Origin: a virus
Strand: one strand, 5' to 3'
IMG/VR virus record: IMGVR_UViG_3300025849_003637
Span: 1-39,854 of that record
DNA length: 39,854 bases
Below the pieces are notes generated by a model, which made no database searches, was not told the origin of the DNA, and saw only the letters and a list, made by a program, of their open reading frames with translations. Within the stretch, counting starts at the first letter, position 1. Every line of letters starts with the position of its first letter. This document shows, piece after piece, positions 1 through 39,854 of this stretch. The position numbers and the translations under genes were made by a program.

Positions 1-18
1 TAAACTTTTCTTTAGTCA

Positions 19-813
19 CTATACTTCTCTTTGATCTTCAAAAGCAATAATGTGTGGTCTCCAAGTCATACGATAACCATTATCTCTTACCCAATCAAAT
101 ACTAAGGGATAGGATTTGAATAGTGATTCTCTACTATCACCTGCTGGCATAAACCATACTTTATCGTTTGGAACGTTTATAACATCTAAAAAATCTATGA
201 TTTCTGCTAACGCACCTTCATCTTTACCATCCCATACTGGTTTGATGTGGTAATCCGCATGGTAATCTAGCGTTTTACGTATAGCATCAACGTTTAAACG
301 CAGTTTATTATGTTGTTTAACCATCTTAGCGCCCATCTTTTCGTCTAGTATTTTTCCGTTAGGTAAAGTAGCTCCAATAACAGGAACACTATTACCAAAC
401 TTAGGGGATAGTGAAATAAGATTAATAGGATAATCGGTTTCTAAGAAGTGAGAACCCTCAGTTTCGATTGTAATAAAAATACCTCTTTCGTTAGCAAAGT
501 TAGTTAACTCGTTACATAAAGCAGCATGCATAGTTGGAGATCCTCCTGTTAACATCATCTCTTTGATGTGGGGATTCTCATCATAAGCTTTAATAATATC
601 TTTAAAGTTATAAGTACCTTTTTCTGGGTGGATTGATGTATACCAAGAATCACACCAGCCACCTTCTCCAAAGTAGCATCGGTGAGTACATCCAGTAGTT
701 CTTATAACTACAGTTGGATAACCTGCTCTAGATCCTTCTGATTGTACCGCTGTGTAGATTTCAACGATAGGGAGGTTTTTTTCGTAATCCTCAATACGTT
801 TTAGTTTTGACAT
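19..813 (-). CDS. queE: 7-carboxy-7-deazaguanine synthase (QueE), radical SAM
   Basis: Predicted to convert 6-carboxytetrahydropterin to 7-carboxy-7-deazaguanine (CDG), the second committed step toward preQ0. The 264-residue protein opens with the QueE-type segment PIVEIYTAVQSEG (residues 15-27), which precedes the radical-SAM cluster loop. The cluster cysteines appear to be C42, C46 and C54, so the spacing is CX3CX7C rather than the usual CX3CX2C; a GEGGW insert lies before the last cysteine. The MLTGGSPT segment (about 87-94) fits the SAM-binding GGEP-like motif. The gene is separated from queC and queD by about 11 kb of virion genes and has its own class I promoter. The family call is firm; the altered cluster loop is the oddity. 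Confidence 0.9.
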   Translation of the reverse strand: MSKLKRIEDYEKNLPIVEIYTAVQSEGSRAGYPTVVIRTTGCTHRCYFGEGGWCDSWYTSIHPEKGTYNFKDIIKAYDENPHIKEMMLTGGSPTMHAALCNELTNFANERGIFITIETEGSHFLETDYPINLISLSPKFGNSVPVIGATLPNGKILDEKMGAKMVKQHNKLRLNVDAIRKTLDYHADYHIKPVWDGKDEGALAEIIDFLDVINVPNDKVWFMPAGDSRESLFKSYPLVFDWVRDNGYRMTWRPHIIAFEDQREV

Positions 814-865
814 ATGTTAATTTTTTTAAGTGGTTGTACAGTCACTTTGAACCGTTTTATTGGAT

Positions 866-896
866 TCAATATAATAAGGCCCCCTATGGGAGCCAA
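866..896 (-). promoter_or_regulatory. Class I (Bacteroidetes-type) promoter of queE with hairpin in spacer
   Basis: On the minus strand a TTG (894-896) is followed by exactly 20 nt and then TATATTGA (866-873). This matches the known Bacteroidetes primary sigma pattern (-33 TTG, -7 TAnnTTTG). The 20-nt spacer is mostly the hairpin GGCTCCCATAGGGGGCC. A leader of roughly 50 nt would precede the queE ATG at 813. Confidence 0.6.
878..894 (-). terminator. Hairpin terminator after the 923-1654 gene
   Basis: GGCTCCCATAGGGGGCC on the minus strand forms a 7-pair stem (one T-G wobble) with an ATA loop and is followed by TTATTATATT. It lies just downstream of the last virion gene. Nearly the same hairpin occurs at 39234-39250. 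It also occupies the queE promoter spacer, so terminator and promoter are merged. Confidence 0.6.
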
Positions 897-922
897 ATTA
901 CTTTATATATTTTTTATTAATT

Positions 923-1654
923 TTAAACAAGAGTCCATTGTTTGTCATTAAATGATGAATGACCTGACACAGCATATCGATGTAATATTGAGGTTACGGG
1001 GTAAACATCTGTTGGATTCATCCCATCATCTGTGGTGGTTACTGTTATTGATATGGTTACAACAGTACCTACAGTTAACCCTGTATAGCCATAACCTTGA
1101 TATCCAGATCTAGCATTTGATGTATAGGTTACAGTACCATTCTTTGCGAAAGAAACACTATAAGATAATACTTGACTGTGGGCTGTGCCACCACCTTGAA
1201 AAATAGGTCTTGTATTACCTACCGCCGTAACGGTAAAATTACATGAAGAAGAAAGTGTATGGCTTGATCCGTTAGAATAGGTAGTAGTATTAGGACTAGC
1301 TGAAACGGAACCAGAAAATGTTGGGTAAACTGCGGCAGGACCTGCTCCTTGATAGACTGTATCCGTAAGTGCGTTTATTGGGTCTATGGTGTTTGTTGCT
1401 GTATAGGTTCGATTTATAGCACCTGCTCCATTTCCTCGTTTAGATTGGCTTGAAGTTGTTGAAAAAGTACCACCTGGGCCCATAGTATGAACCGTAGCCC
1501 CAGTAACACTTAAAGTAAAGGTAGCACCAGCATCACCTATGACAGAATGAGTTAGGGTTGATGATGATGTTCCTGGGATGGAAGATGGGGTTACTGAGTA
1601 TGAAAGTATATTTGGAATTGATCCACCTGAGATAAGTAATCTTTTATTAATCAT
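923..1654 (-). CDS. Putative virion or tail-fibre-associated protein, Ser/Thr/Gly rich
   Basis: No family was recognised. The 243-residue protein is dominated by Ser, Thr, Gly and Val in alternating beta-like patterns (for example GTVVTISITVTTTDDG), typical of phage surface fibres or Ig-like decoration domains. The opening MINKRLLISGG resembles the short polar N-termini of neighbouring fibre proteins. There is no signal peptide. It is the last gene of the virion block and is followed by a hairpin terminator. A virion role rests on composition and position only. Confidence 0.5.
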   Translation of the reverse strand: MINKRLLISGGSIPNILSYSVTPSSIPGTSSSTLTHSVIGDAGATFTLSVTGATVHTMGPGGTFSTTSSQSKRGNGAGAINRTYTATNTIDPINALTDTVYQGAGPAAVYPTFSGSVSASPNTTTYSNGSSHTLSSSCNFTVTAVGNTRPIFQGGGTAHSQVLSYSVSFAKNGTVTYTSNARSGYQGYGYTGLTVGTVVTISITVTTTDDGMNPTDVYPVTSILHRYAVSGHSSFNDKQWTLV

Positions 1655-1672
1655 AGAGTGATGTATATCGAA

Positions 1673-2146
1673 TTATAATAATATATCAAATGTTATTACT
1701 GCCTCTTTATCTGTCAATGCATTTATCTCTGTTTCTTTAGAATCCACAAGTAATCTGATTCCATCTCTTAAAATGGTTATATTCTCAGGTACCTCAATAT
1801 TTTTTTCAGTTTTACGTAATAAAAACCAATCGGTTTTAGCAAGTTTTACATTAGCATTTGTTTTTAACTCCACTATCTTTGAAGTTTTTAAGTCTTCTAA
1901 AGAATCCAATTCTTTTTCTACAACATCATATACAAAGCACTCTTGTGAACTATCAAAATGTAAGTTATTAATGTCTTGAATAACGTTGTTATATGTAGGA
2001 ACTACTACATCATAAAAACCTAACTGTTTAAGTTCTTCTTCAGATAGTGTGTTTGCCTTTAAAATAGTTTCTCCTGTAGTTTTCTCTAGTGTTTTTGGGA
2101 TAGCATTGTACTCTACAACCTCCCCGTTTTCTATTCTTGCTTTCAT
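1673..2146 (-). CDS. Tail-fibre assembly/chaperone-like protein
   Basis: This 157-residue, acidic, soluble protein has no signal peptide. Its second half holds NANVKLAKTDWFLLRK followed by VPENITILRDGIR, which resembles the W-x-R ... P-x-x-x-x-R-x-x-I/L-R pattern at the C-terminus of many phage tail-fibre assembly proteins. It sits between fibre-like genes, as fibre chaperones usually do. The role is inferred from this pattern and the position; no catalytic motif is seen. Confidence 0.4.
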   Translation of the reverse strand: MKARIENGEVVEYNAIPKTLEKTTGETILKANTLSEEELKQLGFYDVVVPTYNNVIQDINNLHFDSSQECFVYDVVEKELDSLEDLKTSKIVELKTNANVKLAKTDWFLLRKTEKNIEVPENITILRDGIRLLVDSKETEINALTDKEAVITFDILL

Positions 2147-2148
2147 TA

Positions 2149-2484
2149 TTATGATGGTGTTCCTATTGTTGCGAAATATGATGGTGTGGTTTGATCAACA
2201 CAGAGAATCTGTATTAAAGTAACTCCAGCTTCATCTACTGTGTTTCCTGTTATTTCTGCTACTGATGAGGGTAATGTAATTGCAAAATCCCCAGTTACAA
2301 CAATATCTTTAACTGCTGCAAGTTGTGGATTTGAGAAATTAAATGTTGTAGGTTCAGTTATTGTTATGTTAAATATGTCTGCTTCTTCAAAATTGAAAGT
2401 AGCAACTCCAGATGAGGGTGTTACGGTATGGGCAACACCTACAGGTTTGGGGGGTATTGGGAAGAAAGTGGATAGTTTATTCAT
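2149..2484 (-). CDS. Small virion-associated protein of unknown function
   Basis: A 111-residue protein with alternating hydrophobic and Thr-rich segments that suggest a beta-sandwich. Its N-terminus, MNKLSTFFPIPP, resembles MGDFSTYFPLPSS of the fibre protein at 2797-3633, so the two may share an attachment peptide. It ends two bases before the 1673-2146 gene begins and is probably co-transcribed with its neighbours. No function can be named. Confidence 0.45.
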   Translation of the reverse strand: MNKLSTFFPIPPKPVGVAHTVTPSSGVATFNFEEADIFNITITEPTTFNFSNPQLAAVKDIVVTGDFAITLPSSVAEITGNTVDEAGVTLIQILCVDQTTPSYFATIGTPS

Positions 2485-2501
2485 ATTGTTGTTTTATATT
2501 A

Positions 2502-2786
2502 TTATAATGTTGGTCTTATGTCTGGGAAATTGGGTGTTGAAGGCCATTCCCTTAGAGTTACTCTATAAGCCATATAATCACTATGTTGAGGGTGATCGGT
2601 TGTGGGAACTATGTAGTCTGTATTTTTAAGTTCTTCATCTCTCCATTCTCTTTCAAATTGATCTAAAAATGAATCATCATGTTCTTCAATATAATCATAG
2701 AAATTTGAATCATTATTTAAATCCTCCATAGTAGAGAATATTCCTATTACTTGGGGTGGGTGATCAAGAAATTTTACGTATTTCAT
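2502..2786 (-). CDS. Phage tail assembly chaperone-like protein
   Basis: This 94-residue, strongly acidic protein ends with the pattern HPQHSDYMAYRVTLREWP then NFPDIRP. That resembles the R-x-x-LRDWP...FP...P signature near the C-terminus of short tail or fibre assembly proteins in T4-like marine phages. It lies between two fibre-type genes. The call rests on this short motif and the context. Confidence 0.45.
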   Translation of the reverse strand: MKYVKFLDHPPQVIGIFSTMEDLNNDSNFYDYIEEHDDSFLDQFEREWRDEELKNTDYIVPTTDHPQHSDYMAYRVTLREWPSTPNFPDIRPTL

Positions 2787-2796
2787 ATTTTATATT

Positions 2797-3633
2797 TTAA
2801 AATTGTGTTACACAACAAGCATACCCTCTTGAAGTTTGGTTTGGAAGTGTGTAATAAGTTTCAAATTCAATATTTAGTGATGTTTCATATTTTAATCCAG
2901 GTACATTATATCGTCTTGATACATCAGCATCATAAAATGAAAAATTAAGAGCTGAACCATATGTGGAACCATTAGAACCTGTAAATCTTCCTATGAAACT
3001 TGTCGCACCATCTATAGCATTGAGAAATATCCCTTTTGTTGATGATGATAACGATGGAATGGTAGGATAACGATTTATTCCAGCATAACCGTTGTTATCA
3101 TTCCCATATCTATATTCACTAAAAAGTGGAAGACCTAAAGCTATATTACTTGCAACATAACTATTAGTAGAAGCTGAAGTTGAAGAAGTTATTATTGAAG
3201 TTGGAGTTGATAATATAAAGGGAGTACCACCATCAATAGTTACTCTCATATCAAGTTGTGTCCTAGTAGTAGTAGCAGTAGAACCAACTCTACTTCTAAT
3301 ATACCCATAAGCCCACCAAAATATACCCCCACCAGATGTATCATTAAATACTGATGTGTAATTTGAGGTAGATGATGATAAAGTACCTGAGGTAATTGAT
3401 GGGTGAGATGGTCTGGTTATTTTGTAACCAGGGAGAGATGGTTGATTATATGCTGAGGTGGAACTTTGTGGTCTGCGAGTTTCAATTCCACTAACATAAG
3501 CATCAAAATTATCCTGTATATCTCCACTTAGAATGGGATATTCAACCCCACCCACATTTAAAATTGTTTGATTTGTTGCACCACCACCACCACCACTTGA
3601 AGGTAAAGGAAAATATGTTGAGAAATCGCCCAT
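2797..3633 (-). CDS. Putative tail-fibre / virion surface protein
   Basis: A 278-residue protein with an N-terminal FSTYFPLPSS segment, a Gly run (about residues 14-18), then Ser/Thr/Tyr/Gly-rich beta-type sequence. It has no signal peptide or catalytic motif. Two adjacent cysteines (ACCVTQF) lie at the extreme C-terminus. Low-complexity Ser/Thr stretches and its place in a run of fibre-like genes suggest an appendage or receptor-binding component. The exact role is unknown. Confidence 0.5.
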   Translation of the reverse strand: MGDFSTYFPLPSSGGGGGATNQTILNVGGVEYPILSGDIQDNFDAYVSGIETRRPQSSTSAYNQPSLPGYKITRPSHPSITSGTLSSSTSNYTSVFNDTSGGGIFWWAYGYIRSRVGSTATTTRTQLDMRVTIDGGTPFILSTPTSIITSSTSASTNSYVASNIALGLPLFSEYRYGNDNNGYAGINRYPTIPSLSSSTKGIFLNAIDGATSFIGRFTGSNGSTYGSALNFSFYDADVSRRYNVPGLKYETSLNIEFETYYTLPNQTSRGYACCVTQF

Positions 3634-3655
3634 ATTGTTTTATTAAATTTATTAA

Positions 3656-4471
3656 TTATTGTTGATATCCATTTGAAACTATATTATCAATTTGAGTTGG
3701 TCCTGCAATCCCATCATATATGCTAAGGCTAGACCATTTGTCTGTTAACCAATCTACGTATCCACTGTTTGTACCTATCCAAAAACCAGTACCATTTCCC
3801 GCGTTGACAACTGATGTTGGGAAATTACCACTAGGTAATGTAGTTGTATTTATTAGGGTTGATGATGTAGAACCTTCAACCCCCACATATGTTTTTACGG
3901 TATCCACAGTAAAAGTTGTAGTTATATTATACCATGTGTTAGTAGACATACCACCATCTGTAAAAGTGGCTATTGCTGTATTCCCTGAGTATATTCTAAG
4001 TGATTGTGTACCGGAGTTATTTCTACGAACTAATCTTATATCAGAGGTTCCATTAATATTAAATGACCATATTGCTCTGTCTGAGTTAAATCCTGGGTTG
4101 TTTGGTTTATTACCCCAATATGATACACTAAATTCTGTAGGTCTAGTAAAACCTGTTCTTCTACCATGAGAACCAGCACCATTTAACTGCCAATACTTAT
4201 CTCCAACTACATTATTATAAGAACCATAGAAAAATGCTCCTGGACTACCACTAGCATAAGGTCCTAAAACTAAACCATTTATTACGTCGGTACATGTAGA
4301 CCCTCCATTAGTAAAGGAAGATGCATCCCATGCTCTCCATGAATTGTTTATAGTAGCTACGGGGTCTGGGGCATCATTATATACTAACTCAGTTCCTATA
4401 TAGATTTTCCCTATAGCTTCGGTCCCTGCGTATACTTTTCCTATATTATTTGTTCCTAGTTTTAATGACAT
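3656..4471 (-). CDS. Virion protein with concanavalin A/LamG-like lectin domain
   Basis: The N-terminus carries two copies of a short motif (IGKVYAGTEAIGKIYIGTELVY, split here as IGKVYAGTEA and IGKIYIGTEL), common at the start of phage appendage proteins. From about residue 45 to the end the sequence follows the LamG/concanavalin A-like jelly-roll pattern: EFSVSYWG, RAIWSFN, LRIYSGNTAIATFTDGG, NTWYNITTTFT, then a late WSSLSIYDG strand. Such domains bind glycans, so this is a candidate receptor-binding lectin. It has no signal peptide. The fold call is by pattern. Confidence 0.6.
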   Translation of the reverse strand: MSLKLGTNNIGKVYAGTEAIGKIYIGTELVYNDAPDPVATINNSWRAWDASSFTNGGSTCTDVINGLVLGPYASGSPGAFFYGSYNNVVGDKYWQLNGAGSHGRRTGFTRPTEFSVSYWGNKPNNPGFNSDRAIWSFNINGTSDIRLVRRNNSGTQSLRIYSGNTAIATFTDGGMSTNTWYNITTTFTVDTVKTYVGVEGSTSSTLINTTTLPSGNFPTSVVNAGNGTGFWIGTNSGYVDWLTDKWSSLSIYDGIAGPTQIDNIVSNGYQQ

Positions 4472-4490
4472 ATTTATTTATTGGGATAAA

Positions 4491-6242
4491 TTATTCTCTT
4501 ACAAATGTAATATATCCAGCTGTACCTATATCTCCATTATCAGCTATCTTAAATTTAAATGGACCTTCTGCATTAGGTAAAGCTCCTGTGTCTTCTATAT
4601 AGTATTTAGCTGAACTACTTCCATCTTTGGATATAATACCACTTGATTTGATATTACCCATAGTGGCATTACCTATAGTAGCATCTCCAGGTGATGGAGA
4701 TACTTCGTATGATGATGGTGATGCTAGTGCTGTAAATAGATGGGTGTTAGAATCATCATAGTATGTAGGCCCATCTTGGTAAGCGTATAAACGTGATTCA
4801 CCTACAGGGAAGGCTCTATCGGAGTTATTTTCATCTATATAAATCCAATTTGTTGTAAATGTTTTTGAAGTTCCATCATCAAAAATTAAAGAACTATAAG
4901 TTTTACCATCCTCTAGACCTACTCCTGATCCAGTGTTAAACATAATATATACTACATCTGTTGTAGCACCTCCACTACTAAGTATATCGGATTCAAATCC
5001 ACTACTTACTAAAGAATAATTAATGGTTGGTAAAGAAACATTATCTCCACCTGTTAAAATTATATTACTTCTACCTGTTATATCTCCTGTTACTGTTATA
5101 CCACCTGTAGTAGTCAACTCACCACCAGATCCTGCCACTGTAGCTACATCTAATTGACCTAGCCCTGCTGGGGAGTTGTAATCATTAAGTGATCTATTTC
5201 CAGTATCATCATAAATGATGAGTTGGGTTGGGTTGTCAGTATATAGTATTGAATTTCCTGTACCTAAGTTTAGATCAGCATTACCTTGTGCTAAATATAC
5301 CCACTCTCTTGTATAAGTAGAGGGATCATTACTTGGGTAATTTGTAGAAGATCCTAATGTTACAGCAGAATATGTTTGGTTATCTACTAAGTTGGTTGCT
5401 TGGCCCGTATTAAAGTTAATATAATCAACATTTCCCTTAGAATTTACTACTCCATTTCCAAAAGTAACGTTATTAATTTCTGATGTGGTTAACGAAATAG
5501 TTGATTCTCCTACTCCTCCAATTGTTCCTCCAATAGATACGTTTTGTGTTACTGTTAAGGGTGAAGTAATTGTAGTTCCGGCTTCTGCCTCTACTCCTCC
5601 AAAAGCTAAAGTTGTTGGAGAAGTTACTCCAGAACCTTCATTGTAACTCCCATTTCCATCTATAAAATCAGATGGTTGGAATACACCATTGGCTCCAGTA
5701 CCTCCCATATAGATAAGACCTGAATTATTAGCTGCGGCAGAAATTCTTACAGTAAGAATATCACCATCACCATCTGTGTATGTTACTGGGAAGGGTGTTG
5801 TTATGGAGGATAATGAAGAGTTGAGTGGATTATTATTGTTATAATTACTTTCAATAAATGGTCCTACTACTCCAGTATCATTTACAGCTATCATTTCAAA
5901 TCCAGACCCTCCTAAACTGGCAGCTTCAAAAGCAGTCCCAAATGAAGGGGAAATACCTAGGAATGTGTCTGATATACAAATATTCCCTCCTTGAGTAAAA
6001 ATATTATTAGGTGTAACTTCTGTATATGTTATTCCATTGTCGGCATTAGGGGTAAAACCTGCGTTTTGTGCTGTTATTGGTGAATCCACAAATGCGCCAC
6101 TAATATTTAATGGCATGCTACCTGTGGTTGGGTTTGTACCACCAACACCTGTTAATTTAGATCCATCTCCTTGAAACGAACCACTCATTGATCCTGAAAT
6201 ACTGCCGGAAACATTTATTGATCCTGTTACTTGTAATGCCAT
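4491..6242 (-). CDS. Large tail-fibre protein
   Basis: A 583-residue protein starting MALQVTGSINVSGSISGS and then MSGSFQGDGSKLTGV, a motif common in marine phage fibres. Residues of about 36-58 (PTTGSMPLNISGAFVDSP) recur almost exactly in the next fibre gene at 6261-8369. The rest is Gly/Ser/Thr/Asn-rich beta sequence without catalytic motifs. It probably forms a trimeric fibre or baseplate appendage. Two stretches share near-identical DNA with the neighbouring gene, which could allow recombination between them. Confidence 0.65.
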   Translation of the reverse strand: MALQVTGSINVSGSISGSMSGSFQGDGSKLTGVGGTNPTTGSMPLNISGAFVDSPITAQNAGFTPNADNGITYTEVTPNNIFTQGGNICISDTFLGISPSFGTAFEAASLGGSGFEMIAVNDTGVVGPFIESNYNNNNPLNSSLSSITTPFPVTYTDGDGDILTVRISAAANNSGLIYMGGTGANGVFQPSDFIDGNGSYNEGSGVTSPTTLAFGGVEAEAGTTITSPLTVTQNVSIGGTIGGVGESTISLTTSEINNVTFGNGVVNSKGNVDYINFNTGQATNLVDNQTYSAVTLGSSTNYPSNDPSTYTREWVYLAQGNADLNLGTGNSILYTDNPTQLIIYDDTGNRSLNDYNSPAGLGQLDVATVAGSGGELTTTGGITVTGDITGRSNIILTGGDNVSLPTINYSLVSSGFESDILSSGGATTDVVYIMFNTGSGVGLEDGKTYSSLIFDDGTSKTFTTNWIYIDENNSDRAFPVGESRLYAYQDGPTYYDDSNTHLFTALASPSSYEVSPSPGDATIGNATMGNIKSSGIISKDGSSSAKYYIEDTGALPNAEGPFKFKIADNGDIGTAGYITFVRE

Positions 6243-6260
6243 ATCTTATTTTATTGTTGT

Positions 6261-8369
6261 TTATGAAAGTCTTATCGCTATAAGGTTACCATTTCTATAT
6301 AATCCACCTAATGCTATACCCCCTATGGCTGCTGCTGTATCATCAGCAAAGTTACCACTTTGGGATATTTCAGGTAATACTATTTGTAGTGTTTCAAAGT
6401 TAGCTTCACTACCAACCATACTTAAACTACCAGTTATTCTAACATCCGCGGATGAAGATATAAATGTTCCTCCATCATACCAAACGGATGATGCACTACC
6501 TGTGGTAGATCCAGCAACAGTTCCTATCAAAACCCACCCTTGATTTCCTCCAGCATATGTTAATGTAAACGATGCCGTTGCTAAATCTAAAGTTAGGTCA
6601 TTTGCGCTACCCATTATTAACTCTCCATTTCTACCTAATATGTTACCTGCTATATTAGATCTATTAGAAATTTGAATTGAATCCCCATTTGTTGGGTTTA
6701 AAGGTAAGGTTAATGTATATGCTGTGGATGTTTCAAATACATATGTTTTACCTTTTTCAGCGGTAGTATTTGATGTTACATATTCTGAAGGGAATCCACT
6801 ACCCCCACCATTCAAAGCATATGATGCTGTTAAAGCGTATGAAGCTGATGTTGCTGTTTGAGCGTATGATGAGCTTACTTCATGAGTAATCTCATGTGAT
6901 GATGATATAGCGTATGATGCTGTTAAAGCATATGAAGATGTTAATGAATTACCACTACCATTTAGAGCATATGATGCTGTTAAGGCGTATGATGATGAAA
7001 CAATGTTAGTTAATCCACTTCCATCTCCTTGAAACGAACCACTCATTGATCCTGAAATACTGTCGGAAACATTTACTGATCCTGTTACTAGTAAATTACT
7101 AGATACTGTTAGATCACCTGTTACTGTTGTGCTAGCTGTAGTTGTTGTAGTCTCATCAAACGTTAAAGTCAACGCTGTTCCTCCGTTATAGCTCGTTCTA
7201 ATCGCTGGAGTAACATCCATGTTTATCCCAAAAGGGGCAGCACCTGTATTTAACGATCCACGAAATGTAGTGACTGTATAAGACTCATTATTTTGAGCTT
7301 CTGTAAAGGTAAACACTGTTCCTGCGTTAAGAAGAGCTTGTAATCTATCATTCTCTGCTTGAGCAGCCAAGAGAGTATCTCCAGCGGAGTTGCCTGCTGC
7401 AAATCTAAGATCAATAAAGACTGTACTGCCCGCGGATTCACCTAGAAAAGCTGTACCGTTTATTGTTGTTGATGTAGTTGAACTCCCTCCTGGCATTGCT
7501 GTTATTGGTGAATCCACAAATGCTCCACTAATATTTAATGGCATGCTACCTGTGGTTGGGTTTGTACTACCCCCACCATTCAAAGCATATGATGCTGTTA
7601 AAGCGTATGAAGCTGATAGTGAAGAAGTTAAAACGGCTGTAGGTACTCCATCTCCATCTCCAACCCAAACATGTCCTGATTCTAAATTAGGTAAATCATT
7701 TGATCTACCTGAACCTTGTATAAGTATTTCTCCTTCAGTTGCATTTACTTTACCTACAACTCCAATATTTTGGATAAAACTACTACCTGTAGGTTTAGTT
7801 TGTGTAAAATCTCCATTAGAATTTACATATATGTTTTTACCTGCTGTAAATCCTGCTGTATCTACTCCTATTATTTTACCACTTACAACTGCTGTTCCTG
7901 AGGTATTAGCCGTTAGTGATTCTCCAAGTACCCCAATTGCAGGCATTGTATTTGAAGAGAGATTAGAAGCTATAGCTATATTAATATTATCTCCTGTAAC
8001 CCCAGTAGCGTATACAGGTACTCCTTTAGCTATACTACCACCTGATGTATTCTTAACATTTACTACTATTTCATTTGCAGTTAAAGAGTGTTGGGAATCT
8101 GCAGCGTATGATGCTGTATGGGAGTATGATGCTGTTAAAGCGTATGATGCACTTATACTTTCTAATAAGTTTCTAGCATCTGATGCTGATCCACTTAAAG
8201 CTGCTATTGAAGCGCTTATCGCTTGATCAGTTGTTGTAAGTGAAGCACTTAAGTTAGATATCGGGAGAGTAGATGAACCACTAACTTGGTCAGCCAATAC
8301 ATAACCCGAATCATTTGTTAATTGGGATATATTGGATCCACTTATTATTACTTTTTTCCAATTTGGCAT
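6261..8369 (-). CDS. Large modular tail-fibre protein with SYALTASY repeats
   Basis: A 702-residue protein beginning MPNWKKVIISGSNISQL. It carries one copy of the ASLTTTDQAIS...GSASDARNLL module that is repeated in the 8762-9889 gene, then multiple SSYALTASYALNG-type repeats, a SGSFQGDGSGLTN motif, and a C-terminal FADDTAAAIGGIALGGLYR segment also present in the 110-residue protein at 11961-12293. It has no signal peptide. The module sharing suggests mosaic evolution of an appendage; the repeats may form a triple-stranded or coiled-coil shaft. Confidence 0.7.
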   Translation of the reverse strand: MPNWKKVIISGSNISQLTNDSGYVLADQVSGSSTLPISNLSASLTTTDQAISASIAALSGSASDARNLLESISASYALTASYSHTASYAADSQHSLTANEIVVNVKNTSGGSIAKGVPVYATGVTGDNINIAIASNLSSNTMPAIGVLGESLTANTSGTAVVSGKIIGVDTAGFTAGKNIYVNSNGDFTQTKPTGSSFIQNIGVVGKVNATEGEILIQGSGRSNDLPNLESGHVWVGDGDGVPTAVLTSSLSASYALTASYALNGGGSTNPTTGSMPLNISGAFVDSPITAMPGGSSTTSTTINGTAFLGESAGSTVFIDLRFAAGNSAGDTLLAAQAENDRLQALLNAGTVFTFTEAQNNESYTVTTFRGSLNTGAAPFGINMDVTPAIRTSYNGGTALTLTFDETTTTTASTTVTGDLTVSSNLLVTGSVNVSDSISGSMSGSFQGDGSGLTNIVSSSYALTASYALNGSGNSLTSSYALTASYAISSSHEITHEVSSSYAQTATSASYALTASYALNGGGSGFPSEYVTSNTTAEKGKTYVFETSTAYTLTLPLNPTNGDSIQISNRSNIAGNILGRNGELIMGSANDLTLDLATASFTLTYAGGNQGWVLIGTVAGSTTGSASSVWYDGGTFISSSADVRITGSLSMVGSEANFETLQIVLPEISQSGNFADDTAAAIGGIALGGLYRNGNLIAIRLS

Positions 8370-8408
8370 TTTACTTTTATATTAGGTTGGTTACAATCTT
8401 GCCCACTT

Positions 8409-8420
8409 CCCCTATTGGGG
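8409..8420. other. Short inverted repeat CCCC-TATT-GGGG
   Basis: A 4-pair GC hairpin between the small gene at 8434-8577 and the fibre gene starting at 8369. It repeats the core of the longer hairpin at 8702-8723. It lacks a T-tract on the minus strand, so it is more likely a weak structure in the leader of the fibre gene than a terminator. Confidence 0.35.
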
Positions 8421-8433
8421 CCGTAATACATTT

Positions 8434-8577
8434 TTACTTATTCATATTTGATGCATGCATTTGTAGTTTATTCAATACACTAGCTACTAACATAGCATCT
8501 TTTCCTTTTATACTTAAATTCATAACAGCTTTAGCTATTACAGCCATTTCTTGCTCAGTTAAATCGAGACTATACAT
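8434..8577 (-). CDS. Small helical protein, 47 aa
   Basis: The frame reads MYSLDLTEQEMAVIAKAV and continues to an end HASNMNK. It would be an amphipathic helical soluble peptide with no membrane segment. Its ATG overlaps the stop of the preceding small gene by 8 nt (ATGTATAG), which suggests translational coupling. It fills part of an otherwise gene-free stretch within the fibre block. Function unknown; the T-x-x-E start and the coupling support it as real. Confidence 0.6.
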   Translation of the reverse strand: MYSLDLTEQEMAVIAKAVMNLSIKGKDAMLVASVLNKLQMHASNMNK

Positions 8578-8743
8578 TCTTTAGTTGGTTTTGTAGTTTT
8601 ATTACCATATTATATACTTTTTCTAAATCCTCTCCTTTGAAGGTGGATTGTTTTATAAGTGTTAATATAATACCAATCTCTACTTTATCCAACTTACTTT
8701 TGGAAACCCCTATTGGGGTTTCCATCTGTTTTACTAATCCCAT
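8570..8743 (-). CDS. Small soluble protein, 57 aa
   Basis: The frame starts MGLVKQMETPIGVSKSKLDK and ends IKLQNQLKNV. It is helical, with no signal peptide or membrane segment. Codons 7-14 coincide exactly with a perfect 9-pair hairpin (8702-8723), so the mRNA start would be structured. It overlaps the next small gene by 8 nt. Function unknown. The coupled pair may be small assembly factors for the adjacent fibre proteins, by position only. Confidence 0.55.
   Translation of the reverse strand: MGLVKQMETPIGVSKSKLDKVEIGIILTLIKQSTFKGEDLEKVYNMVIKLQNQLKNV
8702..8723 (-). other. Perfect 9-bp hairpin inside the start of a small gene
   Basis: GGAAACCCC, a 4-nt loop, and GGGGTTTCC form a perfect stem. 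On the minus strand it is followed by AAAAGTAAG, not a T-tract, so it is not a classical terminator although it lies just past the 8762-9889 gene. It lies within codons 7-14 of the 57-residue gene and could act as an RNA-processing or translation-control structure. Confidence 0.5.
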
Positions 8744-8761
8744 AACTTATTTAAGTTTTTA

Positions 8762-9889
8762 CTATGAATAGATATAAATATCTTCTGTATCCGTTTTAAC
8801 ATGAATAGTACCTACACCATATACTGCTGCTGTTGTTGGTACTGCTGTTGATGTTTCTACTGTACCTAAGAAAGCGTCTACTGAGTTGAAGGTTGTTGCA
8901 TCATGAGCTAATGATCCTTGTAATGACCATCTACTACTTGCTTGAGAATATCCTAATGCTTTACCTGATCCATCAGCTGCTGCTTGGATTATAAGACCAC
9001 CATCTGTTGCTGAAGTTGAACCACTTGCAAATAACGCAAACTTATCTTCAACTAATAGGTTAGTTGTTTGAACTGATGTAGTTGTTCCTTTAACAGTTAA
9101 GTCTCCTTCTACTGTAGCTGCACCATTAACTTGTAAATCGTTAAAAGTTGGATTAGATGTTTCTGATAAATCAAAAATATCAACAGTTTCTGGTGTACCA
9201 TTAAAATCTGCTATAAACTGACCTTGTACTGTAGAAGTAAACGATAAAGTAGTAGTATCAGCTATTTGAGATACTAATAAATCTCTAGCGTCTGATGCTG
9301 AGCCACTCAATGTTGCTACTGATGAGCTTATTGCTTGATCAGTTGTTGTAAGTGAAGCACTTAATGCTGTGATAGCTGCTGTTGAAGATCCACTAATTTT
9401 TGTTACTAATAAATCTCTAGCGTCTGATGCTGATCCACTTAGTGTTGCTACAGATGAGCTAATCGCTTGATCTGTTACAGTTAAAGAAGCACTTAAAGCT
9501 GAATTGTCAGCAACTATTAGGTTTCTAGCGTCTGATGCTGATCCACTTAGTGTAGCTACTGATGAGCTAATCGCTTGGTCAGTTGTTGTAAGTGAAGCAC
9601 TTAATGCAGCGATTGGAGCTACTGATGATCCACTAATTTTTGTTACTAATACGTCTCTTGCGTCTGATGCCGACCCACTCAATGTTGCTACTGATGAGCT
9701 TATTGCTTGGTCTGTTACAGTTAGGGAAGCGCTTAAAGCCGAATTATCTCCAACTAGTAAGTTTCTAGCATCCGAAGCCGAACCACTTAGGGCCGCTACA
9801 GATGAACTAATTGATTGATCCGTTACCGTTAAGGAAGCGGAAACCGTAGTTAATTCTGCCTCAGTTATGATTTTTTTCCAGGATGCCAT
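8762..9889 (-). CDS. Virion/tail-fibre protein with five tandem TDQAISSSVATLSGSASDAR repeats
   Basis: A 375-residue protein beginning MASWKKIITEAEL, similar to the MPNWKKVI start of the next fibre gene. Residues of about 15-210 hold five tandem modules (ALSASLTxTDQxISSSVAxLSGSASDARxLLV) whose linkers alternate between short (GDN/ADN) and long (TKISGSSxAxI). After about residue 240 comes a segment with NDLQVNGAATVEGDLTVKG and a distal domain known from marine T4-like structural proteins. It has no signal peptide. It is probably a shaft plus a beta-rich tip; the function is inferred from composition. Confidence 0.65.
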   Translation of the reverse strand: MASWKKIITEAELTTVSASLTVTDQSISSSVAALSGSASDARNLLVGDNSALSASLTVTDQAISSSVATLSGSASDARDVLVTKISGSSVAPIAALSASLTTTDQAISSSVATLSGSASDARNLIVADNSALSASLTVTDQAISSSVATLSGSASDARDLLVTKISGSSTAAITALSASLTTTDQAISSSVATLSGSASDARDLLVSQIADTTTLSFTSTVQGQFIADFNGTPETVDIFDLSETSNPTFNDLQVNGAATVEGDLTVKGTTTSVQTTNLLVEDKFALFASGSTSATDGGLIIQAAADGSGKALGYSQASSRWSLQGSLAHDATTFNSVDAFLGTVETSTAVPTTAAVYGVGTIHVKTDTEDIYIYS

Positions 9890-9948
9890 GTGTTTTGTTT
9901 GTTTTGTTAACTATTATTAATTGATTATTATTACTTTTGTTATTTGTG

Positions 9949-9958
9949 TATAAATATT
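9949..9958 (-). promoter_or_regulatory. Degenerate class II (late-type) element
   Basis: AATATTTATA, then CACAAATAAC on the minus strand, resembles the ATATTTATAACAAAATA element found four times elsewhere. It lies directly after the stop of the 9957-10226 gene and about 60 nt ahead of the repeat-fibre start at 9889. The match is imperfect after TATTTATA. Confidence 0.35.
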
Positions 9959-10226
9959 ATGTTCCAAAATAAAACTGCGAAGCTGTGTAAAACATTCCAC
10001 CTTCAATTGCTGGTGGGAAAGAGCTTCCACTCCACTTTAGTTGTAGGGTTCCTTTTTCTGTAATTGCTACTTCTCCCTCATTTACTGACCCTTTCACCAA
10101 AAGTAAATCATCAGTAGATGGGATTGAAGTTTGGATTAATACAGCTGAGGAAGATATTACTCCTTCTGAGTCTAGGGAGGCAGAAGTTTGACTACTACCT
10201 ATCAGTATGGGTTGATGTATTTTCAT
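9957..10226 (-). CDS. Small virion protein
   Basis: An 89-residue protein starting MKIHQPILIGSSQTSASLD and ending EGGMFYTASQFYFGT. The GMFYTASQFYFG ending is of a type seen in small structural proteins of marine T4-like phages. No signal peptide or enzyme motif is present. It lies between fibre-like genes and is probably a minor appendage or attachment component. Confidence 0.5.
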   Translation of the reverse strand: MKIHQPILIGSSQTSASLDSEGVISSSAVLIQTSIPSTDDLLLVKGSVNEGEVAITEKGTLQLKWSGSSFPPAIEGGMFYTASQFYFGT

Positions 10227-10255
10227 TCAGTGGGTCTTATTTTATCAATGTTATA

Positions 10256-10645
10256 TTATGCTGTTCTTACTACTAAATACTTTGAGCTTACTCCTGTTGA
10301 TCCTGACAACCAAACCCCACCTATTGAAGCTAGTGATTCTGATACTGGTAAACCGCTAAGGTTTATACTACCTGAAGCTATTATACCTGATACTGCTGTT
10401 AATGATCCAGCGGTTGTAACGTCGGATGTTGTTTTAATACTACCTGATACATCTAAATCGTTTGTCGTGGTTAAACCACCTGATACGATTAAGTCACCAG
10501 TAATACTTCCAGTGGTAGCACTTATATCACCTGTAACAGCCATTGATCCTGTTACTGAGTGTGACCCTGTAAAGTGTCTAAAGTTATTATCTAGTTCTAA
10601 GTTTGTTAGGGCTGAGCCTTTTATTGATCTGTAAGTTAATGCCAT
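10256..10645 (-). CDS. Virion protein with TYRSIKGSALTNLELDNNF N-terminus
   Basis: A 129-residue protein. The N-terminal segment ALTYRSIKGSALTNLELDNN matches a recurring start of marine phage fibre or baseplate-associated proteins (KGxxLTxxELDxNF). It is followed by a beta-helix-like series of short SGS/TGD repeats. There is no signal peptide. It may connect a fibre to the particle. Its start lies 6 bp past the stop of the 10652-11134 gene. Confidence 0.55.
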   Translation of the reverse strand: MALTYRSIKGSALTNLELDNNFRHFTGSHSVTGSMAVTGDISATTGSITGDLIVSGGLTTTNDLDVSGSIKTTSDVTTAGSLTAVSGIIASGSINLSGLPVSESLASIGGVWLSGSTGVSSKYLVVRTA

Positions 10646-10651
10646 TTGTTT

Positions 10652-11134
10652 TTATTTAGATGCTACTACTATTTCTAATAATGATGATGAAGGATAAGCC
10701 TTCGCTTTTATTGTGTCTATTCCTATTAGGTTTCCATAATACGTAGGGTCAACATAACCCTCTACTACATAATCAGATACTGATGAAGCATTAAACTTAC
10801 CATTACCTAACATAAATGTTTTTTCACCATCTAGATTAAAGATAGTTGATTCTTCATTTGATTTTATAAAATATAAATCTACGTTACAAGGTGTAAGATT
10901 TGATATTCGAATATATCTTACATCACCTTTAACAAAAGATCCTGCTACTGATTCTTCTTCGGAATCCACAAATCTTAAAATCTCTATACCACTACCTGAA
11001 AAGTTAGTGGAAATGGTGTCTAATCTCCTTGTGAACTGGCCTACATCTTCAATAGTAGTACTATGAGATGTTATAGAGGATTTACCATCGTCTAGTATTA
11101 CCCTTTCATCTAAGTTTGAAATCAATCTACCCAT
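10652..11134 (-). CDS. Virion protein of unknown function
   Basis: A 160-residue soluble protein, MGRLISNLDERVILDDGKSS at its start. The middle part (ILRFVDSEEESVAGSFVKGDVRYIRISNL) suggests a beta-sandwich domain. No catalytic motif was recognised. The start is fixed by an exact class II promoter element ending 10 nt upstream of the ATG. Its place at the head of the virion block and that promoter make a late structural role likely. Confidence 0.5.
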   Translation of the reverse strand: MGRLISNLDERVILDDGKSSITSHSTTIEDVGQFTRRLDTISTNFSGSGIEILRFVDSEEESVAGSFVKGDVRYIRISNLTPCNVDLYFIKSNEESTIFNLDGEKTFMLGNGKFNASSVSDYVVEGYVDPTYYGNLIGIDTIKAKAYPSSSLLEIVVASK

Positions 11135-11144
11135 TTATTATTTT

Positions 11145-11155
11145 GTTATAAATAT
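11145..11155 (-). promoter_or_regulatory. Class II (candidate late) promoter element
   Basis: Exact ATATTTATAAC, followed by AAAATAATAA and then the ATG at 11134. The same 11-mer occurs at 11898, 12319 and 20904, always just ahead of a gene start. No TTG lies at the class I spacing. Confidence 0.55.
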
Positions 11156-11156
11156 G

Positions 11157-11885
11157 TTATTTCTTAGTAGAATCACTAAAGTTAGATGATGTTATGTGAC
11201 TTAGTTTTTCTTCGTAGTATTCCAAAATATCCTCAACAATAGGGTCTCTATGGTTGGTTAGTAGTTTGATTGCTTCCAGATTTTTTACTTTCTTAGACGC
11301 GCTGTATAGGAATCGAAATCCTGAATCTGATCGTTTTTTTAAATCGATTTGGTGGTCATCACCACATATAATCATTTTACTTCTTACCCCAATACGAGAT
11401 ACAATCATCTCCATTTGTTCATGGGTAACATTTTGTGCCTCATCCACAATGATTAGTGAATCTAAAAATGTCCTACCTCTCATAAACGAAACTGGTACTA
11501 TTTCTATTTGACCACTTTCCATATATTTTTCCATTCTTTCTTTACCATATAAGGTATAAAAGTTTTGGTATATAGGTTGAACCCAAGGATCCATTTTTTC
11601 TCTCATATCACCCGGTAGGAATCCTATATCTTCTTTAGATACAGTTGGTCGTGTAATTATGATTTTATCGTATTGTCGTCTAAATAAACCATCTAGGGCT
11701 ACGTTACATGCTAAAAGTGTTTTACCTGAACCTGCTGATCCTGCTAATAACGTTATAGTATTATCTAATATGGTTTGTTTTGCTGTTTTTTGTTCAGGAT
11801 TTAACTGAATATGAAACTTAATAGATGTTTTAGGTGCTCGTTTAGGACGATATACATCGTCAGTATGAGGTTTACTTGTTGGCAT
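11157..11885 (-). CDS. phoH: PhoH-like P-loop ATPase
   Basis: A 242-residue ATPase of the PhoH family, which is widespread in marine phages; the family is linked to phosphate stress and RNA metabolism, but its role in phages is not settled. Walker A is GSAGSGKT (residues 49-56) and the Walker B/DEAQ region is SLIIVDEAQN (about 144-153). ITRPTVSKEDIGFLPGD and ICGDDHQIDL are further PhoH signatures. It is embedded in the virion block with its own class II promoter and is followed immediately by virion genes, so it would be expressed late. Confidence 0.92.
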   Translation of the reverse strand: MPTSKPHTDDVYRPKRAPKTSIKFHIQLNPEQKTAKQTILDNTITLLAGSAGSGKTLLACNVALDGLFRRQYDKIIITRPTVSKEDIGFLPGDMREKMDPWVQPIYQNFYTLYGKERMEKYMESGQIEIVPVSFMRGRTFLDSLIIVDEAQNVTHEQMEMIVSRIGVRSKMIICGDDHQIDLKKRSDSGFRFLYSASKKVKNLEAIKLLTNHRDPIVEDILEYYEEKLSHITSSNFSDSTKK

Positions 11886-11897
11886 AAACTATATTTT

Positions 11898-11908
11898 GTT
11901 ATAAATAT
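11898..11908 (-). promoter_or_regulatory. Class II (candidate late) promoter element of phoH
   Basis: Exact ATATTTATAAC followed by AAAATATAGTTT and the phoH ATG at 11885 (12 nt gap). It lies just after the terminator at 11914-11940, so phoH begins a new transcription unit. Confidence 0.55.
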
Positions 11909-11913
11909 AAACA

Positions 11914-11940
11914 TAAAAAAAGCTCCCAAATAGGGAGCTT
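11914..11940 (-). terminator. Rho-independent terminator after the 11961-12293 gene
   Basis: On the minus strand AAGCTCCC, a 5-nt loop, and GGGAGCTT form a perfect 8-pair stem followed by a run of T residues. It lies between the stop of the 110-residue virion gene and the phoH promoter. Confidence 0.9.
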
Positions 11941-11960
11941 ATATTTTTAGTAAGGTTATT

Positions 11961-12293
11961 TTATGCTATTCTAACCTTTAAATCACCTAAAGTTCTATAT
12001 ATTCCTCCTATTGGAATACCACCAGCTGCGGCTGCTACATCATCTGCGAAATCTTGAATATTAAAAATACCCATTGCAGTAGCTGCTGTTTGAGCAAATG
12101 ATGAAGATAAAACTGTATTATTACTTCCTGACCCTAAACTAAAGCCATCTCCTGATATTGAAGCGCTTATAAATGAAGATCCACTCATGCTAACCTCTAC
12201 TGGGTCTCCTAAACCACTTTGTAGTAGATTATTTTCAGTTGTTAAAAGATCTTGGTATGTGTCTTTTATGTGTCTGTTAGTTAAACTAGCCAT
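11961..12293 (-). CDS. Small virion protein with FADDxAAAxGGIxxGGxYR C-terminus
   Basis: A 110-residue protein with Ser/Gly-rich middle. The C-terminal segment IQDFADDVAAAAGGIPIGGIYR closely matches the end of the 702-residue fibre protein (FADDTAAAIGGIALGGLYR). Both proteins end in a short basic beta segment (LKVRIA, LIAIRLS). This motif recurs in marine phage structural proteins and may be an attachment or trimerisation tip. A class II element lies upstream and a terminator downstream, so it forms its own unit. Confidence 0.6.
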   Translation of the reverse strand: MASLTNRHIKDTYQDLLTTENNLLQSGLGDPVEVSMSGSSFISASISGDGFSLGSGSNNTVLSSSFAQTAATAMGIFNIQDFADDVAAAAGGIPIGGIYRTLGDLKVRIA

Positions 12294-12318
12294 TTGTTTA
12301 TTTTTTATTTTATGTATG

Positions 12319-12329
12319 GTTATAAATAT
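12319..12329 (-). promoter_or_regulatory. Class II (candidate late) promoter element
   Basis: Exact ATATTTATAAC, 25 nt ahead of the ATG at 12293. It overlaps the end of the QueD stop region. The following bases (CATACATAAAATAAAA) are A-rich but differ from the AAAATA seen at the other three copies. Confidence 0.5.
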
Positions 12330-12793
12330 TATGGGCGGAATGAAGCGTTATTTTTTTCGTGCTCTCTAAACTCTACTTGAGCTACTTTAACTCTACCTTC
12401 ACTTTCCTCTACTACCCAACCATTTAATTTTTCATAAACGTATTCAGCAAACTTTTCTGCTCCAACTGCTGGTAATATCCTAACTTGTGCTACTTCAGCT
12501 GTTCCCATCTGTTCGAATGCTTGTCTATAGGGATCATCTTCTGCTATAATCATAGTATGATCAAACATATATGACATCCATTCTTTAGGTGTTTTACCAT
12601 CGATTAGAGTTTTGGAGCGTTTTGCTGATCCAAAATCCCATACCCAGTTTCTATCGTCTAACTCACCTTCAAACCATACCTTAAAAGATACTCCATAACC
12701 ATGTACAAATCGACAGTGAGTTGTTTCTGCTTTCCATTGACGAAATACAGTTGAAAACCCATCGTATACTTTTGTTGATGTAAATTTACCCAT
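12329..12793 (-). CDS. queD: 6-carboxytetrahydropterin synthase-like protein (QueD), divergent metal site
   Basis: Predicted to convert dihydroneopterin triphosphate to 6-carboxytetrahydropterin, the QueE substrate. The 154-residue protein has the catalytic Cys and one Zn-type His in THCRFVHGYG, FDHTMIIAEDDP (catalytic Asp/His region) and VEFREHEKN (late Glu). Compared with E. coli QueD the HGH pair reads HGY and the first zinc His (11 residues before the Cys) is absent. The marine QueD-like subfamily appears to share this pattern, so it may be a natural variant. The ATG overlaps the thioredoxin stop by 8 nt, so translation is probably coupled. Confidence 0.82.
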   Translation of the reverse strand: MGKFTSTKVYDGFSTVFRQWKAETTHCRFVHGYGVSFKVWFEGELDDRNWVWDFGSAKRSKTLIDGKTPKEWMSYMFDHTMIIAEDDPYRQAFEQMGTAEVAQVRILPAVGAEKFAEYVYEKLNGWVVEESEGRVKVAQVEFREHEKNNASFRP

Positions 12794-13031
12794 TGTAAAA
12801 GTTTAAAATTTGTTGTTGGGGTTGAAGTCCTGTCATTCTATTGACTGCTTCTCCATCCTTTAGAAGGATTAATGTTGGGATATTTCTAACACCATATTTA
12901 GTAGATAGTTCTGTATCGTTATCTACGTTAATTTTTCTATAGTTGATTTGACCTGATAATGATTCCATAATCGGTCCTAATTGCTTACAGGGCCCACACC
13001 ACGGGGCTGAAAAGTAAAGTATTTCTTTCAT
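12786..13031 (-). CDS. Short thioredoxin
   Basis: An 81-residue thioredoxin-fold protein, shorter than the usual 105 or so, starting directly at the strand before the active site. The active site is WCGPC (residues 11-15), and NIPTLILLKDG contains the cis-proline. It probably reduces the phage class I ribonucleotide reductase, whose large subunit ends in a CVSC pair. The gene sits between a 55-residue membrane protein and queD and overlaps queD by 8 nt. Confidence 0.9.
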   Translation of the reverse strand: MKEILYFSAPWCGPCKQLGPIMESLSGQINYRKINVDNDTELSTKYGVRNIPTLILLKDGEAVNRMTGLQPQQQILNFYNG

Positions 13032-13044
13032 ATTTTTATTTTAA

Positions 13045-13212
13045 TTAAACTAATTCTTCAAATATACCTATTACTTCAGATAAGATAAGAATAATAGTTG
13101 CGGTATACAAATTTATTGGTAAAAAAATATACCCCAATATTCTAACTCCTGATTTAATAAAACTAATTATTTGATGTTTTCTAGCGTCTGGTAATTGTTG
13201 TTTTTTGCTCAT
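13045..13212 (-). CDS. Small membrane protein, 55 aa
   Basis: The frame starts MSKKQQLPDARKHQII and has a hydrophobic stretch at about residues 26-50 (GYIFLPINLYTATIILILSE), long enough for one membrane span or a hairpin. It ends FEELV. It fills the gap between the 108-residue exported protein and thioredoxin, 14 bases before the thioredoxin start. Function unknown. Confidence 0.65.
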   Translation of the reverse strand: MSKKQQLPDARKHQIISFIKSGVRILGYIFLPINLYTATIILILSEVIGIFEELV

Positions 13213-13215
13213 GAT

Positions 13216-13542
13216 TTATTGTATTCTAATCCATAACCAAGCTTGGGTTGAATTGGGTTGGTTAATAACCATTGTTTTATTACCAATAAATAAACCTAAT
13301 CTATACTCTTCTTCTGTATCATATCTATTAATATGCATGTCACCATTTACCATGGTAATTTGACCTTGAGCTAAAATTTTATATTTATCTTTTCTAGTAA
13401 ATACTACTAAATTTTCAGCCCTTGAAATTACTAAAACTTCACCTTCTGTATTACTCCAAGCACCTAATACTTCGTAAGGTACCTCCTCTTGCCCAAAGGC
13501 AAGAGTAGATACTAATGTCAATAATAAAAATAACTTTTTCAT
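13216..13542 (-). CDS. Exported small protein, lipocalin-like
   Basis: A 108-residue protein with a clear signal peptide (MKKLFLLLTLVSTLAFGQ, cleavage near residue 18). The mature part has an LGAWSNTEGEVLVISR start and short alternating beta strands, reminiscent of small lipocalin-like domains (GxW near the start). There are no cysteines. It would be periplasmic or surface exposed. It begins one base after the queC stop. The fold suggestion is weak; export is well supported. Confidence 0.55.
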   Translation of the reverse strand: MKKLFLLLTLVSTLAFGQEEVPYEVLGAWSNTEGEVLVISRAENLVVFTRKDKYKILAQGQITMVNGDMHINRYDTEEEYRLGLFIGNKTMVINQPNSTQAWLWIRIQ

Positions 13543-13543
13543 A

Positions 13544-14353
13544 TTATAAATCTCCTTTTACTGCTACGTGATCAGTTAATACACTTTGAACATGTGATTT
13601 CGCAACGCTATAATCGACTGGTCCACTTTCATCTTCATATTGTACTGGATCGTCCACACCAAGTTCAATAAATGCTTCAATCCTTTCAACAGATGAAGCT
13701 GATTTGTAATCGCTATTACCGCTAGGATAGGGCTTATAAGATGTATTAGTACGTTTGTATACTTCATCAAATTCAATTCCCAATTCATTAACCAATTCTT
13801 GCCCATCTCTTAAAATTCCTAATTTATCTGTTTTTAAATAAGGTGTAAAATACCCTACTCTATCAGCATCCCAATTACCTTCTCTAAAGGCAGCATCGTC
13901 TGCATCTCTAAATTCTTGTCTACAATCTGGGTAAACGGCATGATCTCCAGCATGAATACCTAATGCTATATCACAAGTTTCTCCTGTTTTATTAGCTACT
14001 GATAGAGCAACTGCTTGAGTAATAGAAGCAAACATTTTATTACGATTAGGAACTACTGTTTCCTTCATATTGTCGTTTTCATAATGTCCTTCTGGTACAT
14101 CATCTCCACCTTCTACTAAAGCTGAGTCTAATAAATCAACTAATCCATTTAGTTGTATTTGGCGATAGTTAACTTTGTGACCATTATCTGCTAGATAATT
14201 AATTAATGATTGAGCTCGTTCTAACTCAATTCTATGTTTTTGACCATAATCAAATGAAATACCAGTTACGGTATCGTATTCAGATAATGCTCTTAATAAT
14301 AGTGTGGAACTATCCATTCCCCCACTTAATGAAACTACTACATGTTTTGCCAT
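13544..14353 (-). CDS. queC: 7-cyano-7-deazaguanine synthase-like protein (QueC) lacking the zinc cysteines
   Basis: Predicted to turn CDG into preQ0 with ATP and ammonia. The 269-residue protein has the PP-loop SGGMDS (10-15), FDYGQKHRIE, VPNRNKMF and YPDCRQEFRDA, all QueC signatures. In ordinary QueC four C-terminal cysteines bind zinc (CY...CGxCxxC). Here the matching stretch (202-226) reads TNTSYKPYPSGNSDYKSASS then VERIEAF, with no cysteine; the whole protein has only C127 and C144. The frame is intact, so this looks like a real variant. It lies 4 bp past the 61-residue membrane gene. Confidence 0.85.
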   Translation of the reverse strand: MAKHVVVSLSGGMDSSTLLLRALSEYDTVTGISFDYGQKHRIELERAQSLINYLADNGHKVNYRQIQLNGLVDLLDSALVEGGDDVPEGHYENDNMKETVVPNRNKMFASITQAVALSVANKTGETCDIALGIHAGDHAVYPDCRQEFRDADDAAFREGNWDADRVGYFTPYLKTDKLGILRDGQELVNELGIEFDEVYKRTNTSYKPYPSGNSDYKSASSVERIEAFIELGVDDPVQYEDESGPVDYSVAKSHVQSVLTDHVAVKGDL

Positions 14354-14357
14354 GATT

Positions 14358-14543
14358 TTATTTATTTATTTGTTGCCAGGTATTTTGCGTATAGGCTAAC
14401 GCTTGATTTATTTTACATTTTATATATGATCTAATATACGAAGAGATAGTTGATAAACCAACCCCTCCTAATAAAAGAGTCCATACATTTGGGTGGAAGT
14501 GTTCACCACAAAGTCCTAGTGTGTGTTTTAATATTTCTGTCAT
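14358..14543 (-). CDS. Small membrane protein, 61 aa
   Basis: The best start is the ATG at 14543, because a class I promoter ends only 4 nt upstream and a longer version would overlap the preceding gene by 65 nt. The protein has a hydrophobic segment (VWTLLLGGVGLSTISSYI, about residues 19-36) and a polar C-terminus. It lies 4 bp before queC. Function unknown; it may be a leaderless transcript start. Confidence 0.6.
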   Translation of the reverse strand: MTEILKHTLGLCGEHFHPNVWTLLLGGVGLSTISSYIRSYIKCKINQALAYTQNTWQQINK

Positions 14544-14547
14544 ATAG

Positions 14548-14578
14548 ACAATATACGACTTATTTTTTGATTCTCCAA
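14548..14578 (-). promoter_or_regulatory. Class I (Bacteroidetes-type) promoter, queC unit
   Basis: TTG (14576-14578), a 20-nt spacer, then TATATTGT (14548-14555). The ATG at 14543 follows after only CTAT, so the mRNA is predicted to be leaderless or nearly so. The -33 element lies within the end of the upstream gene. It would drive the 61-residue membrane gene, queC and the genes beyond. Confidence 0.6.
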
Positions 14579-15273
14579 CTCCCTCCAGGTAGTTGAAAAA
14601 CTGTTTTTGATGAAGTTTCATCAATAGTCCATCCTTTATGGTGTGGATTTTTACCTAAAGATACTCTATAAGCCATACCAGCATCTAGTTCTAAATATTC
14701 TTTACATAAATCATAAGCTTTACCAAAAAATGGTTGATGATTTCTATGATAAAAGTATTTAGGTACTTCTGGGTTTTTAGGTTGTTTAATAGTAGATATA
14801 TGAGTTAAACAATCATCTAAGGTAGTACCTTGTTTATACAACTCTAATGCCTCTTGATACGAATGCATTGTTGAGGGTTGATTACGTTGTTGTTTAACTT
14901 TAGTGATTTGTTTTTGAGTATCCTTATTAAATAATCTCCAATATGGTACTGAAGCATGAATATCCACTCTACTATTTTCTAATAGTGTTTGTGTTTGAGT
15001 ATTAACCTTTATTTTTAGATTATTTAGGTCTTCAGGTGTAATAACGTTTCCTCTTCCTCTACGTGATACCCTAAAACTTAAATCATAAGGTTTAATAATA
15101 TCAGTTGGTTTGATTATACCATATTTAGCTGATAAAATATACCAGTCGTCGTATGTATGGGATAAAAATTCTACTTGTGCTCTAAAAACATATGATTTGG
15201 AATATAACTCTTGAGCTTCACACTCATAATCCAGTTTCATAGCCGAACAGTTTACTATTGCTGTATTTTTCAT
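14560..15273 (-). CDS. DUF6884-like protein (first of three)
   Basis: A 237-residue protein. The N-terminal half holds the DUF6884-type pattern: AIVNCSAMKLDYECEAQELY, then DDWYILSAKYGIIKPTD and IKPYDLSF (about residues 7-85). The rest is a Lys/Gln-rich helical part and a C-terminal domain (MAYRVSLGKNPHHKGW). No signal peptide. It shares this pattern with 16474-17448 and, more weakly, 34016-34780. It neighbours the GIY-YIG and queC genes. The function of DUF6884 is not established; a role in DNA modification is inferred from context. Confidence 0.6.
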   Translation of the reverse strand: MKNTAIVNCSAMKLDYECEAQELYSKSYVFRAQVEFLSHTYDDWYILSAKYGIIKPTDIIKPYDLSFRVSRRGRGNVITPEDLNNLKIKVNTQTQTLLENSRVDIHASVPYWRLFNKDTQKQITKVKQQRNQPSTMHSYQEALELYKQGTTLDDCLTHISTIKQPKNPEVPKYFYHRNHQPFFGKAYDLCKEYLELDAGMAYRVSLGKNPHHKGWTIDETSSKTVFQLPGGSWRIKK

Positions 15274-15314
15274 ACCCCCAATCTAATAAAAAACTATAAC
15301 AACTCCAACCTATA

Positions 15315-15959
15315 TTATGAAGTTGGATTATAAATTGAACTATCAATGTTTGACTGCCATTGGGGGATACCTCCTTCTATACTAGAATATAATTCTAAGT
15401 AGTATTTTTCTACCTTAGTAGGTGGTATTGCAATATCAAATTCTCCACTTAATATCCCTGTTCCATTATTAGGTAAAAGTTGAATTGAATCAGGAATAGC
15501 GTAATAGGCTGCGTATATTTTTATGGTATCGTTTTGGTTAGTTAGTTTAAAAGATGTAACATTTTTATTAATCTTTTTGTTTGTTGATCCTCCTTTATTC
15601 CCCCCAGAAGACATAAACTCTTTATCATCTACTCTTGTTCTACCTGCTGAGGCATAAGCTGCCATTCGTTTTTTAAATGAGGTTGATGATTGACCAATGT
15701 ATAAACAAGTTTCTTCAACTACAAAAAAGTATACAACTGTTTTTGTAAAATCATCTACAATTTTACTCCCTTCAGGAGTAAGGGTTAATTTTGGTTTAGT
15801 ATATCCCGAGAATTTTTTATCTGGTAGTGTATCCCATTCTGCTATTTTTTGAATTTTATATTCAGGATTAGATAATACCTGTTTATAAAAATCTGTTCCC
15901 TTAGTTACATCAACTTCATTTAAGTTGATTCCTTTTACTAAACTTGATAATCTATTCAT
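15315..15959 (-). CDS. GIY-YIG nuclease family protein
   Basis: A 214-residue soluble protein. The segment VYFFVVEETCLYIGQSSTSF (76-95), with R98 a few residues on, fits the GIY-YIG core (VYF...LYIG...R), and E189 near the C-terminus may be the metal-binding Glu. The N-terminal 60-70 residues are family-specific and may bind DNA. GIY-YIG enzymes cut DNA through a single metal ion. It has its own class I promoter and lies in the deazaguanine cluster. Host-genome degradation, with modified phage DNA protected, is a possible role. The family is likely; the target is unknown. Confidence 0.65.
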   Translation of the reverse strand: MNRLSSLVKGINLNEVDVTKGTDFYKQVLSNPEYKIQKIAEWDTLPDKKFSGYTKPKLTLTPEGSKIVDDFTKTVVYFFVVEETCLYIGQSSTSFKKRMAAYASAGRTRVDDKEFMSSGGNKGGSTNKKINKNVTSFKLTNQNDTIKIYAAYYAIPDSIQLLPNNGTGILSGEFDIAIPPTKVEKYYLELYSSIEGGIPQWQSNIDSSIYNPTS

Positions 15960-15981
15960 AATTTTATATATTGGTTATACA

Positions 15982-16012
15982 TAAATATACGAAAAATATC
16001 TAGGGGAGACAA
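15982..16012 (-). promoter_or_regulatory. Class I (Bacteroidetes-type) promoter of the GIY-YIG gene
   Basis: TTG (16010-16012), exactly 20 nt, then TATATTTA (15982-15989), about 22 nt ahead of the ATG at 15959. It lies in the intergenic gap after the TSP3 lipoprotein gene. Confidence 0.6.
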
Positions 16013-16024
16013 ATAATTTAATGT

Positions 16025-16477
16025 TTATCCTATTTGTGAAGGGGAACATCCCACTTCGTTAACATCGTTTATTTCTGATATTGGTGTATCTGGGCATTCG
16101 TCTATAGCGTTTATGATACCATCCAGATCAAAATCTGCTTTTGCTACTAAAACATCTATACCTGATTGTATTTCCCCTATAGTAGATAAAATACTCTGAA
16201 TGTCATCACTTGTGGGTAATTCATTAGCTCTGGTTAGCAATAGTGATAATGTTTCTTGTAGGGTGTTTAAAGTTGATTGAGCTGAATCTGCATCTATAAC
16301 TAAAGTTTCTATTGATGATTTTAACTCGTTAACTTTTTGGGTTAACTCATTTAAATTCATAGTATTAATTTGATCACTTATTTGTGAAAGTTGAGATCTT
16401 AGATTATCTAAACCCTCTTGCATATTGGGGTTTGCACATGATGTAATAATCATGAATAATAAAATTGTTTTTTTCAT
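16025..16477 (-). CDS. Lipoprotein with coiled coil and thrombospondin type 3-like repeat
   Basis: A 150-residue protein with a lipoprotein signal ending ITSC (Cys14). Residues 18-115 are heptad-like helices (coiled coil). The C-terminus holds DFDLDGIINAIDECPDTP and then NEVGC, a thrombospondin type 3 calcium-binding pattern typical of Bacteroidetes surface proteins. The ATG overlaps the preceding stop (ATGA), so it is translationally coupled to the DUF6884 gene. It would sit in the periplasm or on the outer membrane; its function is unknown. Confidence 0.65.
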   Translation of the reverse strand: MKKTILLFMIITSCANPNMQEGLDNLRSQLSQISDQINTMNLNELTQKVNELKSSIETLVIDADSAQSTLNTLQETLSLLLTRANELPTSDDIQSILSTIGEIQSGIDVLVAKADFDLDGIINAIDECPDTPISEINDVNEVGCSPSQIG

Positions 16478-17448
16478 AGTTTTCTAGTTTCAGCAAACGT
16501 TTGAGCCAGGTTAGGATTTTCTATTACTTTACCCCAATCACCTTTTAGATGTTTGTCTAAATCGGATATGATTCTACCTTTAAGGTTTATAACTGAATCA
16601 CCATGTAATAAGGTCATGTCAGAGGTTGTTTCACAAAAATAAACGTTTCCTGTAGGTCTATTCTTTTTAGATAGTGATTTTTTGATAACAAATAGATGTT
16701 TACTATTATTAAACTCTTTATCTAGTTGTAGTGTTTTTAGGTATGTTTCACCTAAACAATATATAACTAAATCGTATTCGTTTTCGTTTATAATCTTATC
16801 TAAAGTTCCTCTTAGGTTTACTTTTTTACCAAACGTTATTAGGTCCTCATCTGATAGTGAGTTAAAGGTATGTGTATAATATCCTAGTATTTCATCTCTA
16901 TGTACCCAACCATGTTTTGCGGATAGGATATAGTAATCAGCATGTGTTGAGTCTAATGCTTGTACTTGATTACCATGATAAAACTCACCTGCTCTTTTAG
17001 TACCAGTTTTAATAGTTTTCTTTTTACTACACTGGGTTACTATTAATACTTTATTGGATGTATCTCTAACTAAAAACTGTTCTAAATCAGGTCCTATATA
17101 GCCCTTTTCAAAATCCTCTAAAGATTGTTTTTGTTGTTTCTCTCTATTTATATTGGTTTTAGATCTATCATAATAATAGTGAGGTAAATCCTTATCCTCC
17201 TCAGCATAGTAAGGACGGATTTGACCATCTTCTAACTCAACAAATAAATCCCTTAGTGAACCTAGTTTTACTCTATGAGGAGTATTTACTATTAACTGGC
17301 CAAACATCATAGTAATACCCCCTCTAGACCAACTTCGTTCTGTATTGTCTACTAAGTATTGGTATATTTCATCTTCCCACTCTTTTTTAGTTTGGGAAAA
17401 ATACTTTGGTTTAGATGATATTAATTCTTTAGTATATTCGGTTCTCAT
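16474..17448 (-). CDS. DUF6884-like protein linked to the DpdA-like gene (second of three)
   Basis: A 324-residue protein with no signal peptide. Residues 1-130 form an N-terminal domain (helical opening, then HRVKLGSLRDLFVELEDG). From about 131 the DUF6884 pattern appears: VLIVTQCSKKKTIK, RAGEFYHGNQV, DYYILSAKHGWVHRDEI and YYTHTFNSL. Its ATG overlaps the DpdA stop by one base (TAATG), and it overlaps the lipoprotein gene by 4 nt. Coupling to DpdA suggests an accessory in base exchange. This is inference; DUF6884 has no proven biochemistry that I can cite. Confidence 0.65.
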   Translation of the reverse strand: MRTEYTKELISSKPKYFSQTKKEWEDEIYQYLVDNTERSWSRGGITMMFGQLIVNTPHRVKLGSLRDLFVELEDGQIRPYYAEEDKDLPHYYYDRSKTNINREKQQKQSLEDFEKGYIGPDLEQFLVRDTSNKVLIVTQCSKKKTIKTGTKRAGEFYHGNQVQALDSTHADYYILSAKHGWVHRDEILGYYTHTFNSLSDEDLITFGKKVNLRGTLDKIINENEYDLVIYCLGETYLKTLQLDKEFNNSKHLFVIKKSLSKKNRPTGNVYFCETTSDMTLLHGDSVINLKGRIISDLDKHLKGDWGKVIENPNLAQTFAETRKL

Positions 17449-18245
17449 TAAATTTTTGTTTTTTCTATCCCGTTTATTTCTCTAAAAAGTATTGTATTAT
17501 ATAATATAGTTTCATAATCAACATCCTTAAAATCTATTTCAAAGTTATCATTCATATTTGCTTTAGGTTTAGTAGTTAAACCTTGTTCAGTATACATAGT
17601 ACCATCTAAAGCAGCCATAATAGGATTGGATGTATCTATTGATTCGATTTTGGGATGGTTATCATACCAACCAAACTCATGAGGTATAGAACATCCTAGT
17701 AGATGGTATTTAACGTTATACAATGATTTTAAATTTAATAACCCTTGTACAAATCTTACTCTACCTAACGCCTTACCCATATCTGGATTTGAGTGTGGGA
17801 AGAAATCGTTATACCAAGTAGCGCCATAGGATACACATAGTTTTTCATAACCTAAAGTTTGTAATAGGTTAGCACATAAATATGCTTCGTTTTTATTACT
17901 ACCTTGAATCACTGCTGTGATTTTGGTATTATCAGGATACGTAAACTGCTTCCAATATTTAGCCTGTGCTGCTGTTTGATGACAATCCATCCATACATCA
18001 GGTACTATAAACTCATTTGGTTCTATTTCGTTAACCCAATATCTTAAACGTTCATGATCATATGCCTCTCCAAGTTCATGAAGTGAGTTATCCATAATAA
18101 TATAACGACCCTTCTTTTTAGCATCCTTAAAATATTGTAAATATTCCTCATCTTGATCAAACAAGTGCGGAAGAGCATAGTCATAGTCCGAGAATTCAGG
18201 AGATAATGTTAATAAACATTTGGGTACTTCATGTGATACCATCAT
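17448..18245 (-). CDS. dpdA: DpdA-like DNA 7-deazaguanine transglycosylase
   Basis: A 265-residue TIM-barrel protein of the tRNA-guanine transglycosylase superfamily, DpdA type. Candidate active-site strands: IIMDNSLHELG (D52), PDVWMD (D83), AVIQGSNKNEA (Q114, G115), YHLLGCSIPHEFG (G184) and ESIDTSNP (D204, the probable nucleophile). Known phage DpdA enzymes exchange guanine in DNA for preQ0 or a related base. The family length is shorter than cellular TGT, which is usual for DpdA. The first of two adjacent ATGs was used. It lies in an operon with an AT-hook protein and a DUF6884 protein. Confidence 0.75.
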   Translation of the reverse strand: MMVSHEVPKCLLTLSPEFSDYDYALPHLFDQDEEYLQYFKDAKKKGRYIIMDNSLHELGEAYDHERLRYWVNEIEPNEFIVPDVWMDCHQTAAQAKYWKQFTYPDNTKITAVIQGSNKNEAYLCANLLQTLGYEKLCVSYGATWYNDFFPHSNPDMGKALGRVRFVQGLLNLKSLYNVKYHLLGCSIPHEFGWYDNHPKIESIDTSNPIMAALDGTMYTEQGLTTKPKANMNDNFEIDFKDVDYETILYNTILFREINGIEKTKI

Positions 18246-18251
18246 AACTTT

Positions 18252-18773
18252 TTATACTTTTTTTGGCCTACCACGACGTTTCTTTAATATTGGTGGTAAT
18301 TGATTTATTATTTTATAATTATCATCGAGGTGAAAATACAACTCTAATGTTGTGCCTCCAAATTCCTCCATAACTTCCTCTAATTGTTGTTTTGATATTC
18401 GAAAGTTTTCCCATAAACCCTTTTTGAGTTTACTCATTTTTTCTTTCTCATCACGTTCATAATCTTCGTATAAACGTTTACGACGTGCTCTCATTACAGC
18501 ACCTTTTTCTACAAATAGACCATGATCATCTCCACATTCGATTTGTAAATCGTTGATGTCATGTTCAACCCATAATGCTTGTAGGTAATAGTGTGAAAAC
18601 TCAAAATCACCATTCATAATACGCTCACGCAATGGTTTGCGAGTATCTAATGGTTTGTTTTTAGACTCATACATACGCCACCAACGAAAGACATTATAGT
18701 TGAGTTTTTGTAATTTGTTGAAGTGGGTTTGTAGTTGTTTTCTACTTAATGATGGATTGAATATTGTTGTCAT
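18252..18773 (-). CDS. AT-hook-containing protein of unknown function
   Basis: A 173-residue, highly charged protein. The C-terminus KKRRGRPKKV contains the RGRP core of an AT-hook, which binds the minor groove of AT-rich DNA. The middle is helical (RRKRLYEDYERDEKEKMSKL). It starts 6 nt past a class I -7 box, so its mRNA may be leaderless. It ends 6 bp before the DpdA-like gene and may help recruit it to DNA; this is inference. No catalytic motif was recognised. Confidence 0.6.
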   Translation of the reverse strand: MTTIFNPSLSRKQLQTHFNKLQKLNYNVFRWWRMYESKNKPLDTRKPLRERIMNGDFEFSHYYLQALWVEHDINDLQIECGDDHGLFVEKGAVMRARRKRLYEDYERDEKEKMSKLKKGLWENFRISKQQLEEVMEEFGGTTLELYFHLDDNYKIINQLPPILKKRRGRPKKV

Positions 18774-18779
18774 ATGACG

Positions 18780-18810
18780 TAAATATACAATCTTTATCTG
18801 GGGTATCCAA
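18780..18810 (-). promoter_or_regulatory. Class I (Bacteroidetes-type) promoter of the DpdA operon
   Basis: TTG (18808-18810), 20 nt, then TATATTTA (18780-18787). The ATG at 18773 follows after CGTCAT, so the transcript is probably leaderless. It would drive the AT-hook gene, dpdA, the DUF6884 gene and the TSP3 lipoprotein. Confidence 0.65.
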
Positions 18811-18811
18811 C

Positions 18812-20035
18812 CTAATATGTGATGGTTGTATCATCGTCTTCACTATCTATCTGAGATTTTAGTGTGGAGATTTCTTTTTTTAGATTACGTTCTAACGTTT
18901 GGTTTATACCACCTATTCTTTCTCTATTTAGGTAAGTTTCTAAGTTTAAAAGTTGATCGTTTAACTCATCTTTTTTGGTTTTGATTATGTTTGTAGTCTC
19001 ATCTTCAAAACTCTCTGAGGTTTCTGATTCTATTTCCCAATCTTCTTCATCGATATCAAGCGAACCACTTTCACCATATATTGCAAATAGTTTTAAACGT
19101 TCTTCTTCAGTTAACTCTGATGGTGTTATTACCTCATGTTCTACTTCTATATCTTCAAATTTTTCATCTTCAAATACATCAGGTATAGGTGTTTCTTCTA
19201 TTTCTTCTTCCTTCTTTTTAGGGTAGGCTTGTTCAAAAGCAAAGTTAGCAGCAATTACTAAGGATATTGCTAAGGGGTCAAATACAAATATGATAACTAA
19301 AAGTAAATAGTTAATTATTTTATCCATAGATGTATTTGTAAGTTTGGATAGATATTCTAAAGGTCCTAACTCACCTGCTACATCTGTATTGTTTTCTAAC
19401 TCTAATATAGCTAGTTGATACTTTTGTAAACTATCAGCTACTTGTTCTCTTTTCGCTTGAACAGCTTTCCTATTATTTTCTTCAACGTCAATACGCTTTT
19501 GGGATAACCTAAGTTCGGTAGTACTAATTGTTTGTCGAAAGCCTGTAGATGATGTCGTGTCTCGTACTTGAATCGAGGACGCTTTCGCATTAGATAAAGT
19601 ACTAATATTACCAGATATTCTTTCAAGTTCTTCATCATAGCGTATAACATCTTTATTATAGAAATCTTTCTTTTGAGTTAAGAAAGCTGTTTGATTATTT
19701 TTGATTGTGAGTTGTCTGTATGTATCCTGGTATGCAGCACTAAGGAAACCATATATCCCCATACTAGTAATTAACACTAGAATAAACGTTGCTACAGTGA
19801 GATATACGCGTAAACCCTTATTGATAGTACCCCAATATTGGTATAATAGTGATGCTATTACTAACTTAGCTACCTCTAATGAACCTGCCATTACTATAAC
19901 CTCAAAAGAGGCACCAGCAAATAACTTAGATAACCCACTTACTGAATAAAATGCTGCAGATGCACTAACCGATAACGCTGTGAACGCTATTATAAAGGGA
20001 AAAAGTCCCTTTTTTAGATTAGATAATATTTCCAT
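18812..20035 (-). CDS. Large membrane protein with coiled coil
   Basis: A 407-residue protein. Three hydrophobic segments lie in residues 10-105 (LFPFIIAFTALSVSASAAF, then a second near 42-65, then VYLTVATFILVLITSMGIYG). A long charged coiled coil follows (about 110-220). A fourth membrane segment is IINYLLLVIIFVFDPLAISL (about 235-260), and the tail is strongly acidic. No signal peptidase site. It has its own class I promoter and lies next to the endolysin. Related proteins seem common in marine T4-like phages. Function unknown; remodelling of the inner membrane is a guess. Confidence 0.6.
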   Translation of the reverse strand: MEILSNLKKGLFPFIIAFTALSVSASAAFYSVSGLSKLFAGASFEVIVMAGSLEVAKLVIASLLYQYWGTINKGLRVYLTVATFILVLITSMGIYGFLSAAYQDTYRQLTIKNNQTAFLTQKKDFYNKDVIRYDEELERISGNISTLSNAKASSIQVRDTTSSTGFRQTISTTELRLSQKRIDVEENNRKAVQAKREQVADSLQKYQLAILELENNTDVAGELGPLEYLSKLTNTSMDKIINYLLLVIIFVFDPLAISLVIAANFAFEQAYPKKKEEEIEETPIPDVFEDEKFEDIEVEHEVITPSELTEEERLKLFAIYGESGSLDIDEEDWEIESETSESFEDETTNIIKTKKDELNDQLLNLETYLNRERIGGINQTLERNLKKEISTLKSQIDSEDDDTTITY

Positions 20036-20058
20036 TGTATTGTTGTATTAATTACGTC

Positions 20059-20089
20059 CTAATATAATAAAACTAAATCAAAAAAACAA
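20059..20089 (-). promoter_or_regulatory. Class I (Bacteroidetes-type) promoter of the membrane-protein gene
   Basis: TTG (20087-20089), 20 nt, then TATATTAG (20059-20066), about 23 nt ahead of the ATG at 20035. It falls directly after the endolysin stop at 20095. Confidence 0.6.
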
Positions 20090-20094
20090 CCTAC

Positions 20095-20583
20095 TTATGA
20101 TAAAGCTGATTTAAATGCATCCCAATCGAATGCTGATCCTGGGTCTGTTTTACCTTTATTTTTACCTCTTACATGATCACCTGAAACATCTGAGTGTCTT
20201 ACTACTTTGGATACTGGTATATCAAATTGTTTCATCCAATATTTAAATACTTCTACTGTAGTATCAAATTGTGCTTGGGTGTATGTTCCTCTTTGATTTA
20301 TTTTTTTACTAAACGATCCATAATCGTTAACACCTTCAACTAATAATTCTACTCCTAAGTAGTGAGAATTCAAACCGGATAAACCTTCATGTAGTGATTT
20401 TCCAGCATGGAATGCTTTACCAGGTGATGGTATCATTTTATCATAGGTACCATCAGGTTTGATAAAACCATGTACTGATAGACCTAATTCCTTGAGAAAA
20501 TCTTTAGCATATAATTTTTTACCCTTCCACACTAAGTATTCAGACATGGAATGTAATATAATTCCTTTAGGTTTAATAGCCAT
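20095..20583 (-). CDS. N-acetylmuramoyl-L-alanine amidase (endolysin)
   Basis: A 162-residue amidase of the T7 lysozyme/PGRP fold (Amidase_2), cutting the amide bond between muramic acid and L-alanine in peptidoglycan. Visible signatures are GIILHSMS (H11), KAFHAGKS (H59), LNSHYLGVELLVEG and VVRHSDVSG...KGKTDPGSAFDW (H130, K144, D147); H11, H130 and D147 are the likely zinc ligands. There is no signal peptide, so it needs a holin. The holin-like gene ends 1 bp upstream, and a class II (late) promoter precedes the pair. Confidence 0.9.
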   Translation of the reverse strand: MAIKPKGIILHSMSEYLVWKGKKLYAKDFLKELGLSVHGFIKPDGTYDKMIPSPGKAFHAGKSLHEGLSGLNSHYLGVELLVEGVNDYGSFSKKINQRGTYTQAQFDTTVEVFKYWMKQFDIPVSKVVRHSDVSGDHVRGKNKGKTDPGSAFDWDAFKSALS

Positions 20584-20584
20584 A

Positions 20585-20893
20585 TTAGTATAGGTTATCT
20601 AGTTCATCGTCCGGTTCATCACAATCACATGGTTCAGCTGGTAGAGTGTGATCTGGTCTACCATCTATATTGGTATCATTTCCATTAAACCAAAAATCTA
20701 CTACTCTAGAATAAGAACCCAAAAATGCTCCTAATACTAATAATAATACTTCTTTCCATTCTTGTTGAATAGCAGGTGTATCCCCATCACCTAATATAGC
20801 AGCTCCTATCCCCATCATAATAAGGAAAAAGGTTGCTAGAATAACTGCTGTGATTACAAATCTATTTCTATGTGCATTTGTTTTTGCGTCCAT
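20585..20893 (-). CDS. Holin-like membrane protein
   Basis: A 102-residue protein with two hydrophobic segments (VITAVILATFFLIMMGIGAAI, about 13-33, and EVLLLVLGAFLGSYSRVV, about 48-65) and a highly acidic tail (CDCDEPDDELDNLY). A DTNIDGRPD segment in the tail resembles a calcium-binding loop. Size, topology and the immediate neighbour (endolysin starts 2 bp after its stop) fit a holin that releases the amidase to the cell wall. No family match is claimed. Confidence 0.6.
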   Translation of the reverse strand: MDAKTNAHRNRFVITAVILATFFLIMMGIGAAILGDGDTPAIQQEWKEVLLLVLGAFLGSYSRVVDFWFNGNDTNIDGRPDHTLPAEPCDCDEPDDELDNLY

Positions 20894-20903
20894 TTTTTAT
20901 TTT

Positions 20904-20914
20904 GTTATAAATAT
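20904..20914 (-). promoter_or_regulatory. Class II (candidate late) promoter of the lysis genes
   Basis: Exact ATATTTATAAC followed by AAAATAAAAA and the holin-like ATG at 20893 (10 nt gap). Lysis genes are expected to be late, which supports the interpretation of this element. Confidence 0.55.
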
Positions 20915-20915
20915 G

Positions 20916-22556
20916 TTAAAAACTTAGTCTACCACCTATTGTAAAAGCCACCATAGTGGGGAAGTTAGGTGCTGTTGATTCTATCACGTTTGCTCCTAGA
21001 TTAAGTCCAAATCTTTGGGTTAGTTTATAACTAAAACCAGATCCACCTATAATCATAAGATCACTATTCCACATAGTAGTATGCTCAAGCGTATCAAACA
21101 TCATAAAAGGAGATGATATAGCCAACATAGGACTAATAGATAGTTTATCTGTTATTTGTAGAGATTTAGTATAAAATCCTGTTAATGATAATCCTAGTAA
21201 CTGGTTATCAAAACTTATAAACCCATCTATTACATCCACTTCGTTGGTAGTCAAGCTAGTTCCAAATGCTATACCTGCTACTGATCCTTTTTCGCCTAGG
21301 AAAGTTACACTATGATTCATCATAGCCATATAAGTTGAATACATCTTCATACCACCTAATGATGCTGAATATACTCTGTTTACTCTACCTTTTTTATTTA
21401 TGTGTACTTTAGAAAAACTAGCACTTAACATATATTGTTGTAGGTTATCATAAACCATAGCATTTAAACCATAGGTTTCAGTACCCATCAAGGAAGATCT
21501 ACTTATACCAAAGGTAACTGCTTGTTGAAACTCACCAGTTGGGAGTTGTTGTGACATTGCATTGGCTGTAACGATAGGAGGAGCAAGACTTCGTTTTTTC
21601 TTTTTTTTCTTTTTATCCTTCTTTTTATCTTTGTCGTTGCTTTCCTCTTCTGTGTCTTCTTCCTCAGTTTCTTCATCTTCATCGGATTTAGACTCTTCTT
21701 CATCGCTCTCCTCTTCTGTGTCCTCTTCTGGCTCCTCGTCTTTTGTTTCTTCATCTGATTCTTCTTTAGATTCCTCTTCTGTAGTTTCTTCTTCAGTAGA
21801 TTCTTCGGTTGATTCTTCGGTACTTTCTTCTGTAGTAGTTTCTTCAGTAGATTCCTCAGTAGTAGATTCTACTTCTGTTGACTCTTCTGTTCCTCCTTCA
21901 TCTCCAGAAGTTCCTGATTCAGTGTCTTGTGATTCGGAGGTAGAAGATTCGTTATTTGTTTCCGTAGATGTTGTTTCTGCTGAAGATGTTGATTCAGTGT
22001 TATTGTTACTACTTTGGCTGCTTCCCGTGCTATCTGTAGATCCTGAGGTTCCTGTCGAACCATTTCCTTGACTACTTGTATTCGCTCCAGTATTAGTTGA
22101 ATTCGGAGGAGTTGTATTTGCATTAGAAGTATTAGGAGTTGTAGTCGTAGGTGCAGTTGTCGTTGTAGGTGGTGTAGTTGTCGGTACATTTGTAGTTGGA
22201 TTTGCCGCTGCTTGAGAAGCTGCATTTGCTGCTGCATTTGCTGCTTGCTGCGTGGTTTGTTGGGTTGTTTGTTGGGTTGCCTGTGCTCCTGTTGTTGTTG
22301 TTGAGCAAGGACTCAAACTTGTCCACCATAAATATGTTTCTTCTAACCAAGATTGAAGAGTTCCGTTTTGGAAATCTTGAGAGGTAAATGACCTAGAACG
22401 ATTATAAAAAGCTACTACAGTTTTACCACCCATAGATACACTAAAGACACTTACTTGCCCCGTACATCTATCTATATAGGTTTGGACGAGGGCCTGTGAA
22501 TGACCCTCGAACATCCCCATCGCAGTAAAAAATAAAACTAATAGTAACTTTTTCAT
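20916..22556 (-). CDS. Outer-membrane beta-barrel protein with mucin-like segment
   Basis: A 546-residue exported protein. The signal peptide is residues 1-20 or so (FFTAMGMFEGHSQA). Residues 22-90 form a small domain with two cysteines. About 90-330 is low complexity: Thr/Ala/Pro/Asn first, then Ser/Thr/Glu repeats and a Lys run (DKDKKKDKKKKKKKR). From about 331 the sequence has the strand pattern of an outer-membrane barrel ending in Phe (TIGGRLSF). The Ser/Thr segment could be a stalk or glycosylation site. It lies 6 bp after the CsgG-like gene. Function unknown; surface exposure is likely. Confidence 0.6.
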   Translation of the reverse strand: MKKLLLVLFFTAMGMFEGHSQALVQTYIDRCTGQVSVFSVSMGGKTVVAFYNRSRSFTSQDFQNGTLQSWLEETYLWWTSLSPCSTTTTGAQATQQTTQQTTQQAANAAANAASQAAANPTTNVPTTTPPTTTTAPTTTTPNTSNANTTPPNSTNTGANTSSQGNGSTGTSGSTDSTGSSQSSNNNTESTSSAETTSTETNNESSTSESQDTESGTSGDEGGTEESTEVESTTEESTEETTTEESTEESTEESTEEETTEEESKEESDEETKDEEPEEDTEEESDEEESKSDEDEETEEEDTEEESNDKDKKKDKKKKKKKRSLAPPIVTANAMSQQLPTGEFQQAVTFGISRSSLMGTETYGLNAMVYDNLQQYMLSASFSKVHINKKGRVNRVYSASLGGMKMYSTYMAMMNHSVTFLGEKGSVAGIAFGTSLTTNEVDVIDGFISFDNQLLGLSLTGFYTKSLQITDKLSISPMLAISSPFMMFDTLEHTTMWNSDLMIIGGSGFSYKLTQRFGLNLGANVIESTAPNFPTMVAFTIGGRLSF

Positions 22557-22562
22557 AACCTA

Positions 22563-23279
22563 TTAATGGTCAAATATACCCTTGCGTATCATCCTCTTAA
22601 CTATCTTAGCTACAGCAGTTTCTAAAGCCTTTCTGGTTGTTACACCAATAGAAGAGCTGTTAAACTTTACTTCGTCTAAGTTGTCTGAGTTTGATAGGGT
22701 AAGTTCCCTTGTAGTCACAGCTTTACCTAATCCAGAACCTGTCATATAAAGTCCTGTTTCAGCATCTACTGCTCTTATCTGTAAACCTAATCGAGTGACA
22801 AGAGTATTTTTTACTCCGTCTTTTAAGTTTACCGTTTCATCTTCAGATACAGAATAATCATATACTTCTACATAAATGAAGTATTTAGCAAGAGTAATCT
22901 TACCCATTATATCTGTCTGATTAGCTGTAAAGCCTTTTTGTGATGCTTCGTATTGTTTTACCATACGATCTTTAATAGCATCTCTAGTCTCTACAAATTC
23001 AAATCTCCATGTTTCATCTAAAAACGCTACAGTGATATTAGTTAGACCTAAGCCTACTCTATTATCTCTGAGTTCTGGATATTGTTGTAATACGTCTTCT
23101 GTAACACCTATATTGAGTAAAGCAACTGGTATGGGATCACCATTGTACTCGGGAATTGAGAATATTGAGGTTTGTTTCTCAAATCCCGCCTGATAATCTT
23201 CAGTCTTTGTTTTACCAATAACTTGAGCTGAGGTATAGCTACTTATTAATAATAAACTAGCTAATAGTTTTTTAACCAA
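22563..23279 (-). CDS. CsgG-like exported protein (curli-secretion-channel family)
   Basis: A 238-residue protein with a signal peptide ending YTSAQ (about 19). The pattern IPVALLNIGV, then FVETRDAIKDRM and LGLQIRAVDAETGLYMTGSGLGKA, fits the CsgG family: oligomeric outer-membrane channels in curli export. E. coli CsgG is a lipoprotein; here no cysteine follows the signal peptide, so it is not lipid-anchored. The start overlaps the preceding 67-residue gene by 8 nt. It may export the adjacent mucin-like protein or form a surface pore. Family likely, substrate unknown. Confidence 0.6.
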   Translation of the reverse strand: MVKKLLASLLLISSYTSAQVIGKTKTEDYQAGFEKQTSIFSIPEYNGDPIPVALLNIGVTEDVLQQYPELRDNRVGLGLTNITVAFLDETWRFEFVETRDAIKDRMVKQYEASQKGFTANQTDIMGKITLAKYFIYVEVYDYSVSEDETVNLKDGVKNTLVTRLGLQIRAVDAETGLYMTGSGLGKAVTTRELTLSNSDNLDEVKFNSSSIGVTTRKALETAVAKIVKRMIRKGIFDH

Positions 23280-23475
23280 GGGTGTCGAATACTCCCCAAG
23301 TTGCGTTGTTAAACGTTGACATATTGGTAATTAGTTCGTATATTATACGCCCAATACCAGTAATAGCTAAAGCTCCTAATAAATGAGCCCAGATTAAAAA
23401 GAAATAATCTAAAATAGTTTGGCTTTCCGAAATGAACTTCGTATATTGAATACGAAATAAGTTTAATGGTTTCAT
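23272..23475 (-). CDS. Small membrane protein, 67 aa
   Basis: One hydrophobic stretch, TILDYFFLIWAHLLGALAIT (about 20-39), in a 67-residue protein; the N-terminus is basic. Its end overlaps the CsgG-like start by 8 nt, so translation is coupled. A second frame over the same DNA (23309-23578) lacks such features and was set aside. Function unknown, perhaps linked to the CsgG-like protein. Confidence 0.55.
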   Translation of the reverse strand: MKPLNLFRIQYTKFISESQTILDYFFLIWAHLLGALAITGIGRIIYELITNMSTFNNATWGVFDTLG

Positions 23476-23520
23476 AATGTTTGTTGTTTTGAGTTACTGT
23501 TGATTTATTTAATTTACTTT

Positions 23521-23569
23521 GAGACCGATGGTTGCCGCCGTCGGTTTCATTTTTTGTACTGCGAAGTAC
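23521..23569. other. Two adjacent hairpins in a GC-richer intergenic gap
   Basis: An 11-pair stem GAGACCGATGG/CCGTCGGTTTC (23521-23531 and 23538-23548, two wobble pairs) is followed by a smaller GTACT-GCGA-AGTAC hairpin (23556-23569). They lie between the stop of the 84-residue gene and the start of the 67-residue gene. There is no T-tract on the minus strand, so a classical terminator for minus genes is unlikely. A regulatory RNA or attenuator is possible. Confidence 0.45.
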
Positions 23570-23571
23570 GT

Positions 23572-23826
23572 TTACCAATCTATCTTCTTCTTTCTTTTTT
23601 CAGTTTCAGATAGTTTGGGTTTGGGTTTAACATATACCTTCTTTACGATGGTATCTTTTTTTACTTCTTGTTGAGGGATATTAATAATGACTTGTGGAGC
23701 TGTTTCTGTAGTTTCTTCTACTACCGTTTCTTTTTCCCCTTCAAATAAACTTTTTATTAATAACCCACCACCAGTTGTAATGGCTAATGTTATTATACCG
23801 ATTATTGCTTTTTTAATGTCTTCCAT
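23572..23826 (-). CDS. Small inner-membrane protein with charged periplasmic tail
   Basis: An 84-residue protein with an N-terminal membrane anchor (AIIGIITLAITTGGGLLI, about 7-24), an acidic stretch (EGEKETVVEETTETAP) and a Lys/Pro-rich tail (KKVYVKPKPKLSETEKRKKK). The layout resembles a short TonB-like or i-spanin-like linker. It begins 4 bp past the lipoprotein gene, so an anchor-lipoprotein pair, perhaps spanin-like, is conceivable. No family call is made. Confidence 0.5.
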   Translation of the reverse strand: MEDIKKAIIGIITLAITTGGGLLIKSLFEGEKETVVEETTETAPQVIINIPQQEVKKDTIVKKVYVKPKPKLSETEKRKKKIDW

Positions 23827-23830
23827 AATA

Positions 23831-24208
23831 TTATTGTATAGTCATTTTAGTTTCTTGAACTTTGTTGGTGTAGTTATAAATTATAATATTATAGTCCCCT
23901 TCTTGGAGTGCTTTCGTATAAAATGTTAATACGTTATCCCCGATTTTAGCATTTATAATACTTTTAGATATAAGAATTTTAAAATGGTCTCTAATTTCTA
24001 AAGTATAAATCCCAGCTGTTTGAGTTTTAAAATTAAATTTGGTACCATCTTTGATACTACCTCCATCAAATTTTAATCCTTCTAAACTAGCTATTTCTAA
24101 TCTACTTATTGGGTCTGTTTGTATATCAAAATTATCTGTATCTCTAGCACATGATAAAAATAATAAAATTACCCAGATGTAGTATCTTTTTTGAAAATTG
24201 TATTTCAT
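23831..24208 (-). CDS. Small lipoprotein
   Basis: A 125-residue protein with a lipobox-type signal (VILLFLSC, Cys near residue 20). The mature part has two alternating strand-rich halves ending KVQETKMTIQ. It may be an adhesion or scaffold domain (immunoglobulin-like). It lies between the cohesin/dockerin-like gene and the small membrane protein, in one closely spaced run. Function unknown; lipid anchoring is well supported. Confidence 0.6.
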   Translation of the reverse strand: MKYNFQKRYYIWVILLFLSCARDTDNFDIQTDPISRLEIASLEGLKFDGGSIKDGTKFNFKTQTAGIYTLEIRDHFKILISKSIINAKIGDNVLTFYTKALQEGDYNIIIYNYTNKVQETKMTIQ

Positions 24209-24209
24209 A

Positions 24210-25847
24210 TTATTGTAGTTTTAATATTTGTTGTTTTCCTTCTAAACTAGCAGCATCAGTATTAAAAATAGTTACTAACCCTACTGTTGAATCCACATCA
24301 CCTGAAAATATTAATTTTATAGTAGATCCATTTTCTATTATATCTCCTTGTTGGTTAATGACTCCTACATTAACTCTATTTGATTCTGCTGTAGCAAAAT
24401 TAGTAGATGTGTTACCAACATTGAATATTACTTCTTCAAATGTTAGTCTTGTGTTGTCAAAATCTAATTTGAGTTGTAAAGCTGCTGTGGTATTAGATAA
24501 TATTTCTAATGTAGCTACTACTTTACCATCTTCTAAAGCTACACTGTAATCAGCGTTTATAAACGATTCTCCTTTCATGCTCATACCATATTGGAAGGAT
24601 TTAGCTGATGCTAGTGTCACTTGGTTATCTTGGCTTACAGTATGGGATAGGTTAGCATCCCCAAACATACCTCCTTTAAATCTTATCACTTGGGTGTTTT
24701 GGGAAAAATCTATATTAATAGCACTATCATCAGGAATACCTGTACTGAAAAGTTGTTGGGTTGTTAATGCATTATAGTCTGATGCTGGTACTACCATAGC
24801 GAATTCTTCAAATGTGTCGTATTCACTATATAGGTCAACTTGACCTAAAACATGTCCTAACATATTATAAGCATCTTGAGATGTGATAGCGGTATCTTCA
24901 TTTACATCTGCTGCTACATATTGTATTACATTAAATACTTCTCCAGTATTACCATGATCAAATTCTCCTGCTTCTTTTAAAGTTAAAGCTACATCTGATA
25001 TTGTTACTATATTATCTTTTAAAGTGGATAATTCAGAATCTGTCCCATCCCATACAAAGTTATAAGTGTATGTTGATTCACTTTTAGTAATAAATTCAGT
25101 TATATTAGCATCTCCATTTGAGTCTAATTGAACAGTACCCACAAGAATGCCATCTTCAACTACAAGTAGTTTAACATTTGTAGGGTCTATATTAGAATTA
25201 AAATCTACTTTAACATAGATATTACTATCTAAATCTTCTAAAGGTACAAAACTTATGGATTGTGTTTCATATGCTCTTACCTCACCATATGGGAATACAT
25301 ATTCTGATGTTCCTGAGTTGTCTGCTACTCTAGCCATAGTGACATTAATAGCATCAGTATAATTAGAAACGCTAGTATCTTTTACTAAAAAATGCATAGT
25401 AACATAAGTACCTTCAAACGCAGTAGTTGATATTGCTTGCCAATGATCTACATTCCACCCATTAGAAGAACCATATGATCCCCCTCCTCCATTCCATTGA
25501 GCCCATAAATCATTTTCATCATAGTTACTATTTGGAGTCCATTTTGTATCTGTCCAACTAAAAAGTGAATTATTAGCATTTGTGGGGGTGTTGAAAGTAT
25601 GATCAACTAAAGTAAATGCATTAGAGTTATATTCAACATCCGCATGGATGTATGTAATATTTTTATCTGAGAGATTATTAAGGTCTAATTTTAAGATTAT
25701 TGTGTCGTTAACTTGGACTTTAGTAATGTCGGTCTCTCCTGAGACGGTACTTACAAAATTGAGATCTATATCAATACCATCTGTTGATGATGTAAGTTGG
25801 CCTAAAACTATAGTAGGTAATAGTAATAGAATTAATAGATTTTTCAT
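24210..25847 (-). CDS. Exported protein with cohesin-like and dockerin-like domains
   Basis: A 545-residue protein with a signal peptide ending VLGQ (about 17). Residues 25-185 and about 400-540 resemble cohesin-type beta-sandwiches (for instance LKLDLNNLSDKNITYIHADV and LQLKLDFDNTRLTFEEVIF). Between them, ADVNEDTAITSQDAYNMLGH (313-332) fits one calcium-binding dockerin repeat, and FGDANLSHTVS a possible second. Such domains mediate protein complexes on cell surfaces. Its stop lies 1 bp before the lipoprotein gene. The fold calls are by pattern; the partner is unknown. Confidence 0.6.
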   Translation of the reverse strand: MKNLLILLLLPTIVLGQLTSSTDGIDIDLNFVSTVSGETDITKVQVNDTIILKLDLNNLSDKNITYIHADVEYNSNAFTLVDHTFNTPTNANNSLFSWTDTKWTPNSNYDENDLWAQWNGGGGSYGSSNGWNVDHWQAISTTAFEGTYVTMHFLVKDTSVSNYTDAINVTMARVADNSGTSEYVFPYGEVRAYETQSISFVPLEDLDSNIYVKVDFNSNIDPTNVKLLVVEDGILVGTVQLDSNGDANITEFITKSESTYTYNFVWDGTDSELSTLKDNIVTISDVALTLKEAGEFDHGNTGEVFNVIQYVAADVNEDTAITSQDAYNMLGHVLGQVDLYSEYDTFEEFAMVVPASDYNALTTQQLFSTGIPDDSAINIDFSQNTQVIRFKGGMFGDANLSHTVSQDNQVTLASAKSFQYGMSMKGESFINADYSVALEDGKVVATLEILSNTTAALQLKLDFDNTRLTFEEVIFNVGNTSTNFATAESNRVNVGVINQQGDIIENGSTIKLIFSGDVDSTVGLVTIFNTDAASLEGKQQILKLQ

Positions 25848-26317
25848 TTAATTTTTAGTTTATTTATTAATTGTTCACATAGTTTTTTTATTGCTGTAGA
25901 AACATTTGATTGGGAAAACTTACCTCCTCCATCAATTACTAATGTTGATGTAGATATAGATTTCGCAGTTCCTTTAGCAGTAACTGATTTTTTCTTTTTA
26001 CCATTTTTATATAAAGTTGCCTTAGCAGCTATCATATAAACATCTATTTGCTTACCATAAACGGCAAGTTGGATGTTATTCTTCTGTACATCGAAGAATA
26101 ATATCTCTACTGTAATTTCTGAAATTGAATTTGGATTTAAGTCATAGCCAGCATCTTGGACTACTTCTTCAAGTACATTACGTACTCCAAAGGCTAAGTC
26201 TCTATTGCCTGCCAAATCGCCTAATACGATTTTGTTTTCTACTTTACCTATATTGATTTCTTGGGAGTTGGCCAAGAAGCCTATAAGGCAACTTAATATT
26301 ACTATTGTCCATTTCAT
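25844..26317 (-). CDS. Exported protein of unknown function, YajG/LptE-like pattern
   Basis: A 157-residue protein with a signal peptide ending LANSQ (about 19). The mature part (GDLAGNRDLAFGVRNVLEEV, then ISEITVEILFFDV and AKATLYKNGKKKKS) has the length and alternation of small outer-membrane-associated proteins such as YajG. It has no lipobox. Its stop overlaps the next gene start by 4 nt (ATGA type). It starts the downstream exported-gene run. The family suggestion is weak. Confidence 0.5.
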   Translation of the reverse strand: MKWTIVILSCLIGFLANSQEINIGKVENKIVLGDLAGNRDLAFGVRNVLEEVVQDAGYDLNPNSISEITVEILFFDVQKNNIQLAVYGKQIDVYMIAAKATLYKNGKKKKSVTAKGTAKSISTSTLVIDGGGKFSQSNVSTAIKKLCEQLINKLKIK

Positions 26318-26418
26318 AATTACTGCGCGTTTAGCAACAATTAGAAAACCATTAATTAAATAACGTTTGGAAAACTATTGGGGAAGAACTGTTTGTTTGT
26401 TGTCAATGATACATATAC

Positions 26419-26443
26419 AAAAAAGGGCGCTATTGCGCCCTTT
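26419..26443 (-). terminator. Rho-independent terminator after the P-loop gene
   Basis: AAAGGGCGC-TATT-GCGCCCTTT gives a perfect 9-pair stem; on the minus strand it is followed by TTTTTT. It lies 2 bp from the stop of the 26446-26979 gene. The 26318-26418 gap between it and the next gene holds no clear promoter that I could identify. Confidence 0.9.
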
Positions 26444-26445
26444 CT

Positions 26446-26979
26446 TTATAGAAGTTTCATTATTTTTTTAACAGTGTTTTTACCTACCTTTATTGTGTGG
26501 TATGGTATATCATGCTTGTCTAAAACCGTTTTACATAGTTTATCTATAGCGATTGATTCTTCTAAATCTTGGAATCTTTCATCCTCACTATGTATGGTTT
26601 CTCCCCTATCTAATAGTATGTTTATACTATCATACTGATTATGTAGATCGACTACTAAATCATGAAAAGGTTGTCTATAATATTCTGCTGGGTAACCATT
26701 GGTGTAGTAAGTATGGTATATTGTAGAAAATAGTATAGGTGAATCTATTATAATATAATCTACTTTACCATATGCCTGTGCTATACCTCTATGTTGGTTA
26801 GCAAAAATATATAACTGATCTTTAATTGCGGGGAGGTTATTATCCCATGCTATTGTTTTAGGAAATTCATATGGATTATTACAACTAATATGGTTTTTCT
26901 TAAGTTTATAAGTTATACCAGCAGCAATTCCACTTTTCCCAATTCCGGGGCCTCCAAATAAATTAACTAGTTTGCTCAT
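26446..26979 (-). CDS. P-loop ATPase / nucleotide kinase-like protein
   Basis: A 177-residue soluble protein with Walker A GGPGIGKS (residues 9-16), a hydrophobic-D-S strand (YIIIDSPIL, about 75-83) and a late basic-acidic segment (LLDRGETIHSEDERFQDL). The layout fits small AAA/nucleotide-kinase-type P-loop proteins found in T4-like phages. The ATG overlaps the end of the 48-residue gene. Reaction and substrate unknown; a role in nucleotide metabolism is possible. Confidence 0.65.
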   Translation of the reverse strand: MSKLVNLFGGPGIGKSGIAAGITYKLKKNHISCNNPYEFPKTIAWDNNLPAIKDQLYIFANQHRGIAQAYGKVDYIIIDSPILFSTIYHTYYTNGYPAEYYRQPFHDLVVDLHNQYDSINILLDRGETIHSEDERFQDLEESIAIDKLCKTVLDKHDIPYHTIKVGKNTVKKIMKLL

Positions 26980-27109
26980 AATCTTGAAGTATAATTTCTA
27001 CGTACCAAATTCCTAAATCTATTATTAATGCTTTATATTCATTATAGTAATAAGTATATGTAATACCAAATGATATTTGCATAGTATGTTTACCTGTTAC
27101 TATTTTCAT
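26963..27109 (-). CDS. Small protein, 48 aa
   Basis: The frame reads MKIVTGKHTMQISFGITY and ends VEIILQDYEQTS. It is beta-like with no signal peptide. It overlaps the stop of the 75-residue gene (ATGA) and runs 17 nt into the P-loop gene start, so all three look coupled. A TATATTTA box (27114-27121) lies 4 nt upstream, but no TTG is found at the class I spacing. Function unknown. Confidence 0.5.
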   Translation of the reverse strand: MKIVTGKHTMQISFGITYTYYYNEYKALIIDLGIWYVEIILQDYEQTS

Positions 27110-27333
27110 TGTGTAAATATACTATATAAGTAGCCACAAATACCGACTACATTTAATAGTGATAAGTTATATGATTTAGTTTTTTGAGTTTGTACTGTTA
27201 GTAGTGCTAATCCTATTACAGATAATACTTTACCTAATAGGAAGTTGACAAAAAATGGTCCAATCATTAGGGACGCTGTGCCTATGTAAATTACAAAAAC
27301 TTTGTAAAGTAATTCTTTTGTTTCTTCTTTCAT
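27106..27333 (-). CDS. Small membrane protein, 75 aa
   Basis: Two hydrophobic stretches (YKVFVIYIGTASLMIGPFFV and VLSVIGLALLTVQT) and a third near the C-terminus (VGICGYLYSIF), with a charged N-terminus (MKEETKE). Its ATG overlaps the end of the S1/P1-type nuclease gene by 1 base. Function unknown; a small inner-membrane protein is likely. Confidence 0.5.
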   Translation of the reverse strand: MKEETKELLYKVFVIYIGTASLMIGPFFVNFLLGKVLSVIGLALLTVQTQKTKSYNLSLLNVVGICGYLYSIFTQ

Positions 27334-28103
27334 TATTCAAAAATTTCATTAATTAATAATCCTAATCTTTTGCCAGCTAAAAATAACCTTTCTTCTAAAA
27401 CTGGTTGGTATTTGTATATGTAATCATATGATAAAGAAATACCTTGTGGTGTGTCTTTATAAATTTGTTTCGCGTATTGGTGAGATTCATAAGTCCAATC
27501 AACTACTTGCTTTTGTTCTACTATTGTATTTCTATTTTTGTTGATTAAGTGAGTACTCCACTCAGTATATGACATTTTAAAATCATCAATTAAATTAGTG
27601 TCCCACAACACATGAAGGTTAGTATTAGTTTCTTGACCTTTTCTACCTTTAAATTTTATTCTGATTTTACTACCACCATAATCCTCATATCTTCCAGTAT
27701 GCATTGGTTGATGTAAATCACCAACTAAATGTACTAAATACTTAAGATAGAACTTTTTTGTTTCTTTATCAACATTAGGTGATTTTAAAATACCTATTGC
27801 TTTTTTGATAATGATAACTACATTTTCTTGGGTGTGTTCTATTTCTGTATATTCTTTATCTAAAGGTAAATTAACATAATGCCATTTACCAAATTTATCA
27901 AATTCAGGATTACTTCTCATTTCATCAGGCCATGTACTAACTGATGCTAATGATTCCCCATCTAATATATCGTATACTATTTCTTTTACTTCTTTGGTTA
28001 ATTGTCTTTCGGCAATCTCACCAATAATTCTATGACCTACTTTACCCCAATCGTCTGCAAATAACATTGTTGGTAGTAATAATAAAACTAATAATTTTTT
28101 CAT
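27333..28103 (-). CDS. Exported S1/P1-type nuclease
   Basis: A 256-residue protein with signal peptide (1-16 or so, TMLFA). The zinc-binding set of the S1/P1 family is visible: W19 near the mature N-terminus, GHR (H24), STWPD (D60), KWHYVNLP (H75), HLVGDLHQPMH (H125, D129, H131, H135), and NLHVLWD (H164, D168). These enzymes cut single-stranded DNA and RNA and release 3'-nucleotides or phosphate. It would act in the periplasm or outside the cell. It is downstream of the TonB-dependent receptor, separated by a terminator, so it starts a new unit. Confidence 0.9.
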   Translation of the reverse strand: MKKLLVLLLLPTMLFADDWGKVGHRIIGEIAERQLTKEVKEIVYDILDGESLASVSTWPDEMRSNPEFDKFGKWHYVNLPLDKEYTEIEHTQENVVIIIKKAIGILKSPNVDKETKKFYLKYLVHLVGDLHQPMHTGRYEDYGGSKIRIKFKGRKGQETNTNLHVLWDTNLIDDFKMSYTEWSTHLINKNRNTIVEQKQVVDWTYESHQYAKQIYKDTPQGISLSYDYIYKYQPVLEERLFLAGKRLGLLINEIFE

Positions 28104-28110
28104 AATCTAT

Positions 28111-28140
28111 TTAAAAATAAATGGGGGCCTAAGCCCCCAT
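28111..28140 (-). terminator. Hairpin terminator after the TonB-dependent receptor gene
   Basis: ATGGGGGC and GCCCCCAT form a perfect 8-pair stem around a 4-nt loop; the minus strand continues TTATTTTTAA. It lies 4 bp from the receptor stop and just upstream of the S1/P1-type nuclease start. Confidence 0.8.
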
Positions 28141-28144
28141 ATTA

Positions 28145-30622
28145 TTAAAATTTATATTTGAGAGACATATTCCATGTACGTCCAAATCCGAACCATACAC
28201 TATTTCTTGTATCAACTCCGTTCCAAGTAGTAGAACCAGCAGTTGCATGAATATTACTATTAGACTCTGCGATGTATGTAGTGTCTAATAAGTTATTAAT
28301 ATTTGCTCTTAATGACCAACCATTAGCTGCATAAAATGTAGCTCCTAAATCTACAATACCATAAGAAGGTAGTTTTAATGCTCCTTCATTATCTGGGTTA
28401 GTAAATGCTGAATCTGTAATACTGTAATCAGCATATAAACCATCTACAAATCTGTAATCTAGATCTACTTTTAATTTATCACCTAATCTTTGATCAACAC
28501 CTATGAAAGCAGTAATTTGAGCAGCATCTCCAACCTTAGCACCTTTAGTATAAAGTTTACCAGTACCAATTGATTGTTGGTTTTCGTCAAATAATTCTGC
28601 TTCAAAATCTTTAGTATAAGTCCAATCACCAATAGATAACATACCTCTTAGTTTTGTAGAACCTAATCTATAAGTTGCTTCAGCTTCAATACCTTTATGA
28701 GTTACGTCAATATTTCTGAACTGAGCAGTTCCATCTACACCTTGCTGGTTAGATAAACTACGAGATACAAATCTATTACCCCAGTTGGTATTGTATGCAT
28801 TAACATTTACCTTTAATCTTCTGCCTATATAACCATATCCAATCTCAAATGATTCAATACGTTCGTTTTGTAGGTTTGGATTGATATCGTTTCCAAAGTT
28901 AGGAAATACAGCACCAAATTGAGGCTGACGATCAATAAATCCAGCATTTACAAATACGTTAGATTTTTCAGTAAAGTTATAGTTAACACCACCTTTAAGA
29001 TACCCACCACCTAAGTTAGCTTTATCTGAAATAGGATTATCTACGTTTGCAAATCTATCTTCTCTTTGGAATTGTTGGTTAGATGCTCCGGCTTGTAGTA
29101 CTGCAGTAATCTTATCACCAGCATATTCTACTAATCCATTAAATCCAGCCCATTTTACAAATCCAATATTATAATAAGCAATCTTTGCTTCGTTGTCTCC
29201 AATATTAGTACCTCTGAAAGGGTTAGCTGATACTAAATCAGATGAACCATATAGTTGGGTTCCTAAGTTTTGATTACCAGTAGAAGCATATTGATTAAGA
29301 CCTAATAGATCATTCATCGTTCTGTAGTGATAACCTGTATAATTACGTAGATCAATACCTACTGAATATCTCATTTTACCTTTCTGAATATTAAGCTTAG
29401 AAATAGCTCCAACCCAGTTATGAGAGTTCATAGATGCTCTACGTACTAATACGTTACGTGCATAAGCTTTATCATTGTGAGATCCTACTTCATATTGGGA
29501 GTTATGAGAAACTACTGCATCATAGTTAATAGTACCATCAGCATTTCTAGTTCCTTTACCATCTTCTAGATAGTGTTCTGTTAAATCCTTACGGAAAGGT
29601 AACATATCAATAGACCCTTCATAGTAGTTTCTACCTCTAGGACCTGTTCCTCCACCTCTACCAGCTGAACCATATACAGATGTGTTTAACTGGATATTGT
29701 CTGAAATATCCCAATCCCAGTTAAAGGTAGCAAGAGGCTTATTGTAGAAGTTTCTACGTAAGTTATACTCTTCACCATTTAACGTTCCACCGTTAGTATT
29801 CCATCTTTGATCAATACCTTCTTTACCAAAGTTCTGGTAATCTCTAATAGATACCCAAACATCTCTTTGATGATGCCATTGTCCTGCTCCTAAAACTGAT
29901 AAGTTAAGACTGTGTTTTGAGCCTTCTGGTGTATAACCAACAGATGCAAAATAAGTCCAACCAGCTCCTGATGTATTGTAAACGTATCCGTTACCAGACC
30001 ATTTAGTCAATAAATAAGAAGAAGACCATCCTTTGTCATTTACTCCGGTATTGTAAAGAGCGGTTGTTTTAGTGTAACCGTTATTACCTACCATTTGAGT
30101 AATAGATCCACCTTGAGCTTTCTCTGCACTTCTAGTGAAAATAGAAACAGTTCCACCGACTGAAGGAACTGCTAATGAAGTGGCACCTAGACCACGTTGG
30201 ATTTGGATGTTAGACGTTACATCTGTCAATCCTTGCCAATTCGACCAATATACCCAACCGTTTTCCATATCATTAACGGGTTGACCGTTAATAAGGAAAG
30301 AAGTATTACGCTGATCAAAACCACGAAGACTAATACGACTATCACCATATCCTCCCCCTTGTTTAGTAGCATACACCCCGGGTGTCTTGTTCATGATTTC
30401 TGGAAATTCCTGATTTCCTACTTTTAACAACACCTCTTGTGCTGAGATTGTACTTACGGCAATTGGTGTCTCTCTTTCTCTGGCGACATCAATAACACGT
30501 GAAGATACTACTACTTCTTCCAAATTTACATCTAAGATGGTTTTGGAATCGGTAGACGATTCTTGAGCGTAAGCTCCTACTGTTAAAAATATTAACAGCA
30601 ACGTTGTAACGAGTTTTTTCAT
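28145..30622 (-). CDS. TonB-dependent outer-membrane receptor
   Basis: An intact 825-residue receptor. The signal peptide ends GAYAQ (20). A TonB-box-like stretch LEEVVVSSRV (34-43) is followed by the plug domain (TPGVYATKQGGGYGDSRISL, LRGFDQRNTSFLINGQPVND and QIQRGLGATSL) and a 22-strand-type barrel ending SLKYKF. It lacks the N-terminal carboxypeptidase-like domain of SusC proteins. It should import a ligand through the outer membrane with host TonB. Such a receptor is not a usual phage gene; the surrounding replication, lysis and tail genes argue against a host contig. Ligand unknown. Confidence 0.92.
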   Translation of the reverse strand: MKKLVTTLLLIFLTVGAYAQESSTDSKTILDVNLEEVVVSSRVIDVARERETPIAVSTISAQEVLLKVGNQEFPEIMNKTPGVYATKQGGGYGDSRISLRGFDQRNTSFLINGQPVNDMENGWVYWSNWQGLTDVTSNIQIQRGLGATSLAVPSVGGTVSIFTRSAEKAQGGSITQMVGNNGYTKTTALYNTGVNDKGWSSSYLLTKWSGNGYVYNTSGAGWTYFASVGYTPEGSKHSLNLSVLGAGQWHHQRDVWVSIRDYQNFGKEGIDQRWNTNGGTLNGEEYNLRRNFYNKPLATFNWDWDISDNIQLNTSVYGSAGRGGGTGPRGRNYYEGSIDMLPFRKDLTEHYLEDGKGTRNADGTINYDAVVSHNSQYEVGSHNDKAYARNVLVRRASMNSHNWVGAISKLNIQKGKMRYSVGIDLRNYTGYHYRTMNDLLGLNQYASTGNQNLGTQLYGSSDLVSANPFRGTNIGDNEAKIAYYNIGFVKWAGFNGLVEYAGDKITAVLQAGASNQQFQREDRFANVDNPISDKANLGGGYLKGGVNYNFTEKSNVFVNAGFIDRQPQFGAVFPNFGNDINPNLQNERIESFEIGYGYIGRRLKVNVNAYNTNWGNRFVSRSLSNQQGVDGTAQFRNIDVTHKGIEAEATYRLGSTKLRGMLSIGDWTYTKDFEAELFDENQQSIGTGKLYTKGAKVGDAAQITAFIGVDQRLGDKLKVDLDYRFVDGLYADYSITDSAFTNPDNEGALKLPSYGIVDLGATFYAANGWSLRANINNLLDTTYIAESNSNIHATAGSTTWNGVDTRNSVWFGFGRTWNMSLKYKF

Positions 30623-30666
30623 TTTCGTTTTTTTGGATTAAAAAAAAATTAAACAATACATAACCT

Positions 30667-31287
30667 TTAACGTACATGTTTTACTTCATATTCCTCCCAA
30701 CCCATTGTTGGTTTTTTATTTGGAAAGGAAAAGCAGCGTTTAACATTACTTTTTGTAAATTCAATACATTTAATAAACCTACTAGGTAGTGTAGCTCCTG
30801 TAGGTAGAATTGAATCTGAGAATTTTATTTCAATTGTGATTTTTAGTTCTTCTTGATCATCCCATTTTCTTTCTTGTTCTTCTAATACCCTCCAAGCACC
30901 TCTATTTAGGTATTGGTTTTGTAAAGCACAATTAAGGTAAGAAAATGTTTGTTTTAAGTTTTCTCTACTATCAGAAAATGTAGCGGCAGGTGCTAGATGA
31001 CCTTTATCCCATACATTTCTATAATAATCTCTGTTATCAGAAGTATGATATTTAGATTCTGTATAAAAGTTCATGGAACCCCTATCTACGTTTTTGGGTC
31101 TATTTGAAGACCTATAAACGAGTTTTAGGGGTTGTTCTTTTGTTTCAGAATAAATTACAGAAAATATAGGGGTATTAACTTTAACTTGTTGTCTTAAGTT
31201 AGGTTCTCTTAATTGGGCTTTAGTACAAGACGAAAACCCAATAATAAAACCAAATAAAAATAACTTCAATGTTTTTTGTAAATTCAT
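30667..31287 (-). CDS. Lipoprotein DNA/RNA non-specific endonuclease (NucA/NUC1 type)
   Basis: A 206-residue protein with a lipobox (GFSSC, Cys21), so it should be anchored in the envelope. The beta-beta-alpha metal nuclease core reads WDKGHLAPAATF (93-104; D94, catalytic H97), a DKGH variant of DRGH, then TFSYLNCALQNQYLNRGAW (Asn as metal ligand, LN..W pattern). The family degrades single- and double-stranded DNA and RNA. The gene lies just upstream of the receptor gene and 28 bp past nrdA. Nucleic-acid attack in the periplasm or outside the cell is the likely role. Confidence 0.88.
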   Translation of the reverse strand: MNLQKTLKLFLFGFIIGFSSCTKAQLREPNLRQQVKVNTPIFSVIYSETKEQPLKLVYRSSNRPKNVDRGSMNFYTESKYHTSDNRDYYRNVWDKGHLAPAATFSDSRENLKQTFSYLNCALQNQYLNRGAWRVLEEQERKWDDQEELKITIEIKFSDSILPTGATLPSRFIKCIEFTKSNVKRCFSFPNKKPTMGWEEYEVKHVR

Positions 31288-31315
31288 TTTTTGTTTTTAC
31301 GATTATACATACTCG

Positions 31316-33028
31316 TTAGCCATCACAACTTACGCAATCAGCTACTCTACTTCCTAAGTCTCCTTTAATAACGGAATCAGTACGTAGGTAATATAATGTC
31401 TTTATCCCCAGTTTCCAACTTTCTAGGTGAACTTGATTAATCCATTTTGGTGAATCATCAGGTGTAAACGATAAGTTAAGTGATTGTGTTTGATCTATAT
31501 ATTTTTGTCGTATAGCAGCTTGACGTACTAGTTCAAGTTGGTTTATTTCTGGGAATGTAAAGAATATCTCTTTTTCATCTGGTGTTAATACGTCATCTGG
31601 TAATCCCATAACACTACCATCTTGTGCTAACATCATATCCCACCATTTATCTTGATTTTTACCTTTTGATTCAAGTAATGCTTCTAATGATTTATTTTTA
31701 CGAATAAATGTTCCTTTAGCACCATTAAATGTGTAAATATTCGCTGGTAAGGGCTCAATACCTGCGGAGATACCTCCTGTTATGACACTATTCGATACAG
31801 TAGGAGCTGTCGCTAATAAATGCGTATTCCTCATACCTGTACCTTTACACCAAAGTGGCTCACCATATTCTTGAGCTAAATCTCTTGATGCTTTTTCAGC
31901 TTTATACTTAATATCTGAAAATATATTATGTGTATGTGCTGTTGATGCTATTGAGTTAAATGGTAGATTCTTTTGTTGTAAGAATGAATGCCAACCCATT
32001 ACACCTAAACCTAAAGCACGACCTTTACGAGCATGGTTATGTGTACGTTTTAGTGATTCTCTTCCTGATGATTTATCAATGAACTCTTGCATAACACCAT
32101 CTAAGAACCAAGTTGATAACTCTACAGCGTCTGTATCCTTCCACTCATCATATTTAGCTAAGTTTAAAGAAGATAAACAACAAATAAATGAATGTTCTTC
32201 ATCTGTAAATAAAGTGATTTCAGTACAAATATTAGTCATACTTACTTCTAAGTTATTCATAGCATAAGAAATAGGATTGTTTTTATTAACATTATCCTTA
32301 AACATAATATAAGGTTCACCTGTTTCCATTCTTGACTTTAAAATCTCAGCCCATAAACCCATTGCTTCTTGATCCCTTGCTTCTAACTTTCTCATGAAAG
32401 CATCATCAGCAACCACACATTGGTGTAAGTTTAGACATTGTCTATTAGGATCTCCTTTAGGTCTTCTAATCTGCATAAACTCTGATATGTCTGTATGATT
32501 AATATCTAAGTTTACAGATGCAGCGCCTCGTCTTACATTACCTTGATTAGTTGCTACGATAGTTGAATCGTATATTTTAGCCCAAGGTACAACACCCTCT
32601 GATTTACCATTACCTGAAATCTCTGTTCCTCTACCTCTAATACGAGATAGTGAAATACCAACACCACCACCTTGTGATGTTAGTTTCATCAGTTCAGCAT
32701 TTGTTAATCCTATACCTCTAACTGAATCTGGTGTATCAACACCAAAACATGAAATAGGTAAACCACGATCAGTACCCATATTAGATAAAACTGGTGATGC
32801 TAATCCTAACCAACCATTCCATACTAACTTAAAGAACTTATTCTCTAGTTCTGGTTTTTTAAGTCTCATAGCTACTGCTTTAGCTACTCGTCTATATGCT
32901 GTTTTTGGTGTTTCACCAGGTAATAAATAACCCTTTGAAATTGTTGAGAGTGAAATCTCGTCAAAAAACTCAGGATAGTCTTTACCTGCTACCCAGTTAT
33001 CAGTGTTTGAAATCAAGTTGTTGTCCAT
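31316..33028 (-). CDS. nrdA: Class I ribonucleoside-diphosphate reductase alpha subunit (NrdA)
   Basis: Makes deoxynucleotides from NDPs with NrdB. I place the start at the second ATG (33028), giving 570 residues, because the earlier ATG at 33136 would overlap nrdB by 104 nt. Catalytic signatures: ISCFGV (first redox Cys), TNICTEI (Asn-Cys-Glu radical site), CCLSSLNL (second redox Cys), KTLYYLRT (radical-transfer Tyr pair) and a C-terminal CVSC pair reduced by thioredoxin. There is no ATP-cone at the N-terminus, so overall activity control by dATP is probably absent. It follows nrdB by 4 bp. Confidence 0.95.
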   Translation of the reverse strand: MDNNLISNTDNWVAGKDYPEFFDEISLSTISKGYLLPGETPKTAYRRVAKAVAMRLKKPELENKFFKLVWNGWLGLASPVLSNMGTDRGLPISCFGVDTPDSVRGIGLTNAELMKLTSQGGGVGISLSRIRGRGTEISGNGKSEGVVPWAKIYDSTIVATNQGNVRRGAASVNLDINHTDISEFMQIRRPKGDPNRQCLNLHQCVVADDAFMRKLEARDQEAMGLWAEILKSRMETGEPYIMFKDNVNKNNPISYAMNNLEVSMTNICTEITLFTDEEHSFICCLSSLNLAKYDEWKDTDAVELSTWFLDGVMQEFIDKSSGRESLKRTHNHARKGRALGLGVMGWHSFLQQKNLPFNSIASTAHTHNIFSDIKYKAEKASRDLAQEYGEPLWCKGTGMRNTHLLATAPTVSNSVITGGISAGIEPLPANIYTFNGAKGTFIRKNKSLEALLESKGKNQDKWWDMMLAQDGSVMGLPDDVLTPDEKEIFFTFPEINQLELVRQAAIRQKYIDQTQSLNLSFTPDDSPKWINQVHLESWKLGIKTLYYLRTDSVIKGDLGSRVADCVSCDG

Positions 33029-33032
33029 GTTT

Positions 33033-34013
33033 TTAAAATATATCGTTCGCGTCCCAGTTTTGTGCTCCTTTACTATAGTTTGTAACTCTATTTGCAAAGA
33101 AGTCAGTGTGTTGTTTTCCTGCTGATAGTGAATCAAACCACTTCATTCTTTTTACTGCTGATTCATCTATACCATTTACTATAGCACCATAACCTAAATC
33201 ACCCATTTTAGTATTTACTCTATGTTTGATAAAAGATACTAAATCATATTTTGGACATCCTTCTAAATCACCCATTTCGTATACTTTATCTATAAAATCT
33301 AGTTCAAGTTTTAAAGACAAATGAGCTGCTTCTTCGATTTCTGCTCTTAGCTCAGGTGTATTTATTTCTGGGTTTTCCTCTAATAACTGTCTAAATAACC
33401 AACATCCAGCATTTGAGTGTAATGATTCATCTCTAATACTCCACTCTACTATTTGACCTACACCTTTAAGTTTATTTTGTAGTTTAAAAGATAATAAAAC
33501 AGCGAATGAAGAGAATAAATTTACACCTTCAGTAAATGCTGAAAATATAGCTAATGATTTAGCTCTAGCACTCCAATCAGGTTTACCACCATGACCATCT
33601 CTGACACTCATAAGGTTTTCGATTTTAGCCATCGTTGTTTCATCTTCTAAAAACTCACTAAAATCATCTAATCCTAGTTCTTCGTTTAATAACGAATAGG
33701 CTTCAGCATGTACAGTTTCCATATTAGCAAAACATACACCCATCGCAATGATTTCAGGTTTTCTAAACCACTTGGTAACTAAGTTTGACCAATAGTCGTT
33801 TACTACTGTTTCTGTTTGAGCGAATCCCTTGAGGATAGATCCTATAATATTTTTTTCAGTTTCTGATAAGTTTTGTTTCCAATCTGTAACATCAGCCATC
33901 ATAGGAACTTCAGTCCAAATCCAATGTGCTTGTTGTTGTTTTAGATAAAAATCAAACGCCTCTGGGTATTCAAAGGGTTTATATACTATTCTTTCCTCAG
34001 TAATGTTCCTCAT
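33033..34013 (-). CDS. nrdB: Class I ribonucleoside-diphosphate reductase beta subunit (NrdB)
   Basis: A 326-residue protein that houses the diiron-tyrosyl radical. Metal and radical residues fit the E. coli pattern: ETVHAEAY (Glu, His, radical Tyr), EGVNLFSSFAVLL (Glu) and RDESLHSNAG (Glu, His). The end NWDANDIF provides the C-terminal tail that docks into NrdA. It starts 3 bp after the third DUF6884-like gene, and nrdA follows. The Tyr is present, so this is a standard tyrosyl-radical subunit (class Ia/b type). Confidence 0.95.
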   Translation of the reverse strand: MRNITEERIVYKPFEYPEAFDFYLKQQQAHWIWTEVPMMADVTDWKQNLSETEKNIIGSILKGFAQTETVVNDYWSNLVTKWFRKPEIIAMGVCFANMETVHAEAYSLLNEELGLDDFSEFLEDETTMAKIENLMSVRDGHGGKPDWSARAKSLAIFSAFTEGVNLFSSFAVLLSFKLQNKLKGVGQIVEWSIRDESLHSNAGCWLFRQLLEENPEINTPELRAEIEEAAHLSLKLELDFIDKVYEMGDLEGCPKYDLVSFIKHRVNTKMGDLGYGAIVNGIDESAVKRMKWFDSLSAGKQHTDFFANRVTNYSKGAQNWDANDIF

Positions 34014-34015
34014 GT

Positions 34016-34780
34016 TTATTGTTTATTTAGTTTTAGTTTATCAAATCGTTGTTTGGAACAACTATAATCGTTATCCCTTAGTTGTTTTAGTGTTCCCCCT
34101 TTAGACATAAAATCTAAAATAAAAACATCATCTACCTTTTTACGTTTTTTATAAAGATCTTCACCATATTGTTTGTCTAGATCTTCTATTATTTGAGTTA
34201 GTTCTTTATTACCTGATAGGTGTGGGTGGTTATTTACTAGGTATTGGGTGAACTTAACGCTTAAGTTATTTGCTCCACTACCCAACCACTTTGCTAATCT
34301 ACCTAGTTTATACCCGTTTAGTATAATAATATTATCCTTTTTAGGTAAATCCAAAACGTTTAAATAGTCTGGATTAACTGTAAATATTACTACTTTATCT
34401 CCACTCCAATATTTAGTAAAATCACCAAACTTATTAAACCAATATTTATTTGCTTCCTTTTGAGTTAGATTAAACTTAGGTATTAATAAGTGTTTATTTT
34501 CTACATATGCGTCTGAAAACGTAATAGAATAGGGTACTATAGGTGTGTCTAAAGTTATAATACCATACCCCGCTGAAACTACATATGTTGGTACTTTATT
34601 ATCTAACTCTTTTATGAGTTCCCATTGAGTTCCCTTATAAACATCTCTACTAGGTATACCACCTTGTGTTTTTGATTCCCATTCACTAAAGGTAGAATCT
34701 ATATCTGCTGTATTAACCTTAGAAATATCGACTACAATATCTCCATGTTTTTGAGAAACACAACTTACAAATACCTTCAT
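34016..34780 (-). CDS. DUF6884-like protein (third of three, divergent)
   Basis: A 254-residue soluble protein. VFVSCVSQKHGD at the start, then PTYVVSAGYGIITLDTPIVPYSITFSD (about 77-103, shown as VVSAGYGIIT and VPYSITFSD), match the C-S-x-K ... SAxxGxx ... PYxxxF pattern of the other two copies at lower similarity. The C-terminal third is a helical domain with a KQRFDKLKLNKQ end. It sits between helicase and nrdB, so it is co-expressed with replication genes rather than the modification cluster. Function unknown. Confidence 0.5.
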   Translation of the reverse strand: MKVFVSCVSQKHGDIVVDISKVNTADIDSTFSEWESKTQGGIPSRDVYKGTQWELIKELDNKVPTYVVSAGYGIITLDTPIVPYSITFSDAYVENKHLLIPKFNLTQKEANKYWFNKFGDFTKYWSGDKVVIFTVNPDYLNVLDLPKKDNIIILNGYKLGRLAKWLGSGANNLSVKFTQYLVNNHPHLSGNKELTQIIEDLDKQYGEDLYKKRKKVDDVFILDFMSKGGTLKQLRDNDYSCSKQRFDKLKLNKQ

Positions 34781-34781
34781 A

Positions 34782-36170
34782 TTATTTATTCTCTGTTTTA
34801 AAAAACGCCTCGTAAGCCGTTGTACCCTTTAGTGCTTTTTTATCCCAGTTATCAACTGGTCCCTTTACTGCTGGGATTTGGTTGAACCTAGGTGTATCAT
34901 CATCTTCATCATCCTCATTATAAGCAGATAAAACAAAATGACCAGTTGCAGTATCAGCGTTAACATTAAAGGTTAAGCCATCCGTTCCATATCTATTTTT
35001 CATAATATGGAAACGTCCTGTTCCTCTCTCTTTATCTTCTTTTTTGCGAGATAATGACATCGCAAAATCAGTAATCATCATCTTATCGTATGAACCTGCT
35101 GCTTTATCTCCTTCGATAATCTTATCTTGAGCACCAGTTCTATTAACTTGAGATACTGACCAAATGGGTAGATCTAGTTGCCTAGCTAATCCTTTTGTAC
35201 TAGTATAAATATCATCTATCTCTTGCTTCCGCTCAGAGTTTTTACGAGTTGATGAAAGAAGGTCAACATAATCTATTATGATTAAATCTGGTTTGTTTCC
35301 TATATCTCCTACCTTTTGTAGGTGGGATTCAATCGTAGATACTGTGGCTCTACCTGTTGGAAACTCTTTGATTATAACACTCCCTGGTAGATCAGTAATA
35401 ACAGATTCGACTGTTTCTCTATGATGTAATATTTTATCTACAGGTATTTTTGTAAAGAAAGCATCATATCTTCTAGCAACATATTCTTCACCTAACTCTA
35501 AGGTATAGTGAACAACGTTATATCCTAACTTTGCGGCGTGTCCTCCTAAAGCAACTAATGCCCAAGATTTACCACCACCTGGATTACCAAATACTAAACC
35601 AAAATCTCCGTTACCTAATCCACCCTGTAATAGGTTATTAACCCCATCCCAAGGTGTAGGAATAGTATCACGTGATTCTTTTCGATAACGAGATTCAATA
35701 TCTTTTAAGTAATCGTGACCTATGTTTTTATCTTGACCTGCTTTTAAAGCATTGTCAACCATAAATCTAATACCATCAAAATCACCTGCTTTTAATAAAT
35801 CAACAGATGACATAAGTGCTTTTTTTAACTGTTGGTTTTTACAAAAATCAGTAAACTCTTCTTGAATATAAGCTAAATCCTCATCTGAAGCTACATATGC
35901 TTGTTTGAGTTGGTCTTTAATAGATACTTGTAAAACATCGTTATCAATCTTTTGTAGTTCTACTTTTAAAATATCTAGACTAGGTGTAGTGTGGTACTTA
36001 TCATAATACTTAAGTATTTCACCTACAATCCACTTATGTGATGATGACTCAAAATATTCATCTGAGATAATATCGTGTATATTAGTAAGTAGTTCTTTAT
36101 GTGTTAATAAAGATGATAACACCTTTATTTGGAAACCCTTACCATAATCGCTCACGCTATTTAGTGTCAT
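34782..36170 (-). CDS. Replicative DNA helicase (DnaB/gp41 type)
   Basis: A 462-residue hexameric 5'-3' helicase that unwinds DNA at the fork. The N-terminal helical domain (1-110 or so) precedes a RecA-type core with Walker A GNPGGGKS (195-202) and Walker B LIIIDYVDLLSS. The SVSQVNR segment is the DnaB motif H3-like Gln loop, and the MKNRYGTDG segment fits motif H4. The gene has its own class I promoter, separating it from the exonuclease gene. Confidence 0.93.
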   Translation of the reverse strand: MTLNSVSDYGKGFQIKVLSSLLTHKELLTNIHDIISDEYFESSSHKWIVGEILKYYDKYHTTPSLDILKVELQKIDNDVLQVSIKDQLKQAYVASDEDLAYIQEEFTDFCKNQQLKKALMSSVDLLKAGDFDGIRFMVDNALKAGQDKNIGHDYLKDIESRYRKESRDTIPTPWDGVNNLLQGGLGNGDFGLVFGNPGGGKSWALVALGGHAAKLGYNVVHYTLELGEEYVARRYDAFFTKIPVDKILHHRETVESVITDLPGSVIIKEFPTGRATVSTIESHLQKVGDIGNKPDLIIIDYVDLLSSTRKNSERKQEIDDIYTSTKGLARQLDLPIWSVSQVNRTGAQDKIIEGDKAAGSYDKMMITDFAMSLSRKKEDKERGTGRFHIMKNRYGTDGLTFNVNADTATGHFVLSAYNEDDEDDDTPRFNQIPAVKGPVDNWDKKALKGTTAYEAFFKTENK

Positions 36171-36199
36171 ATAACTTTTATTTTATTATTTAATATGTC

Positions 36200-36230
36200 G
36201 TAATATACGAATCCTATTTGGGTTCCCCAA
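36200..36230 (-). promoter_or_regulatory. Class I (Bacteroidetes-type) promoter of the helicase gene
   Basis: TTG (36228-36230), 20 nt, then TATATTAC (36200-36207), about 29 nt ahead of the ATG at 36170. The -33 element lies inside the last codons of the exonuclease gene. Confidence 0.6.
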
Positions 36231-37260
36231 CGTTTTGTTGAAGGGGGCCGAAGTTGTCTTTCAACCAAAAGTCAGTATTTCGAATCATACCACCTAAACT
36301 ATCTTCGTTATATAAATCCATAAACGATTTAGGGTCTAGATTTGGCACTCCTGCTTTGATAGATTCGTCTAATAATATTTTATCATCCACATCTAACATA
36401 GGTTTTGCTAGATCCATAATAGTATAGTTTTTACGTAAATCGTCTTCAGTCATTATTATTCTTGAGTATATAACGTTTTCCTTTAACTTTTTACCTGCTA
36501 TATCAAAAATATCGTCTAGCGTAAGATGTTGTGTTTGTAGTTCTGGAAATAGTTTAAATAGTTTTTTAGGTCCTAATCCTTTTACTCCTGCTACTTTATC
36601 TGAAGCATCACCCATCAGTACTTTATATAGAATAAAGTTTTCAGCTTTTAATCCTATTTTTTCAACTATCATAGCATCAGTATAGAAACTCTTTTCAATA
36701 GGTCTATATACGATTATGTTATCGTTTACTAGTTGTAAAAAATCCTTATCTGATGATACTATAATACTACGTCCGTTGTATTCTTGATCTAAAACTTGTG
36801 CTAAGTGAGCTATAACATCATCAGCTTCTACTTTAGCCATCGATATTACTTTAATAGGTAGGTGTTTTAGATATTGTATTAGTCTTACTATTTGGTCTAC
36901 CTTAGCGTCATGTTCTTCATTTACTGATTCAAATACCTCCCAGTTTGTTATTCGTTGTGTATTTCTACCTGATTTATACTCGGGGAGTAGATTCTTCCTA
37001 TTATTGGATGAACCTACCCCATCGAATATTACATAAACAGAGGTTGGTTGTATTTGTCGTATTAGGGCTCCTAAAGATCTTAGAAACCCTCCTAAACCAC
37101 CAACGTGTATACCTTGTGGGTTTACAGCATTGATCATTGCGAAATTTCTAAAAAATAGATTTAAACCATCTATCATTAATACTCTATCGTTTGGAGTGGA
37201 ATCTAGTACGATCCCATCCTCTTGAACGTTGTCCAAGAGGGCTTGTAGATCTTTATTCAT
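36214..37260 (-). CDS. 5'-3' exonuclease / RNase H (FEN-like, T4 rnh type)
   Basis: A 348-residue structure-specific nuclease that removes RNA primers and 5' flaps. Signatures in order: VLMIDGLNLFFRN (metal Asp, helical start), YVIFDGVGSSNNRKNLLPEY, KVEADDVIAHLA (Glu/Asp cluster), IIVSSDKDFLQL, and LMGDASDKVAGVKGLGPKK (Asp cluster and helix-hairpin-helix). The set is complete. It starts 9 bp after uvsX and belongs to the replication run. Confidence 0.92.
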   Translation of the reverse strand: MNKDLQALLDNVQEDGIVLDSTPNDRVLMIDGLNLFFRNFAMINAVNPQGIHVGGLGGFLRSLGALIRQIQPTSVYVIFDGVGSSNNRKNLLPEYKSGRNTQRITNWEVFESVNEEHDAKVDQIVRLIQYLKHLPIKVISMAKVEADDVIAHLAQVLDQEYNGRSIIVSSDKDFLQLVNDNIIVYRPIEKSFYTDAMIVEKIGLKAENFILYKVLMGDASDKVAGVKGLGPKKLFKLFPELQTQHLTLDDIFDIAGKKLKENVIYSRIIMTEDDLRKNYTIMDLAKPMLDVDDKILLDESIKAGVPNLDPKSFMDLYNEDSLGGMIRNTDFWLKDNFGPLQQNVGEPK

Positions 37261-37269
37261 AATTTTTGT

Positions 37270-38340
37270 TTATTGTGGTTCTTGCTCAAACATCGCCATA
37301 GGAGATGCTGATTCATTCTCTTCAACTATATCAAACTCTTCACCACCTAGTTGGGCTGCCCAACTTTTAGCGTAATCAGTTTTATATGTTTTTAGAGCTT
37401 TTTCGTCATCGTCAATAAAACCATGTGGGGTCATAACAATACGACCTCTGGTGGTAACACCATTGATGTGGTTTTTATCGATTTGAAGGTTTACACGTTT
37501 AGCGAACTCAACTTGTTTACCATCTTTAATGGCTTTTATTTTGGAAGTACCAGCGTTTGTGATATTACCAAAAGTAATAACTAACGTTGAATCATACCAC
37601 ATAGACATACCACCTTTATTTTCCATCTTAGGTTGACCCATAGGAGATGCTGGTTTTGATGTCCATACTTTATTAATACAAACTAGTGTATTAGTATAGA
37701 TAGATGATTCTTTACGAGATAATGTAATACGTTGATTAACACCATTACCAAACTGGGTTGACATAGCACCTGCGTTCCATTCGTTGTTGTTTTTATTTGA
37801 TTTTAAAGACATCTCACAAGGTACTGATCCAATACTATCCCATAAGAATAATAAATCATAGGGTAAGTTACCTTTCTTTTGTTCGTCTATTAAATCTAAA
37901 ATAAAACCTGCTACACCTTCAATACTATGGATAGTTTCTCTATCAGCATATAGGAAGTTTCCTTCATAATCTACTACCTCACCATTATCGTCTTTAACTT
38001 CTTCAACTTGAAGACCCATCATACGTGCGTGTTCCCAGTTCCATTTCATCTCAGTAATAATAAATACTGGTAATATTTTACGTTTTTGTGCTTCAACTGC
38101 TGCTTCAATAAGTGCTGTTGTCTTACCTGTATCTGAATGTCCTCTCAATAACACAATATGACCCATAGGGATACCTGGAATTGAGGTTACATCCTGAAAC
38201 GCTTGAGATAGTGGTAACCACTGTTGTTCTTTAAACTTAGAGTTAGATGATAATCCTTTCTTAGTTTTAAAAGCGTTTAGGTTAAAGCTTGATTTTAGTT
38301 CAGCAGATGCTGCTTCTGTTAATGATTTTTTCTTTGCCAT
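37270..38340 (-). CDS. uvsX: RecA/UvsX recombinase
   Basis: A 356-residue strand-exchange protein. Walker A is GHSDTGKT (67-74) and Walker B is LLFLWDSIGSVP (about 163-174). The KENKGG-like part (ENKGGMSMWYDSTLVITFG) and the GVTTRGRIV segment fit the UvsX subgroup of phage recombinases. It forms filaments on ssDNA and drives recombination-dependent replication. It starts 3 bp after the gp32-like gene. Confidence 0.92.
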   Translation of the reverse strand: MAKKKSLTEAASAELKSSFNLNAFKTKKGLSSNSKFKEQQWLPLSQAFQDVTSIPGIPMGHIVLLRGHSDTGKTTALIEAAVEAQKRKILPVFIITEMKWNWEHARMMGLQVEEVKDDNGEVVDYEGNFLYADRETIHSIEGVAGFILDLIDEQKKGNLPYDLLFLWDSIGSVPCEMSLKSNKNNNEWNAGAMSTQFGNGVNQRITLSRKESSIYTNTLVCINKVWTSKPASPMGQPKMENKGGMSMWYDSTLVITFGNITNAGTSKIKAIKDGKQVEFAKRVNLQIDKNHINGVTTRGRIVMTPHGFIDDDEKALKTYKTDYAKSWAAQLGGEEFDIVEENESASPMAMFEQEPQ

Positions 38341-38343
38341 TTA

Positions 38344-39192
38344 TTAATCTTCAAATAATGAATCAAATTTATCTGTTTTTGCTACTTTAGCTTTTGATGT
38401 ATCTGCTGAGTATCCGCTATTACCTTTTTCCCAAGGTAAATCATTTCTACTTTCAGTATTGGTATTTGATGTCATCTCAAATGGGGTTGGTGCCTCAGAT
38501 GAAATAGAACCTTCACTTTGGTTATCACTTTCAGGTTCTAAATAACGACGTAATGCATCCTTCATCTCATCAAAAGTATAGTTTTTAAACTGCTCTAATG
38601 GATTTGGTTGTGTGTTTAACCAAGTTTCAACTTGAGTAGCATCTTCACTTAATGGAGAATTTTGACGTTTAGCTCTAATTGAGGTTTTGTTGTATGAAGT
38701 TCCTGTTGATTCTGGTCCTACTGTTTCAGCTGTAAAATCTAACCCACCTGTTACATCTGTAAAATCACCAATCTCTTCATCAGTAGCCATCGCTAATAAC
38801 TCAGTATAAATTTGTTGGCCAAATCCCCATAGACGAACACCTTTATCTTCTTCACCTCTTACTACTACAGGTGCGAAAATACGATTTTTAGCTCTTAACT
38901 TACGTGCTAAATCGAAGTTAGATTTGTCGTTTGAATCATACAACTTTTGTACAAACTCAGCGATTGGATCTTTACCACCTGTATTTAGGGGTGAAATCAT
39001 TACTTTGTTAGTAATACCATAGTAAAACTTAAGTTCAGAAAATGGGTTGTCGGGAGTGTACTTTGATGGTACTAAACGGATTTGTTGTTTCCCTACTGTT
39101 GGTTTCCAAAAGATCGTTGTGTAGTCTTTCTTCTCACCTGTGCTACGATTTTGAATCGTATCTAATTTACTTTTTAATAAATCTAAATTCAT
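38344..39192 (-). CDS. Single-stranded DNA-binding protein (gp32 type)
   Basis: A 282-residue gp32-like protein. The core has an IFWKPTVGKQQIRLVPSKY opening (OB-fold strand), ELKFYYGI, and a basic/aromatic DNA-binding region (RAKNRIFAPVVVRG, then RLWGFGQQIY). The C-terminal tail is acidic (KFDSLFED) and probably recruits replication partners. The canonical gp32 zinc knuckle (Cys cluster) is absent; I see no cysteines. A class I promoter variant with a hairpin spacer lies upstream. Confidence 0.88.
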   Translation of the reverse strand: MNLDLLKSKLDTIQNRSTGEKKDYTTIFWKPTVGKQQIRLVPSKYTPDNPFSELKFYYGITNKVMISPLNTGGKDPIAEFVQKLYDSNDKSNFDLARKLRAKNRIFAPVVVRGEEDKGVRLWGFGQQIYTELLAMATDEEIGDFTDVTGGLDFTAETVGPESTGTSYNKTSIRAKRQNSPLSEDATQVETWLNTQPNPLEQFKNYTFDEMKDALRRYLEPESDNQSEGSISSEAPTPFEMTSNTNTESRNDLPWEKGNSGYSADTSKAKVAKTDKFDSLFED

Positions 39193-39221
39193 ATAACTAT
39201 TATTTAATGTTTATGTATGAT

Positions 39222-39252
39222 ATAATATACAAAGGCTCCCTATGGGAGCCTA
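39222..39252 (-). promoter_or_regulatory. Class I promoter variant of the gp32-like gene, hairpin in spacer
   Basis: TATATTAT (39222-39229) preceded by a 20-nt spacer and then TAG (39250-39252) where the other sites have TTG. The spacer holds the perfect hairpin GGCTCCCATAGGGAGCC. The arrangement copies that ahead of queE at 866-896. Confidence 0.45.
39234..39250 (-). terminator. Hairpin terminator after the 39276-39758 gene
   Basis: GGCTCCC-ATA-GGGAGCC on the minus strand gives a perfect 7-pair stem, followed by TTTGTATATTA. It lies 26 bp downstream of the stop of the preceding gene, and overlaps the gp32 promoter spacer. Confidence 0.6.
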
Positions 39253-39275
39253 ATTATTTGTATGTTTTTTTTGGT

Positions 39276-39758
39276 TTATTTTACCTCTATGATTCGATGA
39301 ATCTTAGTATTGAGTTGTTTCAACTCATTATGTTGAGTAAGTAATATACAATTTCTATAGTGATTCCAGTCTATAGGGAATTTTGTGTCTACGACTCCAC
39401 CATTTAACTTTTTAATCAATTCGTTTAGAGCGTTTATTGTATATAGTGTATTACTATCTTTTTTTCTATGTACTAGAATAGTATTATCTGGGATAGATGT
39501 TATGTTACCATGATCTATATTATAACTAATAACTAAATCATCAGTGCCTACTATCTCTAGTGCAAATATTTTATTGTATAGTATGTTGTAAGTTGAAGTG
39601 ATCCCAGATATTAAATCATCTATGTCTTTACGTGTGGTAAAACTAACTAGTAGTTTGTTATTATAACCCATTGTTATATCGTCTATTGTATTATAATCAA
39701 AACCTGTATTGGTTGATTCGTTATACATATGGGTATCTTTAGTTAAAGTTGTAATCAT
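39276..39758 (-). CDS. Conserved phage-type protein of unknown function
   Basis: A 160-residue soluble protein with no signal peptide. The last third (INALNELIKKLNGGVVDTKF, then DWNHYRNCILLTQHNELKQL) is helical and of a type I associate with hypothetical proteins near gp32 in marine T4-like phages, but no function is known. The start overlaps the preceding partial gene by 20 nt. It ends at a hairpin. Confidence 0.55.
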   Translation of the reverse strand: MITTLTKDTHMYNESTNTGFDYNTIDDITMGYNNKLLVSFTTRKDIDDLISGITSTYNILYNKIFALEIVGTDDLVISYNIDHGNITSIPDNTILVHRKKDSNTLYTINALNELIKKLNGGVVDTKFPIDWNHYRNCILLTQHNELKQLNTKIHRIIEVK

Positions 39759-39852
39759 AACCTTTTGTTTTGCTGGTGTTTAAACCATGATTTGTAAATA
39801 TTTGTTGAATATCATCTATAATATTCTCTTCCTTGTTGTAATCAATTAATAC
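39739..39852 (-). CDS. Partial CDS (C-terminus), cut by the window edge
   Basis: The minus-strand frame entering at the right edge encodes 37 residues ending NTSKTKGYDYNFN and a TAA at 39739-39741. It starts VLIDYNKEENIIDDIQQIFT. It overlaps the start of the 39276-39758 gene by 20 nt. Too short for a family call; open to the window edge, so its real start lies outside. Confidence 0.5.
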   Translation of the reverse strand, partial: VLIDYNKEENIIDDIQQIFTNHGLNTSKTKGYDYNFN

Positions 39853-39854
39853 TG

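Follow-up and report, generated by a model that had tools for sequence, protein, structure and literature searches.

A TonB-dependent receptor gene carried by marine phages beside secreted nucleases, a candidate import step for nucleic-acid scavenging

The window, which is the whole stretch of DNA that was analysed, is an IMG/VR virus record of 39,854 bases. On its minus strand, at positions 28145-30622, it encodes a TonB-dependent receptor (TBDR) of 825 aa with an ATG start, identified by Pfam and Foldseek. Read in the direction of transcription, the surrounding genes follow the order ribonucleotide reductase (RNR), Endonuclease_NS, TBDR, S1/P1 nuclease, a 75-aa membrane protein (m75) and a P-loop kinase. 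The receptor had already been described in an earlier, sequence-only reading of this DNA; its setting between two secreted nucleases and amid nucleotide-metabolism genes is absent from that account.

All the parts of a complete receptor that the sequence-only reading had claimed are present. The signal peptide MKKLVTTLLLIFLTVGAYAQ at the N-terminus (recognised by eye rather than with a signal-peptide predictor), the TonB-box-like stretch LEEVVVSS and the C-terminus ending in KYKF, with its terminal Phe, were found by reading the sequence, while the plug domain (residues 49-157, Pfam 7.9e-13) and the TonB_dep_Rec_b-barrel (residues 280-778, 2.7e-18) both score above their curated cut-offs. The protein corresponds to a short form of the family, which lacks the N-terminal CarboxypepD_reg-like domain of many homologues of approximately 900 aa. 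In the AlphaFold2 model (pLDDT 62.7) the barrel is modelled and the plug is modelled poorly (pLDDT <50), and the top Foldseek matches of this model are TBDRs only, namely PqqU/YncD, Fiu, FhuA, FecA and OprC. The predicted structure gives the general TBDR fold and no clue to the substrate, NCBIfam assigns no substrate name above its cut-off, and a riboswitch as a clue (B12 or TPP) was dropped because Rfam reports no B12/TPP-type riboswitch at six host loci and no riboswitch match in the window. The ratio dN/dS among the phage copies is 0.07-0.125 (about 0.1), and 241 of the 244 columns that are near-invariant across 75 host proteins are kept in the window protein; the gene is therefore intact and under strong purifying selection, and it is not decaying. 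Together with the intact reading frame, these values lend support to the earlier suggestion that the receptor is functional, in so far as this can be judged from sequence.

The gene is flanked by two short elements. Directly after the stop codon, at 28121-28140 on the minus strand, lies an intrinsic terminator with a strong stem of 8 pairs (6 of them GC) followed by TTATTTTT. The earlier claim that the receptor has a terminator of its own is borne out by its recurrence behind nearly every phage copy inspected, and terminators also stand behind the orthologous TBDR in both host genes inspected. Upstream, at 30646-30665 on the same strand, lies the element GGTTATGTATTGTTTAATTT, with the conserved core TGTTTAAYT, for which the consensus before phage TBDRs is GGTTAtrt..TGTTTAAYTT. 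Among 76 phage TBDRs, 29, drawn from several clades of the tree, have the core upstream, as against 1 of 75 host TBDRs and 5 of 933 other phage genes; the phage loci that have the element include most of L001-L017 as well as L021, L028-L030, L036, L057, L060-L063, L069, L075 and L076. A possible role is that of a promoter or leader specific to the TBDR and retained through gene exchange.

The two nucleases lie on either side of the receptor. The upstream one is a non-specific DNA/RNA endonuclease of 206 aa (Endonuclease_NS, PF01223, Pfam 1.1e-19; 30667-31287, minus strand) with a lipoprotein-type signal (GFSSC); its first motif reads DKGH instead of DRGH, with the His kept, the catalytic His/Asn/Glu positions are kept by eye, and EndoG/Serratia nucleases are among its matches in PDB sequences. 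The downstream one is an S1/P1 nuclease of 256 aa with a signal peptide (PF02265, Pfam 9.8e-59; 27333-28103, minus strand), which carries the zinc-ligand motifs WG..GH, D, WHY, H..GD.H...H and H..WD and matches 8qjl among PDB sequences (2.5e-27). After it comes m75 (27106-27333, minus strand), a three-helix membrane protein that is found near TBDR and S1/P1 genes in phage contigs. This protein was suspected from its sequence to be a SemiSWEET/PnuC-like transporter, an idea that was dropped because it has no Pfam or PDB fold match. A longer phage family to which it is related has an N-terminal four-cysteine (zinc-ribbon-like) domain fused to the same three-helix region (L003:12867-13199, L163:11238-11627 and L168:6174-6521). 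The P-loop kinase (AAA_28, Pfam 7.2e-12; 26446-26979, minus strand), conserved near phage TBDRs, is probably a nucleotide or nucleoside kinase, judging by a thymidylate-kinase-like PHROG match (2e-13); a comparison with solved structures gave no significant match. Upstream of the whole set, also on the minus strand, are the large subunit (31316-33136, Pfam 8.7e-99, PHROG 6.1e-159) and the small subunit (33033-34013, Pfam 7.7e-62) of RNR.

The carrier is a phage, and the junctions of the receptor gene with its neighbours recur in an independent contig. The window contains genes for DnaB, a UvsX-like recombinase, a gp32-like SSB, a 5'-3' exonuclease and RNR. In an independent 89-kb contig (L001), which bears a terminase large subunit, the genes flanking the TBDR to left and right stand in the same order, their proteins being 94-99% identical to those of the window, and other independent contigs (L002-L007) share the cassette or contain genes of phage replication. 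The sequence-only reading had named misassembly, to be seen in the reads across the junctions, as the way in which it could fail; the comparison made here is between contigs rather than of reads, and the junctions hold. The notion that the gene is an assembly artefact or a host fragment in a virus contig does draw on the fact that IMG/VR includes some host sequence, and some weaker viral loci (L058-L080) are poor in phage markers in the stretch examined; against a terminase-bearing contig with the same junctions, and the further contigs L002-L007, it retains practically no probability, and for the window clade it is refuted. The receptor gene is a candidate phage auxiliary metabolic gene: it is host-derived, as its position among host clades in the tree indicates, it lies in a genuine phage genome, and it would boost host metabolism during infection.

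The association is widespread. A scan of 2.9 million viral contigs returned 454 stretches encoding relatives of this TBDR, and hundreds of IMG/VR contigs carry orthologues of a single core TBDR of the Flavobacteriia. When the orthologue of one marine flavobacterium (a genome of 1.5 Mb with 13 TBDR matches) was used as the query, 145 viral stretches were found, and three other TBDRs of the same genome gave 0, 0 and 0 in the same scan, a contrast that is still large considering that the scan uses exact peptide words, with which less conserved TBDRs are harder to detect. Phages capture one type of TBDR, not TBDRs in general.

The neighbourhood of the captured gene varies around a common theme. 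The order of the window cassette is repeated in L001, L005, L006 and L163, and among the 62 viral loci having at least 2.5 kb of downstream sequence an S1/P1 gene lies within that distance in 20, the other 42 having the TBDR with none downstream. Of 81 phage loci, 58 have a nuclease or nucleotide-metabolism gene no more than 2 kb from the TBDR. Some phage loci have IMP dehydrogenase directly upstream (Pfam 1.5e-94), and four from other lineages (L010, L030, L071 and L080) have a purine phosphoribosyltransferase and then GTP cyclohydrolase I directly downstream. Of 48 loci of at least 12 kb, in which the TBDR was compared with random genes of the same loci, 17 have a secreted nuclease no further than 2 kb from the TBDR (random-gene mean 3.7, maximum 11) and 32 have a nucleotide gene there (mean 11.1, maximum 21), figures that are descriptive, given that the exemplar genes were picked after the neighbourhoods had been seen and that the loci are related and non-independent. 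The linkage of the receptor to nuclease and nucleotide genes is thus observed computationally in many phages.

The bacterial relatives of the window protein reach 74% identity and correspond to a core Flavobacteriia TBDR located downstream of pgi (MS024-3C, Polaribacter, Ca. Arcticimaribacter), which in most of the Flavobacteriia inspected comes after pgi and an M23 peptidase. Ca. Arcticimaribacter (L085, L088) has a single S1/P1 gene in its genome, placed immediately behind the orthologous TBDR, and in L088 the genes that come next are those for a nucleoside transporter of the NupC type, a LOG-family protein and Endonuclease_NS, so that the association of receptor and S1/P1 nuclease exists in a bacterium as well. 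Of 20 other Flavobacteriaceae loci, about half have a secreted Exo_endo_phos nuclease downstream, together with a second TBDR that is paired with DUF5689. Many Flavobacteriaceae (L288-L307) have the arrangement M23 peptidase, pgi, TBDR1, small membrane protein, Exo_endo_phos nuclease, TBDR2 and DUF5689, which, from its gene content, looks like a nucleic-acid acquisition region and is not clearly described in the papers searched.

The sequence-only reading had proposed a phylogeny against flavobacterial receptors in order to find the donor, and it was informative: the phage copies are spread among host clades and are not monophyletic. The starred branches of the tree force at least 14 label changes, a count that depends on the labels, a few of the "bacterial" rows being phage contigs binned into MAGs (e.g., L097). 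L097 and L102 are contigs in bacterial MAG bins with TBDRs that barely differ from viral ones, that of L102 being identical to that of L032 over the compared region, and both are probably phage contigs inside these bins. The hypothesis that the TBDRs of phages with S1/P1 arose only once is rejected (AU p = 3.7e-9), and phages have acquired or re-acquired this TBDR at least several times. The nuclease has a different history: the 25 close phage S1/P1 proteins all group in a single clade (99/96), whose sister group (100/99) is the S1/P1 of Ca. Arcticimaribacter, for which a single-protein scan for a viral relative found none. Exchange of the receptor has taken place beside a phage nuclease of single origin. 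On the simplest reading, the cassette would have come once from a host locus of this kind, and the TBDR would later have been swapped with host orthologues while the nuclease was retained; the distribution of the TGTTTAAYT element fits such an exchange.

Three roles had been put forward from the sequence: import of a nutrient during infection, display of an altered receptor that blocks superinfection, and a change in how the host cell is recognised. Nutrient import is favoured because of the nuclease and nucleotide cassette, the host TBDR-S1/P1 locus near a nucleoside transporter and the retention of the invariant residues, while the other two roles are less well supported, the loops being mostly conserved. 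It seems to us somewhat probable that the TBDR provides the import step across the outer membrane in a nucleic-acid scavenging cassette carried by the phage. We infer the substrate (from the gene neighbourhood), the direction of the benefit and expression during infection. During infection the phage would make the Endonuclease_NS as a surface or secreted lipoprotein and the S1/P1 nuclease as a secreted enzyme, and both enzymes would cleave extracellular or periplasmic nucleic acid. The TBDR, powered by the TonB complex of the host, would then carry nucleotides or short oligonucleotides over the outer membrane; the host, and possibly also the phage m75, would handle the inner-membrane steps, and the phage kinase and RNR would channel the products into phage DNA synthesis. 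Repeated exchange with the host orthologue would keep the coding sequence of the receptor matched to the host. Degradation of extracellular DNA has been reported for marine Bacteroidota (PMC8289736). The broader proposal is more tentative, and we give it a little less than even credence: infected marine Bacteroidota cells would be made to scavenge DNA and RNA that are dissolved or released by lysis, and phage genomes would be built from the nucleotides of dead neighbours, with an importer renewed from the current host and a nuclease that is inherited.

The main rival to scavenging is that the TBDR imports another nutrient (an iron chelate, a vitamin, a glycan or a peptide) that is limiting in infected marine Flavobacteriia, and that the nucleases act independently in the breakdown of host or competitor DNA, sharing an early region by chance. 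Several observations that weigh against scavenging speak for this rival, since the solved structures nearest in fold are transporters of iron, copper, PQQ and siderophores, the host orthologue mostly stands by pgi and the M23 peptidase and not in a nuclease operon, and many phages have the TBDR without S1/P1. Scavenging is further weakened by the terminator, which splits the TBDR from the S1/P1 transcript, and by the abundance of nucleotide genes that T4-like replication modules show in any case. A chance association, however, has to contend with a linkage to secreted nucleases and purine genes that recurs above that of random genes, with the only S1/P1 gene of Arcticimaribacter adjoining the TBDR, and with a receptor that was swapped while the nuclease was kept, and we regard import of another nutrient as unlikely, though deserving serious attention.

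Superinfection exclusion or altered host recognition, in which the phage copy would replace or compete with a host TBDR that serves as a phage receptor, has the precedent of TBDRs such as FhuA, which are classic phage receptors (PMC11436027), and would suit the repeated capture of a single TBDR type. Two putative loops of the window clade (330-392 and 439-482) are also somewhat more variable than the strands (0.83 and 0.81 versus 0.89); yet conservation in the remaining loops and the plug roughly equals or exceeds that of the strands, the host-invariant residues are retained, an extra similar receptor leaves that of the host in place, and the neighbouring nucleases and purine genes are left unexplained, all of which makes this role rather improbable. 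Uptake of larger DNA for recombination or genome building, instead of small nucleotides, is very improbable. It is suggested by the TBDR2 and DUF5689 neighbours of the host gene, a pair likened through the DUF5689 domain to that of Riemerella, where DNA uptake and transformation require a DUF5689 protein and the outer-membrane protein next to it (PMC8459023); this role was established for a different protein pair, and the phage nucleases alongside would destroy long DNA.

The closest known system is the core Flavobacteriia TBDR itself, which is orthologous to the window protein and shares its invariant residues and terminators; it usually lies by pgi and the M23 peptidase, whereas the phage gene has nucleases, RNR, GuaB or PRTase/FolE as neighbours and often its own 5' element. 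The L088 locus has three protein types in common with the window (TBDR, S1/P1 and Endonuclease_NS), but in place of NupC and LOG the phage has m75, the kinase and RNR. In the literature searched, nothing direct on phage TBDRs was found except a note on the marine megaphage Mar_Mega_1 (LR745206), with a SusC-like TBDR that was suggested to serve uptake as an auxiliary metabolic gene (PMC9723777). That case is similar in that a marine phage carries a TBDR, which is distantly related (only 31.7% identity over 24% of the window query), and nucleases are not mentioned in the text of the paper; no phage TBDR-nuclease cassette was found in the same literature. Phage receptors of the FhuA/BtuB type have the barrel fold in common with the window protein and also link phages to TBDRs, but phi80 and N15 encode Cor, a blocker of the host receptor FhuA (PMC11436027), while the window phage encodes a receptor. 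SusCD systems and polysaccharide utilisation loci likewise combine TonB-linked outer-membrane import with adjacent secreted hydrolases; the hydrolases of the window are nucleases, and a SusCD-type locus was discarded, with no SusD-like lipoprotein or glycosidase among the neighbouring window proteins scanned.

It is well known that phages recycle host DNA and that they carry phosphate-uptake genes. If the scavenging proposal is true, an active importer of the outer membrane encoded by a phage together with secreted nucleases would be a new route to feed on extracellular nucleic acid, and it would tie viral lysis to the turnover of dissolved DNA and phosphorus in the sea. It would also offer a first functional handle on a widespread TBDR of the Flavobacteriia, and uptake by infected cells would become a question that is directly testable.

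Other genes of the window concern the phage itself. Genes like QueE and QueC and DUF6884 matches (19-813, 13544-14353, 16474-17448 and 34016-34780, the last one weak) point to a 7-deazaguanine modification of the phage DNA, as far as family matches indicate, and GTP cyclohydrolase I is also present in other TBDR-bearing phages. At 24210-25847, a protein of 545 aa whose Cohesin-like match is weak (0.0016) and stays under the curated cut-off is possibly a surface protein of the virion.
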